Part shown: piece by piece, positions 1 through 64,000 of the stretch
Position numbering within the stretch: position 1 is the stretch's first letter
How the letters are laid out: each line of letters starts with the position of its first letter
NCBI GenBank assembly: GCA_006969905.1
Contig: CP030887.1
Span: 1,302,001 to 1,366,000 of the forward strand
Length of the DNA: 64,000 nt
From: Balneolaceae bacterium
GTDB taxonomy: Bacteria; Bacteroidota; Rhodothermia; Balneolales; Balneolaceae
Direction: 5' to 3'
The notes under the pieces: model-generated
Told to the model about the DNA's origin: nothing
Database searches by the model: none
What the model saw: only the letters and a program-made list of their open reading frames with translations
Translations under genes and position numbers: made by a program

Positions 1-606
1 CCCAAATTTCTGCTTGATCTTATTGCCGATACTTTGAACTAAATGGGTTTTTCCTAAACCGGTAGGGCCATAAATGAATAAGGGATTAAATGAGTTTTTT
101 CCGGGGTTATCGGCAATAGCCATAGCGGCTGATCGTGCAAGTCGATTACAGTCCCCTTCAATAAAGCGGTCAAATACGTAACTGGAGTTAAGATTGGAAT
201 CCACTTTAGTCTTGCGAATGCCCGGGATCACAAAATGATTTTCGATTCGCTCTGCCGGGTAGTAATCAGGGAAGCCATTCATTTCCTGGGGTTGGATGGG
301 TGCCATCGGGCGCTGGGGCAATCGTATACTCCGATTGTTTTCAAATTGCTCTGACTTTTCCATTACTATAGAGTATTCAAGCTTGCCCTGAGATCCTAAT
401 ACTTTTGCAAGTGTGGATCTAAGCATGGTGTAGTAATGTTCTTCCAGCCACTCATACCAAAACTGACTGGGAACCTGAATAGTAAGTGTGTTATCCAAAA
501 GGCTTACAGGCTTGATGGGTTCAAACCATGACTTATACTTTTGGTAGCTGATATTGTCCTTAATAATCTCTAAGCATTCACTCCAAGCAGATTCAGCTGT
601 ATTCAT
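1..606 (-). CDS. dnaA: Chromosomal replication initiator DnaA (N-terminal 202 residues; cut by window edge)
   Basis: DnaA is the AAA+ ATPase that binds DnaA boxes and melts oriC. Reading leftward from an ATG at 604-606 gives an open frame of 202 codons that runs off the window at base 1, so the C-terminal part of the AAA+ domain and the DNA-binding domain IV are not visible. Domain I starts with W8 and continues through KYKSWFEPIKP (residues 23-33). A proline/glutamine-rich linker spans about 85-115. The domain III start YVFDRFIEGDCNRLARSAA (143-161) leads to the Walker A motif GPTGLGKTH (180-188). These are family hallmarks, so the call is firm despite truncation. The 5' side faces a 372-base spacer with DnaA-box-like sites, which suggests autoregulation, an origin, or both. 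Confidence 0.97.
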   Translation of the reverse strand, partial: MNTAESAWSECLEIIKDNISYQKYKSWFEPIKPVSLLDNTLTIQVPSQFWYEWLEEHYYTMLRSTLAKVLGSQGKLEYSIVMEKSEQFENNRSIRLPQRPMAPIQPQEMNGFPDYYPAERIENHFVIPGIRKTKVDSNLNSSYVFDRFIEGDCNRLARSAAMAIADNPGKNSFNPLFIYGPTGLGKTHLVQSIGNKIKQKFG

Positions 607-978
607 AGTCAATTTATACAATACCTCCAGGTATTTTACGCTTTCTGCACCCCTTCAGAAAGCCCTAGTTATCCACAGCAAACATTCGCTGATTGTTCAT
701 TTATTCGAATTGAAAATGAAGAATTATTTGGCTCAAGTCAAACGATGTTTTTATCCATTATTGAAAGTTATCCACAATAATAATATCCCTGTAAAGTAAT
801 GCTATCCATAATGATGCAGGGAATCTTACTTTTTATAAAAAACTAACTTGACATGTGTTAACATTGTCGTAATAAAGATTTAACAAGAAAAAGTAAAACA
901 ACACATACAGGCGGAAAATTTTTCAACAAGTTTTCCACAATTATACACTGAGCTAAAAAAGCGCTTTCATTCAAGTTT
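607..978. other. Candidate oriC / dnaA upstream region with DnaA boxes
   Basis: This 372-base gene-free spacer lies between dnaA and prmC. It carries two perfect consensus DnaA boxes, TTATCCACA at 669-677 and 768-776, and a close match TTTTCCACA at 931-939. Weaker matches are TTATCCATT at 751-759 and CTATCCATA at 802-810. All five are in the same orientation. The stretch 812-905 is strongly A+T rich and could serve as an unwinding element. Box clustering next to dnaA is typical of bacterial origins, but it also fits dnaA autoregulation. Origin function is inferred and would need the GC-skew switch for support. A short open frame crossing the area (554-799, plus) overlaps the dnaA start and is not convincing. 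Confidence 0.55.
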
Positions 979-1836
979 TTAAGGCTCAATGCTTATAAAA
1001 CGATCCTTTTTTTCAAGGTCTTTATGAGTTTTTGTTTTCCAATCCTTTTCGGAAAAGATTTTATAAACTTCATTTGCATGATGTTCATGAATTTCGAAGT
1101 AAGCTTTTCCTGTTTTAGAAAGATATCTTCCACAAAAGGCTTCAAGTGCTTTATATACTTTTTCAGTGTTTTCACAGAAAAGAGCTAAGTCCGGTTCAAA
1201 CTTTTTAACCTCATCATCCAGTGAGTCTTTTTCCATAGGAAGTATATAAGGAGGATTGGAGACAACTATATCAAATAGAGAAGTTTCAGGGCCGGGAAGT
1301 TTTTCAAAAAAGTTGTGTTCAAAAAACTCAACTTCAACTTCATTAATCAAGGCGTTTTTTGAGGCAGTTTTTAAGGCATCTAAAGAAATGTCACTTCCCT
1401 GAATTGTCCATTTTTTCCGGGCTTTTTTTATCGCAATGGGGATACAACCTGAGCCGGTTCCAAGATCGATAACTTTCTTGGGATCATCTCTGTTTTCTTC
1501 CAGAATCATATCAACCAGTAACTCAGTTTCCTGGCGCGGAATTAATACAGATGGATTTACAATGATGCGGGAATTATAAAAATGAGTTTCCCCTATTATA
1601 TATTGCAGGGGCTCGTGAGTTGCTCTTCTCTTTACAAGCGCTCTAAGTTCGGTAAGTTCGTTTTTACTTAGAGGGCGTTCGTGATTGATGTAAAGATCCA
1701 GCCTTTTTACTTTAAGAACATGAGCAAGTAACCATTCAATACTTAGCCGGGGTGATTTTATACCTTTGCTTTTGAAGTAATCAGTAGCCCAATTGAGCAT
1801 AGACAAAACTGTCCATTCACCGGGCGAGTTATTCAT
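979..1836 (-). CDS. prmC: Peptide chain release factor N5-glutamine methyltransferase PrmC (HemK)
   Basis: PrmC methylates the glutamine of the GGQ motif in release factors RF1 and RF2, using S-adenosylmethionine, in the cytosol. The 285 residues match the usual family length. An N-terminal helical domain (about 1-85) is followed by the conserved IPRQETE segment (99-105), the SAM-binding loop DLGTGSG (124-130), an acidic residue ending strand 2 (SDI, 148-150) and the catalytic NPPY motif (194-197). The ATG at 1834-1836 lies five bases beyond the stop of the gene at 1842-2228, so the two are probably co-transcribed. The alternative open frame within it on the same strand (993-1175) is a shadow. 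Confidence 0.96.
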   Translation of the reverse strand: MNNSPGEWTVLSMLNWATDYFKSKGIKSPRLSIEWLLAHVLKVKRLDLYINHERPLSKNELTELRALVKRRATHEPLQYIIGETHFYNSRIIVNPSVLIPRQETELLVDMILEENRDDPKKVIDLGTGSGCIPIAIKKARKKWTIQGSDISLDALKTASKNALINEVEVEFFEHNFFEKLPGPETSLFDIVVSNPPYILPMEKDSLDDEVKKFEPDLALFCENTEKVYKALEAFCGRYLSKTGKAYFEIHEHHANEVYKIFSEKDWKTKTHKDLEKKDRFISIEP

Positions 1837-1841
1837 AGAGG

Positions 1842-2228
1842 TTACTCTTCTTCTTTCTGATCAGAGACCTGTTCTTCCTGAACAGTTAATCCATAACGCT
1901 TTCCAAAATCCAGTATAAAAGAAATGATATTAGCTTCGACATTACGTTCTTCTGAAAGAGAGCTGCCTCTGAAACCCATTCTTCCACCGGTTTTTTTAAG
2001 AACAACCTTGTTGTGCTGGCTTCCCATTTCAAAAATACAGGTGAGAGTGACACTCGAGTTTATTTGTTTCTCATATTCTTCATATACAGCAACAAATATT
2101 TTTTCTTTGGCATCCGGATTTGGATAGGTGTACAGAAATTTAGGATCATGCTCTTTAAACATCCTGTCAGACATTCTTTTTAAGGTAGCAGTAGGTCCAA
2201 AGATGTAAAAAGTGGTGTGCGAATTCAT
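1842..2228 (-). CDS. Conserved hypothetical protein, 128 aa, upstream of prmC
   Basis: I do not recognise a family. The product has 128 residues, no signal peptide and no membrane segment. It has a mixed alpha/beta look: strands near 5-12 (TFYIFGP) and 42-50 (KIFVAVYEEY), a central strand-turn region with SSVTLTCIFEMG, and a basic/glycine patch KKTGGRMGFRGSS (about 77-90). The tail is acidic (SDQKEEE). It begins at an ATG and ends five bases before prmC, so co-transcription is likely. Single-copy housekeeping neighbours suggest a real gene, and its frame has codon use like its neighbours. Function cannot be assigned from sequence alone. Confidence 0.75.
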   Translation of the reverse strand: MNSHTTFYIFGPTATLKRMSDRMFKEHDPKFLYTYPNPDAKEKIFVAVYEEYEKQINSSVTLTCIFEMGSQHNKVVLKKTGGRMGFRGSSLSEERNVEANIISFILDFGKRYGLTVQEEQVSDQKEEE

Positions 2229-2369
2229 ACGTCAGATAGCTGTGATTTTAATAAAAAGCTGCTTTTTAGAAATTTTGTGCTGAAAATAAGAGGTTATTCT
2301 CTTTTAGCAATAAGAAAAAAAGGTTTTTTTCGTTCATTTTGGGTTACCTTTCATCAGTACTATTAAAAG

Positions 2370-3185
2370 ATGCAATTTATGAAACGAGTTTCCATTGTAT
2401 TATTTGTCTTTATAATATTGGGAAGTACCAATCTGTATAGTCAATTTGGTGAGCCGGAAGTTAGAAAAAAGGAAGCCTCAAGAAATTTATATAACGAAGG
2501 TTACCGTTCAGGCTTTGGATTTACATTTTCGGCTAACGACTTTGGTTTTGGGGTAGGCACTGAATACAGAAGAGTTATAAATACCGGAACAGAATTCACA
2601 GCGAGTTTATTGGTAGCAGGAATTAAAGATCCTAAAGAGCAAACATATATTGATTACTTCTTTGGTTTTAGAACGGTTCCCGATAAATACAGAAGGGTTA
2701 TTTCAATTCCTTTAAAAGCAGGATTGAAGAAAAGATTATTCGCAGAGCAGGTCTCGGATAATTTCAGAATTTTTGGAAGTTCAAGTTTTGGGCCTGTTCT
2801 TGCCTTTTCATTCCCTTATTTTGAGGATGATAATAATAATGGTTTTCGAGAAAACAGCCCTGTTTATGGAAATATTGAGCCAAATTTTGATGCATTTACA
2901 GGCTGGAAAAATGGCGAGTCCCATTTTGGGTGGACGGGTGATATAGGTTTAGGTATCGATTTCGGAGAAAACTTCGGAAGCCTTCAAAGCATGAAGTTCA
3001 ATTATAATTTTTTCTATTTTGAAGAGGGTATTCAGATCATGCAACCCAGGAGACCTGATTTGGATGCAAATGGAAATCTTCAGTTTGATTCGAACAATAA
3101 TCTTGTACTAGAAGACCATTATGATCCAAGAAAATTCTTGGGTTCAGCCCAGATAAGTTTCACTTTTGGCTGGATGTGGAAATAA
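2370..3185 (+). CDS. Secreted beta-barrel-like outer membrane protein
   Basis: The protein starts with a clear Sec signal peptide: basic residues KR, a hydrophobic run (VSIVLFVFIILGSTNLYS) and a probable cut before QFGEP. An in-frame ATG at 2379 (MKR...) gives a more normal signal peptide than the ATG at 2370 (MQFMKR...). The mature part is rich in glycine and aromatic residues in alternating patterns, such as GFGFTFSANDFGFGVGTEYRR and the terminal SFTFGWMWK. Ending in an aromatic-rich strand is characteristic of outer-membrane beta-barrels. A loop of acidic and asparagine repeats (EDDNNNGFREN) resembles a calcium-binding or surface loop. The specific function is unknown. It stands alone, converging on the HAD gene with 5 bases between the stops. 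Confidence 0.75.
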   Translation: MQFMKRVSIVLFVFIILGSTNLYSQFGEPEVRKKEASRNLYNEGYRSGFGFTFSANDFGFGVGTEYRRVINTGTEFTASLLVAGIKDPKEQTYIDYFFGFRTVPDKYRRVISIPLKAGLKKRLFAEQVSDNFRIFGSSSFGPVLAFSFPYFEDDNNNGFRENSPVYGNIEPNFDAFTGWKNGESHFGWTGDIGLGIDFGENFGSLQSMKFNYNFFYFEEGIQIMQPRRPDLDANGNLQFDSNNNLVLEDHYDPRKFLGSAQISFTFGWMWK

Positions 3186-3190
3186 ACTGC

Positions 3191-3877
3191 TTAGTTTGAT
3201 ACTTCAGGGAACCATTTTTCAGGTTTCGACAGGTCATCCAATATTATATCGGGGGTGCCTTTTCCAAGCTCCTCCTTCGTGAATTTGCCTGTTGTTAAGG
3301 CTACTGATTTCATCCCGGCTTTTTTGGCGCATTCCACATCTCTTGGAGTATCGCCGATAATTACAAATCGGGATGGATTAGGTTCGAAATCAAATAACTC
3401 CTTCACCTTGTCCATAGCAAGGAAGGGAAGTTCATTCCGGTCTTTATGAAACTCACCAAAAGCTCCAAAGCTAAATGAATAATCGATTTTGGCAGCCCGG
3501 AGCTTTGCAGTGGCTGCGGTTGGGTAATTACCGGTAAGTAAGCCAATACAACTACCCAGTTGTTCAAAATAATTTATAGCTTCATCTACAAATGGTTGAC
3601 GGAAAACATGCTCTGGAAGAATAGTTGACTCTATTCGTTCAAGGTAGGTACTTTTTATTTTTTTATACAATTCCGGGCTGTAACCATGATTTGCCAGAAA
3701 AGAAAATAAAATATCATGATCGGTTCTTCCCGAAAAAGGATCTGACTCCATATTTGGATAATCAATTTCAAGATCATTTAAGATACCACGTAGCAAAGGC
3801 CGGTTGAAACTTCGGTCTACGGTTAACAGAGTGCCGTCAATGTCAAAGAGAATTACCCAGGGATGTTTTGTGTCCAA
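3191..3877 (-). CDS. HAD-superfamily phosphatase (Gph-like)
   Basis: This is a haloacid dehalogenase-like hydrolase, probably a phosphatase on a small phosphorylated metabolite. Motif I is FDIDGTLL (11-18), whose first Asp is the nucleophile and second the general acid/base. Motif II is LLTGN (113-117), and motif IV is GDTPRDVECA (175-184), binding Mg2+. A helical cap lies between motifs I and II (about 25-100). At 228 residues it fits the phosphoglycolate phosphatase/Gph group, but the substrate cannot be told from the sequence. It is divergent from eno, with 131 bases between the two start codons. No operon partner is visible. Confidence 0.88.
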   Translation of the reverse strand: MDTKHPWVILFDIDGTLLTVDRSFNRPLLRGILNDLEIDYPNMESDPFSGRTDHDILFSFLANHGYSPELYKKIKSTYLERIESTILPEHVFRQPFVDEAINYFEQLGSCIGLLTGNYPTAATAKLRAAKIDYSFSFGAFGEFHKDRNELPFLAMDKVKELFDFEPNPSRFVIIGDTPRDVECAKKAGMKSVALTTGKFTKEELGKGTPDIILDDLSKPEKWFPEVSN

Positions 3878-3996
3878 AATAAACAGAAAGTTTTTTGTTT
3901 GTATTCACACCAAATTTACAAAATGATCTTATCTATAGGCTTTAAGAACATGTTAAATCATAGTACCTTTAGCGTACTCACTCACTATATAACTAA

Positions 3997-5295
<1,299 letters not shown>

Positions 5296-5313
5296 TTCTT
5301 ATTCAGGACATTT

Positions 5314-5342
5314 AAAAGGCTGGGTACACCCCGGCCTTTTTT
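5314..5342 (+). terminator. Rho-independent terminator of eno
   Basis: An 11-bp stem pairs AAAAGGCTGGG (5314-5324) with CCCGGCCTTTT (5330-5340), with one G-T wobble and a TACAC loop. A T run (5337-5342) follows. It sits 18 bases after the eno stop. Confidence 0.9.
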
Positions 5343-5357
5343 ATTAAATTCTCACCT

Positions 5358-6443
5358 ATGAAATATTTATACATCACCATAGCTGTACTTCTTTCCCCCT
5401 CTGCGTTACAGGCACAAAATGACTTCATTCACCCTTCAAAAACGGGAGAGGAACTTATCGACTCTTTACAGCTTAATTATTCAGTGACAAGCCCAAAGTC
5501 GTATAATGCTGCCAGGGATGCGATGTTCGAACAGATTGACAAGAAAAATGGAAACCAGATTTCATGTGTGTATACAGGATATACTATTACTTTTACTGAC
5601 AGGCAGGACGCTCAGGGAAATCAATCGGCTAACGACTTCAATACGGAGCATATCTGGCCGCAAAGTTTCTTTGATAGTGATGCACCTATGAGGGCTGATA
5701 TTCATCATTTATATCCAAGCAGGGTTGATGTAAATGGTGCAAGAAGCAATTTTGAATTTTCAGAAATCCCGGACCAGAATACGAATGTTTGGTACCGTCA
5801 GGATTCAAATCAAGCCTCGATACCCACCGAGAATATTGATGAATATAGCGAATTACTAAACGGAACTTCTTTTGAACCGCGCGAAGATCATAAAGGAAAT
5901 GTAGCAAGGGCCATATTTTATTTTTGGGCTATATATCAGGACAATGCCAGCATTGTAAATGATGGTACTGATAACGAAGCTTTCTTCAATGGGATGAAGG
6001 ATGATTTATTGAAGTGGCATGATCTTGACCCGGTAGATGAAACAGAGGTAACCCGAAGCATTGGTATCGAACAGGTGCAAGGCAACCGTAATCCCTTTGT
6101 GCATGATACAACCTTAGTCAGAAGAGCTTTTTTTGGTGGCCTTCCTGTTTCAAATGAAGAAGATGACTCATCGTTACCAAGCGGAATCAGCTTATCACAA
6201 AATTTCCCTAATCCATTCAATCCTACCACAAATATTAATTATACACTTTCGGAAAGCGGAGCAATACAGCTAAGTGTTTTTGATATGCTGGGAAGAGAAG
6301 TGGCAGTGCTACAGAATGGCGTAAAAGCAGCGGGTCAATATTCAATAAGATTTGATGCATCACAGCTACCTTCAGGGGTTTACATATACCGGTTAAAGAC
6401 AGGTAACTTCTCCATTACCAGGAAGATGCTGCTGATCAAATAA
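5358..6443 (+). CDS. Secreted endonuclease I family nuclease with C-terminal sorting domain
   Basis: The protein is an extracellular or surface nuclease of the endonuclease I (EndA/NucM, His-Me finger) family. A signal peptide covers residues 1-19, with the cut after LQA. The nuclease core has NTEHIWPQSFF (95-105), where His98 is the expected catalytic base, then ADIHHLYPSR (113-122) and the late metal-site segment GNRNPFVH. Residues about 285-361 form a separate C-terminal domain starting QNFPNPFNPTTNINYTL and ending YRLKTGNFSITRKMLL. This is the FlgD-like/type A sorting domain carried by T9SS cargo in the FCB group. Likely roles are DNA scavenging for phosphate and nucleosides, or biofilm DNA turnover. 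It is preceded by the eno terminator, so it has its own promoter. Confidence 0.9.
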   Translation: MKYLYITIAVLLSPSALQAQNDFIHPSKTGEELIDSLQLNYSVTSPKSYNAARDAMFEQIDKKNGNQISCVYTGYTITFTDRQDAQGNQSANDFNTEHIWPQSFFDSDAPMRADIHHLYPSRVDVNGARSNFEFSEIPDQNTNVWYRQDSNQASIPTENIDEYSELLNGTSFEPREDHKGNVARAIFYFWAIYQDNASIVNDGTDNEAFFNGMKDDLLKWHDLDPVDETEVTRSIGIEQVQGNRNPFVHDTTLVRRAFFGGLPVSNEEDDSSLPSGISLSQNFPNPFNPTTNINYTLSESGAIQLSVFDMLGREVAVLQNGVKAAGQYSIRFDASQLPSGVYIYRLKTGNFSITRKMLLIK

Positions 6444-6555
6444 GTTGCTTTTTAAAGAATGGATCAAGAAAATTATGAACAAAATTTACCTAGCTAGTTA
6501 ATTATAGCTAACACCTGTTGTTCATTTCTTGTGTGTTTTATTTGTACTATTGGTT

Positions 6556-7689
6556 ATGAGAATCACGCAACTTGAACTTCTTAATTTTAGAAATCACGTA
6601 AAAAGCAGGGTAGACTGGGCTCCTCATTTAAATATACTTACGGGGCCAAACGGTGCAGGGAAAACAAGTATAATTGATGCTATCCATTACCTGTGCATGT
6701 CACGGAGTTTTGTTTCAAGAACCGATCAATATGTGATTAATAGTGACGAAAGCTATTTCATGATTAATGGCCATTTTGAGGGTAACATTCGCGCGGAGTT
6801 TGATGTGGCATGTAGTTACTCCCGTGGTGATGGAAAAAGGATTTTTGTAAATGACTCTCCGCTGGATCGTTTATCAGATTTGATTGGGATGGTTCCGGTT
6901 GTGGTTCTTTCACCGGATGATAAAAAGCTTACACTAGAAGGCCCGTCTGAGCGAAGGTCTTTTATTGATTCATTTATAAGCCAGATCAGCTCTTCTTACC
7001 TGAGAGATTTACTGGATTACAGAAAAATAAGGAGACAGCGAAATACTCTTTTACAGGATTTTAATGGCCCCGTTTCTGTACTTAAAACATACCTTGAGCC
7101 CTGGAATATTCAATTGCTGGAAGCGGGGTCCCGAATTGTGGCAAAAAGATTTGAAGTACTGGAAAACTTCAAATCATATCTTGAAAAGGATTATGCAATG
7201 ATATCCGGCATGAATCTTACTACCAATCTTTCTTACGAAACCTTCTGTGAGCCTTCTGCCAACCCTGAAGATGTGTATGAACAATACAGGCAAAAGCTGG
7301 AAGAGACATCAGATAAGGAAATTGAGCGGGAGCAAACTCTTATAGGACCGCACAAAGATGAAATCATGTTTTACCTGGATGATTTTGAACTCCGGCGTTT
7401 TGGTTCCCAGGGGCAACACCGGTTATTTGCATTATCCTTAAAGCTTGCTCAACTTCATTATTACTCAGATGAGCTGGATGACCTTCCGATTTTAATGCTG
7501 GACGATGTATTTGGCGATCTTGATCCCCGGAAAACAGAAGCATTGCTGAAAACCCTCCAGGAACACCAAGGGCAGATTTTTATAACCTCGGCAAACCCCG
7601 TACCTTTTGAGCAGTATGTTACCTTTGATGGTAAACGAAACCGGCTCTTTAAAGTAGATAATGCTCAAGTTGAAGAGATAATTAACTAG
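6556..7689 (+). CDS. recF: DNA replication and repair protein RecF
   Basis: RecF is an SMC-like ABC ATPase that helps load RecA at gapped DNA. The protein starts MRITQLELLNFRNH, with the ATG at 6556-6558. The open frame continues upstream to a TTG at 6529, but the family always begins at MxIxxLxLxNFRNY. The Walker A motif is GPNGAGKTS. The signature-region equivalent is RRFGSQGQHRLFALSLKLAQ and Walker B is LMLDDVFGDLDPRK, followed by ITSANP. At 377 residues it is normal length. It is followed at 16 bases by a DciA-like gene. The recF-dciA adjacency is common near replication genes and supports both calls. Confidence 0.96.
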   Translation: MRITQLELLNFRNHVKSRVDWAPHLNILTGPNGAGKTSIIDAIHYLCMSRSFVSRTDQYVINSDESYFMINGHFEGNIRAEFDVACSYSRGDGKRIFVNDSPLDRLSDLIGMVPVVVLSPDDKKLTLEGPSERRSFIDSFISQISSSYLRDLLDYRKIRRQRNTLLQDFNGPVSVLKTYLEPWNIQLLEAGSRIVAKRFEVLENFKSYLEKDYAMISGMNLTTNLSYETFCEPSANPEDVYEQYRQKLEETSDKEIEREQTLIGPHKDEIMFYLDDFELRRFGSQGQHRLFALSLKLAQLHYYSDELDDLPILMLDDVFGDLDPRKTEALLKTLQEHQGQIFITSANPVPFEQYVTFDGKRNRLFKVDNAQVEEIIN

Positions 7690-7705
7690 CAATACATTTT
7701 TTAAA

Positions 7706-7999
7706 ATGCGCTTTGATAAACCCAAACCATTAGGCTCTGTACTTCAGGATTTTCTGGATCGATTTCCCCAGAAAAAAAAACTGAAACAGGGTATGGTTTT
7801 ATCATCCTGGCAAAGTGTGGTCGGAGATCGTATTGCTTCACAAACCCGGGATATACATTTTGAGGGGGATAAGCTTGTTATAAGGGTTTCAAATCAGGTT
7901 TGGAGGCACGAAATTCACGCAAATCGCTTCAATATAGCAAAGCGTTTAAATGCAAAAGTAAAAGGTCAGGTAGTAGGTGATATAATAGTTCGCAGCTAG
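7706..7999 (+). CDS. dciA: DUF721 protein, DciA-type helicase-loading factor
   Basis: This 97-residue protein fits the DUF721 family. It has a short basic N-terminus (MRFDKPKPLGSVLQDFL), the central WQSVVGDRIASQTRD segment, and a strand-rich end with LVIRVSNQVWRHEI. The W..VVG..I...T and S..W..EL/I pattern is the family signature. DciA is the ancestral bacterial factor that recruits or loads the DnaB helicase, and it often lies beside recF or dnaA-region genes. The gene starts 16 bases after recF. The family assignment is strong. The helicase-loading role is taken from characterised members, so it is an inference here. Confidence 0.85.
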   Translation: MRFDKPKPLGSVLQDFLDRFPQKKKLKQGMVLSSWQSVVGDRIASQTRDIHFEGDKLVIRVSNQVWRHEIHANRFNIAKRLNAKVKGQVVGDIIVRS

Positions 8000-8036
8000 T
8001 TGAATAAGGCTACCCTCCACTCTATATTTACACATC

Positions 8037-9050
8037 ATGGCGGATGACTTTACAAAAAAAATCAAAGATCGAATTAAGGCACTTGGAGGAGGCGCTAAAA
8101 AGCCCGGAAAAGAGGAAGAAAATATCCGTGGTGTCCGAAGAGAAAAAATCTTTGTATTTACTTTAGCTTATATCGTTGCGCTTAGTCTATGGTTTGTTGT
8201 AAACCTGAATGGCGTTTTTAATATAAGTGTGCAAATGCCCCTTGTTGTAGGAAATGTACCAAGTAATATGGCTTTGACCGATGACTTGCCTGCTTATGTT
8301 GAAGTTAACCTGAGCGGTACAGCGCTACCCCTGATTAGCCTGTATAACAATCCCCCCGAGATAATTATTGATGTGGAAGAGGCTGAGGTCAATCTTTTTA
8401 ACCAGATTCGGCAACGTATGAATGCTGTACAGGAAGTAGACGTGCTAAAAGTAGAACCACTGATTGTACGGGTTAACCTGGAAGAAAAAATAACAAAAAG
8501 AGTTCCCCTGCGGCTAAACTCTGAGCTTAACTTTGAAAGCAGGTACGGATTGATAAGTGATCCTATCCTTAGTCCTGATAGCATAAATGTGATTGGTGCA
8601 GTATCCCAGGTGCAGGGTATAACCGAATGGGTGATTACAGATACTTTAAAACTTTCAGGAATACGGGATGATATTGACGAGCAGGTTCAGATTTCTAACA
8701 ATAACCCACTGGTTGAATTATCGGTAATGGAAGCAAATTATTCGGCTAATGTTTCAGAATTTACAGAGGCAGAGGTTACCTCTTTGATTCGAACACGGGG
8801 CTTACCTCGCGGACAAAGCATAACGTATAATCCCTCCTCTATAACCATTAAATATGATGTGCCGCTTGAGTTGTATACAGAAATTTCAAGAATTCGGCCT
8901 TATGAGGTATTTGTACCCTATCAAAAAATCAGGGAAGACTCAACAGGATTTGTGACACCGGATATTGAGTTGACTGCCAATCAATATGCACTCAAAATCC
9001 GAAGCTTTCAGCCTAAAGCGGTAGCTTATTTTAGTGTGGTTGATCAGTAA
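8037..9050 (+). CDS. YbbR-domain membrane protein (CdaR-like)
   Basis: The N-terminus is cytosolic and basic (1-35, with lysine-rich KKIKDRIKALGGGAKKPGK). A single membrane helix (about 38-58, IFVFTLAYIVALSLWFVVNL) is followed by an extracytoplasmic region of beta-rich YbbR repeats. Repeats are recognisable in VEVNLSGTALPLISLYNNPPEIIIDV, KRVPLRLNSELNF with DSINVIGAVSQVQGI, and later SSITIKYDVPLELYTEISRI. YbbR/CdaR proteins in Firmicutes regulate the diadenylate cyclase CdaA, usually encoded next door. No cdaA is visible here, so a link to c-di-AMP is only suggested. It lies 37 bases after dciA, probably in the recF operon. Confidence 0.8.
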   Translation: MADDFTKKIKDRIKALGGGAKKPGKEEENIRGVRREKIFVFTLAYIVALSLWFVVNLNGVFNISVQMPLVVGNVPSNMALTDDLPAYVEVNLSGTALPLISLYNNPPEIIIDVEEAEVNLFNQIRQRMNAVQEVDVLKVEPLIVRVNLEEKITKRVPLRLNSELNFESRYGLISDPILSPDSINVIGAVSQVQGITEWVITDTLKLSGIRDDIDEQVQISNNNPLVELSVMEANYSANVSEFTEAEVTSLIRTRGLPRGQSITYNPSSITIKYDVPLELYTEISRIRPYEVFVPYQKIREDSTGFVTPDIELTANQYALKIRSFQPKAVAYFSVVDQ

Positions 9051-9375
9051 CTTAGTATTGGTCATTCTGAATAATGTGGCAGCTTTTGTTCAGGAGATCG
9101 CTTCGTCTGATTTCTATAACTTGTCGTAAAATTTATCAGTGCTTCCTCACGATGACAGGCTCTGATTTGGAATACTCTATCTAATATGCCGGTAGAACTA
9201 TTTCAAGTGATATTCTAAGTCATCCAGAGCATACCTGCGATGGATCTGCACAGGTCTGAATCGCCTTATTATTAGTTTGGTGGACTTTTCACTGTTCCAC
9301 TTTCTCCTAAGTTTCAGTCGTATTGCTTTTTTTCCCTGCACAATTAGAACTCAGGTCTTTATGGCGTAGTCCGGT
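9051..9375. repeat. Gene-free spacer with a degenerate inverted-repeat element
   Basis: No convincing gene occurs in these 325 bases. From 9061 to 9156 the sequence begins GTCATTCTGAA and ends with TTCCTCACGATGAC, which is an imperfect inverted repeat of the start. A related fragment GTCATCCAGAGC follows at 9222-9233. Ends of the GTCATTCTGA...TCAGAATGAC kind are typical of short dispersed intergenic elements in many bacteria. The copies here look decayed. No second intact copy exists in the window to prove mobility. Confidence 0.4.
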
Positions 9376-10617
9376 TTATTGAGCTAACTCCTCAAAAGGT
9401 GCCAATACTTCTTCCATTTCTTTCACATCATCAAAATAAGATAGCACGTTAAGCAGTACTTCATCCACTAAAACATCCGGGCAGGAAGCCCCCGATGTTA
9501 ATGCAATCTTTAAAGGGTTCTTATGGGTTGGGAGCCAGTTTTCTGTTTCCAGGATTTCTTTTTTCCATTGGTCAAAGTGGCGAATGGAAGAATCAGACTG
9601 AATTTCATTTGCATCACGCACATGGAAAGTCGAGAACTTATGTTCGAGGATTTCTACCAGGTGCATGGTATTTGAAGAATTATACCCACCTACTACCAAT
9701 GCTATATCTGCATCTGTTTCTGCGAGAGCCAAAGTCGCTGATTGGTTTTCGTTGGTGGCATAGCACAATGTATCTGAAGTATCCGCAAAGTGATTAAGAA
9801 TGTCGGCATTACTGAAACGCTTAACTGTGGCCGCCTTCAGGATGTCCATTACCTCCTGTGTTTCAGTAGCCAGCATCGTGGTTTGATTGATTACTCCGAA
9901 ACGTTCCAGGTCTTTAAGCGGATCAAAGCCGGGAGTGGATTTATGGCCAAAATATTTATCAAAATCTGAAAGGGGGCGTTCCAGGGTCATGATCTCTGCA
10001 AGGATATGTGCTTCTTCCGGGTTTAGAACAACCACTACCGCAGAGTGTTCTGCACTGTGAGAGAATGTAGCACGGGTTTCTTCATGAGTATGTTTGCCAT
10101 GTACTACCAGGCTGTATTCTTTTTTACCCAACTGTTTTCCCCGCCTCCACACTTTCTCTACAAAAGGGCAGGTAGTATTATACTGGTAAGGGTCGATTCC
10201 TATTTCCTGGAGTTCCTCTTGTATTTCGAGGGTAGTGCCAAATGCCGGGACAATCACAATATCCTCCGAATTGAGTGAAGAAATCGGGATGCGCTCGGTG
10301 CCATCGGTTTCAAATAAAAATTTGACCCCTTTGCCCAATAAATCTTCATTAACAGTTGGGTTATGGATCATCTCGCTGAGCAGGTAAATATTTTTATCGG
10401 GATTCTGTTCCACTGTTCGATAGGCAATATCAATGGCATTTTCTACCCCGTAGCAAAAACCAAAAAAACGGGGGATGTAGAACTGTACCGGACCAAAATC
10501 CAGGATACTGGGTGTTACATCCTTTTTCATGGGATCAGTAATCTTAGTCGCCTCCTTAACCTTTCGGATAATCGGAGACTTATACATATCAGGTATTTGA
10601 AATTCTTTTCTTGGCAA
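9376..10617 (-). CDS. ispH: 4-hydroxy-3-methylbut-2-enyl diphosphate reductase IspH (long form)
   Basis: IspH is the last enzyme of the MEP pathway. It reduces HMBPP to IPP and DMAPP using a 4Fe-4S cluster. The three cluster cysteines are visible: Cys55 in GFCYGVENA, Cys150 in TTCPFVEKV and Cys285 in DTLCYATNENQ. The substrate motifs HNPTVNEDL, VHGKHTHEET, GGYNSSNTMHL and TSGASCPD are also present. At 413 residues it is about 100 longer than E. coli IspH. It has an extra N-terminal segment (1-45) and internal additions, like the cyanobacterial/plant-type subgroup. The same window carries ispD and ispF, so the organism uses the MEP route. The gene stands alone between two spacers. Confidence 0.96.
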   Translation of the reverse strand: MPRKEFQIPDMYKSPIIRKVKEATKITDPMKKDVTPSILDFGPVQFYIPRFFGFCYGVENAIDIAYRTVEQNPDKNIYLLSEMIHNPTVNEDLLGKGVKFLFETDGTERIPISSLNSEDIVIVPAFGTTLEIQEELQEIGIDPYQYNTTCPFVEKVWRRGKQLGKKEYSLVVHGKHTHEETRATFSHSAEHSAVVVVLNPEEAHILAEIMTLERPLSDFDKYFGHKSTPGFDPLKDLERFGVINQTTMLATETQEVMDILKAATVKRFSNADILNHFADTSDTLCYATNENQSATLALAETDADIALVVGGYNSSNTMHLVEILEHKFSTFHVRDANEIQSDSSIRHFDQWKKEILETENWLPTHKNPLKIALTSGASCPDVLVDEVLLNVLSYFDDVKEMEEVLAPFEELAQ

Positions 10618-10658
10618 AGGTCAGTAAGCGGTTAAGCCTTGATTAAATTGATTATTCT

Positions 10659-10964
10659 TTAAATAACTTTTTGAGCAGTATTTTCATTCAAAGTACCAAT
10701 CTTGTAGAGGATAATATTTTTAGAACAGGTAAAGATTTTATCTGGTCTGATATTACTGACCTTATTCAAAGAACCTGAGGCAAAGTTTTCTCCACTAATA
10801 GGAATTGAAAATTCATTTTTGAGTGATTTGCTTGTGATCTGACAAAGCAATAAATCATCGTTGTCAAAATCGCGGATTACAAAAGCCGGCCTCCTTTTAG
10901 AATTAGATAGGTCTGAGAAAGGAAATGGCACAACGACTATATCGCCTTTTACAAATGTGCCCAT
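10659..10964 (-). CDS. PemK/MazF-family toxin (putative endoribonuclease)
   Basis: This 101-residue protein has the PemK/MazF fold pattern. The GDIVVVPFPFSDLSNSKRRPAFVI start (about 7-30) contains the conserved strand 1, the PFPF turn and the RPA motif. LLLCQITSK and an S-x-x-R segment (KVSNIRPDKIFT) follow. MazF-like toxins cut mRNA or other RNA and arrest growth. The start overlaps the end of the upstream antitoxin gene by 16 bases, the classic coupled arrangement. The protein ends shortly after the final helix (GTLNENTAQKVI), so it is a little short but not evidently broken. Activity is inferred from the family. Confidence 0.88.
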   Translation of the reverse strand: MGTFVKGDIVVVPFPFSDLSNSKRRPAFVIRDFDNDDLLLCQITSKSLKNEFSIPISGENFASGSLNKVSNIRPDKIFTCSKNIILYKIGTLNENTAQKVI

Positions 10965-11140
10965 GCTTCGTCTTCTTCAGATTTCAACCAATCTTTTGCT
11001 AATGAAGGCTCACTAACTAAAGTTGAAGACATAACTTCGCTTTCCCTTTCAATCAAAAAGCGTACGTAATCTAATACCTCAGCAGCTTTTCTTTCTGAAA
11101 GCTTATCAATTTCGATTTTTAACTTCTCTTTTTCTGACAT
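10949..11140 (-). CDS. Small antitoxin of the PemK/MazF-type module (DUF2281-like)
   Basis: The 63-residue acidic protein begins with a helix-rich segment (MSEKEKLKIEIDKLSERKAAEVLDYVRFLIERE) that resembles DUF2281-type antitoxins, where LP...EVLDFVEFL is the recurring pattern. The C-terminal tail (KDWLKSEEDEAWAHL) is of the kind that wraps the toxin and blocks its active site. It lies directly upstream of, and overlaps, the toxin gene, as antitoxins normally do. No AbrB, RHH or other DNA-binding domain is obvious, so autoregulation may be weak or rely on the complex. Confidence 0.8.
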   Translation of the reverse strand: MSEKEKLKIEIDKLSERKAAEVLDYVRFLIERESEVMSSTLVSEPSLAKDWLKSEEDEAWAHL

Positions 11141-11313
11141 ACTAAAATATAAATGTATTCAAAGAGCGAACCAACTAAACCAGTATTTCTTGCCAGCTCA
11201 TTGCAGGTTATAAATCAAGCATCCACTGAACTGTATTCAGCATTCAGGTTGACGATCTAGCCAGAGCTATTCCTGATTCTTAATTGAATAATTTTTTAAT
11301 TGGAGCGAAGCGA

Positions 11314-14300
11314 CTAAGCTGCATCTCCAAATTCATCCATCTTAACACCAACAAGCCGGCTAACTCCTGTTTCCGGCATGGTAACACCATACATCATTTC
11401 GGCTTTGCTCATGGTCTTTTTGTTGTGAGTAATAATGATGAACTGAGTTTCTTCACTGAAATTCTTGATCATTTTGGCAAAGCGCTCAATATTCGCATCA
11501 TCAAGCGGAGCATCTACCTCATCCAACACACAGAAGGGTGAAGGCTTTACCAAATAGATAGCAAAAAGAAGGGCAATAGCAGTAAGCGTTTTTTCTCCAC
11601 CTGAAAGCTGTGAGATTCCCGATGGCCTTTTGCCACGGGGCTGGGCTTTAATTTCAATTTTGGCCTCAAGCGGGTCTTCCACATCCTTTTCAATAATCAG
11701 ATCCGCATAATCATCTTCAAAAAACAAAGTTTTAAATACTTTCTGAAAATTAGTCCGGATGTCCTCAAAAGTTTGGTTAAATCGCTCCGTTGCCGTTTCA
11801 TTAATTTCGGCGATAGTTTCTAAAAGCTGCTTTTCTGCCTTATCTAAGTCCTCAATCTGCTCTTCGTAGAAATCAAGGCGTTCTTTTTCTTCTTTGTATT
11901 CCTCAATGGCCAAAGGGTTTACTTCCCCGATACTGTTGAGCTTTTGGCGTAACCAGCCAATACGCTGTTTTACTTCTTCCGGGGTTTTGTCCTCGGGCAT
12001 TTCGCTTTCCACTTGCTTCATCAAAACACCATAGGTTTCCCAAATGTGATCGGAAAGCGCCTGAGTTTGCATATCCATTTTTTCTCGAGCCATGGTAAGA
12101 TGATGAACCAATTCCATGTTCACTTCTTTTTGCCGGCGAATCTCCCTCAGCTCTTTTTCAAATTCATTAATCTTACCTCTTTGGATTGCAGACGCTTCTT
12201 CAGCTTGTTTTAATTCTTCATCCGCATCAATCTTAAGTTCCTGGTTACCAGCTAACTCTTCTTCAGTAATCCTGATTTGAGTGTTATAGCTTTCAATACG
12301 CTTTTTACTCTCATCCATGAGTTTTGTGCGATTTTCAATACGGGACTTTACACTGATTATTCCTGTCTCGGCCCGTCTTACATCCCGTTCATGGTTTTCA
12401 ACTTTATTTTTAAGATCCTGATGTTTCAGCTGGGCATCATTATACCGGCTTTGTGCAATAGAGCGGTCTTCTTCCAGTGTTTCCAGAAGGTCTTTTTTCT
12501 CATTCTGTTGCTGATCCAGTTCCAGCATTTTTTTCTGTAATTCCTTTTGTTTGGGCTGCATGGAATCAAGCTCTTCCTGTGCAGTGCCTTCGCTGGATTT
12601 CAGGTTGTCCTTCCGGTTCATCAATTCAGTGATATTCTTTTGATACACCTGGATTTTAGAACTGAGGCTATGCTGTTGCTGCTCTAAACGTCGGACTTCC
12701 TGTTCTTTTTCTTTTAAAGACTGGCTGAGCGAAGAAACATCCAGTTTTTCATACTTCTCTATAATTTGCTCAAGGTACTCCTCAAGCTTGGAAATTTCTT
12801 TCGTGGTTTTAACTTCCTCTTTCTCAAGTTTCTCTATTTTATCTTTCAGCCCAACCCGGATTCCTGCATTTTTACTTTTGCTGCCACTTTGGAAAAAGCG
12901 GGAACCGGTTATTACTTCACCATCATAAGTAACTCCAATAGAATTCAAACCTTTGAGTTTTTTATAGGCTTCATCTGTGGTTTCAAAAACCATTACGTTG
13001 CCCAAAAGCAGCTGCTTTAATGCTGAATGCTCACGTTTCGATTTTGCATGATCGAATAAACTTCCGTCCTGTACTTCGTAAGTGGCAGCCAGTTGATCCA
13101 GTGGAATAAAGGTAGCACGGCCTTTTTTGTTTTCTTTAAGTAATGCAGAGGCACGTTTGGCTTCATCGAGAGTTTTTATCACAATATAATTGAGTGCTTC
13201 ACCTAGCACGGCTTCTAAGGCAACAGCATGTTTTTCATCGGTATCAAAAATTTCGGATACCGTTGTCATTTCTTTGAATTCAAAGCGGTGCTGATCAATC
13301 AGGTATTTAACGCTGTTTGGAAAAGCCTCATTGGAGCTGGCGAGATCGTTCAATAGCTGAACTTCGGATTCAAGAGAAGCTTTTTTGCTTTGGAGTGTGC
13401 GTAACTCGTCTTTAATTTCGTTTTGCTTTTGAGCAAAGCTTTCTCGCTTTTCCCGGGCTTCTTCCAGTTCTTTTTCCAGTTCATCCCGCTCAATGGTAAG
13501 CTTCTCAAGTTTACCTTCAATAATGCCTTGCTCCCCGTTCATGTTGTCGATCTCATCATTCAGATCAACCATCTCATCATCAATCCGCTCCAAGTCGCCT
13601 TCGGTATTTTCCAACCGGGATTCAATTTTAATCCGCTGAGCCTGTAACTGGTTAAGCTCGTTGTTTGCAGCACTGAGTTGGACTTCAAGCTCATATAATT
13701 CGTGCCGTTCCTTGTTATACTGCTGCTGAATCTGGGAATATTGCTTTTTGGATTCATCCAGTGTTCTTTCAGACTTGTCAAGATCTTCATCAAACGACTC
13801 AAGCTTGGTCCGGCTGTTTTCCAGTAACTCATTCAGCTCTTTTAAATCCTTTTCGCCCTGTGCAATATCACGGGTATACTCCGAAATTACCTTCTTCTCG
13901 TTTTCAATCTTTTCTTTGGTGATACGAAGAGTGGTATCTGCCTCACGGATAGCATTATACAACTGGCTTACCCTGCGCTGCGCCTCATGCTGTTGTTTCT
14001 CTTTTTCAAGAAGATCAGCCCGGGCTTTTTCATCTGAGGACTCAAACTTCTCGACATTAGCTGTAATCTCTTTTTTCTCTTTTTCGGCATTGCTTATACG
14101 TTCCTGCAAAGGTACCAACTCTTCCTGGATTTTTTTAAAATCATGAAGGGTCAGTGCTTTATCGAGACTTTCTAATTCGACTTTATACTTTTTAGCTTTT
14201 TCTGCCTTTTCAGCCTGCAACTCTAATGAACGTGCCTTTTTTCGAAGCTCGATCAGCAGGTCATCAACACGTTGGAGGTCTTTACGGGTTTCTTCAAGTT

Positions 14301-14838
14301 TACGGAGTGTACGCTTTCGTTGTTCCTTGTAGCGGGTTACTCCTGCTGCTTCTTCAAAAAGCCGTCTGCGGTCGTTGTTCTTATCATTCAGTATTTCTTC
14401 AACCATTTTGAGTTCAATCACCGAATACGCATCAGAGCCCATTCCTGTATCCATGAAAAGATCCATGATGTCTTTTAACCGGCAGGATGTTCCGTTAATC
14501 AGGTATTCAGAATCTCCGGAACGGAATAACCTGCGGGTAATGGTTACCTCGCTATATTCAATAGGAAGAATACCTTTATCATTTACAAAGGTGAGGGATA
14601 CCTCGGCCATCCCCAGGGCTTTTTTCTTGGCAGTACCATTAAAGATGACATTGCTCATCGCTGCCGATCGCAGTAGCGAAGGTCGTTGCTCACCCAGCAC
14701 CCACCTCAAAGCATCTACAATATTAGACTTTCCGCAGCCATTTGGGCCTACAATGGAGGTAATACCGCTATCAAAAGAAACTTTTGTTTTGTGAGCAAAG
14801 CTCTTGAATCCCTGTAAGGAAAGTTCAGATATATACAT
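11314..14838 (-). CDS. smc: Chromosome segregation ATPase SMC
   Basis: SMC forms the ring ATPase that, with ScpA and ScpB, compacts and resolves sister chromosomes. The 1174-residue protein starts MYISELSLQGFKSFAHKT, with Walker A GPNGCGKSN (32-40). Long heptad coiled coils (about 170-500 and 680-1010) flank a hinge (about 510-670, with VLGEALNYIVIKTLDEAKRA and GEVITGSRFFQSGSK). The C-terminal head has the signature LSGGEKTLTA (from 1078) and Walker B CVLDEVDAPLDD (about 1103-1114). Length and layout are those of a full bacterial SMC. It lies downstream of frr on the same strand with 49 bases between them. ScpA/B are not in the window. Confidence 0.98.
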   Translation of the reverse strand: MYISELSLQGFKSFAHKTKVSFDSGITSIVGPNGCGKSNIVDALRWVLGEQRPSLLRSAAMSNVIFNGTAKKKALGMAEVSLTFVNDKGILPIEYSEVTITRRLFRSGDSEYLINGTSCRLKDIMDLFMDTGMGSDAYSVIELKMVEEILNDKNNDRRRLFEEAAGVTRYKEQRKRTLRKLEETRKDLQRVDDLLIELRKKARSLELQAEKAEKAKKYKVELESLDKALTLHDFKKIQEELVPLQERISNAEKEKKEITANVEKFESSDEKARADLLEKEKQQHEAQRRVSQLYNAIREADTTLRITKEKIENEKKVISEYTRDIAQGEKDLKELNELLENSRTKLESFDEDLDKSERTLDESKKQYSQIQQQYNKERHELYELEVQLSAANNELNQLQAQRIKIESRLENTEGDLERIDDEMVDLNDEIDNMNGEQGIIEGKLEKLTIERDELEKELEEAREKRESFAQKQNEIKDELRTLQSKKASLESEVQLLNDLASSNEAFPNSVKYLIDQHRFEFKEMTTVSEIFDTDEKHAVALEAVLGEALNYIVIKTLDEAKRASALLKENKKGRATFIPLDQLAATYEVQDGSLFDHAKSKREHSALKQLLLGNVMVFETTDEAYKKLKGLNSIGVTYDGEVITGSRFFQSGSKSKNAGIRVGLKDKIEKLEKEEVKTTKEISKLEEYLEQIIEKYEKLDVSSLSQSLKEKEQEVRRLEQQQHSLSSKIQVYQKNITELMNRKDNLKSSEGTAQEELDSMQPKQKELQKKMLELDQQQNEKKDLLETLEEDRSIAQSRYNDAQLKHQDLKNKVENHERDVRRAETGIISVKSRIENRTKLMDESKKRIESYNTQIRITEEELAGNQELKIDADEELKQAEEASAIQRGKINEFEKELREIRRQKEVNMELVHHLTMAREKMDMQTQALSDHIWETYGVLMKQVESEMPEDKTPEEVKQRIGWLRQKLNSIGEVNPLAIEEYKEEKERLDFYEEQIEDLDKAEKQLLETIAEINETATERFNQTFEDIRTNFQKVFKTLFFEDDYADLIIEKDVEDPLEAKIEIKAQPRGKRPSGISQLSGGEKTLTAIALLFAIYLVKPSPFCVLDEVDAPLDDANIERFAKMIKNFSEETQFIIITHNKKTMSKAEMMYGVTMPETGVSRLVGVKMDEFGDAA

Positions 14839-14887
14839 TCAGTTTTATCTAGCCGTCGTCATAGGTTTAGACAGAGAAACGCTCCTT

Positions 14888-15457
14888 TTAAACCGTCATG
14901 ATGTCGTCTTCTTTATGTGACAACATCTCATCTACTTTTTTGGTATGGTTATCGGTAATCTGTTGAACTCCGTCTTCAGCTTCAAACTTAGAATCCTCAG
15001 GCAGGGAATGCTCATCCACGGCTTTTTTAATGGCATCATTTGCATCTCTTCGTGAATTCCGGATGCTCACACGTGCCTGCTCGGCTTTGTCTTTAGCAAT
15101 TTTAACCAGTTCTTTCCTGCGTTCTTCAGTCAGAATAGGAAGCGGTATGCGGATAAAATCACCATCATTCATTGGGTTTAAGCCCAGCCCCGCAGCCATG
15201 ATGGCTTTTTCAATATCAGCCAGTGTCGATTTATCATAAGGAGAAACCATAAGCATCCGGGGCTCAGGTACCGTAATGTTACCCAGTTGAATAAGAGGTG
15301 TTTGAGTTCCGTAATACTCAACGGTGACACCATCCAGAATGGCTGGGTTCGCTTTGCCTGCACGGATGTGAGAAAACTCTTTTTTCAGGTAGGCGGTAGC
15401 ATCATCCATTTTCATGTCCGCTTCATCGATAATGTCTTGTAACTCCTCTGGGATCAT
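14888..15457 (-). CDS. frr: Ribosome recycling factor
   Basis: RRF splits post-termination ribosomes together with EF-G. The 189-residue protein has the family landmarks: the three-helix bundle start (EADMKMDDATAYLKKEFSHIRAGKANP), the strand pair domain (VTVEYYGTQTPLIQLGNITVPEPR), PYDKSTLADIEKAI, and the C-terminal helix segment LTEERRKELVKIAKDKAEQARVSIRNSRRDAN. In many bacteria frr directly follows pyrH. Here about 4 kb of plus-strand genes separate them. The ATG at 15455-15457 is followed upstream by a 158-base divergent spacer with the FkbM gene. Confidence 0.98.
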   Translation of the reverse strand: MIPEELQDIIDEADMKMDDATAYLKKEFSHIRAGKANPAILDGVTVEYYGTQTPLIQLGNITVPEPRMLMVSPYDKSTLADIEKAIMAAGLGLNPMNDGDFIRIPLPILTEERRKELVKIAKDKAEQARVSIRNSRRDANDAIKKAVDEHSLPEDSKFEAEDGVQQITDNHTKKVDEMLSHKEDDIMTV

Positions 15458-15615
15458 AACTAAACGTGTTGTTAACAGTGTGATTTATGCATTTAAACAA
15501 TGGGCGAATTTACTAAAACTCACACTTAATTCTTAATGAATGTGTATAGAAAGCCAAGAGAAGCTATTAATGAAAGAGAGAATCTTTAATTAAGATTTAA
15601 ATTCTATCTTAAAGT

Positions 15616-16326
15616 ATGGATTTGAAGCAGTTGATGAAAAAACTAATACCGAACCGGTTACTGCAAAAGTACAAAGAACAGGTTTTTTACAAGCAGCTCA
15701 AGAACTTTGATGTAGAGAAAGAACCTGACCTTAAAACCTTACTTCAGCTTTCTCCCCAAAATACAATAGCATTAGATATAGGTGCTAATGTTGGATTATA
15801 TACTAAATTCCTGGCTGATCATTGTTCTAAAGTGATAAGCATTGAGCCAGTCCCTTTTACCTTTCAGATGCTTTCGAAAATGGTAAAACGATTTGATCTC
15901 AAAAATGTTGAAACCCGGCAATTGGCTGTTTCAAATCACGAAGGAATAGCAGAGATGGAAGTTCCTGTTATCGGAGGCACTCAAAACTATTATCGTGCAC
16001 AAATTACAGTCACGGATAAAAGCGAGTCCTCATTTTTTAAAGTGCAAACTATAACTTTGGATAACCTCGTCAAGGACTTTATACCCGAAATTGGAATTAT
16101 AAAAGCAGATGTGGAAGGCCATGAATTGGAAGTTTTGGAAGGGGCTGAAAACATATTGAATGAGAAAAAAGCAATTTGGTTAATTGAGATAATGCCAGGT
16201 AATAGATCCAAGGTTTTTGAGATCATGGAGGGTAAAGGTTACAAAGCAATGTTTCTGAGTAATGGGGAGCTTTTTTCGGGATCTGAAAAAAGTGAAAGTG
16301 TGAATTGGTTCTTTATTCCCGAATGA
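15616..16326 (+). CDS. FkbM-family SAM-dependent methyltransferase
   Basis: The 236-residue protein has a class I methyltransferase core of the FkbM type. Motif I is LDIGANVGLYTKFLA (residues about 52-66), with an acidic strand-2 end in VISIEPVP. The FkbM hallmark segment IIKADVEGHELEVLEGAENIL then leads to the late strand WLIEIMPGNR. FkbM enzymes O-methylate sugars or natural products, and the substrate here is not evident. It is the first gene of the plus-strand block splitting frr from pyrH. No glycosyltransferase or biosynthetic partner is adjacent, so its role is open. The codons are A+T rich, in line with acquisition. Confidence 0.85.
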   Translation: MDLKQLMKKLIPNRLLQKYKEQVFYKQLKNFDVEKEPDLKTLLQLSPQNTIALDIGANVGLYTKFLADHCSKVISIEPVPFTFQMLSKMVKRFDLKNVETRQLAVSNHEGIAEMEVPVIGGTQNYYRAQITVTDKSESSFFKVQTITLDNLVKDFIPEIGIIKADVEGHELEVLEGAENILNEKKAIWLIEIMPGNRSKVFEIMEGKGYKAMFLSNGELFSGSEKSESVNWFFIPE

Positions 16327-16537
16327 GTTTTTGGTTACTGCAAATAAATAAAAAACTATCGTCAATGGGATTGGCTCGATACTTATCCCTGGATGATTGC
16401 CTGCTATTCAGGAACCCCTGATTCTTCCTTCAGAAAAGCACAGCCTAAAGCTAAGCTGGATCACGCACATTAAAAGAGTTCTTAAAAGCGGTTCAAACGC
16501 TATTAAAACTCATTATTGATTAAAGAAGGCCGGTCTA

Positions 16538-18529
16538 TTGCCGATAACCTCACATAAGGTTTCAGATATACTATTTAATCAATTAATAGATTTTAAAAGC
16601 ACTACTTATAGGATGAATGAATTAGCTTTAGGTAATAAGAGTAAAACTACATCTAAAAAAGATTGGGCAAAAGAAGAAATAGAAAGGCTTAAGTCACTTG
16701 ACCAATACAATATTCATGACTTAACCTCAGAAGAAGAAGATGCCCTCTCAAATCTTACAAAGCTTGCTGCCCAAATTTGCGATGTGCCATATGCACTCGT
16801 TAATTTTTTGGATAAAGATACCCAATGGACAAAATCAAGTTTTGGGATAGATGTAGAGCAGATGCCAAGGGAAACAAGCTTTTGCCAATATACCATAAAA
16901 CGAGATGATTTTATGGTGGTTGAAGACGCTACAATGGATGAACGCCTTATGCACAATGAGTTTGTAACTGATGAACCGGGATTAAGGTTTTATGCAGGGG
17001 CAAATATAAAAAGTAAAACAAACCGGAATTTAGGTTCTATTTGTGTACTTGATACAAAACAAAAAAAGCTTTCTCAATTTCAATTAGATGCTTTGCAGAC
17101 ACTTGCCCGTGAAGTAGAATCCAGGCTGGAACTAAGAAGGAAAAACAGGCAGCTTGAGCAAGCTGCGATATTCCTGCAAAACTCAACAGACATCATGTTT
17201 ATCTTGAACCGGGAAAGCATGAACATTGAATATGTAAATGATGAAATAGAGAAGTTTTTTGGTTTTTCTAAAAAAGAAATTACCGGGCAATCTTTTGATG
17301 TTTTGTCACCAAGTAAAAAGTTCATGGAAGCTTTTAACTCCTGGAAAGAAAAGCAAGATGCCACTCTTTTCTTAAATGAGTGTACATTTAAAACCAGCGA
17401 AGGCTTAAAAATAGATCTGAGTGTGAGTATTAGTGAAAGCGGCGGGAAATGGTACGTTACTGCAAGAGATATATCCAAGCGTAGAATTGCGGAAAGAAAG
17501 CTTAAAAAAGAAAAAGAAATAAGCGAGCGGATAATAAACTCATTGCCTGTAAATTTTTTCATGTTCAACTCTGATAGAGAAATTGTTCGATGGAATGAAA
17601 GTTTCAGAAAAACATCTGGTTACAAGGACGAGGAAATCAGGCAATTAAGGCCTGTAGATTATTTTTCGGATGATGAAGCTTTGAGAATAGATACCTATTT
17701 CGATAAGACCATAGAGGGCCAGGATGATACCATGGAAGCTGACTTGATTGACAAAAAAGGCAATAAAACACCCTATTTGTTTAATCTGACTACTGTAGAA
17801 GTTGGTAAGGAAAGGTTTTTAATGGGAACAGGTCAGGATATTTCCGGGCAGAAAAAGAACCAACAAAGATTAGAAGAACTATTGGGCCAAAAAGTAACAC
17901 TGCTTGCTGAAATCCATCACAGGGTAAAAAATAACCTGGCAGTAATATCCGGCCTCCTTCAGTTACAGCAATACAGGATAGATAGCGAAGCCGCAAAAAT
18001 TGCATTACGCTCCAGCCAAATGAGAATACAGTCAATGGCAATGATACATGAAAGCCTGTATGAGTCGACCAATTTCTCTAATGTAAAGTTTGATAAATAT
18101 GTTGATAAACTATTGGGATCGATTGAATCGACACTTAAAAATCCGGATCGGGAAGTAGAACTGGAGATCGATATTGAGGATGTTGCCCTGAATATAAATC
18201 AGGCAATTCCATTAGCCTTAATAATAAACGAACTGGTAACTAACAGCTATAAATATGCTTTTCCTGATAACGAAAATGGAAAAATTAAAGTGAGTTTAAC
18301 AGCAGAAAGTGATGTTGTAATACTAAAAGTATCGGACAACGGCATTGGCTTACCGGAAGGAGTATCTATTGAAAACAGTGCCAGTTTAGGGTTTACGCTG
18401 GTTTCAAATCTATCCAGGCAAATTGATTCTGAAATTGAAGTAAACTCAAATCAGGGATTGGAAATAGGATTCAAATTTCAAAAGAAAGCAGTAGCAGGTT
18501 CAAGCAGCGCCTTCAAACTGACAGGATAG
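16538..18529 (+). CDS. GAF-PAS-PAS sensor histidine kinase, HisKA_2 type
   Basis: A cytosolic sensor kinase without membrane segments. A GAF domain spans about 70-198 (CDVPYALVNFLDKDTQW ... GSICVLDTK). PAS domains lie near 205-320 (FLQNSTDIMFIL ... VTARDISKRR) and 326-440 (NSLPVNFFMFNSDREIVRWN ... GTGQDISGQKK). The phospho-acceptor region LLAEIHHRVKNNLAVISGLL (455-474) is of the HisKA_2 type. ATP-binding motifs are NELVTNSYKYAF (564-575), DNGIGLP (600-606) and a G2 region with LGFTLVSNL. The TTG at 16538 has GAAGG eight bases upstream. The ATG at 16613 (residue 26) is the alternative start. No response regulator is adjacent, so it is an orphan kinase. Confidence 0.88.
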   Translation: MPITSHKVSDILFNQLIDFKSTTYRMNELALGNKSKTTSKKDWAKEEIERLKSLDQYNIHDLTSEEEDALSNLTKLAAQICDVPYALVNFLDKDTQWTKSSFGIDVEQMPRETSFCQYTIKRDDFMVVEDATMDERLMHNEFVTDEPGLRFYAGANIKSKTNRNLGSICVLDTKQKKLSQFQLDALQTLAREVESRLELRRKNRQLEQAAIFLQNSTDIMFILNRESMNIEYVNDEIEKFFGFSKKEITGQSFDVLSPSKKFMEAFNSWKEKQDATLFLNECTFKTSEGLKIDLSVSISESGGKWYVTARDISKRRIAERKLKKEKEISERIINSLPVNFFMFNSDREIVRWNESFRKTSGYKDEEIRQLRPVDYFSDDEALRIDTYFDKTIEGQDDTMEADLIDKKGNKTPYLFNLTTVEVGKERFLMGTGQDISGQKKNQQRLEELLGQKVTLLAEIHHRVKNNLAVISGLLQLQQYRIDSEAAKIALRSSQMRIQSMAMIHESLYESTNFSNVKFDKYVDKLLGSIESTLKNPDREVELEIDIEDVALNINQAIPLALIINELVTNSYKYAFPDNENGKIKVSLTAESDVVILKVSDNGIGLPEGVSIENSASLGFTLVSNLSRQIDSEIEVNSNQGLEIGFKFQKKAVAGSSSAFKLTG

Positions 18530-18688
18530 ATGGATCTTCTTATCAATGGGAATGAAATTTCAGATAGTTTTTTTGACCTTTTTGGGACATCGTATGATGG
18601 ACACATTTATGTGTGTGATTCTTGTTGCGCCAATGCTTTGTTTAGTAAGAGCAACCCCAAAACGACTAGATCATATTTGTTGAATTGA
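18530..18688 (+). CDS. Possible 52-aa cysteine-containing small protein
   Basis: An ATG starts at the base directly after the kinase stop codon and opens 52 codons to a TGA. The product begins MDLLINGNEISDSFFDL and holds three cysteines in the cluster VCDSCCANAL, with a C-terminal LLN. A CxxCC cluster could bind metal or form a disulfide, but I recognise no family. Coupling to the kinase stop suggests translation. Chance cannot be excluded at this length, and no obvious Shine-Dalgarno sequence is present beyond the kinase coding end (ACAGGATAG). Confidence 0.3.
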   Translation: MDLLINGNEISDSFFDLFGTSYDGHIYVCDSCCANALFSKSNPKTTRSYLLN

Positions 18689-18775
18689 ACTTACCAAATC
18701 GAAAACAGTTTTGAGCAATTCTAAAGAATACTATATGTCATTTGAATTATATAAACTTAGTTATATAATTAATGC

Positions 18776-19273
18776 ATGGATAATTTTAGATTGCTTTACG
18801 ATTTTTCGAAAACAAGACATGAAGATCAGCTTGCTAGAAACTCTGAGTTAGATCAAAAGGCGGGTGTTCTTGTAAGTTTTAATATTGCTTTAATTGGTTT
18901 AGTAGGATTTTTTATTACAGAAGAAATTTTGAACAGCTTTGAACAACAGTTTCTTAGGTATCTTACTAGTACTTTTTTGATGCTTTTTCTGTTTTTCGAA
19001 ATAGTAGCGGTATATTTTTTCATAAAAACATTGCGTCTAAGAGAGTTTATGCTTCCGCTTTTAAATAATAAATTGCTTAATACAATCGATAATGATCCGA
19101 TTGAAAAAAATCTACAGGATTTTAGTAATACATATTTTAAATGCTATAAAAAGAACAAAGAGGTTCTAAAAGCAAAAACAAAACAATTTGAAACCGCACT
19201 AGATATGCTATTAGCTTCTAGTCTAACATTGACGTTTATTTTGATAATTTTTATTTATAGTAAAATGTTCTAG
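18776..19273 (+). CDS. Three-helix membrane protein with DxKA motif (PycTM/SLATT-like)
   Basis: The 165-residue protein has an N-terminal amphipathic stretch (1-25), a DQKAG motif (26-30) directly before the first membrane helix (about 31-47), a second helix (about 65-84), a charged cytosolic loop (85-140) and a third helix (about 143-161). The D-x-KA motif before a two-helix hairpin recalls the membrane effectors of Pycsar (PycTM) and SLATT-type defence systems, whose activation damages the membrane. No cyclase, nucleotide sensor or CBASS gene lies beside it. It is very A+T rich (14 G+C in bases 19081-19140), like foreign DNA. The family link is by motif only and is tentative. Confidence 0.65.
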   Translation: MDNFRLLYDFSKTRHEDQLARNSELDQKAGVLVSFNIALIGLVGFFITEEILNSFEQQFLRYLTSTFLMLFLFFEIVAVYFFIKTLRLREFMLPLLNNKLLNTIDNDPIEKNLQDFSNTYFKCYKKNKEVLKAKTKQFETALDMLLASSLTLTFILIIFIYSKMF

Positions 19274-19284
19274 TTTCTAAAATT

Positions 19285-19494
19285 ATGTTTTTATTTCTAG
19301 TTGAACCTGATACCGAAGAAGAACCAAGAGATAAAGCTCCTCGAGAAGAAGAAAAGCCTAATCAAGTAACTGAAACTGAAGGTTTGGTGGAACCAGATAG
19401 GACTATAGAAGAAAGAGACCCTCAAGGGCCTTCTGGAGACCCAAGCAAACCTAGTCCAAGCCCTAATCCATCTGGTCCTAGAGGCAAATTTTAA
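19285..19494 (+). CDS. Small acidic, proline-rich, probably disordered protein
   Basis: The 69-residue frame starts at an ATG 11 bases after the stop of the membrane protein gene. The sequence has a short hydrophobic start (MFLFLV) and is then dominated by Glu, Asp, Pro, Arg and Ser (EEEPRDKAPREEEKPNQ ... SGDPSKPSPSPNPSGPRGKF). It is predicted by eye to be disordered and carries no known domain. The tight spacing and shared base composition suggest a two-gene unit, possibly with the peptide acting as a regulator or partner of the membrane protein. It converges on pyrH, with 8 bases between the stops. It could be a chance frame. Confidence 0.45.
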   Translation: MFLFLVEPDTEEEPRDKAPREEEKPNQVTETEGLVEPDRTIEERDPQGPSGDPSKPSPSPNPSGPRGKF

Positions 19495-19502
19495 ACGGTA
19501 GC

Positions 19503-20222
19503 CTACTCCCAAACAACCGTAGTCCCCAACGGATCACCATCACAAACAATCTTTTTCAAATTGCCTTTGGTGTTCATGTTGAACACAATGATAGGGGTGC
19601 TGTTTTCTCTACATAAGGTAAAGGCGGTTAAGTCCATTACAGACAGGCGCTGTTTAAGTACTTCATCTCCGGTAATTACATCGAACTTTTTGGCGTCTGC
19701 ATTCTTCTCAGGATCGCAGTCAAAGATTCCATCTACACGGGTTCCTTTCAGGATTACATCCGCTTCAATTTCAATAGCACGCAGTGCTCCGGCAGTATCA
19801 GTGGTGAAATAGGGGTTCCCGGTTCCGGCGCCAAAAATAATCACACGGCCTTTCTCCAGGTGGCGGATAGCACGGCGACGTATAAAAGGTTCAGCAATAG
19901 CTTCCATGCGGATGGCACTCATCAGCCGGGTTTTAACATCATGGCGTTCCAGTGAATCCTGCAATGCCATACTGTTAATCATAGTAGCAAGCATGCCCAT
20001 ATAATCGCCTTGTACACGATCCATACCTTCGGTGGCTCCCTTTACTCCACGAAAAATGTTTCCCCCGCCAATTACAATACTTACTTCAACCCCCTGCTCC
20101 TGAACACTTTTAATTTCTTCGGCATACTGGACAAGAATATCCGGATCAATACCATGTCCCTGTTCCCCCAAAAGTGCTTCTCCGCTTAGTTTTAAAAGAA
20201 TGCGCTTGTACTTATTTCCCAC
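19503..20222 (-). CDS. pyrH: UMP kinase
   Basis: PyrH phosphorylates UMP to UDP as a hexamer of the amino-acid-kinase fold. The 239-residue protein shows the start [16 protein letters not shown], the phosphate loop [27 protein letters not shown], the ATP-site [20 protein letters not shown], and a late [13 protein letters not shown] segment. Length and motifs are those of bacterial UMP kinases. It is downstream of tsf on the same strand, but a strong terminator lies between them. In many genomes frr follows directly. Here the next genes are on the opposite strand. Confidence 0.98.
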
Positions 20223-20249
20223 GTGTATCTTATTTAGAAATTAATGGAC

Positions 20250-20280
20250 AAAAAAAAGGCCGCTCCTTTTAGGAACGGCC
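20250..20280 (-). terminator. Rho-independent terminator downstream of tsf
   Basis: On the minus strand, GGCCGTTCC pairs with GGAGCGGCC (nine base pairs, one T-G wobble) around a TAAAA loop. It is followed by eight T (the A run at 20250-20257). It lies 20 bases after the tsf stop and 27 bases before the pyrH start, so it separates or attenuates transcription into pyrH. Confidence 0.88.
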
Positions 20281-20299
20281 TAATGTAAAGAAAAAATGA

Positions 20300-21133
20300 T
20301 TAAGCCTCTTCACCTAATTGTATACGGTGGAAAGACTTGACGAGCGGTGTGTTGTTTTGCTCAAGGTATTGCTTTACAGAGATACCGTTATCTTTAACGA
20401 ATTTCTGCTCCAGCAATACGCGCTCTTCGTAGAATCTGCGAAGTTTACCTTGTGCAGCCTTTTCAGCGATTTCAGCAGGCTTACCTTCGTTAATCAATTG
20501 CTCTTTTGCAATTTCCAGTTCTTTTTCAACAACAGAAGCATCTACTTCATCACGGGTTGCGGCAATAGGATTCATAGCGGCAATCTGCATGGCTACATCA
20601 CGGGCAACATCTATATCAGTAACATCACCAGCGAATTCTGCCAAAACTCCGAGTTGATTACCAGCGTGGATATAATCAATAATAGTACCATCGGTTTCTG
20701 CCAGTACTACTTTTGATACTTCGATCTTCTCACCGATTTTACCAACCATTTCCTGTAAGTGATCAGCAACAGTAGCACCGTTTACTTCAATGCCCTGCAG
20801 CTCAGCAGCGCTTCCAATGTTATTGTCATAAGCAGCATTCAAAAATGCAGAAGCCTGATCCTGGAAATCGTCATTACGGGCTACGAAATCAGTCTCGCAG
20901 TTGATCTCTAAGGCAACAGCTTTTTTGCCATCTTCGCTTACGCGGGCAAGAATTAAACCTTCTTTTGCTTCACGGTCAGCGCGTTTATCAGCTACTTTTT
21001 GTCCTTTTTTGCGAAGGATCTCAACGGCTTTGTCAAAGTCTCCGTCTGCTTCAGCGAGGGCTTTTTTACAGTCCATCATGCCCGCGCCAGTCATGTCTCT
21101 AAGTTTTTTTACGTCAGCAGCAGAAATGCTCAT
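20300..21133 (-). CDS. tsf: Translation elongation factor Ts
   Basis: EF-Ts is the nucleotide exchange factor for EF-Tu. The 277-residue protein has the UBA-like N-terminal domain with MTGAGMMDCKKALAEADGDFDKAVEILRKKG (residues about 14-44), and the core ALEINCETDFVARNDDF, which contains the Asp-Phe pair inserted into EF-Tu. The two core subdomains follow, with LAEFAGDVTDIDVARDVAMQIAAMNP and the C-terminal LLEQKFVKDNGISVKQYL. Length is typical. It is 29 bases downstream of rpsB in the universal rpsB-tsf pair, and its transcript ends at the terminator before pyrH. Confidence 0.98.
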   Translation of the reverse strand: MSISAADVKKLRDMTGAGMMDCKKALAEADGDFDKAVEILRKKGQKVADKRADREAKEGLILARVSEDGKKAVALEINCETDFVARNDDFQDQASAFLNAAYDNNIGSAAELQGIEVNGATVADHLQEMVGKIGEKIEVSKVVLAETDGTIIDYIHAGNQLGVLAEFAGDVTDIDVARDVAMQIAAMNPIAATRDEVDASVVEKELEIAKEQLINEGKPAEIAEKAAQGKLRRFYEERVLLEQKFVKDNGISVKQYLEQNNTPLVKSFHRIQLGEEA

Positions 21134-21162
21134 GGGTTTGAATAGTATTTATAGGATTTAAA

Positions 21163-22044
21163 TTATTCTTTTTCTTCTTCACTTGATTCAGCTACAGCCT
21201 CAGCAGCTTCTGCTTCAGCTTTTGCTCCTGCATTTTCAGGAGTACCTTTTCTTTTTTTTCTGGATCGCAGCTTTGGTTTATCTTCTACAGTTTCTTCACT
21301 TACTTCTTTAGCTTCGATAGCAGCCTGTTCAAGAAGTTCTTCTTCAGCATGGGCTTCACGTTCCGCAGAACCTTCAATAATAGCATCAGCTACTTGGGTA
21401 GAAATCAATTGGATCGTGCGGGCTGAGTCATCGTTACATGGAATGATAAAGTCAGGCACATCAGGATCACTATTAGTATCAACCATAGCAATAACCGGAA
21501 TATGAAGCTTGATGGCTTCACTCACCGCTAAATGTTCTTTCTGTATATCAACTACAAAAACAGCTCCGGGAAGGCGCCCCATGTTGGCAATACCGCCTAA
21601 TGTATTTTCGAGTTTCTCTTGCTCACGGCTTAGCATCAAGCCTTCTTTCTTGGTCAATTCAGCGAAAGTACCGTCTGTTTTCATGCGCTCAATTTCTTCC
21701 ATTCTACTAATGCTCTTACGAACGGTAGAGAAGTTGGTAAGCATACCTCCTAACCATCGGTGGGTAACAAAAGGCATTCCTGAACGGATGGCTTCAGTCC
21801 GGATGATGTCGGTTGATTGCTTTTTGGTTCCTACAAAAAGGATGGTTTTTCCTGCTCTTGAAAGCTGTTGGATCTGGTCAAGTGCTTCCTGTAGGTAGGT
21901 TTGAGTCTTTTTAAGGTCAATGATGTGAATCCCGTTGCGTTGCATAAAGATGAAATCTTTCATCTTGGGGTTCCATCTGCGGGTCAGGTGGCCGAAGTGA
22001 GCACCTGATTTTAAGAGTTCTTCAATAGAAGCTGCTTTAGGCAT
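21163..22044 (-). CDS. rpsB: 30S ribosomal protein S2 with charged C-terminal tail
   Basis: S2 is a late-assembling protein of the 30S body. The core shows [67 protein letters not shown], and [30 protein letters not shown]. At 293 residues it is about 50 longer than E. coli S2. The excess is a low-complexity tail (about 235-293) with lysine/arginine then alanine/glutamate repeats (RSRKKRKG ... [18 protein letters not shown]). The tail is probably disordered and of the sort seen in many FCB species. It is followed by tsf after 29 bases. Confidence 0.97.
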
Positions 22045-22182
22045 TGTATCAATATATATGTTTAGGTTATTCCGCTATGTGGGTCATCCTCAAAAACCAA
22101 TTCTCCCGAATTTTCAGGAAAACACCAGGCTTTGAGTCACCACATATGTGTGGTTTAAAAAAATGTTTGTTCAGCGTAAATA

Positions 22183-22569
22183 TTAACGCTTGGAGAATTG
22201 GAACTTCTTACGTGCTTTTGGCTGGCCGTATTTTTTACGTTCAACCATTCTGTCATCACGGGTTAGAAGACCATGTTCCTTAAGAATGCTGTGTACTTCT
22301 TCGTTCTCGCCGTCAATAGCACGGGCAAGAGCATGTTGTACAGCACCGGCTTGTCCTGACTTTCCACCACCGCGTACGGTAACTTTAATGTCGTACTTAC
22401 CTTCCATTTCAGTAACTGAAAGAGGAAGCAGGGCAATGTTACGGATTGCTTTCTCAGGGAGATATTCTTCGATTGGAGTTTTATTGATCAAAAACTCACC
22501 TTTACCCGGCTGGATGTATAAACGTGCCGTAGAGGTTTTCCTTCTTCCGATGTAATTAGCTTGTGCCAT
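22183..22569 (-). CDS. rpsI: 30S ribosomal protein S9
   Basis: S9 sits in the 30S head, and its C-terminal tail reaches the P-site tRNA. The 128-residue protein has the family start YIGRRKTSTARLYIQPGKG, the segment VTVRGGGKSGQAGAVQHALARAI, and the strongly basic end RMVERKKYGQPKARKKFQFSKR, finishing in the universal KR. It lies 18 bases after rplM, the standard L13-S9 pair. The 138-base spacer to rpsB holds an inverted repeat ACCACA-TATG-TGTGGT at 22139-22154, which could belong to the rpsB leader. Confidence 0.98.
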   Translation of the reverse strand: MAQANYIGRRKTSTARLYIQPGKGEFLINKTPIEEYLPEKAIRNIALLPLSVTEMEGKYDIKVTVRGGGKSGQAGAVQHALARAIDGENEEVHSILKEHGLLTRDDRMVERKKYGQPKARKKFQFSKR

Positions 22570-22587
22570 TTATAAAGATCGTTCGAA

Positions 22588-23031
22588 TTAAAGCTCGATA
22601 ATTTCTGGATTCTGAGCCGACTGCTGATGAACAGGGCCGGCATATACTCTCAAATTAGTAAGCAACTTGCGGCCTAATCTGTTTTTGGGAAGCATACCTT
22701 TCACGGCTTTAGTCACTAGTGAAGTAGGGTCTTTAGCCAGCATATCTTCTGCACTTGTAAAGCGCTCGCTACCAGGATAGAATGTGTGACGGAAGTACAT
22801 TTTATCCGTCATCTTCTTGCCTGTTAATTTTACTTTCTCTGCATTGATTACAATCACATTATCACCCGTATCCATATGCGGAGTAAAGCCAGGCTTATTC
22901 TTGCCTCTCAAAATAGATGCTACAACACTACTCAGACGGCCTAAAGGCTGATCTTCAGCGTCAATCAAAACCCACTTCTTCTCAATGTCGGAAGGTTTTG
23001 CTGAATAGGTTTTAAAACTTAATGTATCCAC
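22588..23031 (-). CDS. rplM: 50S ribosomal protein L13
   Basis: L13 is an early assembly protein of the 50S subunit. The 147-residue protein begins [38 protein letters not shown] and contains [25 protein letters not shown], the segment [11 protein letters not shown], and the conserved [22 protein letters not shown]. It is the first gene of the rplM-rpsI pair and is divergent from aconitase, with 188 bases between the two start codons that must hold both promoters. Confidence 0.98.
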
Positions 23032-23219
23032 GATTAAACTCGATATTTTGCTTTTTTGGAAAGTCGAAAAAGATAGGGGTATTCTTTGCTTATATCAATA
23101 ATAAATTCACTTTTTTTAACGGGGAATGCTTTGTCGACAAATTGCTTTGAACTACAAACATTAAAAAAGATTCGTACCTTAGGCGTTCGATTCTGTTGGA
23201 ACTCTAAAATACATTGACA

Positions 23220-25925
23220 ATGAGCGAAAGATTTAAGCAAACCCGGCTTACATTTGACACGGGCAATGGAGAAGCTACCTTTTACAGCCTGCCAAAACTT
23301 AAAGAGTTGGGTTATTCAAATATTGATAAACTTCCTTTCTCTATAAAAATATTACTGGAAGCTGTATTACGTGAGTTTGATGGCTACGTAATTACTGAGC
23401 AGGATATAGAGGCCCTGGCAAATTATAACGCAAAAAGCCCTGAAGGAGAAATCCCTTTCAAGCCTTCCAGAGTTGTTTTGCAGGATTTTACGGGAGTTCC
23501 GGCTGTTGTTGATTTGGCGGCTTTACGATCAGCAATGAAACGTATGGGAGGTAATCCAACAGCGATCAATCCCCAGGTACCGGTAGATTTGGTAATTGAC
23601 CACTCTGTCCAGGTAGATATGTTTGGTACTGATGCTGCTCTCTTTTTCAATGTGGAAAGAGAGATGGAGCGCAATAATGAGCGGTACGAATTTTTGAAGT
23701 GGGGTAAAGAAGCTTTTGACAATTTCCGGGTAGTTCCTCCTGGACGGGGCATTGTTCACCAGGTGAATCTAGAATATTTAGGGCGTGGGGTTTTTACCCG
23801 TGAAGAAGCCGATGGTTCTGTTACAGCATACCCTGATACACTAGTTGGGACTGACTCGCATACCACTATGATCAATGGTTTGGGAATATTGGGATGGGGT
23901 GTTGGCGGTATTGAAGCCGAAGCAGCGATGCTGGGGCAGCCCATCTATATGTTGGTACCTGAAGTGGTGGGGATGAAGCTGACAGGAAAACTTCGTGAAG
24001 GAGTTACAGCAACTGATCTTACGCTTACTGTTACTCAAATGCTCAGGAAACATGGTGTGGTGGGTAAGTTTGTAGAATTTTATGGTGACGGGATCAGCAA
24101 CATGAGTTTGCCGGATCGTGCTACCATTGCAAATATGGCTCCCGAGTATGGTGCAACTATGGGCTTTTTCCCAATAGACAGCGAATCACTTCGCTATATG
24201 AGCAGGACGGGACGTTCTCAGGAGCTGGTTGATTTGGTAGAAAACTATACCAAAGCCCAGGGGCTTTTCAGAACAGATAATACTCCTGACCCGGAATTCT
24301 CCTCTACACTGGAACTGGATTTAGACACTGTTGAAACTTCTCTGGCCGGGCCGAAACGACCTCAGGATAGAGTTACACTCAACAATATGAAAACCACTTT
24401 CGAAAATTCACTGACCAGTGATGATCCTACTATGGGTTTCAATCTGGCACAGGAGAAACTGGCAAATAAAGGGTTATATAAAAACGGCCAGGAACTGGAA
24501 ATGACACATGGCGATGTGGTTATTGCGGCTATTACCAGTTGTACCAACACATCTAACCCAAGTGTAATGCTGGGTGCAGGTATTGTTGCTAAAAAAGCAG
24601 TAGAAAAGGGGCTGACCGTTCCTCCGTATGTAAAGACTTCATTGGCTCCGGGATCCAGGGTGGTAACAGAATATTTGAAAGAAGCAGGCTTAACAGAGTA
24701 TATGGATAAGCTTGGTTTTAACTTAGTGGGCTATGGGTGTACTACCTGTATCGGTAATTCAGGTCCGTTACCTGAGCCGGTAGAAAACGCGATTAAAGAA
24801 GGAGATCTGATCGCTGCAGGGGTTCTTTCCGGTAACCGTAATTTTGAGGGGCGTATCCATCCCTATGTAAAAGCAAACTTCCTTGCGTCACCGCCACTGG
24901 TGGTAGCTTATGCCCTTGCAGGTACTGTTGATATTGATTTAAGTACAGAACCGTTAGGCAAAGACAAAGACGGCAATGATGTATACCTGAAAGATTTATG
25001 GCCAACAACAGAAGAAATTGCTGCTGAGTTAGATAATGCCATTCGCCCGGAGTTATTCCACGAAATGTACAGCGATATTTTTGAATCGCCGGCATGGGAA
25101 AAAATTGCCGTAACAGGTGGCGATTTATATAACTGGAAAGAAGAATCCACCTATATACAGGAACCTCCGTTTTTTATGAATATGAGTGAAGAAGCCGAGC
25201 CTATTAAATCAATTAAGAATGCGCGGACTTTGGTTATGGTTGGTGATTCTATCACTACCGATCATATTTCACCGGCTGGAAATATTAAGGAAGATGCACC
25301 TGCAGGCGTTTACCTGAAAGAAAACGGAGTGGAACGTAAGGATTTCAACTCGTATGGTTCACGGCGTGGCAACGACCGGGTAATGACAAGAGGTACCTTT
25401 GCGAATGTTCGCTTTAAAAATAAACTGGCACCCGGTACGGAAGGTGGCTTTACTACCTATCACCCGACAGGTGAGGTAACCACTATTTATGATGCATCGC
25501 TTAAATACAAAGAATCAGGAACCCCCCTTATCGGAATTGCCGGAAAAGAGTACGGAACTGGGTCGTCCCGCGACTGGGCAGCTAAGGGAACCATCTTATT
25601 GGGCATTAAGGCCGTTATAGCTGAATCTTATGAGCGAATCCACCGGTCAAATTTAGTGGGTATGGGCGTTCTTCCTCTTCAGTTTAAGGAAGGTGAAACA
25701 CCCGAAACTCTTGGATTGGACGGCTCTGAAGAATTCACGATTCATCTGGATGATGCTCTCAAAGCGCGCCAAGATGTAGAGGTTACCGCAAAAAAAAGTG
25801 ACGGTTCAGAAATAAACTTCACAGCAAAATGCAGAATCGATACCCCTGTGGAAGTTGATTATTATCGAAATGGAGGGATTCTCCATACTGTATTGCTCGA
25901 TTATTTAAAAAAGAGCAAAAGCTGA
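23220..25925 (+). CDS. acnA: Aconitate hydratase (AcnA/IRP type)
   Basis: Aconitase isomerises citrate to isocitrate in the TCA cycle with a 4Fe-4S cluster. The 901-residue protein is of the AcnA/IRP length. Visible motifs are [11 protein letters not shown] and DHSVQVD early, then [32 protein letters not shown]. The cluster cysteines lie in [13 protein letters not shown] and [14 protein letters not shown]. The swivel domain has [34 protein letters not shown] and [18 protein letters not shown] take the ATG at 23220 rather than the in-frame TTG at 23214, because the reading MSERFKQTR matches the family start. A terminator follows the stop. Confidence 0.97.
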
Positions 25926-25943
25926 CAGATCCCTGATTTGATT

Positions 25944-25977
25944 AAAAGCTCTGTAAATTATTGCAGGGCTTTTTTTT
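25944..25977 (+). terminator. Rho-independent terminator of acnA
   Basis: AAAAGCTCTG (25944-25953) pairs with CAGGGCTTTT (25964-25973), ten base pairs with one T-G wobble, and a T run extends to 25977. It lies 18 bases after the aconitase stop. Confidence 0.88.
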
Positions 25978-26146
25978 ATGAATTTTGAAAAAGTTTTAAG
26001 ACTTTTTAGGCTAAGACCTAATAGGGTATTCAGTTACGAAGAATCAGGAAAAAAATATAGTTAGCAATAAAGAGGGTTCTGATTCGAATTACCAACTTCT
26101 TTTACATACAGTAGAAGGAATCAGCCGTACATTCGAATTAAAGGAC

Positions 26147-27190
26147 TTGCTCAAAAAATGCATGCATGCAACAAGTATTGTAATGGATGCTGAGGCCAGT
26201 TCACTTATGCTATTGGATGAAGCTACAGGTGAACTAAATGTGAGCATACCTACCGGGCCGGTTCAGGAGGAGATTGTTGGATTAAGCATCCCGAAAGATA
26301 AAGGGGTTGCCGGATGGGTTCTGAAAAACAACAACCCGTACATATCAAATGATATTAAAGAAAGCGATTTATTCTGGGGAGATTTAAGCGAAGATTTTGA
26401 AACCAGGAATATCATTTGTGTTCCACTTAAGAATGAAACAGGAAAGGGGTTTGGTGTCCTGCAGGCAATAAACAGGAAAGAAGGAAAAGACTTTAAAGAC
26501 AGTGATGTTTTTGTTTTTGAGACGTTAGCAGAGCATGTTGCCATCGCTATTGAAAGAGCCCAGCGGTATGATAAGCTGGTTCATAAGCTGGATGAAAAAA
26601 CCGTACAGCTTTCGGAGATTCATCATCGGCTAAAAAATAACCTGGCTACTATTTCAGCTCTCATTGAATTAGAGATGGATAAAGTGGAAGATGACTCAGT
26701 GCGTAAACTGATGAATACCACCAATTCCAGGATTAGGTCTGTAGCAAATGTCCACTCAATGCTTTACGATACTGAGCAATCAGGCGTAATTGATCTGAAA
26801 ATGTACCTTGGAAGTGTTATAAAAAATGTATCCAAGATTTATCAGGACGGGAGCAAAGAAATCCGGCTAAAGTATAATATAGCGGATTTGAAACTGGACG
26901 TTAACCGCGCGGTACTTTGCGGCCTGATACTTAACGAGCTTACGGTAAATGCATTCAAACATGCTTTCGATGATCGCGAAACGGGTAAAATTGATATTGA
27001 AGTAAATAATATTGCTAATGAGGAATTGATCATCAGGGTAAAAGACGATGGAGTTGGCATCCAGGAAAAAGGCGAAGGGATTTCCAGCTTTTTTATTATA
27101 AACGCGCTTTCAAGAAAGCTGAAAGCAAAAGTAAAAGCAGACGAGAACAAAGCGTCAGGTTTCTGTATCCAGGTCGGTTTTAAGCTGTAG
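26147..27190 (+). CDS. GAF-domain sensor histidine kinase, HisKA_2 type (5' end uncertain)
   Basis: Cytosolic sensor kinase with one GAF domain (about 1-140: DAEASSLMLLDEATGELN ... LAEHVAIAIERAQRYD). The phospho-acceptor segment LSEIHHRLKNNLATISALIELE (155-176) follows, then ATPase motifs NELTVNAFKHAF (263-274) and DDGVGI (300-305). The first canonical start codon in frame is a TTG at 26147, but the same frame is open back to 26015 and encodes plausible GAF sequence (LLHTVEGISRTFELKDLL) without any ATG, GTG or TTG. A run of seven A at 26049-26055 would, with one A fewer, join it to an ATG at 25978. No response regulator is adjacent. The 3' end overlaps the convergent monooxygenase gene by 11 bases. 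Confidence 0.8.
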   Translation: MLKKCMHATSIVMDAEASSLMLLDEATGELNVSIPTGPVQEEIVGLSIPKDKGVAGWVLKNNNPYISNDIKESDLFWGDLSEDFETRNIICVPLKNETGKGFGVLQAINRKEGKDFKDSDVFVFETLAEHVAIAIERAQRYDKLVHKLDEKTVQLSEIHHRLKNNLATISALIELEMDKVEDDSVRKLMNTTNSRIRSVANVHSMLYDTEQSGVIDLKMYLGSVIKNVSKIYQDGSKEIRLKYNIADLKLDVNRAVLCGLILNELTVNAFKHAFDDRETGKIDIEVNNIANEELIIRVKDDGVGIQEKGEGISSFFIINALSRKLKAKVKADENKASGFCIQVGFKL

Positions 27191-28340
27191 AAAATTCCTG
27201 TTCCGGTAATAATCCCTGCATGGTAAACTGGTGTGCCATTTTCTTTTTAAGGGGGGTATTTAGCATAAGGCGTAATACAGAATTTCGTAGAAATGGAAAA
27301 GTTCGTTTTCTGCCCAGTAGCATGTTGAGTTCGGCTCTTTTTGCAGCTTTAATCACCCTTTTGCGATGAGCATTTTCATAATGCTTCAATAGTGGAAGTT
27401 TGGATTCAGGAAAGGATAATACTTTTGAGAGCTCCCAGGCTCCGATCCACCCCAGGTTCATGCCCTGTCCGCCAATAGGGCTAACCACATGTGCAGAATC
27501 ACCACACAGAATAACACTGTCTTTGAAAAAGCTTTCAGCTATGAAATGCTGAACTCCAAAGCTGCTAAGCATGGTATTTTTTGCGACCGATAAATCGAAA
27601 TTGATTCGATCTTTTACCAATTCAACAATATCGTTTGCAGTTGCATTAGAATAGTACATATCTGTTTTTACAACCCATCTCCTCATCCCGTTTGGCAGCG
27701 GAAAACATTCGATCATTCCTTGCTTAGGCAGAAATACTGCTGCTTTATCTCCAAATGAGGTGATGTCTTCAAAATCACCCATTATATAGGTATCGGGGTA
27801 TCTTTTCCCTTCCAAAAGGATATCTGCTTTTTGCCGTATAAGGCTGTTTTTACCATCGCACCCAATTATATAAGATACTTTAATTTTTTTCGAGGTTTCT
27901 TCATGTGTATAAAAAACATTCACGCTCGTTTCATCAAAATGCAGGTCAAAAACCTGGGCTTCGGTGATTAGTTTGTCAGGTGCCAGGGCAAGAAATTCGT
28001 CCCTGAGAATCCGTTCGGTTTCAGACTGTGGGCAGGCCAAAATATAGTTGAAGGGCTTCGGGCAGGTGGACTCAAAATCGATAGTGCCCATTAAGGTTTG
28101 AGCATTATACGCCAGGCCTGTTTTGATTTTTAGTCCGGCTTTCAAAAAAGGTTCAATAACATCAAGTTGTTTAAATAACCTGAGAGACGGAGGGTGAATG
28201 CCCAATGACCTGGAATCGGGTACAGGGTTTTTACGTTTTTCAAGTATAAGGCAATCTGTTCCTTGTTTTATAAGACAGATTCCGAGAAACAGCCCAACAG
28301 GTCCGCCTCCTACAATTACTATTTCAGGTTTTTCACTCAT
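27180..28340 (-). CDS. FAD-dependent monooxygenase of the type III PKS cluster
   Basis: A group A flavoprotein aromatic hydroxylase-like protein of 386 residues. The N-terminal Rossmann motif VIVGGGPVGLFLG (8-20), the DG motif CDGKNSLIR (161-169) and the second FAD-binding motif GDSAHVVSPIGGQGMN (280-295) are all intact. The family hydroxylates phenols and similar rings with NAD(P)H and O2. It is the third gene of an overlapping operon after a type III polyketide synthase and a methyltransferase, so the likely substrate is a long-chain resorcinol, pyrone or quinol made by them. This matches the layout of the Streptomyces srsABC phenolic-lipid operon. The product here is an inference. Confidence 0.86.
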   Translation of the reverse strand: MSEKPEIVIVGGGPVGLFLGICLIKQGTDCLILEKRKNPVPDSRSLGIHPPSLRLFKQLDVIEPFLKAGLKIKTGLAYNAQTLMGTIDFESTCPKPFNYILACPQSETERILRDEFLALAPDKLITEAQVFDLHFDETSVNVFYTHEETSKKIKVSYIIGCDGKNSLIRQKADILLEGKRYPDTYIMGDFEDITSFGDKAAVFLPKQGMIECFPLPNGMRRWVVKTDMYYSNATANDIVELVKDRINFDLSVAKNTMLSSFGVQHFIAESFFKDSVILCGDSAHVVSPIGGQGMNLGWIGAWELSKVLSFPESKLPLLKHYENAHRKRVIKAAKRAELNMLLGRKRTFPFLRNSVLRLMLNTPLKKKMAHQFTMQGLLPEQEFSTA

Positions 28341-29064
28341 GATGCAGGTACATAAGTAAAAGGCGGAATGGGAACAAACTTTTTACCTGCCAGTTTTTGG
28401 GTGCAACCTGTTCCAGTTCTCTTTTAGTGAAAGACCTTTTGATAGAAATTAAACCATCAACAGGAACAAAAGATTTTCGATAGAACAGTCTTGAAAAGAC
28501 AGCAAAAAGCATATACCCGATATCGCTGCGCTCAATGTCATTAAAGATTACGCCTTTTGTTGCCAGAACCCGGGCTTGATCCAAAATGGAATTAACAGCT
28601 TCATCATCCAGGTGATGAAGTACATGATTTGAAATTACAAAGTCGAATTGTATTCCCTCAGTTACCAATTCAGAAGAGCTTTTATACTGAAAGGAAACAT
28701 TTTCAGGTACAGGCCGGGAGTTCACAAAGCGAAGAGCGCGGTGGTCTGTCTCAATGGCTGTTATTTTAAGATTGATGCCATCTCGTGCTGCCCATTTAGC
28801 AATTGAAACCGGAATATCTCCACCCCCAAAACCGATATCCAAAAGAGTGTATATTTTTTCTTTATCCGGCATAGCGGGCTGTAAGTACGTTCGGTAAATG
28901 GCATTCCATTTAGAAAGCAGCCCATTAATTTTGTAGAAATGTTTATATGTTTTTGCCAGTTTTTCAGGATCACAATCCTTCATATCCATCATCTCAACTA
29001 ACCCGGGTTGGCGGTTTTTCAGGAAGAAGGGCATATCAGCTAACCGAAAGTAACCCACTTTCAA
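28333..29064 (-). CDS. Class I SAM methyltransferase of the type III PKS cluster
   Basis: The 243-residue protein has the SAM-binding loop LLDIGFGGGDIP (74-85), an acidic strand-2 end (ITAIETDHRALRFV), and the post-core motif FDFVISNHVLHHLDDEAV. A C-terminal segment (SRLFYRKSFVPVDGLISIKRSF) is typical of small-molecule methyltransferases found beside type III polyketide synthases. Its start overlaps the end of the synthase gene by 29 bases and its stop overlaps the monooxygenase start by 8 bases. Translational coupling is therefore likely. The expected reaction is O- or C-methylation of the polyketide product. Confidence 0.85.
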   Translation of the reverse strand: MKVGYFRLADMPFFLKNRQPGLVEMMDMKDCDPEKLAKTYKHFYKINGLLSKWNAIYRTYLQPAMPDKEKIYTLLDIGFGGGDIPVSIAKWAARDGINLKITAIETDHRALRFVNSRPVPENVSFQYKSSSELVTEGIQFDFVISNHVLHHLDDEAVNSILDQARVLATKGVIFNDIERSDIGYMLFAVFSRLFYRKSFVPVDGLISIKRSFTKRELEQVAPKNWQVKSLFPFRLLLMYLHHE

Positions 29065-30130
29065 TGGTTAACCCAGGTCCAAACGCCATAGGCAGTATAG
29101 TAGAGCCTGATGGAAGGTCTTGCTCCATAAGTTCTTTGAGTACAAACAGTACAGTTGGGCTGCTCATGTTTCCATAGTTTGAAAGAACTGTTCTCGATGC
29201 CTCAACCTGTTTTTCCAAAAGGTTCAGCTCTTTAGCAACCTTATCGATGATAGACCTTCCTCCTGGGTGGATTGCCCAGTAGTCAATATCTTTTACAGTA
29301 AGTCCATAGTTTTGAACCAACGGGTTAATCACATCCGGTAAATTGGCTTTGATGATATCGGGCACATACGATGAAAGAACCATATCAAAACCCGTATCCC
29401 CGATTTCCCAGGCCATATCCTTTTCCCCGGTTTCTGTTAAAGAGGAAGCAAAACCTTTTACCTTAAACCCTTTTTTGGGTGAGGCTTTGGAAGAAACAAT
29501 CATGCCTGCAGAGCCATCCGCAAATACAGAACCGGATAGCAGGTTATCTACATCGGTCTTATCCTGGAAGTGCAACGTGCACAACTCCGTACAAATAACC
29601 ATCACTACCGCTTCCGGGTCAGAAATACAAAAAGCGTGTGCCATTTTAAGGGCAGGAAAGGCAGCATAGCATCCCATAAAACCCACATGAAAACGTTGAA
29701 CAGAATTTTTCAGGCCTAGTTTTTTTACTATATCATAGTCAGGCCCCGGCGCATAAAAGCCGGTACAGGATACTGTAATTACATGAGTAATGTCTTCTTT
29801 TAGGACCTGTTCATTATTGTCCAAAAGCTGTTGGCCAATGGTAACAAAAAGCTCTGAAGCTTTTTCTTTATAAAGCTCATTTCTTTTTCCTGTTGTTGGG
29901 GGTACACGTGTTTGGGTGCCGTTTAAAAAGAATATCCCTTCTTTTCCGGGATGAAAATCTTCAACTACTGAATGCCTTTTATTAATACCCGATTGGGAAT
30001 AGATCCTGTGAATAATGGCCTCTGTTTTCCGATCTTTTCCCAGGTAAGTTTTCATTTGTTCACGTATCTCCTGCTGGGGGCTAAATCCTTCAGGAACAGA
30101 GGTAGCAATATCGTGAATGAAAACCGGCAT
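29036..30130 (-). CDS. Type III polyketide synthase (chalcone/stilbene synthase family)
   Basis: A homodimeric ketosynthase that extends an acyl-CoA with malonyl-CoA to make pyrones or resorcinols. The catalytic triad is complete: Cys154 in HVGFMGCYAAFPALK, His288 in WAIHPGGRSI and Asn321 in LSNYGNMSSPTV. Other landmarks are TVSCTGFYAPGPDYDI, GSVFADGSAGMIV and the closing FGPGLTIESGLL. The length of 364 residues is normal. It is the first of three overlapping genes with a methyltransferase and an FAD monooxygenase. A MATE exporter lies 75 bases upstream on the same strand. Alkylresorcinol or alkylpyrone formation is the best guess for the reaction. Chain length and starter cannot be read from sequence. 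Confidence 0.95.
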   Translation of the reverse strand: MPVFIHDIATSVPEGFSPQQEIREQMKTYLGKDRKTEAIIHRIYSQSGINKRHSVVEDFHPGKEGIFFLNGTQTRVPPTTGKRNELYKEKASELFVTIGQQLLDNNEQVLKEDITHVITVSCTGFYAPGPDYDIVKKLGLKNSVQRFHVGFMGCYAAFPALKMAHAFCISDPEAVVMVICTELCTLHFQDKTDVDNLLSGSVFADGSAGMIVSSKASPKKGFKVKGFASSLTETGEKDMAWEIGDTGFDMVLSSYVPDIIKANLPDVINPLVQNYGLTVKDIDYWAIHPGGRSIIDKVAKELNLLEKQVEASRTVLSNYGNMSSPTVLFVLKELMEQDLPSGSTILPMAFGPGLTIESGLLSVS

Positions 30131-30205
30131 AAAAGAGAATACTAATTTGCTTCTGCTTTAACTAACCCCGTTTTATTAACAAGGATTCGATCCTGAAGTA
30201 AAAAA

Positions 30206-31555
30206 TCAATTATTTGATTTAGCTTTCGTCAGCAAATGAAACCTCAGGTTATGTAAAACCGCAGCTACGCTAAGCCCTGAGATCAAACCGATCCACAAAC
30301 CTTCAGGGCCAACAGCCATTTTAATTCCAAGGATATAACCTACCGGGAAGCCAATGATCCAGTATGAAATAAAGTTTACGACCATAGGAATGCGGGTATC
30401 TTTTAAACCACGAAGAGCGCCAAATCCTCCAACCTGTAACCCGTCTGAGATCTGGAAAACAGCGGCCATAAAGATCAGAGGAACAGCTAAGGCTATTACT
30501 GCAGGATCTTTAGTATAAATGCCGACAATAGTCTCGGGGATGGTAAAAAAGAGAACAGCTGTAATACACATAATAGCTGTACAAATGCCGGTTCCTAAAA
30601 ATCCTCGAAAGCGGGCTTTTTGTATGGAACTTTGCCCCACCGCTAAACCTACCCGCTGCGATATAGCCATCGATAAACCAAAAGGAATCATAAAGGCCAT
30701 AGCAGCAATATTTATTGCCACCTGGTGCGCAGCAGAGGCTGTTACACTCAGGGTCCCCATCAATACACTAACAGAAGCAAAAAGCAGAACTTCCATGGTT
30801 GAACTGGCACCATTAGGTACACCTACGTAGATAAGCTCCTTAATATATTTCCATTCCGGCCCCCTGGTTTTGGCATAGATATGAAAGCGTTTGAAAGGCT
30901 TGAAAGAAGCCGTGAAGCCAATCATGATGAGACCGGAAATAGTATATATAATGGCAGAGGCATATCCCGTGCCTGTAGCACCCATTGCAGGAAGGCCTAA
31001 CTTCCCATACATCAGGATGTAGTCAGCAGGAATGTTTATCAGTAAGGCAGAAAGTGCCACATACATAGAAGGACGGGTTACTGCCAGGCCCTCACTGAAG
31101 TACCTAAGCCCGGCAAAAATCAATAACCCCGGAATACCCCACGATATAGCCTTCAGGTAACCGGAGGCATAAGGGATGATCTCAGCATCAACATTTGTCC
31201 AGTGCATAACCAGGTCCAGGTTTCTTACCATAAAAAAAGAGGGGATGGTTAAAAAGGCGATAAGCCACAACATCTGGCGGGCGCTTTTTCCAATCTTATC
31301 AAATTTTCTTCCGCCTAATAATTGAGAAACGATGGGATTGATCGCTACTAAAGTAGCCATCCCAAATAGAGCAACAGGAAGGTATAATGCATTCCCTACG
31401 GCAACACCTGCCAAATCAGCAGCAGAAAGTCGCCCCGCCATAATAGTGTCTGTTACATTAAGCCCCATGCTAAGCAACTGGGTAGCAATAATAGGGGATC
31501 CCACCTTCAGAAGGGTTCCGGATTCTTTCTTTATTTCAGATAAGGAATAATTCAT
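30206..31555 (-). CDS. MATE-family multidrug/metabolite exporter
   Basis: A 449-residue inner-membrane antiporter with about twelve hydrophobic helices in two homologous halves. The N-terminal half has GSPIIATQLLSMGLNVTDTIMAGRLSAADLAGVAVGNALYLP, the characteristic MATE helix 1-2 region. The second half begins near KELIYVGVPNGASSTMEVLLF, and FGLSMAISQRVGLAVGQ is the repeat equivalent. Members export cationic drugs or metabolites with Na+ or H+. It is 75 bases upstream of the type III polyketide synthase and co-oriented, so it may export or detoxify the cluster product. It could equally be an independent drug pump. Confidence 0.9.
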   Translation of the reverse strand: MNYSLSEIKKESGTLLKVGSPIIATQLLSMGLNVTDTIMAGRLSAADLAGVAVGNALYLPVALFGMATLVAINPIVSQLLGGRKFDKIGKSARQMLWLIAFLTIPSFFMVRNLDLVMHWTNVDAEIIPYASGYLKAISWGIPGLLIFAGLRYFSEGLAVTRPSMYVALSALLINIPADYILMYGKLGLPAMGATGTGYASAIIYTISGLIMIGFTASFKPFKRFHIYAKTRGPEWKYIKELIYVGVPNGASSTMEVLLFASVSVLMGTLSVTASAAHQVAINIAAMAFMIPFGLSMAISQRVGLAVGQSSIQKARFRGFLGTGICTAIMCITAVLFFTIPETIVGIYTKDPAVIALAVPLIFMAAVFQISDGLQVGGFGALRGLKDTRIPMVVNFISYWIIGFPVGYILGIKMAVGPEGLWIGLISGLSVAAVLHNLRFHLLTKAKSNN

Positions 31556-31615
31556 AGCGCAATCAGGGCGCTTATGGTACGGAATAGTTCAGCGAATGGT
31601 AAGCAGGATTCTCAA

Positions 31616-34600
31616 CTAGTTTTGAAGAACAGGTAAAATTAAAGTGAACATAGTCCCGCCACCTTCTTTGGATTCAAATTGAATAGAACCCTTATGTTCT
31701 TCTACAATTTTTTTTACTATTGCGAGCCCCAAGCCGGTACCACTGGATTTTGTGCTGAAGTTAGGGACAAAAACAAGATGCTGGTGTTCTTTGGAAATAC
31801 CACTTCCTGTATCTGCCACAGATACTTTAACGTGTTTATTTTCAGGTTCTGACATAATGAGCGTAATAGCACCTCCTTCCGGCATAGCTTCAATTCCGTT
31901 CTTAACCAGGTTAATGAATACTCTCCTAAGTTCTTCTTTTACGCCATGAACGGTGACAGTTTTATCAGGGATCTGAGCAGCTATATGAATATTTTTTTCA
32001 TGAGTATAAAGTTCAACAACCTGCTCCAATACTTCATTAATAATAACAGGGGTAAATTCTTGTTCGATAGGTCGGGCAAAGTTAGAAAAATCAGAGGCTA
32101 TCCTACTCAGCGATTCTATTTGCTCTATGATATTCGTGTTAATTTTTGATATTTGCTCTTTGAGTAAATCAACAGGTACATCAGGGTTCTTAACCTGACG
32201 TTCTAAATGTTGAAGGCTGAGCTTCATAGGAGTAAGCGGATTTTTAATTTCATGTGCCACTTGTTGCGCCATCTCTTTCCATGCGGCTTCACGTTCAGCC
32301 TCAACCAGGTTTTGTTGTAACTCCTTCAGGCGGAATAACATCACATTATAGGCCTGAGTTAAAGCCCCGATTTCGTCCTGGCTTTTTACTTTAAGTACAT
32401 GGTCCAGGTTGCCATCAGAGATAGTTTTGATCCCGTCATTCAATTCTTCAATAGGCTGGGTCAGCTGGCCGGCGATATAAGAAGCAAAAGCAATAAAAAC
32501 CCCAAAAATAACTACAAAAAGCCCGATCAATAAACTTGTTGTAGACAAGAGCTGCTCCCTGAACATGGGCGCCCTCACAAAGGTAGGAATGGCTACAACA
32601 CTTACTATACTGCCTTCTTTTACAACTGGACGATAACCAATGAGCAATTCCTGGTTCCCAAAGGTAGTAGTAGTAATAAATTCTTCATTGCCATTATTGA
32701 TAAGGGCATCAAATACGCTCCAGGGAAGTTTTTCAGGTAAAATATTCTGCGTAAATATTTGGGGAGCTGTGGAAGCTGTTTCAGTCAGGTTAGAGAATAA
32801 AATTGCATCAGAGTTAAGTAACTCTGAAGAGTCAAAGATTATATCATTCACCTCTATATCCGGATTATCAGAGATGGATGAACTCAAACTCTTTAACCTG
32901 TTGGCCAGATCAGTTTTTACGGATTCTAAATTCTGCCCGGAAATGGTATAGTTAGAACTGATAATTAAAGTGAGCAAACATGCCAGGGAAGCTAAGATAA
33001 ACCTATCCGTAAGGCGGTCTTTAAATCGCGTTACGGTTCTGCCAAAAGCATGTGGAGCCTTCCAATAAAGCAAAGGGGAAAGTGCCAATACAATAATTAA
33101 AAGTGTGAGGTAGAACCGGGTTAATGAAAATGCGTGGTTTGCAAAGGTTACAGAGAAAGTGGCTGAACGAATAACAGTGCCGGATTTTGTTTTAATAAAT
33201 AACTCTTTTACTGGAGTATTATTTATAATTGAGCTTTGTATAAGTAATTGTTCAGCAGTTAAACTTCCAGAGAGTTCTTCATCAATAGCGAGGTAGCCAG
33301 GTACATCTAATGGTTTACCTATTATCCCTGTTAGTATTTGCCGATTGTTTTTGTATTCGCTGAGATCGATAGTTATGCTTAATTCACCGTTTTCTGGATA
33401 AGAAATAACAGTGCGAAATGGCTTTTGATACCGGGCCTTTTCTTTGTATACAGAGCATATGATCCATCCCAATCGGGTGTCATCCTCTATAGAAGCGAAA
33501 AAAGGAATCCAGGCCTGGCGGTATGAAGAGTATTGAACGGGGCTTCCTTCCAGTGGGTTCTGCCTGATAACAGGCCGTAGGCGTTCTCTGCGAATACGTT
33601 CTTGTTCAAAGGGGATCTCAAGGCTGAAAGTATCAAATGCTTTGGTCCAACCAGGAGCATTTAAATTTGTCGTGTATTCGGTAATTGGGTTTCCATCAAC
33701 ATCAATAAGTTGAAGAGATAACGAAAAAGATTGCCATTCATCTCTCATTAAGGCAAGGGTTTGCTCTTTGAGATAGGAGGTTATAAATGATTGCTGTTGC
33801 TGTAAATCAGTTAACTCCAGGGGAGTGATTTTTTGCTCCAGGTTGATTAGCAGGGTAACAGCTATTTCTTCGGCCAATGCTTCTTCTTCAAAATCAAAGG
33901 CCTGTGCAGCATCAAAAAGCTTTTGTTCACGATACTCGTTTTCACCGATCACAGAAGGGATATAACTTAGTATGGTAACAATAAAGCAGCCGGATAATAT
34001 CAGGCGTAACCAGGATATGTTTTGCCAGTGGATTCGTTTTGACCAAAAAAGAAAAGTAATCAAGGGAGTGAATACTACTACGCAGAAAGCAAGTGCAGAT
34101 ACCCACAAGGCATTTGAGATAACAAAAAACCAGGTCAGTAATCCGGAAAGAATTCCCACAAAACCAATTAAGGTAATGACGCCTAGTTGAAGCGAAGTAA
34201 AGCGAACATTGATCAGAAATAAACTTCCTGTAACCGCAAGTAAAGATGAGTACAAAATTGCTGAGAAAAGATAGAGTAAAGTGGTTTCCAGGGTAGGTAC
34301 TAAGTCCAGACCAAGTATGCTTAGGTTTGAAGCTTCAAAAATAGAGTAGATACCCTGAGAAATGATCAGAGAAAGTAACAGCGAACTAAAGCCGCCTAAA
34401 AAAGCCAGTATCGAAGATAGTACAGGGTTAAACAGGGTGGGAGGTTCATATTCACTTTTCAAAAAAAGTAACAGTGAAAAAGCAAACAAAGCTGAAAATA
34501 ATGAATGGACTCCAAGCTTGATTAATAAAAGTGCCTTATCCGGCTTTTCAAACAAAAGCTGAATTTCAAAAAAATCAATCAACCAAAGAAAAAGAAACCA

Positions 34601-35452
34601 CCCAAAGGCAATAGTTATTAGTTGCCTGGTAAAGAAGAATAGTGTTGAGCTTGTATAAGACCTTTGAAGAACAAATACGGCTCCGAAAACGAAAATGAGG
34701 GAAAGAAAAACAAAACGCCAAACAGCAGCATTTGTGGATCGGTCTTCCAGGTATTTTTCAAAATCATTTTCTAAGGCATAAATAAAACCAGTTGCGGGAT
34801 CATATTTAAAGGGAATGGGTGAGGAAAAGCTAGCGTCATCAGGGGGTGTTTCTGAAAAAGAGAAATATACCGGGTACGTACTGTTGAGATTAATGGCTTT
34901 CTGAACGGAAACCTCCGATGCGCCTCCGATTCCTAAAGTATTTGATTGGGAAAGGCGTTCAAGTGTTACCAAATGAATGGATATAGAATCTGTACCTGAA
35001 GAAGCCTGGAAGGATTTTTCACCCATTATGTATACCAGGTTGCCATCCCTGATGATGGTTGCAGAAAAAGGGAGATCGGTTATAAAAAGATCCGGGCGGT
35101 GTTCTCCTTTTGGAAACCCAGTCCAGGTAACAAGACTATCATTAAAGTAAACAAAGCTTCCCCAAAAAGAGTAATTCTCAATTATAAGATCATGGATTTG
35201 CCGGGGGTGAGCGTTATTTGCAGCTAGCTTTTGAATATCCTGGGAAAGCTGTTCATTTTGTGTCTCAAACTTTTGCACAAAACTTACGAAGGTATCCTTC
35301 GCTTGGTTTATACTTTCCTGCGCAAGATTTTGCCTTTCTTCGGGTGTAGGTAATGTTACAAAAAAGAGAAGCTCAAAGAGTGCATAAAGTATTATAATGC
35401 CTATCAAAAGAGAGGTATTTAACGAAATAGTATGCGCTGGTGAGGTGCTCAT
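31616..35452 (-). CDS. Very large NtrY-like membrane sensor histidine kinase
   Basis: A 1278-residue membrane kinase. One helix (about 14-34) precedes an extracytoplasmic region. A block of about eight helices (240-500) follows, then a second periplasmic region. Two more helices (about 790-850), a third periplasmic region and a final helix (about 955-980) lead to a HAMP domain (LTQPIEELNDGIKTISDGNLD). The kinase core has AWKEMAQQVAHEIKNPLTPMKL with phospho-acceptor His1067, NLVKNGIEAM, DTGSGI (about 1214-1219) and GTGLGLAIVKKIV. The AWKEMA-AHEIKNPLTP signature is that of NtrY. No ntrX-like response regulator is adjacent. The signal is unknown; the multihelix block may sense a membrane or lipid state. 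Confidence 0.87.
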   Translation of the reverse strand: MSTSPAHTISLNTSLLIGIIILYALFELLFFVTLPTPEERQNLAQESINQAKDTFVSFVQKFETQNEQLSQDIQKLAANNAHPRQIHDLIIENYSFWGSFVYFNDSLVTWTGFPKGEHRPDLFITDLPFSATIIRDGNLVYIMGEKSFQASSGTDSISIHLVTLERLSQSNTLGIGGASEVSVQKAINLNSTYPVYFSFSETPPDDASFSSPIPFKYDPATGFIYALENDFEKYLEDRSTNAAVWRFVFLSLIFVFGAVFVLQRSYTSSTLFFFTRQLITIAFGWFLFLWLIDFFEIQLLFEKPDKALLLIKLGVHSLFSALFAFSLLLFLKSEYEPPTLFNPVLSSILAFLGGFSSLLLSLIISQGIYSIFEASNLSILGLDLVPTLETTLLYLFSAILYSSLLAVTGSLFLINVRFTSLQLGVITLIGFVGILSGLLTWFFVISNALWVSALAFCVVVFTPLITFLFWSKRIHWQNISWLRLILSGCFIVTILSYIPSVIGENEYREQKLFDAAQAFDFEEEALAEEIAVTLLINLEQKITPLELTDLQQQQSFITSYLKEQTLALMRDEWQSFSLSLQLIDVDGNPITEYTTNLNAPGWTKAFDTFSLEIPFEQERIRRERLRPVIRQNPLEGSPVQYSSYRQAWIPFFASIEDDTRLGWIICSVYKEKARYQKPFRTVISYPENGELSITIDLSEYKNNRQILTGIIGKPLDVPGYLAIDEELSGSLTAEQLLIQSSIINNTPVKELFIKTKSGTVIRSATFSVTFANHAFSLTRFYLTLLIIVLALSPLLYWKAPHAFGRTVTRFKDRLTDRFILASLACLLTLIISSNYTISGQNLESVKTDLANRLKSLSSSISDNPDIEVNDIIFDSSELLNSDAILFSNLTETASTAPQIFTQNILPEKLPWSVFDALINNGNEEFITTTTFGNQELLIGYRPVVKEGSIVSVVAIPTFVRAPMFREQLLSTTSLLIGLFVVIFGVFIAFASYIAGQLTQPIEELNDGIKTISDGNLDHVLKVKSQDEIGALTQAYNVMLFRLKELQQNLVEAEREAAWKEMAQQVAHEIKNPLTPMKLSLQHLERQVKNPDVPVDLLKEQISKINTNIIEQIESLSRIASDFSNFARPIEQEFTPVIINEVLEQVVELYTHEKNIHIAAQIPDKTVTVHGVKEELRRVFINLVKNGIEAMPEGGAITLIMSEPENKHVKVSVADTGSGISKEHQHLVFVPNFSTKSSGTGLGLAIVKKIVEEHKGSIQFESKEGGGTMFTLILPVLQN

Positions 35453-35497
35453 ATAAGTCGTAACGGGCTTTGTTTGAAGAAATAATATGAGCCTTCG

Positions 35498-36484
35498 TCA
35501 GGCCGTTATCAAGTTCGGAATTTGATCATCCTGTTTATTGCTTAGAACCGATAGGATGGCTTCTGCAGCCAATAATCCTATAGCTTCGCGGGTTTCATAA
35601 GTTGCACTTGCTATATGGGGGAGCAGGGTACAGTTTGGGGCACTTAATAAATCAGGATGTACAACCGGTTCTCTTTCAAAAACATCAATTCCGGCTCCGG
35701 CAATTTTTCCTTTATTTAAAGCTTCAGCTAAAGCAGCTTCATCAACAACCGGTCCTCTTGAAATATTAATAAGAATAGAGTGATTTGGCATCAGGTCAAA
35801 AGTCTTTTTGTTTACTAAGTGATATGTTTCTGGTGTAAGCGGACAATTCAAACTTAGTACATCACTGTTCTCAAAAAGTTCCTCAAGGTTGGGAATGTAG
35901 GTTGCCTGTAGTTCCTGTTCAGTTTTTTGATCAATCCGGGTTCGGTTGTGATAGCTTATATTCATCCCGAAAGCCCGGGCTCTGTTAGCAAAGGCCTGGC
36001 CGATTCTTCCCATACCGATAATACCCAGGGTCTTCTTCCTCAGCTCCATCCCAAGAAATCCAAGAGGCTCCCATCCTTCAAACTTTCCGTCTCTTAAATA
36101 TTGTTCGGCCTCATTAAACCTTCGGGTAACTGCAAGTAGCAAAGCCATAGCAAAGTCACCACAGGCTTCTGTTAAAACATCGGGAGTATTAGCTACTTTA
36201 ATATTTAATTCATGAGCTGCTTTTACATCTATATTATTATAACCGACAGCAAAATTAGCAACTATACGAAGTTTTCTGCCTGTTTTAAGTACTTGCTCAG
36301 TTACCGGTGTTGATAGCATACAAAGCAGAGCATCATATCCTGCGATATCTTCTATGAGATTTTCCTCTTTAGAATACCGCCCCTTTTCACCGACAGTTAT
36401 ATTTGCATGTGAACTCAGAAAATCTACAACTGCTTCGGGTATGGGCTCAGTTATTAAAACAGATGGGAGGTTCTGAGCCATCAT
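35498..36484 (-). CDS. D-2-hydroxyacid dehydrogenase (glyoxylate/hydroxypyruvate reductase-like)
   Basis: A 328-residue NAD(P)-dependent dehydrogenase. The Rossmann motif is LGIIGMGRIGQAFANRARAFGM (about 153-174). The catalytic residues are an Arg in NISRGPVVDEAAL, a Glu in DVFEREPVVHPDL and a His in LLPHIASATYETR. The substrate-domain segment NFAVGYNNIDV is also typical. Members reduce glyoxylate, hydroxypyruvate or 2-ketogluconate; the exact substrate is open. The gene begins MMAQ, and either ATG is possible. It follows rsfS with five bases between, suggesting an operon from 37874 down to here. Confidence 0.92.
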   Translation of the reverse strand: MMAQNLPSVLITEPIPEAVVDFLSSHANITVGEKGRYSKEENLIEDIAGYDALLCMLSTPVTEQVLKTGRKLRIVANFAVGYNNIDVKAAHELNIKVANTPDVLTEACGDFAMALLLAVTRRFNEAEQYLRDGKFEGWEPLGFLGMELRKKTLGIIGMGRIGQAFANRARAFGMNISYHNRTRIDQKTEQELQATYIPNLEELFENSDVLSLNCPLTPETYHLVNKKTFDLMPNHSILINISRGPVVDEAALAEALNKGKIAGAGIDVFEREPVVHPDLLSAPNCTLLPHIASATYETREAIGLLAAEAILSVLSNKQDDQIPNLITA

Positions 36485-36489
36485 AATGC

Positions 36490-36903
36490 TTAGGCTTCGT
36501 CTTTGATGTAGGTGATTTTTGCATCATTCCACATACGCTCAATTCCATAGAAATTTCGCTTCTCTTCACTCATCACATGAACCACTATATTCACAAAGTC
36601 CAGGATAATCCAGGAGCGTGCATTAAGCCCTTCTTTTCTCCACGCCTTGTCTCCTGTTTTCTCCAGGACATCATCTTCTACCGCATCAGCTAAGGCTTTT
36701 ACCTGTACATCTGAGTTACCATGGCAAACTACAAAGTACTCAGCGAGTGTGGTGAGCTCAGAAACATCCAAAAGGGTAATATCATTGGCTTTTTTACTTA
36801 GCAAAGCCTCAATAATGGTATCCAAAATCTCTTTTGTATTTATGCTGTCCTCAGAATATGCATTTGAGAATTGTTTGTTTTTTGGTTCTTTAATATCGGT
36901 CAT
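36490..36903 (-). CDS. rsfS: Ribosomal silencing factor RsfS
   Basis: RsfS (YbeB/DUF143, Iojap family) binds L14 and blocks subunit joining under nutrient limitation. The 137-residue protein has ILDTIIEALLSKKANDITLLDVSELTTLAEYFVVCHGNSDVQVKALADAVED and then the conserved EGLNARSWIILDFVNIVVHVMSEEKRNFYGIERMW, the family core. An N-terminal extension of about 20 residues precedes it. Its ATG directly adjoins the stop of the LytR_C gene, so the two are co-translated or coupled. Confidence 0.95.
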   Translation of the reverse strand: MTDIKEPKNKQFSNAYSEDSINTKEILDTIIEALLSKKANDITLLDVSELTTLAEYFVVCHGNSDVQVKALADAVEDDVLEKTGDKAWRKEGLNARSWIILDFVNIVVHVMSEEKRNFYGIERMWNDAKITYIKDEA

Positions 36904-37365
36904 TTAATTTGTGTTAAGCTCATTATAATCTCTGCCCAAAACTACGGTTACATCCAGGTAAAAATCCGGGGATTCTTCTCTTATTACATACTCTTCAGAT
37001 ACCCCTAGTGCTGCTGCAACCCGGTAAGCATTATCAACATAGGAACTGCGAGCAATTACCATTGTTTTCTCAACGTCAAAACGTTCAAAATTTCCAGTCT
37101 CTACCACATCAAACCCATTTTTACGAAGTACACCCGTAAAATTATTAGCAATGCCCGGTTCTCCGCATCCATTAAGAACCTCAAGCTGAATAATATTCCC
37201 GATTAATTCTGTAGTAAGCTCTGTCCTTTCATTAAATATCCGGGGATAAATAATGCGGGTAAAAAGGGCAATGACAAGTGCTAAAAGAAGAACACTTAAA
37301 AAACCAATGGCAGAGTTTAGAAAAAGGCTGTTCGCAGATGTACTTTTATCAGGCTGTTCGCTCAT
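36904..37365 (-). CDS. Membrane protein with LytR C-terminal domain
   Basis: The 153-residue protein has a short cytosolic start, one membrane helix (about 15-40, NSAIGFLSVLLLALVIALFTRII), then an extracytoplasmic domain matching LytR_C (IQLEVLNGCGEPGIANNFTGVLRKNGFDVVETGNFE ... VVLGRDYNEL). LytR_C domains usually follow LCP ligase domains, but here it stands without one. The partner rsfS next to lytR/LCP-type genes is common. Cell-wall or envelope association is inferred; the exact role is unknown. Confidence 0.82.
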   Translation of the reverse strand: MSEQPDKSTSANSLFLNSAIGFLSVLLLALVIALFTRIIYPRIFNERTELTTELIGNIIQLEVLNGCGEPGIANNFTGVLRKNGFDVVETGNFERFDVEKTMVIARSSYVDNAYRVAAALGVSEEYVIREESPDFYLDVTVVLGRDYNELNTN

Positions 37366-37373
37366 CTATATGT

Positions 37374-37874
37374 TTAGCGGTACCAGGGGTTGTATCGATT
37401 ATATCCATACCCAAAAGGTGAAGGCCCAAAACCGAAAGTATTTGGTAATCTTTGATACTGCAACCGGATCATCGAGTTCTCTCCCAGCTTATAATTCAAT
37501 TCTGCATTACTAATCATAACCTGGGGTTGGTTGGTATTCATGCCAAAAGCATTATTGCCACCAAAAGGAGAATGGAAAAGAGATACATCTACCCGCCCGT
37601 TGAAACGATCACTGAAAGCAAACTGCATGGTATTTGTATATGCATTCACATTTTGATAAGAGCCACCAAATGAAGAAAACGACATAGAATATGAATGACT
37701 CATTTTCACATTACTGAAAAATTTATTCAACTTACTCTGAATAGAAGGAGTAGTAGCATTTATAACAGCACCCTGGTAGTCGAATGGTTGAGATACATCA
37801 CCTCTTAGCTGGGCAAAAGTACCTACGCTTGTAAATAAAATAACTGCAAGTAAAAGAGAAAAATTTTTCTTCAT
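37374..37874 (-). CDS. Secreted hypothetical protein
   Basis: A 166-residue protein with a signal peptide (MKKNFSLLLAVILFTSVGTFAQ, cut after AQ) and a glycine-, asparagine- and aromatic-rich mature part. It contains strand-like stretches (SHSYSMSFSSFGGSYQN, MQFAFSDRFNGRVDVSLFHSPFGG, AELNYKLGENSMIRLQYQRLP) ending FGYGYNRYNPWYR. The look is of a small outer-membrane or surface strand protein. No family is recognised. Its stop is eight bases from the start of the LytR_C gene, so it is first in that operon. Divergent from queA with 173 bases between. Confidence 0.7.
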   Translation of the reverse strand: MKKNFSLLLAVILFTSVGTFAQLRGDVSQPFDYQGAVINATTPSIQSKLNKFFSNVKMSHSYSMSFSSFGGSYQNVNAYTNTMQFAFSDRFNGRVDVSLFHSPFGGNNAFGMNTNQPQVMISNAELNYKLGENSMIRLQYQRLPNTFGFGPSPFGYGYNRYNPWYR

Positions 37875-38047
37875 GATTTTTTGAATGTGGTCTTTGAACG
37901 ATTGACCTCGTGGTTAAGTATAATCAATTGCCTTTTAAGAATAAATAGTTCCCTGAATAATGAGAGATTGAAAAGCCCTGAAAAAAAGTCTATCTTTATC
38001 GACTTTTTTGAAAAGCAATTTGAACTTCTTATACAACCTGAGGAGAG

Positions 38048-39103
38048 ATGAAACTCACCGATTTTAGATACGAAATTGAAGGCCTGAATATTCCTGATAC
38101 TCCATTAAAGAAAAGAGACGATGCTCGTTTAATGGTTTTAAATAGAGCCGAGCAAACCATTGAGCATAAAAAGTTCTCTGATATTCATGAATATCTTAAT
38201 GAAGGCGATGTTGTTATTTACAACAATACCAAAGTATTCCCGGCACGCCTGAACGGAAAAAAAGAGAAAACCGAAGCGGACATTGAAGTTTTTTTGCTGA
38301 GAGAGTTGCAGCCGGAAAATATGCTTTGGGATGTACTGGTTGAGCCTGCCCGAAAAATCAGAATCGGGAATAAGCTATACTTTGGAGATGAAGAAGATGA
38401 GCTTATGGCTGAGGTGGTAGACAATACAACCTCAAGAGGCAGAACAGTGAGATTTCTTTTTGAAGGAACCAACGATGAACTTTACGAAAGACTGGACGCT
38501 CTTGGTAAAATGCCGTTACCTCCTTACATCGAAAGAGAAGCGATAGATTCTGATAAAGAAACATACCAAACGGTATATGCTACAGAACGGGGTGCAGTTG
38601 CTGCTCCAACGGCCGGGATGCACTTTACGGAAAAGCTAATTCAAAAAATTGAAAAGAAGGGTGTGCAGATGTTGCCGATTACCCTTCATATTGGCTGGGG
38701 CACATTTCGTAATGTAGAAGTAGAGGATCTTACAAAACACAGGATGGACTCCGAAAACTACTTCATTTCGCAGGATACTTCCGATAAGATCAATATTGCG
38801 TTAAAGTCGAAGACGAATAAAGTAGTAGCAATTGGTACAAGTGCCGTTCGGGCTATTGAAACCAGCGTAATGGCGAGTGGAATGTCGAAAATGGGAACAG
38901 GTTGGACCGACAAGTTTATTTACCCTCCGTACCAGTTCAAGATTACAGAAGCTTTAGTAACTAACTTCCATCGCCCTGAGTCTACCTTACTGATGTTAGC
39001 AGCTGCATTTGGTGGGTATGATTTTATGATGAAAGCATACGAAGAAGCTAAAAAAGAAAATTATCGCTTGTTTTCGTTTGGCGATGCAATGCTGATTTTA
39101 TAA
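38048..39103 (+). CDS. queA: S-adenosylmethionine:tRNA ribosyltransferase-isomerase QueA
   Basis: QueA transfers and isomerises the ribosyl moiety of SAM to make epoxyqueuosine in tRNAs for Asn, Asp, His and Tyr. The 351-residue protein has the features YNNTKVFPARLNGKK, LWDVLVEPARKIRIG, LGKMPLPPYIERE, YQTVYATERGAVAAPTAGMHFTEKL, LHIGWGTFRNVEVED and the closing LVTNFHRPESTLLMLAAAFGGYD. A good Shine-Dalgarno sequence (GAGGAGAG) lies just before the ATG. A short stem AAAAAAGTC/GACTTTTTT at 37982-38009 in the upstream spacer could end transcription from either side. It abuts ispD, so the two are probably an operon. Confidence 0.97.
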   Translation: MKLTDFRYEIEGLNIPDTPLKKRDDARLMVLNRAEQTIEHKKFSDIHEYLNEGDVVIYNNTKVFPARLNGKKEKTEADIEVFLLRELQPENMLWDVLVEPARKIRIGNKLYFGDEEDELMAEVVDNTTSRGRTVRFLFEGTNDELYERLDALGKMPLPPYIEREAIDSDKETYQTVYATERGAVAAPTAGMHFTEKLIQKIEKKGVQMLPITLHIGWGTFRNVEVEDLTKHRMDSENYFISQDTSDKINIALKSKTNKVVAIGTSAVRAIETSVMASGMSKMGTGWTDKFIYPPYQFKITEALVTNFHRPESTLLMLAAAFGGYDFMMKAYEEAKKENYRLFSFGDAMLIL

Positions 39104-39796
39104 TTGAGAAAACTAGCAGTTATAATACCGGCTGCTGGTTCGGGAACCCGCCTGGGTTCACCACTTCCAAAACCTTTTATAGAAATAGCTGGAAAAACAA
39201 TTCTTGAGCATACCATTAGTAAATTTCTGGTTGTCCGGGAAGTTTGTGAAGTAATTGTTGCCACCTCTAAAGACTCCATAGAACGGGTAAATCATATCTT
39301 CAAAAATTGTTCTGTGGATGGTGTTGATTTCAAAGTTGTAGAGGGAGGAGCAGAGAGGCAATATTCCATCGATAATGCTTTAAAGAAAGTAGGTGAAGAA
39401 ATAGATATAGTTGCGGTACATGATGCAGTCCGTCCATTCATTTCCGCTGAGATTATCAAAGAAGCAATTTCCCGGCTGGATTCTTTTGATGGGGCTGTAG
39501 TTGGAGTGCCTGCAAAAGATACCATTAAGCTGGTAGATGATACTCATAAAATCAAACAGACCCCGGACCGTACAAAATTATGGCAGGCGCAAACGCCTCA
39601 AATATTCAGAAAAGAAATTCTGCTTCAAGCATATGAGCATGCGATAAAACATTACTATTTTGGTACAGATGATTCTTCTCTTGTTGAAAGGGTGGGTGGT
39701 AGCATTGTTATGGTTGAAGGTGGCCGGGAAAATTTGAAGATTACCTTTCCTATTGATCTTAAAGTTGCAGAAATGATTTTATCAGGGAAGATATGA
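39104..39796 (+). CDS. ispD: 2-C-methyl-D-erythritol 4-phosphate cytidylyltransferase
   Basis: IspD forms CDP-methylerythritol from MEP and CTP, the third step of the MEP pathway. The 230-residue protein starts at a TTG directly after the queA stop codon. It has the nucleotide-binding loop [25 protein letters not shown], the VHDAVRPFI segment, the signature [12 protein letters not shown] and the closing [26 protein letters not shown]. The TTG is the first in-frame start and the protein aligns from its first residues, so the unusual codon is preferred. The stop overlaps the ispF start by four bases. Confidence 0.95.
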
Positions 39797-40281
39797 GAGC
39801 TATCAGGATTGGTTATGGATATGATGTGCATAAATTCGCTCCAGACAGGAAGCTGATATTGGGGGGGGTTGAAGTTCCATACGAGTTTGGTTTAGCAGGC
39901 CATTCAGATGCAGACGTTTTGCTTCATGCAATTACTGATGCTTTATTAGGGGCTCTGGCACTGGGAGATATAGGCAAACATTTCCCTGATACAGATCCGA
40001 AATATAAGAACGTAGATAGCAGGGTTTTACTCAGGGATGTGTATCAGATTATCGGCGAACATGGATATGAACTGGCTAACCTGGACGCAACAGTTGTAGC
40101 TCAGCTTCCGAAGCTATCACCTTTTATAGATCAAATTAGAGAAACAATAGCCACAGATCTTAATACTGAGATTGAAAACATATCTGTAAAAGCTACCACC
40201 TCGGAATGGCTTGGCTTTACCGGCAGAAAAGAAGGCATTTCTGCTTCCGCCGCTGTACTCCTGATCAAAAAAGAGGGATAA
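39793..40281 (+). CDS. ispF: 2-C-methyl-D-erythritol 2,4-cyclodiphosphate synthase
   Basis: IspF cyclises CDP-ME 2-phosphate, releasing CMP, in the MEP pathway. The 162-residue trimeric enzyme has the zinc ligands Asp11 and His13 in GYGYDVHKF. The [33 protein letters not shown] block carries further ligands, and [26 protein letters not shown] closes the fold. It is translationally coupled with ispD through an ATGA overlap, the widespread ispDF arrangement. The downstream DedA gene starts at the last base of its stop codon (TAATG). Confidence 0.97.
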
Positions 40282-40913
40282 TGGCAGAAGAAATCATTCA
40301 GCAAATAGTTGACTGGATTTCGATTGCCCCACCTCTGGGAGTTTACCTTATCTTTTTCGGGATTGCATATCTTGAAAATATAATACCTCCAATGCCCGGC
40401 GATGTGATTGTCGCTTTTGGCGGTTACCTGGCAGCTGAAGGAGTAATTTCATTTTTTCCACTGTGGTTAATAACAGTAATTGCCTCGGTAGTTGGTTTCA
40501 TGAATATGTATTGGTTTGGCCACCGCTGGGGCTCTCAAATTGAAGAGGATAAAGAAAGCCATTTCATACTCAAGTTTTTTGATTACAAATATTTTGCCCG
40601 GGTAAAAAAATGGATGGCTCGCTGGGGCCAGTGGGTAATTTTTGGGAATCGTTTCCTGGCAGGCACTCGTTCGGTTATTTCACTTACTGCAGGCATGAGT
40701 CATCTCAAGGTTAGTCTCACAATGCTTAACTCTCTTTTCAGTTCTATACTATGGAACAGCCTGCTTATTGCTTCAGGTTGGCTAGTGAAGGATAACTGGA
40801 AAATTATTGGAGATTACCTTTCCAATTACGGAAAGTTTGTACTCTTATTCTTAATTTTAGTGGTGCTCATTCGGTTTGGCATGCATCGTTTTAGGTCTTC
40901 AAAATCTTCGTGA
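40281..40913 (+). CDS. DedA-family membrane protein
   Basis: A 210-residue inner-membrane protein of the DedA/SNARE-associated family. These proteins are implicated in flipping undecaprenyl phosphate or phosphatidylethanolamine and in envelope stress tolerance. Landmarks are the reentrant-type segment YLENIIPPMPGDVIVAFGGYLAAEG (about 30-55), the GHRWG helix pair, and RWGQWVIFGNRFLAGTRSVISLTAGMSHLK, which carries the conserved Arg residues. Three or four further hydrophobic helices follow. The ATG at 40281 overlaps the ispF stop (TAATG). The same frame runs back to 40206, but that is inside ispF. A possible functional link with isoprenoid carrier lipids is inferred from this coupling. Confidence 0.9.
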   Translation: MAEEIIQQIVDWISIAPPLGVYLIFFGIAYLENIIPPMPGDVIVAFGGYLAAEGVISFFPLWLITVIASVVGFMNMYWFGHRWGSQIEEDKESHFILKFFDYKYFARVKKWMARWGQWVIFGNRFLAGTRSVISLTAGMSHLKVSLTMLNSLFSSILWNSLLIASGWLVKDNWKIIGDYLSNYGKFVLLFLILVVLIRFGMHRFRSSKSS

Positions 40914-40939
40914 GCGAAAGCACAGTTTTTTGAAAAAAT

Positions 40940-40979
40940 TTAGGATACTGCTTATTGATTATATGCAGCAGTATCCCTA
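40940..40979 (+). terminator. Hairpin between dedA and the tRNA cluster
   Basis: GGATACTGCT (40943-40952) pairs perfectly with AGCAGTATCC (40967-40976) around a 14-base loop, with TTA/TAA pairs extending the base. Only a weak T-rich tail follows, so it may be an inefficient terminator of the dedA transcript or an element of the tRNA leader. Confidence 0.5.
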
Positions 40980-41001
40980 ATTTCTAAGTCTTTCGCGAAA
41001 A

Positions 41002-41074
41002 GCCAGTGTAGCTCAGTTGGTAGAGCAACGGTTTTGTAAACCGTCGGTCGTCGGTTCGAATCCGGCCACTGGCT
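41002..41074 (+). tRNA. tRNA-Thr (anticodon TGT)
   Basis: The cloverleaf has a 7-bp acceptor stem GCCAGTG/CACTGGC, D arm GCTC-AGTTGGTA-GAGC, anticodon stem ACGGT/ACCGT with loop TTTGTAA (anticodon TGT), and T arm with GGTTCGAATCC. The discriminator base is T and CCA is not encoded. It decodes ACA (and by wobble ACG). Confidence 0.97.
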
Positions 41075-41088
41075 CATTCGGGAAAAAT

Positions 41089-41171
41089 GGGGAGATACCA
41101 AAGTGGCCAACTGGGGCAGACTGTAAATCTGTTGTCGTAAGACTTCGTAGGTTCGAATCCTGCTCTCCCCA
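41089..41171 (+). tRNA. tRNA-Tyr (anticodon GTA)
   Basis: Class II tRNA with acceptor stem GGGGAGA/TCTCCCC, anticodon loop CTGTAAA (anticodon GTA), a long variable arm (about 41129-41146, GTTGTCGTAAGACTTC) and T loop GTTCGAATCC. The discriminator is A. As a GUN-anticodon tRNA for Tyr, it is a substrate for queuosine, the pathway of the nearby queA. Confidence 0.97.
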
Positions 41172-41176
41172 CGCTA

Positions 41177-41249
41177 GCGAGCGTAACTCAATTGGTAGAG
41201 TGTCAGCCTTCCAAGCTGAATGTTGCCGGTTCGATCCCGGTCGCTCGCT
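41177..41249 (+). tRNA. tRNA-Gly (anticodon TCC)
   Basis: Acceptor stem GCGAGCG/CGCTCGC, D arm with ACTC-AATTGGTA-GAGT, anticodon stem CAGCC/AGCTG region with loop bearing TCC, and T arm GGTTCGATCCC. Discriminator T; CCA not encoded. Confidence 0.96.
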
Positions 41250-41257
41250 CAGGTGAT

Positions 41258-41329
<72 letters not shown>

Positions 41330-41386
41330 CTGGTCGATAATCGTTAATCGTTTTTTTAATAATCAACAATCAATAAGTTTTAAATC

Positions 41387-42574
41387 ATGGCAAAAGAGAC
41401 CTTTCAGCGAACCAAGCCCCACGTGAATGTGGGAACGATCGGGCACGTAGATCACGGCAAGACCACGTTGACGGCGGCGATTACGGCAGTAATGGCCAAG
41501 GCCCACGGTGGGGAAGCCCGCGCCTTTGATCAAATTGATAATGCTCCCGAAGAGCGCGAGCGCGGGATTACCATCGCCACGGCGCACGTGGAGTACGAGA
41601 CCGAGGCACGCCACTACGCCCACGTAGACTGCCCCGGGCACGCTGACTACGTAAAGAACATGGTAACGGGAGCCGCCCAGATGGACGGGGCTATTTTGGT
41701 GGTAGCGGCAACCGATGGTCCGATGCCACAAACCCGCGAGCACATCCTGCTAGCGCGCCAGGTTGGGGTACCCGAGATTGTGGTATTCATGAACAAAGTA
41801 GACCTGGTAGACGACGAAGAATTACTAGAGCTGGTAGAGTTGGAAGTACGAGAGCTGCTCAGCAGCTACGAGTTCAACGGCGACGACATCCCGGTGATCC
41901 AGGGCTCGGCCCTGGGCGCCCTCAACGGGGAAGCCCAGTGGGAAGAGAAAGTAGTTGAGCTCATGAACGCGGTAGACGAGACCATCCCAACGCCAACCCG
42001 CGACGTAGACAAGCCCTTCCTGATGCCGGTAGAAGACGTATTCAGTATTACCGGGCGTGGAACGGTAGCCACCGGGCGTATTGAGCGCGGGGTGCTAAAG
42101 CTCAACGAAGAGATTGAAATTGTAGGGATCGTGGAAGCCCCGCTAAAGAGTGTGGTAACCGGGATCGAGATGTTCCGCAGGCTGCTCGACCAGGGCCAGG
42201 CAGGCGACAACGCAGGGATCCTGATGCGCGGGATCAACAAAGACGACATCCAGCGCGGGATGGTACTGTGTAAGCCGGGTTCGATCACCCCGCACAAGAA
42301 ATTCGAGTGCGAGGTATACGTGCTGAGCAAAGACGAAGGCGGGCGGCACACCCCGTTTTTCAAAGGCTACCGCCCGCAGTTCTACTTCCGTACGACCGAT
42401 GTGACCGGGGCATGTGAGCTGCCGAGTGGGGTAGAGATGGTGATGCCGGGCGACAACGTGAAGTTGGATGTAGAGTTGATCCAGCCGGTGGCGATGGAAG
42501 AAGGCCTGAGGTTTGCGATCCGCGAGGGCGGGCGAACTGTAGGTGCCGGTGTGGTAACTAAAATCCTAGATTAA
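41387..42574 (+). CDS. tuf: Translation elongation factor Tu
   Basis: EF-Tu delivers aminoacyl-tRNA to the ribosome as a GTPase. The 395-residue protein has G1 GHVDHGKTT (about 18-26), the switch I sequence [10 protein letters not shown]3 [10 protein letters not shown]4 NKVD (about 135-138) and SALGAL. Domains 2 and 3 carry [21 protein letters not shown] and PGDNVKL. The gene is notably G+C rich (34 of 60 bases in 42301-42360) next to neighbours near 42-45%, and it favours codons such as GGG, CGC, GCC and GTA. It stands between the tRNA block and tRNA-Trp, upstream of secE, in the conserved order. Confidence 0.98.
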
Positions 42575-42599
42575 GGATTAGTCTTTACTTACTGAAATT

Positions 42600-42639
42600 G
42601 CGGGATAAGAGTAGGTGGTTTTGCCATCTACTCTTCCGC
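42600..42639 (+). promoter_or_regulatory. Long hairpin between tuf and tRNA-Trp
   Basis: AAGAGTAGGTGG (42607-42618) pairs with CCATCTACTCTT (42624-42635), twelve base pairs with one wobble and a TTTTG loop. An outer GCGG/CCGC stem is set off by a GAT bulge. No T run follows, so it looks like a processing or mRNA 3'-end stability structure rather than a classical terminator. Confidence 0.6.
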
Positions 42640-42645
42640 GTATAA

Positions 42646-42718
42646 ACGGGCGTAGCTCAGTTGGTAGAGCACTGGTCTCCAAAACCAGGTGTCGGGAGTT
42701 CGAGTCTCTCCGCCCGTG
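42646..42718 (+). tRNA. tRNA-Trp (anticodon CCA)
   Basis: Acceptor stem ACGGGCG/CGCCCGT, D arm GCTC-AGTTGGTA-GAGC, anticodon stem CTGGT/ACCAG with loop CTCCAAA (anticodon CCA), and T arm GAGTTCGAGTCTC. Discriminator G. Lies 22 bases before secE in the typical tuf-trnW-secE order. Confidence 0.97.
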
Positions 42719-42740
42719 CAAAACAAGTTAAAAAAGAAAC

Positions 42741-42923
42741 ATGGCTAAATTAGCAGGAATATTTGACGGAGTAGTAGCTGAGTTTAAAAAGGTCGCGTGG
42801 CCAACTCAGAAAGAATTGGTAGATAGCACCATTATAGTTGTGGTGTTTTCCATCATATTATCTGTATTCATTTTTGGTGTTGACCAGGTTTACAGTACTG
42901 CTTTAGAATTTATTTACGGATAA
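42741..42923 (+). CDS. secE: Preprotein translocase subunit SecE
   Basis: SecE is the essential clamp of the SecYEG channel. This 60-residue single-helix form has the amphipathic cytosolic stretch FDGVVAEFKKVAWPTQKELVDST, with the conserved KVxWP motif, followed by one membrane helix (about 28-47, STIIVVVFSIILSVFIFGVDQ). Short SecE proteins of this kind are usual outside Gammaproteobacteria. nusG starts two bases after its stop, the standard secE-nusG pair. Confidence 0.96.
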   Translation: MAKLAGIFDGVVAEFKKVAWPTQKELVDSTIIVVVFSIILSVFIFGVDQVYSTALEFIYG

Positions 42924-42925
42924 TA

Positions 42926-43483
42926 ATGAGTAACGAATTAGTACATGACTGGTATGTAGTACGCTGTTTTTCCAGTCATGAGAAAAAAGTAAAAGAGTTT
43001 CTTGATCGTGAGATCGAAGAGCAGGGCCTTGAAGACAAAGTCAAAGAAGTCCTTGTTCCCACCGAGACTGTAGTCGAAATACGGGGTGGAAAGAAAAGGA
43101 CTCGAGAAAAGAACTTTTTTCCTGGTTACATCTTATTAAATACTCATTATGATGAGGAAGTAAACAACCTTGTTCAGGGCGCTCCATCTTGCTTGGGCTT
43201 CCTTAAGGTCGGAAAAACAGAAACTGTTCCTCAGCCACTTAAGAAGCATGAAGTAACCCGAATTATTGGACGGGTTAAGGAAGGTGGAGAAGAATTTCAG
43301 AATATCGATATCCCTTACAGCGAAGGTGATCTCGTTAAAGTTATTTCAGGGCCGTTCAAAGATTTTGACGGAACTGTGCAGGAGGTTAACACCGATAAAT
43401 TAAAATTGAGAGTGTTGGTATCTATTTTTGGACGCCGAACTCCTGTAGAAGTAGACGTGAACCAAGTGGAATCGGCTACTTAA
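42926..43483 (+). CDS. nusG: Transcription termination/antitermination protein NusG
   Basis: NusG binds RNA polymerase and couples it to Rho or to the ribosome (S10). The 185-residue protein has the NGN domain start HDWYVVRCFSSHEKKVKEFLDREIEEQG, the segment FFPGYILLNTHYDEEV, and the C-terminal KOW domain GDLVKVISGPFKDFDGTVQEVNTDKLKLRVLVSIFGRRTPVEVDVNQVE. It is two bases from secE and 73 bases before rplK. Confidence 0.98.
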   Translation: MSNELVHDWYVVRCFSSHEKKVKEFLDREIEEQGLEDKVKEVLVPTETVVEIRGGKKRTREKNFFPGYILLNTHYDEEVNNLVQGAPSCLGFLKVGKTETVPQPLKKHEVTRIIGRVKEGGEEFQNIDIPYSEGDLVKVISGPFKDFDGTVQEVNTDKLKLRVLVSIFGRRTPVEVDVNQVESAT

Positions 43484-43556
43484 AAAAAGAAACTAGTTGA
43501 TGCTAGCTATTACGCGAACAAACAGAAGTTACTAATTATTAGGATCCTGAGAATCC

Positions 43557-43988
43557 ATGGCTAAAAAAGTTGAAAGAATCCTGAAGCTCCAAATCGTTGG
43601 TGGACAGGCAAACCCTGCTCCCCCTGTTGGGCCGGCTCTCGGTCAGGCAGGTATCAACATTATGGAGTTTTGTAAAGCCTTTAATGCTAAGACTCAGGAA
43701 AAGGCCGGTACTGTAATCCCTGTAGAGATCACGGTGTATGTGGATAAATCGTTTAGCTTCAAAACGAAAACACCGCCCGCACCAGTACTTCTCAAAAAAG
43801 CAGCGAAAATACAGTCCGGATCAGGTGAGCCAAACCTCAAGAAAGTGGGTACGGTAACCTGGAGCCAATGCAAGGAGATCGCAACAGAAAAAATGGAAGA
43901 CTTAAATGCGTTTGACGTTGAAGCTGCTGCAGAAATGATCGCCGGAACGGCTCGGAGTATGGGTCTTAGAGTAAATCGCGATAAATAA
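43557..43988 (+). CDS. rplK: 50S ribosomal protein L11
   Basis: L11 forms the GTPase-associated centre stalk base with 23S rRNA. The 143-residue protein has the conserved [34 protein letters not shown], the linker [12 protein letters not shown] equivalent ([23 protein letters not shown]) and the RNA-binding C-terminal [17 protein letters not shown]. It begins at an ATG and is followed by rplA with 12 bases between, the universal L11-L1 pair. Confidence 0.98.
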
Positions 43989-44000
43989 GGAATTGTGATC

Positions 44001-44702
44001 ATGGCAAAAAAAGGAAAAAGATACGAACAGGCTATGGCACTGGTTAATCCGGAGTTTGAATATTCTCTGGAGGAAGCATGCGATTTGGTGAAAAAAACTT
44101 CTTCCACAAAATTTGATGCCTCTGTTGATATCGACATCCGATTAGGTGTTGATCCGAGACATGCAGATCAAATGGTGCGTGGTACTGTGAGCTTGCCTCA
44201 CGGAACCGGAAAAGAAGTTCGGGTTTTGGCACTCGTAAACGAGGCAAAACAAGATGAAGCCAAAGAAGCAGGTGCCGACCATGTCGGTTTGGATGATTAC
44301 ATCAAAAAGATTGAAGAAGGGTGGGCAGAAATCGACGTGATTATTGCTACACCTGACGTAATGGGAAAACTCGGTAAACTGGGACGTTTCCTGGGACCAA
44401 GAGGTTTAATGCCCAACCCCAAAAGTGGAACGGTAACTATGGATGTTGCTGCTGCTGTTAACCAGGTTAAAGCAGGGCAAATTGATTTTCGTGTTGATAA
44501 ATACGGAATTCTTCATACATCGGTAGGTAAAGTAAGTTTTGATGCTGCGGCATTGAAAGAAAATGCAGAAGCATTTCTTTCTACAGTAATGCGCATCAAG
44601 CCATCATCCGCTAAAGGTGTTTATGTAAAAAGTGTTTACATGAGCAGCACTATGGGGCCAAGCATTCCCTTAAGTAGAACCGCAGTTACATCCCTAGTAT
44701 AG
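44001..44702 (+). CDS. rplA: 50S ribosomal protein L1
   Basis: L1 forms the mobile stalk near the E site and often represses its own operon by binding the mRNA. The protein has the core [49 protein letters not shown] and the closing [17 protein letters not shown] choose the ATG at 44001 ([12 protein letters not shown]) over the in-frame GTG at 43995. An AAGG element at 43987-43990 lies about ten bases upstream of the ATG and only four from the GTG. The product is 233 residues. Confidence 0.97.
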
Positions 44703-44715
44703 GAGGAATTGAATT

Positions 44716-45234
44716 ATGCCTACTGCAGAAAAGCAAACAGTTCTAAACGAGATTACTGAAAACCTGAAAAATGCTAATGGCATTTATGTCACTAAGTATA
44801 CAGGTATGTCGGTAGCTGAAGCTAATGAACTGCGAGGAGCATTTCGTAAGGGAAACATCTTCTTCAAAGTTTATAAAAATAAGCTTATGAAGTTAGCAAT
44901 GGAGGAAATTGGTGGTTACGACAAACTGCTTCCTTCCTTAGTTGATCAAAATGCTTTTGCATTTGTTGAAGATGAATTATCTGCACCAGCCAAAGTTTTA
45001 AAAGAGTTCACCAAAGACAAAAAGAAGCCTGAGTTTAAAGCCGCCTTTATTGACGGCGAATTCTACAGTGCTGATAAATTGGAAGCTCTCGCCGCAATGA
45101 AATCGAAAAACGAAGTTATCGGCGATATACTTGGCTTGTTGATGTCACCTGCTACTAACATAGTAAGTGCCCTTACAGCACAAGGTTCAAGCCTTGTTGG
45201 TGCTGTAAAAACCATTGCCGAAAAAGGCGAATAA
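44716..45234 (+). CDS. rplJ: 50S ribosomal protein L10
   Basis: L10 anchors the L7/L12 dimers of the ribosomal stalk. The 172-residue protein has the N-terminal 23S-binding region (EITENLKNANGIYVTKYTGMSVAEANELRGAFRKGNIFFKVYKNKLMKLAMEE) and a C-terminal helix (SPATNIVSALTAQGSSLVGAVKTIAEK) that binds L12. A very strong Shine-Dalgarno AGGAGG (44701-44706) precedes the ATG by nine bases. rplL follows after 63 bases. Confidence 0.97.
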   Translation: MPTAEKQTVLNEITENLKNANGIYVTKYTGMSVAEANELRGAFRKGNIFFKVYKNKLMKLAMEEIGGYDKLLPSLVDQNAFAFVEDELSAPAKVLKEFTKDKKKPEFKAAFIDGEFYSADKLEALAAMKSKNEVIGDILGLLMSPATNIVSALTAQGSSLVGAVKTIAEKGE

Positions 45235-45297
45235 CCCTTATTAATCCTGTCCTCAATTGACAGAAAAATTTTACTAAAAAAACAACTGGAGATAAAA

Positions 45298-45678
45298 ATG
45301 GCTGACGTAAATAAACTGGCTGAAGAGCTTGTCAACCTAACTATCAAAGAAGCGAATGAGCTAGCAAAAGTTCTCGAAGATGAATACGGAATCAAGCCTG
45401 CTGCAGCTGCTGTAGCAGTTGCTGGTCCTGCTGCAGGCGGCGATGCTGCTGGTGGCGGAGAAGAGCAAACTGAGTTTGATGTAGTACTACAAGCTGCCGG
45501 AGACAAGAAAATCGCTGTAATTAAAGAAGTACGCGGTATTACTGGTCTTGGCCTGAAAGAAGCTAAAGAACTTGTTGACGGAGCTCCCGGCACCGTTAAA
45601 GAAGGCGTTTCTAAAGAAGAAGCTGAGCAGCTTAAAGCCAAGCTTGAAGAAGCAGGCGCTGTAGTAGATCTTAAATAA
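45298..45678 (+). CDS. rplL: 50S ribosomal protein L7/L12
   Basis: L7/L12 is the multi-copy stalk protein that recruits translational GTPases. The 126-residue protein has the N-terminal dimerisation helices ([23 protein letters not shown]), an alanine/glycine-rich flexible hinge ([21 protein letters not shown]) and the C-terminal domain ([68 protein letters not shown]). A CTGGAGA element lies just upstream of the ATG. Confidence 0.98.
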
Positions 45679-45700
45679 GCTTTTACGATACTTTCGTTGG

Positions 45701-45767
45701 TAGCCAATATCGTGAAAACGGTATTGGCTATCGGCGTCTATACACTTGACCCTGTTTCAGGGTTTTT
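45701..45767 (+). promoter_or_regulatory. Two hairpins in the rplL-rpoB spacer (attenuator/processing candidate)
   Basis: The first is a 13-bp stem, TAGCCAATATCGT/ACGGTATTGGCTA, closed by a GAAA tetraloop (45701-45730), with one T-G wobble. The second is a short terminator-like stem ACCCTG/CAGGGT with a T5 tail (45749-45767). Together they resemble the attenuator plus RNase III site in the E. coli rplL-rpoB spacer, which sets the ratio of ribosomal protein to polymerase synthesis. Function is inferred. Confidence 0.6.
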
Positions 45768-45806
45768 ACCGTTCATAATACCTTCAACTAAAAGGAGAGG
45801 TTCCTT

Positions 45807-48800
45807 TTGAGCAAGAAGATGCAAACTATTCCGAATACGGATCGCCTATCATTTGGGCGCACACAACATGTTCTCGACTATCCTGACTTTTTGGATATCC
45901 AATTAGAGTCATTTGAAAATTTTGTACAACTTGATATTGCACCTAATGAGCGTGCAAATCAAGGACTACAACGAATATTTTTAGAAAATTTCCCGATTCA
46001 GGACACCAGAGAAACACACATTCTCGAATTTTTATACTACAACGTTGATGTTCCAAGATACACTATCAAGGAATGCCAGGATCGTGGTTTAACATATTCT
46101 GTTCCACTAAAAGCTAAATTACGCCTTTCATCAGTAGATGACAGCGATGAAGCCAGTGAGACAATTGAGCAGGAAGTGTTTTTAGGTGATTTACCCTGGA
46201 TGACCAATCGTGGAACCTTCATCATTAATGGTGCCGAGAGGGTAATTGTATCCCAGTTACACCGATCACCAGGAGTGTTCTTTGGTCAATCCATTCACCC
46301 GAATGGTACCCAGCTTTACTCTGCGCGGGTTATTCCGTTCAAAGGTTCCTGGATCGAATTCACAACAGATATTCGTGATGTACTATGGGCGTATATCGAT
46401 CGCAAGAAAAAGATTCCAGCCACTACATTGCTAAGAGCCCTTGGATATTCAACTGATCTGGACTTGTTAAGCCTGTTTTCTCTTTCAGAAGAGATCAAAG
46501 TCGGATCAAAGTCAGACTATAACAAAAAGCTTGTTGGTAAGCGTTTAGCCCAGAATATTGTTGTAGAAGAGCTTGAAGAAGTAGTAGATGATGAAACGGG
46601 TGAAGTTACTGAGGCACTAAACCGAAAAGTTATTTTCGAGAGAGATCATGAACTCACGGAAGATGACTATGGAATGCTAAAAGAAACGGAGCTTAAAACC
46701 GTACTTGTTCAGGCTATTTCTTCGGAAGAGTCTGAGCGTTCTGTAATCATGAACACGCTTCGTAAAGACCCAACCTGGGACGAAAAAACAGCCCTGGGAG
46801 AAGTTTACCAGCAAATCCGTTCAGGAGAAATGCCTGATCCGGAGACTGCAAGAGCCATTCTTGAGCGCCTGTTTTTTAGTGATAAGAAATATGACCTGGG
46901 CGAAGTAGGAAGATATCGCTTGAATAAGCGTTTACGCCTTCAGGGTAATGAAGACATCCAGTATTTAACCAAAGAGGATATTGTTGCGATTGTTTCAGAA
47001 GTAATCCGTCTTAAGGATCTGAAATCCCAGGTAGATGATATTGATCACTTGAGTAATCGTCGTGTGCGAACCGTTGGGGAGCAATTAGGCCAGCAGTTTG
47101 CAATAGGTTTGGCTCGCATGGCCAGAACTATCAAAGAGAGAATGAACTCTCGTGATGCTGAGCAGTTAACCCCTCAGGATCTTGTGAATGCGCGTACCAT
47201 TTCAAGTGTGATAAATACATTCTTTGGTACAAACCAGCTTTCTCAGTTTATGGATCAAACAAACCCATTGGCTGAATTGACTCACAAGCGACGTATGTCT
47301 GCTCTTGGACCAGGTGGTTTGACTCGTGAAAGAGCCGGTTTTGAGGTTCGTGATGTTCATTATACCCACTATGGTCGTCTTTGCCCGATTGAAACACCGG
47401 AAGGCCCAAACATTGGTTTGATTTCTTCTCTTTGTGTTCATGCAAAGGTGAATGATTTTGGATTTATTGAAACTCCTTACCGTAAAGTAAAAGACGGAAA
47501 AGTTTCTAAGAGCGTAGAGTATCTTGCTGCCGAGCAGGAAGATGAAACTATTATTGCTCAGGCTAATGCTGAGCTGACGGATAAGAATACATTCTTAAAC
47601 GAAACAGTATTCTCACGAATGCGCGAAGGTAACTACAATGTTGCCAAGCCTGAAGAGATTGAATACATGGATGTTGCTACCAACCAGATTACATCTTTGG
47701 CAGCAGCTATGATTCCATTTATTGAACACGATGATGCGAACCGTGCATTGATGGGTTCAAACATGCAACGTCAGGCAGTTCCATTGCTTCGTCCGGAAGC
47801 CCCTGTTGTAGGAACCGGCCTGGAGCATCGTGCAGCCCGGGATTCACGAGCTATTATTACTGCCGAAGCAAATGGCGAGGTAGTTTATGTAAGTGCTACT
47901 GAAATTCGCATTAAGTACAATCGCTCTGAGTTAGAACAACACTGTTTCTTCGATGGTGGTGTTAAAACCTACGAGCTTGAAAAGTTTACCCGAACCAACC
48001 AGGACACCTGTGTTAACCAACGAGCCATCGTAAAAGTAGGTGAGAAGGTTAAGAAAGGCCAGGCAATTGCTGACGGTTGTTCGACCGATGGTGGTGAACT
48101 TGCACTGGGCCGTAACCTTTTGGTTGCCTTCATGCCTTGGCGTGGATATAACTTTGAGGATGCGATTGTAGTTAGTGAGCGTATTGTACAGGACGATATT
48201 TATACTTCTATCCACATCACTGAGTTTGAACAACAAGTACGTGATACCAAACGTGGTGAAGAAGAACTAACCCGTGAGATTCCAAACGTAAGTGAGGAAG
48301 CTACCCGTAACCTGAACGAGCGCGGTATGATTCGCATCGGTGCGAAAGTTAATCCGGGTGATATTCTTGTAGGTAAGATTACTCCTAAGGGAGAAACCGA
48401 TCCGACTCCTGAAGAAAAACTTCTTCGTGCAATTTTTGGTGATAAAGCCGGTGATGTTAAAGATGCATCCCTTAAAACACCTCCGGGTGTTTCAGGTACG
48501 GTAATCAATACCAAATTATTCAGCCGCAAGCGAGATGAATTAGTTTCACGAAAAGAAGAAAAGAAGCGTGTTGAGCAGGAAAAAGAAAGACATACTCAGC
48601 AGCTTGTTGATTTGAATCAGCAGTGGGCTGACAAGATGTATTCTTTACTTCGTGACAAAACATCTCCCGGTGTACTTGATTACAGCAACGTGGAGTTGAT
48701 TCCGAAAGGCGAGAAATACAAAAAATCTGTATTCGAAGAAATTGATCCTGTTAACATCAATGAAAATATTGATTGGGCTACAGATCAGGAATTGGTAGAA

Positions 48801-49634
48801 CATGTTAAGCTCCTGTTTGCAAACTATCGTGAGCTTCGTCGAAAAATCGACAGTGAAGCAAAGCGAAGAACATTTGCTATACAGGTAGGAGATGAGTTAC
48901 CTCCGGGAATCATTCAGAAAGCAAAAGTTTATATTGCCAAGAAGCGTAAGCTGCAGGTAGGTGATAAGATGGCGGGCCGTCATGGTAACAAAGGTGTTGT
49001 TGCCAAGATTGTACCCGTAGAAGATATGCCATTTATGGAAGACGGTACCCCGGTGGATATCTGTCTAAACCCGCTTGGTGTACCCTCTCGTATGAACCTG
49101 GGTCAGATTTACGAAACCATTTTAGGATGGGCAGCCAAAAAGCTGGGCGTGAAATTTGCGTCCCCTGTTTTTGATGGTGCCAGTATGGATGAAGTGAAAG
49201 CACAGCTTAAAGAAGCGGGCTTACCTGAAGATGGACGTGTTAACCTGTATGATGGTAGAAGTGGAGAGCCATTCTCTCAGAAAACCACTGTAGGGCAGAT
49301 TTACATGTTGAAACTGAATCACCTGGTTCAGGACAAGATGCACTCACGTTCCATTGGGCCATACTCTCTTATTACGCAGCAACCATTGGGTGGTAAAGCT
49401 CAATTTGGTGGGCAGCGACTTGGAGAGATGGAAGTTTGGGCACTGTATGCGTATGGCGCATCCAGCATCCTGAAAGAAATGCTCACTGTAAAAAGTGATG
49501 ATGTTAAAGGGCGTTCCAAAGTTTATGAAGCCATTGTAAAAGGTGAAAACCTTCCTGATGGAGACGTGCCGGAATCATTCAAGGTATTGTTACGAGAGCT
49601 TATGGGTCTCGGCCTTGAAATGCACATAGAATAA
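45807..49634 (+). CDS. rpoB: DNA-directed RNA polymerase subunit beta
   Basis: The beta subunit forms one jaw and much of the active centre of RNA polymerase. The 1275-residue protein starts at a TTG with a good Shine-Dalgarno (AAAGGAGAGG) upstream. Landmarks are NRGTFIINGAERVIVSQLHRSPGVFF, the rifampicin region FFGTNQLSQFMDQTNPLAELTHKRRMSALGPGGLTRERAGFEVRDVHYTHYGRLCPIETPEGPNIGLI, the NMQRQAVPLL segment, GDKMAGRHGNKGVV and the end QFGGQRLGEMEVWALYAYGA. The rifampicin-pocket residues look wild type. rpoC follows after 32 bases. Confidence 0.99.
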   Translation: MSKKMQTIPNTDRLSFGRTQHVLDYPDFLDIQLESFENFVQLDIAPNERANQGLQRIFLENFPIQDTRETHILEFLYYNVDVPRYTIKECQDRGLTYSVPLKAKLRLSSVDDSDEASETIEQEVFLGDLPWMTNRGTFIINGAERVIVSQLHRSPGVFFGQSIHPNGTQLYSARVIPFKGSWIEFTTDIRDVLWAYIDRKKKIPATTLLRALGYSTDLDLLSLFSLSEEIKVGSKSDYNKKLVGKRLAQNIVVEELEEVVDDETGEVTEALNRKVIFERDHELTEDDYGMLKETELKTVLVQAISSEESERSVIMNTLRKDPTWDEKTALGEVYQQIRSGEMPDPETARAILERLFFSDKKYDLGEVGRYRLNKRLRLQGNEDIQYLTKEDIVAIVSEVIRLKDLKSQVDDIDHLSNRRVRTVGEQLGQQFAIGLARMARTIKERMNSRDAEQLTPQDLVNARTISSVINTFFGTNQLSQFMDQTNPLAELTHKRRMSALGPGGLTRERAGFEVRDVHYTHYGRLCPIETPEGPNIGLISSLCVHAKVNDFGFIETPYRKVKDGKVSKSVEYLAAEQEDETIIAQANAELTDKNTFLNETVFSRMREGNYNVAKPEEIEYMDVATNQITSLAAAMIPFIEHDDANRALMGSNMQRQAVPLLRPEAPVVGTGLEHRAARDSRAIITAEANGEVVYVSATEIRIKYNRSELEQHCFFDGGVKTYELEKFTRTNQDTCVNQRAIVKVGEKVKKGQAIADGCSTDGGELALGRNLLVAFMPWRGYNFEDAIVVSERIVQDDIYTSIHITEFEQQVRDTKRGEEELTREIPNVSEEATRNLNERGMIRIGAKVNPGDILVGKITPKGETDPTPEEKLLRAIFGDKAGDVKDASLKTPPGVSGTVINTKLFSRKRDELVSRKEEKKRVEQEKERHTQQLVDLNQQWADKMYSLLRDKTSPGVLDYSNVELIPKGEKYKKSVFEEIDPVNINENIDWATDQELVEHVKLLFANYRELRRKIDSEAKRRTFAIQVGDELPPGIIQKAKVYIAKKRKLQVGDKMAGRHGNKGVVAKIVPVEDMPFMEDGTPVDICLNPLGVPSRMNLGQIYETILGWAAKKLGVKFASPVFDGASMDEVKAQLKEAGLPEDGRVNLYDGRSGEPFSQKTTVGQIYMLKLNHLVQDKMHSRSIGPYSLITQQPLGGKAQFGGQRLGEMEVWALYAYGASSILKEMLTVKSDDVKGRSKVYEAIVKGENLPDGDVPESFKVLLRELMGLGLEMHIE

Positions 49635-49666
49635 TTCACTGTTAATAAAGTATTGGAGGAAAACCC

Positions 49667-52600
49667 TTGCCTATAACTAAAACATTAGCAGTTACAAACG
49701 ACTTCAACAGCATCGGAGTATCCCTTGCATCTGCTGAGACTATTTTATCACGTTCTCACGGAGAAGTCTTAACTCCTGAAACCATTAACTACAGAACCTT
49801 TAAACCGGAAATGGACGGTCTTTTCTGTGAAAAGATTTTCGGCCCGGTTAAAGACTATGAGTGCCATTGTGGTAAGTACAAGCGCATTCGTTACAAAGGT
49901 ATCATCTGTGACCGTTGCGGTGTTGAAGTAACTCGTAAAGCTGTACGTCGCGAACGTATGGGCCATATTACCCTAACGGTACCTGTAGTTCATATTTGGT
50001 ATTTCAAATCATTGCCAAACAAGATTGCGTACCTTCTTGGTATTTCATCCAAGAACCTGGATCGCATTGTATACTACGAAACTTTCGTGATCATTAACCC
50101 TGGTGTGGCCCGCGATTTAGGTTATGCTAAAGGCGACATGATTTCAGAAGAAGAGAAGTATGATATCTTCGATCAGCTTCCGGAAGATAACTTTGAGCTT
50201 GATGACGATGATGAGGATAAATTCATCGTTAAAGAAGGTGCAGATGCAATAGCAGCTATGTTAGCTGATCTTGAACTGGATGATCTGGCTTACCAGTTAC
50301 GTTATGAAGTGAAGCATGAAACTTCGCAGATGCGTAAGAAGAAAAAGCTTAAGCGTCTACAGGTAATCGAGTCTTTCAGGTCTGCTTCTCAGCATACCGA
50401 AAACAAGCCCGAATGGATGTGCCAAAGTGTTATTCCGGTAATCCCACCAGAATTACGCCCGCTTGTGCCCCTGGAAGGTGGTAGATTTGCAACTTCAGAT
50501 CTTAACGATTTATATAGAAGAGTAATCATCCGAAATAATCGTTTGAAGCGATTAATGGACATCAAAGCTCCTGACGTAATTCTCCGTAATGAGAAGCGTA
50601 TGTTGCAGGAAGCTGTGGATTCATTGTATGATAACTCCAGAAAATCGAACGCGGTACGGAACAACAACCGTCCACTAAAATCACTTTCAGATATGCTGAA
50701 AGGGAAGAGTGGCCGTTTCCGTCAAAACCTTTTAGGTAAGCGTGTTGATTACTCAGGTCGTTCTGTAATTGTGGTAGGCCCTGAACTCAAAATGCATGAG
50801 TGCGGTCTTCCAAAAGAAATGGCGGTAGAGCTTTACAAGCCATTCATTATTCGCAGGTTGATTGAGCGCGGTTATGTGAAAACCGTGAAAAGTGCGAAAA
50901 AAGTAGTTGATCGCAGAGACGCGGTAGTTTGGGAAGTCCTCGAAAATGTAATCGATGGGCACCCCGTAATGCTTAACCGTGCCCCTACTCTTCACCGTTT
51001 AGGTATACAGGCATTCCAGCCGGTGCTTATCGAAGAGAAGGCAATCCGTCTTCATCCGTTGGCATGTACGGCATTCAATGCTGACTTTGACGGTGACCAG
51101 ATGGCGGTTCACTTGCCATTAAGCCATGATGCAGTTATTGAAGCATCAGTATTAATGCTTGGATCACACAACATTATGAGCCCTGCCAGTGGCGGCCCGA
51201 TTGCAGTACCTTCGCAGGACATGATTTTGGGTCTTTATTATCTTACAAAGCCGGCTAATGGCAAGAAAGGAGAAGGAAAGACCTTTGCGAATATTGAAGA
51301 AGTGCTGATTGCATTTGATCAGGATCAGATCGACCTGCACGCAAAAATAAATGTTCGTGTAAATACAATTAATGAAGAAGGCGAGAAAGTTCAGGAAGTA
51401 GTTAAAACTTCAACCGGACGTGTAATCTTTAACGAGATTGTTCCGGAAGAAATGGGCTTCATCAACAAAACACTGGGCAAAAAAGAGCTTCGTGTACTGA
51501 TTGGTGATATCCATGCTGTAGCAGGTACTTCCCGCACTGCAACCTTTCTGGATGAAATGAAAAAGCTGGGTTATGAAAATGCTACACTTGGTGGCCTTTC
51601 ATTCAGCCTTGAAGACATTATTATCCCTGATACAAAAGCCGAGTTGATTAATGGTGCAAAAGACGAAGTAACGGATATTCAAGGCCGTTATGAAATGGGT
51701 TTTATTACCGATAATGAGCGTTACAACCAGGTTATTGATAAGTGGACCAGTACTACAAATCGTGTATCGGAAACATTGTTTAATGCTCTGGCTAACGACC
51801 GTGATGGTTTTAACCCGGTGTTTATGATGGCCGATTCTGGTGCTAGGGGTTCGAAAGAGCAGATCCGCCAGTTGGGTGGTATGCGTGGTTTGATGGCCAA
51901 GCCTCAAAAAAGCTCGATGCAGCAAGGTAACGAGGTAATTGAGAACCCGATTCTTTCTTCTTTCAAAGAAGGTCTTTCGGTTCTTGAGTACTTTATCTCC
52001 ACGCACGGTGCGCGTAAGGGTCTTGCCGATACCGCTCTTAAAACAGCTGATGCCGGTTACCTGACCCGTCGTTTGGTAGATGTTGCACAAGATGTGATTA
52101 TCACCGAAGACGATTGCGGTACTTTACGTGGCATCAAAATGGCAGCCCTTAAGGATAACGAAGATATCATTGAGCGTTTGGAAGACCGTATTATTGGTCG
52201 TTTCTCTCTGCATGATGTATATGATCCTATTACTGATGAGTTGATTTGCGAAGCCAACCAAATGATTGATGAATCAGTAGCTAAGAAAATAGCTGAAACA
52301 TCTATCGAAGAAGTGGATATCCGCTCCGTACTAACTTGTGAAACAGGGAGAGGCGTATGTGCTAAATGTTATGGACGTGATCTTGCCCGTGGAACGGTAG
52401 TTGAGAAAGGTGAGGCAGTAGGTGTTATCGCTGCTCAGTCTATCGGTGAGCCGGGAACTCAGCTTACACTTCGTACTTTCCACGTTGGGGGTACAGCTTC
52501 CCGTTTAGAGGCTGATTCTCAGCACAAGGCTAAGTTTGATGGTAAGGTTGAGTTCGAGAATGTCCGTGTGGTTGTTTACGACGATGGCGAAGAAGAACAC

Positions 52601-53971
52601 AGCGTGGTATTAAGCCGTGCAGGTGAACTAAAGATCGTTGATGATGAGGACAAAGTACTTATCAGCTATAATGTACCTTATGGTGCTGAAATGATGGTTG
52701 AAGAAGGCGATATGGTACCAAAAGGAGCCCAGCTCTGTAAGTGGGATCCATACAATGCCCTTATCTTCTCTGAAATTGATGGTACTATTGAATACAAGGA
52801 CATCATTGAAGGTGTAACCTTTACTGATGATACTGATTCACAAACCGGTCACCGGGAAAAAGTAATCGTTGATTCCAAAGATCGTGGACTGGTACCTACT
52901 CTTGTTATGAAGGGTAGTGGTGATGTTCTCCGGGAAAGCACTCTTCCGGTCGATACGCATATCGTTGTTGAAGATGGCGAAAAAGTATTCTCCGGCCAGG
53001 TAATTGCAAAGATCCCAAGAGCTACCTCAAAGTCTAAGGATATTACGGCAGGTCTGCCTCGTGTAACTGAGCTTTTCGAAGCGCGTTCACCAAGTGAGCC
53101 CGCAGTAGTTTCTGAGATTGACGGTATTGTTGAAATGGGAGGCCGTAAGAGAGGTTCTCAGGAAGTAATCGTTAAATCAAAAGATGGTACGGATGAGAAA
53201 AAATACCTGATCTCTCTAAGCAAGCACATTTTGGTTCAGTCGAACGATTTTGTGACGGCAGGCCAGCCTTTATCTGATGGTACTATTCCTGCCCAGGATA
53301 TTCTAAATATTCTCGGGCCTTATGCGGTGCAATCGTATCTCGTAAATGAGATTCAGGAAGTTTATCGCCTGCAAGGTGTGAAAATTAACGATAAACACAT
53401 TGAAGTTATCGTAAGCACCATGATGCAGAAGGTAGAAATCACTGATCCGGGCGATACAATGTTCCTTGAAGGTGATAAAGTAGATCGCTTTGAAGTGAAT
53501 ACCCGAAATGATGAACTGATCGGAAAGTTTGTTGTTACTGAAGAAGGTGGCAGTGAGCTTAAGAAAGGAGCAATTCTTGACCGGCGAGAAGTTCGTGAGA
53601 TTAATAACCAGCTTATCAAAGACGGCAAAGACGAGCTCCAGACCCGTGAAGCAGAACCGGCTATTTCTAAGCCAATTCTGTTAGGTATTACAAGAGCAGC
53701 TCTTTCTACCGAAAGTTGGTTATCTGCAGCTTCCTTCCAGGAAACTACTAAAGTACTTACCCAGGCTTCTATTGAAGCGAAGAAAGACTTCTTACGTGGA
53801 CTAAAAGAAAACGTAGTGGTAGGTCACAAAGTACCGGCCGGTACCGGACTTCGCGAGTACAATGACATCATCGTTGGCTCTAAGAAGGATATGGAAGAAG
53901 GCGATGCCGAAGTGGCAAAAGTATTCGAAGAATTAGGCGGTGGCAGCAACGGAGAAACTGCCGAAGTCTAA
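49667..53971 (+). CDS. rpoC: DNA-directed RNA polymerase subunit beta'
   Basis: The beta' subunit carries the catalytic Mg2+ site. The 1434-residue protein starts at a TTG preceded by TTGGAGGAAAA. The N-terminal zinc site is [23 protein letters not shown] (Cys66, 68, 81, 84). The catalytic loop is NADFDGDQ (471-478), with Asp473, 475 and 477. The trigger loop region is [26 protein letters not shown], and the second zinc site is [19 protein letters not shown] long insertion domain with beta-barrel sandwich repeats separates the late conserved blocks, as expected for this size. The gene ends before a strong terminator. Confidence 0.99.
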
Positions 53972-54000
53972 AAGTATTTGATACTTTTATCAGAACTTAA

Positions 54001-54034
54001 AAAGCCCCTTCTGATTCCAGGAGGGGCTTTTTTT
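54001..54034 (+). terminator. Rho-independent terminator of the rpoBC operon
   Basis: AAAGCCCCTTCT (54001-54012) pairs with AGGAGGGGCTTT (54019-54030), twelve base pairs with one wobble, loop GATTCC, and T run to 54034. A second small stem AAAAGTAT/ATACTTTT lies just after the rpoC stop (about 53970-53988). Confidence 0.92.
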
Positions 54035-54083
54035 ATCCTCTACTTTTATTGAGAGTAAAAGAGGTTAATCCTTTATGAAGCTT

Positions 54084-54389
54084 TTAACTTTCTTTCGCCT
54101 TCTCGATAGATTCCAATAAGCCTTCTGCTTCTTTAATCAGGTCATCTGCTTTTTGCTTGGCTTCTATTACAACTTTATCGCCTTTTTCTTTGGCTTCCGA
54201 AATAAGATGCTTCTTTTCTTCCCGCAACTGATCAATTAATTCATTCAACTCATCTTTGTATTGGCTTAACCGGTAAGAAAGGCGGTCTCTTGTATTTTTT
54301 CCTGTGTCGGGGGCATATAACAAAGCAAGAACGGTACCTGCTAATGCTCCTGATAAAAGTCCGGCTATAAAACTGCTTGATTTGCTCAT
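54084..54389 (-). CDS. YtxH-domain small membrane protein
   Basis: A 101-residue protein with one N-terminal membrane helix (about 8-27, IAGLLSGALAGTVLALLYAPDTG). It is followed by a long charged helix or coiled coil (KNTRDRLSYRLSQYKDELNELIDQLREEKKHLISEAKEKGDKVVIEAKQKADDLIKEAEGLLE). The GxxxGxxxxxLxAPxxG pattern is the hallmark of YtxH (Gvp-like, stress-associated) proteins. Function is poorly known. It is downstream of the RND operon on the same strand by 82 bases and may be independent. Confidence 0.85.
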   Translation of the reverse strand: MSKSSSFIAGLLSGALAGTVLALLYAPDTGKNTRDRLSYRLSQYKDELNELIDQLREEKKHLISEAKEKGDKVVIEAKQKADDLIKEAEGLLESIEKAKES

Positions 54390-54471
54390 AATTCAATTCT
54401 TTTTTCTTTCATAGATTACTTAACAAGGATAGGTAATCAATATTTTAATTACCAATGGTTAAACGGAAAAA

Positions 54472-57400
54472 TCAGGCTGTTGTTTTTAGTTGAGGGTTAG
54501 ATTTTCCAAACAAACCTCTAAACCAACCAAAACCCTTACCAATCCATATGATTAGCTGTTTAAAACCTACAGAAATGGCTGGAGTGATGAACAAGGTGAA
54601 TATCACGCCTAGCGAAAGGCCACCTATTACTGTTTTAGCTAAGGGAGACCATATTTCTGAGCCCGCGCCAAGTTCTAAAGAAAGCGGGATCATAGAGCAA
54701 ACTGTGGTAATTGCTGTTAATAAAATAGGTCGCATTCTCCGGGTGCAGGCTTCCAAAGTTGATTTCAGAAAATCTGAGCCGGGAGTAAGGTCAAATTCCT
54801 TACCTTTGGTATAAAGATGGATATAGTCAACCAGCACAATTCCATTGTTGACTATAATCCCGACCAGCATAAAGAGTCCGATCTGGGCGGTTTGGCTAAG
54901 CGGTTCATCTAAAAGGAACAGGTGTAGCAAAGCACCAAACATTGCCATAAAGATACACAGCCAAATTACAAACGGATCCCGGAAGTTCTCGAATAAAGAA
55001 GCCATGATCATGAACATGAGGATCAGGGCACCTAAACCTGCCCAAAGAAATTGAGAAAAGTCTGCCCGGAAAAAGCTGGTTGCCCCGGTAAAGTCATAGC
55101 GATAACCGTCAGGCAGTACAATTTCATTTTCCAGGAAGTTGATGATTTCTGTCCGATATTCAGAAGCATTTCCGGTTACCTGGATGTTGACATCCAGTAG
55201 TATTTCACGGTTTCTTTTGCTAAAAGAGTCCAGGCCCTGTACAGCTTTAAACTCACCGACAGCAACAACAGGGATTCGTTGATCTTCAAATCGTGCAACT
55301 TCTAAATCAAACAGGTCTTCCCGGGATTTAAGGGCTTCTTTTGAGGTACGTACCTCAATTGGGATTTCTTTCCCTTCGGCACGGTAAAATCCTGCTTGGC
55401 TACCCAGCGTTTGAGTACGGAGGGCATTGGCAACCGTTTGTGTATTAGTATTTAACCGGTTTATTCGTTCCCGATCAATTATAAACTGAAGTTCCGGTGT
55501 TGGGTCAGCCCTGCCATTGTCTACAGAAATTACAGTGGGGTCTTCGAGTAATTTTTCTTCTATCCGTGTGGAAATTTCAGAAAGCTTTGCAATTTCTGGC
55601 CCAACAAGGGTAAGTCGTATCGCATTATTTCCGCCACGGAAACCCCGCCCTCCAAAACTATTACCGCCTTCAACAGAAACATTTACCCGTACACCGGGAG
55701 ACGTTAATTCCTGGCGAAGCTGGGCAGCAAGCTCTGTGGTGGATATTTCCCGGTCATCCTGGGAAACCAGGCTAATACTGATGCTTCCCCTGTTACTTTG
55801 TTCCGTCCACCGGCTGCGCCCAATGGATGAAACAATAGTTTCTATGCCTTCCCTGTCCTTTATTTTATCATAAAAATTATCCATTACAGCTACTGTTTTT
55901 TGCAGCTTGCTTCCTTCAGGTAAGGTGATTCGCACATCAATTTCACCTGAATCAGTTTCAGGGAAACCTGTTCTTTCAAGAGTATTGAACAAATAAAGGG
56001 TGCCAGCTATTATTCCGAATAAAAGCAGGGTTGGAACCCATTTATGGTGTAAAAACCAGTTCAGGATTTTAGAATATCCGCGCTCCAGTTTATGAATGGC
56101 TTTGAACATGAAGTTCCTGCGGTTAAATTGCTCGCCATCTAACAGAAGAACAGAAAGGACAGGAACAATGATAATGGAAGAAATAAAAGACATGCCAATG
56201 GCGAAACATATAGTAAGGGCAAAGTCACGAAGTAAGTCAGCCTGGAAACCGGTCATCATAATAATGGGTATGAATACTCCCAGCGTGGTTAATGTAGAAC
56301 CTAATAGAGCACCAATTACTTCATTGGTTCCTTTTAAGGCAGCTTCATAGCGATCAAGTCCTTCCTCCAGCTTGCGTGCAATGCTTTCTGTTACCACAAT
56401 GGCATTATCCACTAAAAGGCCAATGGCTAATGCCAATGCAGAAATGGTTAGCGTATTTAATGAAAGATCAATTGAGAACATAGCGGCAAAACTGGCTGCT
56501 ATAGATACCGGGATTGTTACAGCCACAATCATGGATACGCGCCAGCCACCCATAAAAATTACGATCACGATAATTACTACAAGTAGTGCACCTAAAGCAG
56601 ACTGCGAAAGATTACTGATAGACTCATCAATCACCCTACCCTGGTCAGAAAGTACTCTTAACTCGACCCCGGGAGGTAGTATATCATTAATTTCAGGGGT
56701 AGCTGCTTTTACAGCATTTACAACGTCCAAAGTGTTTGCATCCGAGTTTTTTTGAATCTCTATTGAAACACTGCTTCTGCCATTCACACGAACAAAGCTG
56801 GTTACTTCTGTAAACCCATCAGATACTTCAGCTACATCTTTTACACGAATAGGAACTCCATTCTCTGATATTTTAATAATGGTATTTGCAATTTCATCAA
56901 CCGATTCATACATGGATTGGGCACGAACACTATAGCTGATATTCTGGGATACAATATTGCCAACAGGCAACTGGGCATTGTTTGAACGTATCGCATTTTC
57001 AATTTCAGAAGGAACTAGGTTATATTGAGCCAGCTTCATGGGGGTTACATCAACATAGACGCGACGCTCCAGGCCGCCCCGGGTATCTGCAGAAGCTAAT
57101 CCAACAATACGTTCCAGGCGAGGCTCTACCATTTCAACCGCTAATTCCCGTAACTCATCCAGTCCTCGAATATCGGAGTTAATACTTAATTGCATTATGG
57201 GGCGGTTATCCGGATCGAATTGAAAAGTTACAGGTTCCCGCGCTTGTTCGGGGATTTCATCCCTGATTTGATCAATAGCCTTTTGAACCTTTAATTCTGT
57301 TTTTCGGATATCGGTACCCTCAAATAGCCGTAATATGATGAAGGCATTTCCCCGGCTAACCCTTGCTTCAAGTGATTCTATACCTTCTATGGCAGAAAGA

Positions 57401-57618
57401 GCTCCCTCAATGGGCTCCACCAGTATCCGGTTGATATCTTCGGGCGCTACATTATTGTACCCGGTAGATACTGCCAGGATTGGAATATTGAATTCAGGAT
57501 TAAGCGTTACCCTAAGATTGGTAAGGGAGAAAATTCCAAACCCTATTGTAATAATGGTTACCATTATTATGGTAATTGGCCGCTTTAAAATACCACCAGT
57601 GAGATTGAATTTTTTCAT
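54472..57618 (-). CDS. RND efflux permease, second of a tandem pair
   Basis: A 1048-residue inner-membrane transporter of the AcrB/HAE type, with twelve helices and two large periplasmic loops. The N-terminus (ILKRPITIIMVTIITIGFGIFSLTNLRVTLNPEFNIP), the fourth-helix proton-relay region (LALAIGLLVDNAIVVTESIARKLEEG) and the C-terminal half (LFMLVGIIVNNGIVLVDYIHLY ... RRMRPILLTAITTVCSMIPLSLELGAG) are typical. At the usual Asp-Asp pair of helix 4 it has Asp404-Asn405. It starts 2 bases after the first permease and is encoded with only one adaptor, so the two permeases may form a mixed trimer. Substrate unknown. Confidence 0.93.
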   Translation of the reverse strand: MKKFNLTGGILKRPITIIMVTIITIGFGIFSLTNLRVTLNPEFNIPILAVSTGYNNVAPEDINRILVEPIEGALSAIEGIESLEARVSRGNAFIILRLFEGTDIRKTELKVQKAIDQIRDEIPEQAREPVTFQFDPDNRPIMQLSINSDIRGLDELRELAVEMVEPRLERIVGLASADTRGGLERRVYVDVTPMKLAQYNLVPSEIENAIRSNNAQLPVGNIVSQNISYSVRAQSMYESVDEIANTIIKISENGVPIRVKDVAEVSDGFTEVTSFVRVNGRSSVSIEIQKNSDANTLDVVNAVKAATPEINDILPPGVELRVLSDQGRVIDESISNLSQSALGALLVVIIVIVIFMGGWRVSMIVAVTIPVSIAASFAAMFSIDLSLNTLTISALALAIGLLVDNAIVVTESIARKLEEGLDRYEAALKGTNEVIGALLGSTLTTLGVFIPIIMMTGFQADLLRDFALTICFAIGMSFISSIIIVPVLSVLLLDGEQFNRRNFMFKAIHKLERGYSKILNWFLHHKWVPTLLLFGIIAGTLYLFNTLERTGFPETDSGEIDVRITLPEGSKLQKTVAVMDNFYDKIKDREGIETIVSSIGRSRWTEQSNRGSISISLVSQDDREISTTELAAQLRQELTSPGVRVNVSVEGGNSFGGRGFRGGNNAIRLTLVGPEIAKLSEISTRIEEKLLEDPTVISVDNGRADPTPELQFIIDRERINRLNTNTQTVANALRTQTLGSQAGFYRAEGKEIPIEVRTSKEALKSREDLFDLEVARFEDQRIPVVAVGEFKAVQGLDSFSKRNREILLDVNIQVTGNASEYRTEIINFLENEIVLPDGYRYDFTGATSFFRADFSQFLWAGLGALILMFMIMASLFENFRDPFVIWLCIFMAMFGALLHLFLLDEPLSQTAQIGLFMLVGIIVNNGIVLVDYIHLYTKGKEFDLTPGSDFLKSTLEACTRRMRPILLTAITTVCSMIPLSLELGAGSEIWSPLAKTVIGGLSLGVIFTLFITPAISVGFKQLIIWIGKGFGWFRGLFGKSNPQLKTTA

Positions 57619-57620
57619 GG

Positions 57621-60600
57621 CTAGACTCCAACTCCTGCTTCAGCAAGGGGATCTGATTTATGAACTGCATCAAAACCCATTTTGGAAACACTTTGGTTTA
57701 TAAGATTATATATACACGGAACAACAAAAAGCATTAGAATTGTGGACATGGTAAGCCCCCCGATCACGGTTCTGGCCATTGGGCTCCATGTTTCTGAACC
57801 TGCACCCAGTTCTAAAGCAAGTGGAACCATAGATAGTATGGTTGTAAAGGCGGTCATCAAAATAGGACGCAACCTGCGGGTTGCACCTGTTACGATTGCT
57901 TCCTTGCGATCAATTCCCCTAGCCTGCAGAATTTTGATATAGTCAATCATCACAATACCATTGTTTACTACAATCCCGGAAAGCAGGATCAATCCTACCA
58001 TCGAAGTTACGCTAATGCTTGTTGATGTAGCCCAAAGCACAATTAGCACCCCGGATAGTGCGAGAGGAATAGTAAAAAATATGATAAAAGGTTCCAGTAA
58101 GCTTTCAAACTGAGAAGCCATGACCATATAGGTGAGGATTCCGGCAATCATGAAGGCGATCATAAGCAAGTTAAATGATTCGGCTTGTTCTTCAGCAGAC
58201 CCTGCCAGTTCATACCGGTAACCGTCCGGCCATTCCACATCATTAAGGGCTTGTGTTGCCAGAGCTGAGGCAGTTTTGAGGTCAATTCCATCGAGTTCTG
58301 TCCGGATTTCAGTAACCCGTTCCTGGTTGATGCGGGTTACATTGGTTGGCCCGCTGTAACGTTCAATCCGCGCAAGATTTTTCAAAGGCATCCAATCGCC
58401 CGAAGGAGTTTGAATTTGAATATTTTCCAAATCGTTTGACTGGGCTTTATCCCTAGGATCCAGCTCAACAAGAACTTCAAACTCCACGCCCTGATCTACA
58501 AAGCTGGTTGCAACATTTCCTTTTACTGCATTGCTTATTGCATTTGCCACCTGGTTTGTATTCAACCCAACTAAAGAAATTCGTTCCCTGTCCATAATCA
58601 ATCGAAGTTCCGGCCGCCCTTCATCAGCAGAACTGTAGGCACTGACCACGCCTTCGATTTGAGCAAGCCTTTCTTTGATGCCATCTGAAAGTTCTTTACG
58701 AACCTGGGCATCATACCCATAAAGTTGTATGATAAGGCCGTTTTCTCCGTCAGGGCTTAACGGGTCTTGTATGGTTTCCTGGATATCCACACCCGGAACA
58801 ATGGTAAGGTCCTGGAGCAATTCACTAACGATCTGGAACTGGGTGCGGTCTCGTTGATCTTGTGTTACGAGTTCTACACGAACGATTCCCTGGTATCCAC
58901 CCGGATTATCTGCGCCTTCTATTCCTTCTTTATCGCCATAATCAGAAACCACAAGGCGAGCTTCAGGAACGGTTTCTGCTATTATATTTTCAACCTGTTT
59001 GATTGAGCGTTCCAGCTCTAATAAGCTTACACCCGGTTCCCTGGCAACCTGTAGATTAAAGGCACTTTCATCAACCCTTGGGAAAAACTCACCCCCAAGC
59101 TGATTGAAAAGCGGGAGGGTGGCTACGAATAAAACAACCGCAGCCAGGATAACTCCCCAACTTTTTTCAACTGCTTTATGCAGCTGTGTTGAATACCAGT
59201 TTTCAAGTTTATCTAAAAGGTTCTTAAAGAATACAAACAGACGACTACCGGACTCGAACTTCTCTGTACCATCTTTGAAGAATTGAGAAGTCATCATCGG
59301 GATAAGAGTAAGTGCTACCAACGAGGAAACAGATAGGGAAAAAGAAATAGTAAGTGCCAAATCCCTGAACAGGAAACCGGCAATGCCCGGAACAAACAGG
59401 ATAGGTAAAAAAACCACCAGGGTTGTGAGTGTTGAGATGACAACAGGGACGGCCACTTCCCTGGCTCCGAACACAGCAGCTTCTTTTCGATCAGAACCTT
59501 GTTCCCTGAACCGGAAAATGTTTTCCAATACCACAACGGCATCATCAACTACTAAACCTACGGCAAGTGTAAGGCCGGAAAGCGAAATAATATTTAAGCT
59601 CAGGTCGGCAAAATCCATTACCGCAAAAGTGGTAATAATAGATACAGGTATAGAAATCGCAATGATTAAGGCAGACCTTCCGCTTCTTAGGAAAACCATA
59701 AGAATTAAAACAACCAGGAAAACAGCTTGTAATCCTGTAAGGAGCAAATTGTTTATAGAAAGCCGGATAAAATCAGCTTTGTTGGTAAGTACATCAATCT
59801 GAACATCAGCGGGCAGGCTTTTCTTTATCTCCTCAAGGTTTTCGATAACGGATTCTGCTGCTGTTACCACATTAGCATCGCTCTGGCGGTACACATTTAC
59901 AATAACCCCGTCTTCGCCATCTACATGAACATTACCTATGGGCTGGGCAATGCCGTCTTCAACAGTAGCAACATCTCGTAAAAAAAGTGTTTGGCCGTTT
60001 CGAACAGCCACAACCGTATTCGCGATTTGTTCAACACTTTTAAAATCTCCGATAGTGCGTAAAGAGTAGACTGTATTACCTTCAATCAGTTGCCCGGCTG
60101 GCACCTGTATGTTTTCTGCATTCAACCGTGTAGCAATCGCACCAATATCAACATTGTAGAACCGCATTCTTTCATTATTGATGGTCACATTGATTTGGCG
60201 TTCTAATCCACCTGATGTTTCAGCAGAAGCAATACCGTTTACCCGCTCAATTCGCTGTTCAAGTATTTGCTTAGAATATGTTCTGAGGTCTCTTGGGCTT
60301 CGAGCATCAGAAGTAACCGTAAGAACAATGATAGGTTCTTGGTTTGGGTCATAACTAAATACCAAAGGAGTTTCTGCATCTCGTGGAATAGCCCTTTCGA
60401 CAAAACCGAGCTGTTTACGAACATCATTTTCGGCTTCATAAAGATCAGTGCCCCAGTTAAAGTTCAGTTTTACAACGGAAGCTCCCTGGCTGGAAAGAGA
60501 GCGGACTCTTCGTATTCCGCTTATACTACCCACCTGTTCTTCAATAGGCCGTGTTACAAGGGTTTCAATATCTTCCGGAGCTACCCCTTCATAACTGGTA

Positions 60601-60746
60601 TAAACGGTTATGGTAGGAAAGGATACATCGGGATAAAGGTTAAGGCGGAGTTGTGTAATGCCAAATATACCAAACCCAATCAAAATCAGGCTGATCATTA
60701 AGAAGGTAATAGGCCGGTCTACAGCCAGTTTTGATAAGCCACCCAT
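57621..60746 (-). CDS. RND efflux permease, first of a tandem pair
   Basis: A 1041-residue AcrB/HAE-type permease: LAVDRPITFLMISLILIGFGIFGITQLRLNLYPDVSFP at the N-terminus, large periplasmic domains, and the proton-relay helix LTLAVGLVVDDAVVVLENIFRFREQG with the standard Asp401-Asp402. The C-terminal half has GLILLSGIVVNNGIVMIDYIKILQARG and RRLRPILMTAFTTILSMVPLALELGAG. It is the middle gene of the operon, two bases after the adaptor gene and two before the second permease. Two distinct permeases with one adaptor recall MdtABC. The cargo cannot be read from sequence. No TolC-like gene is in the window. Confidence 0.94.
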   Translation of the reverse strand: MGGLSKLAVDRPITFLMISLILIGFGIFGITQLRLNLYPDVSFPTITVYTSYEGVAPEDIETLVTRPIEEQVGSISGIRRVRSLSSQGASVVKLNFNWGTDLYEAENDVRKQLGFVERAIPRDAETPLVFSYDPNQEPIIVLTVTSDARSPRDLRTYSKQILEQRIERVNGIASAETSGGLERQINVTINNERMRFYNVDIGAIATRLNAENIQVPAGQLIEGNTVYSLRTIGDFKSVEQIANTVVAVRNGQTLFLRDVATVEDGIAQPIGNVHVDGEDGVIVNVYRQSDANVVTAAESVIENLEEIKKSLPADVQIDVLTNKADFIRLSINNLLLTGLQAVFLVVLILMVFLRSGRSALIIAISIPVSIITTFAVMDFADLSLNIISLSGLTLAVGLVVDDAVVVLENIFRFREQGSDRKEAAVFGAREVAVPVVISTLTTLVVFLPILFVPGIAGFLFRDLALTISFSLSVSSLVALTLIPMMTSQFFKDGTEKFESGSRLFVFFKNLLDKLENWYSTQLHKAVEKSWGVILAAVVLFVATLPLFNQLGGEFFPRVDESAFNLQVAREPGVSLLELERSIKQVENIIAETVPEARLVVSDYGDKEGIEGADNPGGYQGIVRVELVTQDQRDRTQFQIVSELLQDLTIVPGVDIQETIQDPLSPDGENGLIIQLYGYDAQVRKELSDGIKERLAQIEGVVSAYSSADEGRPELRLIMDRERISLVGLNTNQVANAISNAVKGNVATSFVDQGVEFEVLVELDPRDKAQSNDLENIQIQTPSGDWMPLKNLARIERYSGPTNVTRINQERVTEIRTELDGIDLKTASALATQALNDVEWPDGYRYELAGSAEEQAESFNLLMIAFMIAGILTYMVMASQFESLLEPFIIFFTIPLALSGVLIVLWATSTSISVTSMVGLILLSGIVVNNGIVMIDYIKILQARGIDRKEAIVTGATRRLRPILMTAFTTILSMVPLALELGAGSETWSPMARTVIGGLTMSTILMLFVVPCIYNLINQSVSKMGFDAVHKSDPLAEAGVGV

Positions 60747-60748
60747 AA

Positions 60749-62179
60749 TTAATTATTTGCACTGTTTGCTGTGCGAATGCTATCCATAAGGGCACGGCGT
60801 TCTTCGCGGCTCATGTTTTGCATTCTTTGGCGTATCTTAGTCCGTTCTTCTTCACTCAAATTGGCCAATGCGGCGTTTCCACCGCCGGGTCTCTGTCCTT
60901 GTCCCCTTGATTCCCAACCACCTTGCTGCCCTGAAGGTCTTCCTTCTCCTGTGGCAATTTCACCTCTTTGAGGAGTACTAAATCCTGATCCGGAAGAAAC
61001 CCTGATCCTGCTTCCATCCCTCAAGCCCTGCTGCCCTGTAACCACAATTTGATCTCCGGCTCTTAATCCGTTTAATACTTCTATCCTGTCACCTTGTTCA
61101 ATGCCTAATTCCAGTTGTCGCAGTTCGGCAACGGAATCTCCATTGCTTACAAATACCGAATAAGTGCGTTCAAGCTGGATAGTATTTGATTCCGGCTCAA
61201 TGACAGTTTCTACCTTTTCAACCATTGCGCTTCTGGGAACGGTTATCGCCCTTGGTTTAACCGTAATATTGATGATGTTTTCAGTTAAAACCCCGGGATA
61301 AATGGAGGCGCCAATTTCACTCAAACTGATTACCACTTCTCCCAATCCTGTAGTAGGATCTAATTGAGGGCTTTTTCTTGATACAATGCCTTTGGCTGTC
61401 GGCTCGGCTTCACTCGAAACGCGAAGACTTACTTCCTGCCCTACACGTACATCTCTCCAATCCTGTACAGGGAGAAATATCCGGGATTCATACCCGGTTG
61501 TATTGGCGATTTCAAAAATAGGTTGTCCGGCAGCAGCAATATCACCTTCAGCCAGGTTCCTGGAATTTACCACACCATTAACTGGTGATCTGACTTCTGT
61601 ATTATTGAAGTTCTCCTGGGCTTGTGTGAGGGAAGCATTAGCTGATTCGTATTGTGCAAGACTTCCCCTGTAATTAGAAAGTGCAATATCATATTCAGAT
61701 TGACTAACGGCCTCAATTTCGAGCAGTCGTTTTTGGCGGGCCAATTGTGTGCTGTCACGTTCCAGGTTAATTTCAGCCTGGGCCAATTGAGCTTTTGCCT
61801 GGTTAAGCTGATCCCTGAAGGTAGCATCATAAATTTTGGCCAGTAATTGTCCGCGCTTAACCTCGTCACCCAGGTCTACATATAATTTTGTAATCCGGTT
61901 TGAAACCTGGGGGGTAATGGCAACTACATCCTGTGCCCGAACTGTACCAAAAGAACGAACCTGGTCTGCGATCAGGCTTCTTTCAACAGTCATAGTTTCT
62001 ACACTGGTTACCCTGCCACTACCGCCTGCATCCCAGCCTCTAAAACCTCCGGGGCGCTGTGATTGGTTTTCGTTACTATCTCCTCCACATCCGGTTAATA
62101 CTAGAAATGATGATAATGATACAAATAGAGTAAAAAAGTATTTATTCACACTGAATTTTTTATTGTAATGGACGGTCAT
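60749..62179 (-). CDS. RND periplasmic adaptor lipoprotein with unusual C-terminal tail
   Basis: A membrane-fusion protein that links the permease to an outer-membrane channel. It has a lipoprotein signal (lipobox LTGC, Cys31), a lipoyl-type barrel (VVAITPQVSNRITKLYVDLGDEVKRGQLLAKIYD ... VRSPVNGVVNSRNLAEGDIAAAGQPIFEIA) split by a long alpha-hairpin, then beta-barrel and membrane-proximal domains to about 395. The tail is unlike standard adaptors: a Gly/Gln/Arg-rich linker (GEGRPSGQQGGWESRGQGQRPGGG) and a charged helix LSEEERTKIRQRMQNMSREERRALMDSI (about 441-468), of the kind seen in Spy/CpxP-type regions. First gene of the operon, divergent from the transaldolase. Confidence 0.9.
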   Translation of the reverse strand: MTVHYNKKFSVNKYFFTLFVSLSSFLVLTGCGGDSNENQSQRPGGFRGWDAGGSGRVTSVETMTVERSLIADQVRSFGTVRAQDVVAITPQVSNRITKLYVDLGDEVKRGQLLAKIYDATFRDQLNQAKAQLAQAEINLERDSTQLARQKRLLEIEAVSQSEYDIALSNYRGSLAQYESANASLTQAQENFNNTEVRSPVNGVVNSRNLAEGDIAAAGQPIFEIANTTGYESRIFLPVQDWRDVRVGQEVSLRVSSEAEPTAKGIVSRKSPQLDPTTGLGEVVISLSEIGASIYPGVLTENIINITVKPRAITVPRSAMVEKVETVIEPESNTIQLERTYSVFVSNGDSVAELRQLELGIEQGDRIEVLNGLRAGDQIVVTGQQGLRDGSRIRVSSGSGFSTPQRGEIATGEGRPSGQQGGWESRGQGQRPGGGNAALANLSEEERTKIRQRMQNMSREERRALMDSIRTANSANN

Positions 62180-62323
62180 AAGACATCAAACATATAGATT
62201 TAGTTCGCCTGGTATTTGATTCCCATGTAAAAAAAAGCAATGAGAAATAATGTTTTACATGTGAAAGCTACCAGTCGAATACGTATTTTAGACGACAACT
62301 TTTCAACAAACTCTCACTTACTT

Positions 62324-62980
62324 ATGAAATTTTTTATTGATACAGCCAATCTTGAAGAAATACAGGAAGCTAATGATTTAGGCGTGCTGGATGGAGTGAC
62401 CACAAATCCAAGTTTGTGTGCCAAGATTGGGGTGAGAGATTTTGAGGGGCATATCAAAAAAATCTGTGATATTGTGGAAGGTGATGTATCTGCAGAAGTT
62501 GTATCCACAACCTATAATGAAATGGTTGAAGAAGGAAGAAAGATTGCAGCCATTGCTGATAATGTAGTCGTGAAAATCCCATTAATTAAAGATGGAATTA
62601 AAGCTATCAAAACATTTTCGGAAGAAGGTATTAAAACAAACTGCACTCTTTGTTTTTCACCCACCCAGGCACTGATTGCTGCTAAGGCAGGAGCTACGTA
62701 CATATCTCCTTTTATGGGGCGGCTGGATGATATTTCCAGCGATGGTATGAAATTAATCGAGGAAATCGTACTCATTTACACCAATTACGGTTTTATGACA
62801 GAGGTTCTTGCAGCAAGTATTCGCCACCCAATGCATGTTGTAGAATGTGCTAAAGCAGGAGCTGATGTCGGAACCATGCCGCTGAGTGTTATAATGGGCT
62901 TATTGAAGCACCCATTGACTGATATAGGATTAGCAAAGTTTTTAGAAGACTGGGATAAGCTCCAGGAGAGTTTGAAGTAA
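62324..62980 (+). CDS. Transaldolase / fructose-6-phosphate aldolase family
   Basis: A 218-residue class I aldolase of the small TalC/FSA type. It begins [13 protein letters not shown] at the ATG 62324. The frame opens further upstream to 62240, but the family starts here. Landmarks are [81 protein letters not shown], and [33 protein letters not shown]. The Schiff-base Lys is in the VVKIPL strand. Members do transaldolase in the pentose phosphate pathway or cleave fructose 6-phosphate; the phenotype here is unresolved. Confidence 0.93.
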
Positions 62981-63139
62981 TATTTCTTGGTTAATTTTAC
63001 CAAGATTTCAAAATGATGCTTAGGACAGGCCGGATTTAATTAGCAACTTTAATAAATTTGGAAATCAGGACAGAATCCTGGTGGTTTTTGTTTTTGATTC
63101 ACACTACCTACTTTCATAGCATAACTAACCTGAGGTACT

Positions 63140-64000
63140 ATGAAAAAACTCTCCTTCGTTTCTCTTTTTGCTTTTCTATTTCTATTTACGGCATGTGACC
63201 CCGAACTAAACCGGCTTAAACAACAAGCAGAAAATATAACCATCATTCGTGATGATTTTGGTGTTCCACATATCTATGGGAAAACAGATGCTGATGCAGT
63301 ATTTGGATTGATGTATGCCCAGGCCGAAGACGATTTCAACAGGGTAGAAAGAAATTATATCTGGGCAATTGGCCGCCTGGCAGAGGTTGAAGGAGAAGAT
63401 GCTTTGTATAGTGATCTGAGGGCAAGGCTTTTTATGACTAAGGAAGAGGCCATTGCAAATTATGAAAGTGCTCCCGGCTGGCTAAAAGAGCTATGCAATG
63501 CCTGGGCAGATGGATTGAATTATTACCTGGCTACACATCCGGAAGTAGAGCCGAAGTTAATTACTAAGTTTGAACCCTGGATGCCCATGTACTTTAGTGA
63601 AGGTTCTATTGGCGGAGATATAGAAAGAGTTTCAACAAGAAGAATTAAAGCCTTCTATGAGGATAAAGCTTCACTCTCTTTGAACGAATTTGGAAATGGG
63701 TTAACGGTACTTGATCCCTATGAAGAACCCAAAGGATCAAATGGGATTGCAATTTCCGGTGAGCTTACTGCATCAGGAAATGCAATGCTGCTAATCAATC
63801 CTCATACCTCTTTTTACTTTCGTGGAGAAGTTCATGCAGTTAGTGAAGAAGGGCTGAATGCATACGGTGCAGTGACATGGGGGCAGTTTTTTATCTACCA
63901 GGGATTTAATGAAAAAACAGGTTGGATGCACACTTCAACATACACGGATGTAATTGATGAATTCAAGCAGGTTATTGAAGAACGTGATGGCAAGTTGATG
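63140..64000 (+). CDS. Penicillin acylase family lipoprotein (N-terminal 287 residues; cut by window edge)
   Basis: An Ntn-hydrolase precursor exported as a lipoprotein (signal MKKLSFVSLFAFLFLFTAC, lipid Cys19). The alpha-chain region has IIRDDFGVPHIYGKTDADAVFGLMYAQAEDDFNRVERNYIWAIGRLAEVEG. The expected autocleavage site is KGSNGIAISGELTASGNAMLLINPH, with Ser200 as the new N-terminal nucleophile, although the family commonly has GSNNWAV/GSNAWAV. The frame runs out of the window at 64000, so most of the beta chain is missing from view. Members cleave beta-lactams, acyl-homoserine lactones or other amides. The substrate is not evident here. Confidence 0.92.
   Translation, partial: MKKLSFVSLFAFLFLFTACDPELNRLKQQAENITIIRDDFGVPHIYGKTDADAVFGLMYAQAEDDFNRVERNYIWAIGRLAEVEGEDALYSDLRARLFMTKEEAIANYESAPGWLKELCNAWADGLNYYLATHPEVEPKLITKFEPWMPMYFSEGSIGGDIERVSTRRIKAFYEDKASLSLNEFGNGLTVLDPYEEPKGSNGIAISGELTASGNAMLLINPHTSFYFRGEVHAVSEEGLNAYGAVTWGQFFIYQGFNEKTGWMHTSTYTDVIDEFKQVIEERDGKLM

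Follow-up and report, generated by a model that had tools for sequence, protein, structure and literature searches.

Phenolic lipids made by type III polyketide synthases (PKSs) are usually treated as patchily distributed secondary metabolites whose purpose is unsettled. According to the available part of a study on planctomycetes, similar three-gene operons make alkylresorcinols in these bacteria and hierridin in Cyanobium, and the planctomycete oxidoreductase is described as FAD-dependent (PMC10896814). The planctomycete PKS gave pentadecyl- and heptadecylresorcinols, and co-expression with the methyltransferase and FAD genes led to methylated products, which are probably C-methylated; in the same part of the study, deletion of the PKS had no effect on growth and no β-lactam effect, and the role of the FAD enzyme was left unexplained (PMC10896814). 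For cyanobacteria the order hidC>hidA>hidB is on record (PMC8086630). The agq genes of Actinoplanes missouriensis, responsible for alkyl-O-dihydrogeranyl-methoxyhydroquinones, combine an alkylresorcinol synthase with prenylation and hydroxylation, as summarized in PMC10896814. A further arrangement is found at the loseolamycin locus of Micromonospora endolithica, where UbiA, methyltransferase and type III PKS (losA) genes lie close together (PMC7587189).

Here we describe a PKS operon of a Balneolaceae bacterium, which lies in a window of 64,000 nucleotides, i.e., the whole stretch of DNA that was analysed. By gene content it belongs with the hierridin and planctomycete operons and has an extension like that of agq, as hidABC and its planctomycete counterpart are the nearest published systems, joined by agq where a UbiA gene is added. 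The genes from the sensor kinase to the FAD hydroxylase are transcribed from one strand in the following order, and a convergent gene follows:

31616..35452, minus strand: sensor histidine kinase, large and membrane-bound, recognized by eye, a possible regulator
30206..31555, minus strand: MATE family efflux transporter, 449 aa, Pfam MatE with 188 bits
29036..30130, minus strand: type III PKS, predicted long-chain alkylresorcinol synthase, 364 aa
28333..29034, minus strand: class I SAM-dependent methyltransferase (MT), 233 aa from the ATG at 29034
27180..28340, minus strand: group A FAD-dependent aromatic hydroxylase, 386 aa, Pfam FAD_binding_3 with 162 bits
26147-27190, plus strand: convergent histidine kinase gene, which overlaps the 3' end of the FAD gene by 11 bases

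ORF positions and Pfam matches agree with the first-pass annotation of the four genes from MATE to the FAD hydroxylase, all on the minus strand. The kinase gene lies 60 bases upstream of the MATE gene, which in turn lies 75 bases upstream of the PKS gene. The MT ORF begins with a TTG at 29064 (243 aa), and the start common to its relatives is the ATG at 29034 (MPFFL). The PKS, MT and FAD genes had been said to overlap end to end, which holds for the MT stop and the FAD-gene ATG with an overlap of 8 bases (28340-28333), whereas one base separates the PKS stop from the MT ATG. Promoter and terminator scans of the window, with 13 sites versus 22.3 expected from shuffles and 14 versus 9.6, respectively, were not used. 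The host genome is a single contig of 3.49 Mb and harbors one PKS of this kind.

Like hidABC and the planctomycete operon, the window thus has a type III PKS, a methyltransferase and an FAD oxidoreductase in one tight operon, a correspondence of function and not of sequence. Its gene order is the same as the cyanobacterial hidC>hidA>hidB in the part of the record available (PMC8086630), but differs from the order methyltransferase-oxidoreductase-PKS that is usual in the publications. Moreover, neither a MATE pump nor a kinase appears in the accessible parts of the published hid and planctomycete descriptions, and the Balneolaceae operon differs in being near-universal in a family.

The PKS matches Chal_sti_synt_N (PF00195) and Chal_sti_synt_C (PF02797) of Pfam far above the cut-off. 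Its triad of Cys154, His288 and Asn321, which had been noticed as complete from the start, is invariant in 26 of 26 and 28 of 28 homologues of two alignments, and together with the chalcone-synthase fold this places the enzyme among the type III PKSs. An AlphaFold2 model (mean pLDDT 92.6) has its best PDB folds in 4b0n, the M. marinum enzyme 7cb3 and the pyrone maker PKS18 (TM-score ~0.9), and 4b0n, an Ectocarpus enzyme presumably linked to phlorotannin monomers, is the nearest PDB entry by sequence as well as by fold. Residues T144, A148 and C205 of PKS18, which we take to line the acyl tunnel, align pairwise with T123, A127 and C184 of the window PKS; all 28 aligned homologues keep T123 and C184, and some of them have Asn, Ser or Thr in place of A127. 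Cys205 of PKS18 is also named in a figure legend in the context of the tunnel (PMC6274091). Furthermore, Trp241 is invariant in all 28 homologues and aligns opposite Leu266 of PKS18. As stated in the accessible part of PMC6274091, the aromatic residue W281 of ArsB steers to resorcinols, and the exchange G284W moves ArsC towards them; W281 probably falls into the same column as Trp241. Triad and fold, the PKS18-type tunnel residues and the invariant Trp241 are consistent with a long-chain resorcinol synthase. The best NCBIfam model is DpgA, but with 154 bits versus a cut-off of 425 it is ruled out as identity of the PKS. Since DpgA is a malonyl-starter enzyme, this match keeps a short starter among the possibilities.

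The MT matches Methyltransf_25/11 of Pfam and, with 270 bits at a cut-off of 243, the NCBIfam family NF004851 (PRK06202), which carries only the name "hypothetical protein"; the Pfam and NCBIfam scans gave no match to an isoprenylcysteine-type family. Its model is confident (pLDDT 93.5), and the top matches of a fold search are methyltransferases of various kinds with 9-17% identity, which leaves C- and O-methylation undistinguished. A profile search of the PDB gave weak matches only, with a best E of 4e-9. The FAD hydroxylase contains the motifs GGGPVG, CDG and GDSAHVVSPIGGQGMN (alignment A6), presumably those of single-component aromatic hydroxylases. With its single-component FAD fold and the GxGxxG, DG and GD motifs it belongs to the group A flavoprotein aromatic hydroxylases, and its nearest PDB sequence is the rifampin monooxygenase 5vqb. 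The PKS, methyltransferase and flavin monooxygenase resemble srsABC by function only, and the FAD_binding_3 enzyme of the window may be a counterpart of the flavoprotein hydroxylase SrsC. However, the first-pass annotation went further and called the genes the same set as srsABC, which cannot be maintained, because the part of PMC6669644 available assigns SrsB to the isoprenylcysteine carboxyl methyltransferases, whereas the window MT is of class I (PRK06202). Strict srs membership is thus ruled out by the methyltransferase family.

Of 92 Balneolaceae genomes, 87 gave a PKS match, and 85 after the FabH-like matches of genomes G036 and G069 had been dropped; MT and FAD enzyme were found in 85 and 84 genomes, respectively. 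Among the 66 good genomes (≥90% complete and ≤5% contaminated) the PKS was present in 64 after the same correction, and MT and FAD enzyme in 63 each. G036 and G069 lack all three proteins, G061 yielded the PKS alone, and in G005 the FAD gene sits on a different contig. In the 33 best-scoring family loci, a set that includes the window's own genome and is biased to close kin, the PKS has the MT as neighbour in 33, the FAD gene in 32 and the MATE gene in 28 cases; at two of the five loci where MATE is missing (L017, L024) the contig ends. Since this adjacency is kept across the 33 loci, the gene cluster is not due to chance. The trio is kept by almost every Balneolaceae species and in this respect looks like part of the standard gene set, not like an optional addition. 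What is new here is a near-universal PKS in a whole bacterial family, whereas the kind of pathway is already known; a search of the open-licence literature returned no earlier report of such an operon in this lineage (Balneola). A near-universal operon in a fixed neighbourhood also offers a setting in which one deletion can ask for the natural role.

Beyond the family, a search with alignment A1 yielded at least 594 stretches, of which at least 590 were confirmed; the best 80 were examined as named loci, which is no census, and they overlap in part with the family loci. A single PKS sequence as query gave no match against the same contigs on which the A1 query matched. When both partner genes were required on the same strand as the PKS and within 4 kb, the trio was present in 57 of these 80 loci, which is likewise a new result. 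Among the same best 80 of at least 590, 47 are actinomycetotal and form one clade (SH-aLRT 98 in a quick tree), most of the eight Verrucomicrobiota loci in the tree have a PKS without MT and FAD partners, and no cyanobacterial or planctomycete title occurs. The FAD protein of the Cytophagales-like loci belongs to another, geranylgeranyl-reductase-like branch and is only ~20% identical to that of the window, which we counted against the main reading given below. In a phylum sample of 392 genomes, 114 were PKS-positive at E < 1e-50, with FabH-like and other PKS-like matches (~1e-30 to 1e-48) counted as negative; the FAD and MT searches outside the family covered 76 of the 392 genomes, chosen for their PKS matches.

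A further new result is that one subfamily of UbiA prenyltransferases tracks this PKS across the phylum. UbiA, PKS, MT and FAD protein genes lie together at the Cytophagales-like loci L046 and L050, UbiA adjoins the PKS at L045, and at L108 (Trueperaceae) it is found beside the PKS and FAD genes. A subfamily profile (A3) with four rows, the host copy among them, detected UbiA in 64 of the 392 phylum genomes, all 64 of which are PKS-positive (Fisher p 2e-42, without phylogenetic correction). Of the genomes listed for five families, all 14 that are PKS-positive have UbiA, compared with none of the 20 PKS-negative ones. At family level, 21 of at least 57 families have the PKS, and all nine families with UbiA belong to these 21 (hypergeometric 3e-5). 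Outside the Balneolaceae, UbiA adjoins the PKS in 19 of 26 UbiA-positive genomes. Seven of the 24 named-locus genomes have it, i.e., six of six Cytophagales-like genomes and one of Trueperaceae, compared with 0 of 11 Actinomycetota and 0 of 6 others. In the Balneolaceae the subfamily is present in 73 of 92 genomes (53 of the 66 good ones) and is missing in six of eight genomes of the window's genus. As the PKS occurs without UbiA in 10 of the 48 Balneolaceae genomes of the phylum sample, prenylation cannot be general. Conversely, G069 (94% complete, 310 contigs) has UbiA without the trio, likewise the less complete G033 and G066, so that a strict dependence, with UbiA never occurring without the synthase, is ruled out by G069. 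UbiA is an add-on that tracks the trio.

The host genome contains three UbiA-family genes. As read by eye, one is located beside an apparent heme A synthase gene and another beside an apparent menC. The third shares 27-30% identity with the cluster type and 15-17% with the other two host proteins:

G000:C1:1987734-1988612, strand not given: UbiA-type gene of the cluster subfamily, unlinked to the operon

The agq list reportedly includes a methyltransferase and a UbiA-type enzyme. The likeness to agq would be one of function, with a predicted alkylresorcinol synthase and putative prenylation and hydroxylation, but the UbiA gene of the host genome stands apart from the operon. The loseolamycin locus shares UbiA, methyltransferase and PKS, but differs in an acyl-CoA dehydrogenase gene in between, and no flavin hydroxylase is found in the covered part of its gene table (PMC7587189). 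The tie between the PKS and the UbiA subfamily points to a concrete candidate prenylation step.

Taken together, it is likely that the operon makes a phenolic lipid, namely a long-chain 5-alkylresorcinol that is hydroxylated and methylated, perhaps to a quinone, and prenylated in some species. This product class had already been predicted on first reading and is still the best-supported prediction, although its derivation from the srsABC set fails with the methyltransferase family. The PKS would take a long-chain fatty acyl starter, add three malonyl units and close the chain by aldol condensation to the 5-alkylresorcinol, the ring of which would be hydroxylated by the FAD enzyme and methylated once or several times, at O or C, by the MT. 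The resulting alkyl hydroquinone or methoxyquinone would be kept in the membrane or moved across it, perhaps via the MATE pump. In genomes with the UbiA-type enzyme, including that of the window, the ring would probably also be prenylated, as in agq, and the trio may be sufficient for a decorated alkylresorcinol. Since deletion of the planctomycete PKS was without β-lactam effect, penicillin resistance, the srs phenotype, is not to be assumed here.

A true srs-type pathway, i.e., an alkylresorcinol that is O-methylated by an SrsB-like enzyme and hydroxylated to a quinone without a prenyl group, is unlikely, because the class I MT has no match to the isoprenylcysteine type to which SrsB is assigned. 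Nevertheless, PKS and flavin hydroxylase are of the right general kinds by Pfam, the ten family genomes without UbiA would agree with it, and the product chemistry could coincide despite the mismatch of methyltransferase families. Ubiquinone synthesis likewise relies on a UbiA enzyme, a methyltransferase and a flavin hydroxylase, and this resemblance, the DpgA match below its cut-off and 4b0n as nearest PDB entry would suit a small ring made from a malonyl or short starter by a DpgA- or phloroglucinol synthase-like enzyme, with the long chain being a polyprenyl added by UbiA in a ubiquinone analogue. This appears improbable, since the PKS18-type tunnel residues are kept, the same ten genomes would be left with a small soluble phenol, and 11 of 11 searched Actinomycetota genomes have the PKS without this UbiA type. 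That the PKS makes alkylpyrones instead of resorcinols is very unlikely: the nearest solved bacterial folds, at the top of the matches, are those of PKS18 and the M. marinum enzyme, but Trp241 stands in 28 of 28 sequences where PKS18 has Leu, and a ring hydroxylase and UbiA as partners expect an aromatic ring.

Going beyond the alkylresorcinol reading, the product could be a core redox lipid of the Balneolaceae, i.e., a polyketide-derived, partly prenylated methoxy-hydroquinone or quinone acting as second electron carrier or antioxidant beside menaquinone. This is speculative and in our view rather unlikely; a ubiquinone-like tool set of UbiA, class I MT and flavin hydroxylase would then work on a polyketide ring. 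Polyketide quinones in mycobacterial respiration provide a precedent for a redox role (Anand et al., 2015, cited in the accessible part of PMC10896814).

The MATE protein matches NCBIfam matE with 270 bits (cut-off 147.4), and its gene precedes the trio as annotated. Among the best 80 of at least 590 named loci, a MATE gene adjoins the PKS in Balneolales loci only, and none is found beside the same trio in Actinomycetota. The pump is possibly the exporter of the product, as had been proposed, or an unrelated drug pump, and in these loci the link does not extend beyond the Balneolales. The order kinase-MATE-PKS-MT-FAD recurs in eight Balneolales loci (L035, L036, L058, L059, L061, L062, L067, and L088). 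This recurring neighbourhood, with the kinase upstream and an apparent aconitase gene downstream, argues for vertical inheritance of the operon in the family.

The Cytophagales-like loci L046 and L050, in which genes for UbiA, the type III PKS, a methyltransferase and an FAD protein lie together, encode the following FAD proteins:

L046, 6584-7708: geranylgeranyl-reductase-like FAD protein
L050, 6719-7846: geranylgeranyl-reductase-like FAD protein

Both match TIGR02032 with 93-101 bits, which is below the cut-off of 158.8. This FAD protein could act as a reductase on a prenyl chain, and the hydroxylase of the window may have no counterpart in it. A different, larger cluster is present in another family of the same phylum (L053, genome G182), where a more distant PKS-like gene is accompanied by FAD and methyltransferase genes as well as by genes for a short-chain dehydrogenase, a ketosynthase and an apparent phosphopantetheinyl transferase. 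A UbiA copy in genome G081 (G081:C45:4845-5342) carries three in-frame TAA codons and is apparently in decay.

The surroundings of the operon in the window comprise:

26147-27190, plus strand: gene for a GAF-HisKA_2 histidine kinase, in convergent orientation to the FAD gene
31616-35452, minus strand: membrane sensor kinase (1278 aa), followed after 60 bases by the MATE gene
41002-42719, plus strand: short stretch of five tRNA genes

The 3' ends of the GAF-HisKA_2 kinase gene and the FAD gene overlap by 11 bases. Among the ORFs listed for the window, no response regulator was seen beside the membrane sensor kinase, whose position upstream of the MATE gene is kept in several Balneolales loci according to the locus comparison. 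In many assemblies of relatives the contig ends approximately 10-13 kb from the PKS gene, and these ends perhaps coincide with the tRNA stretch.
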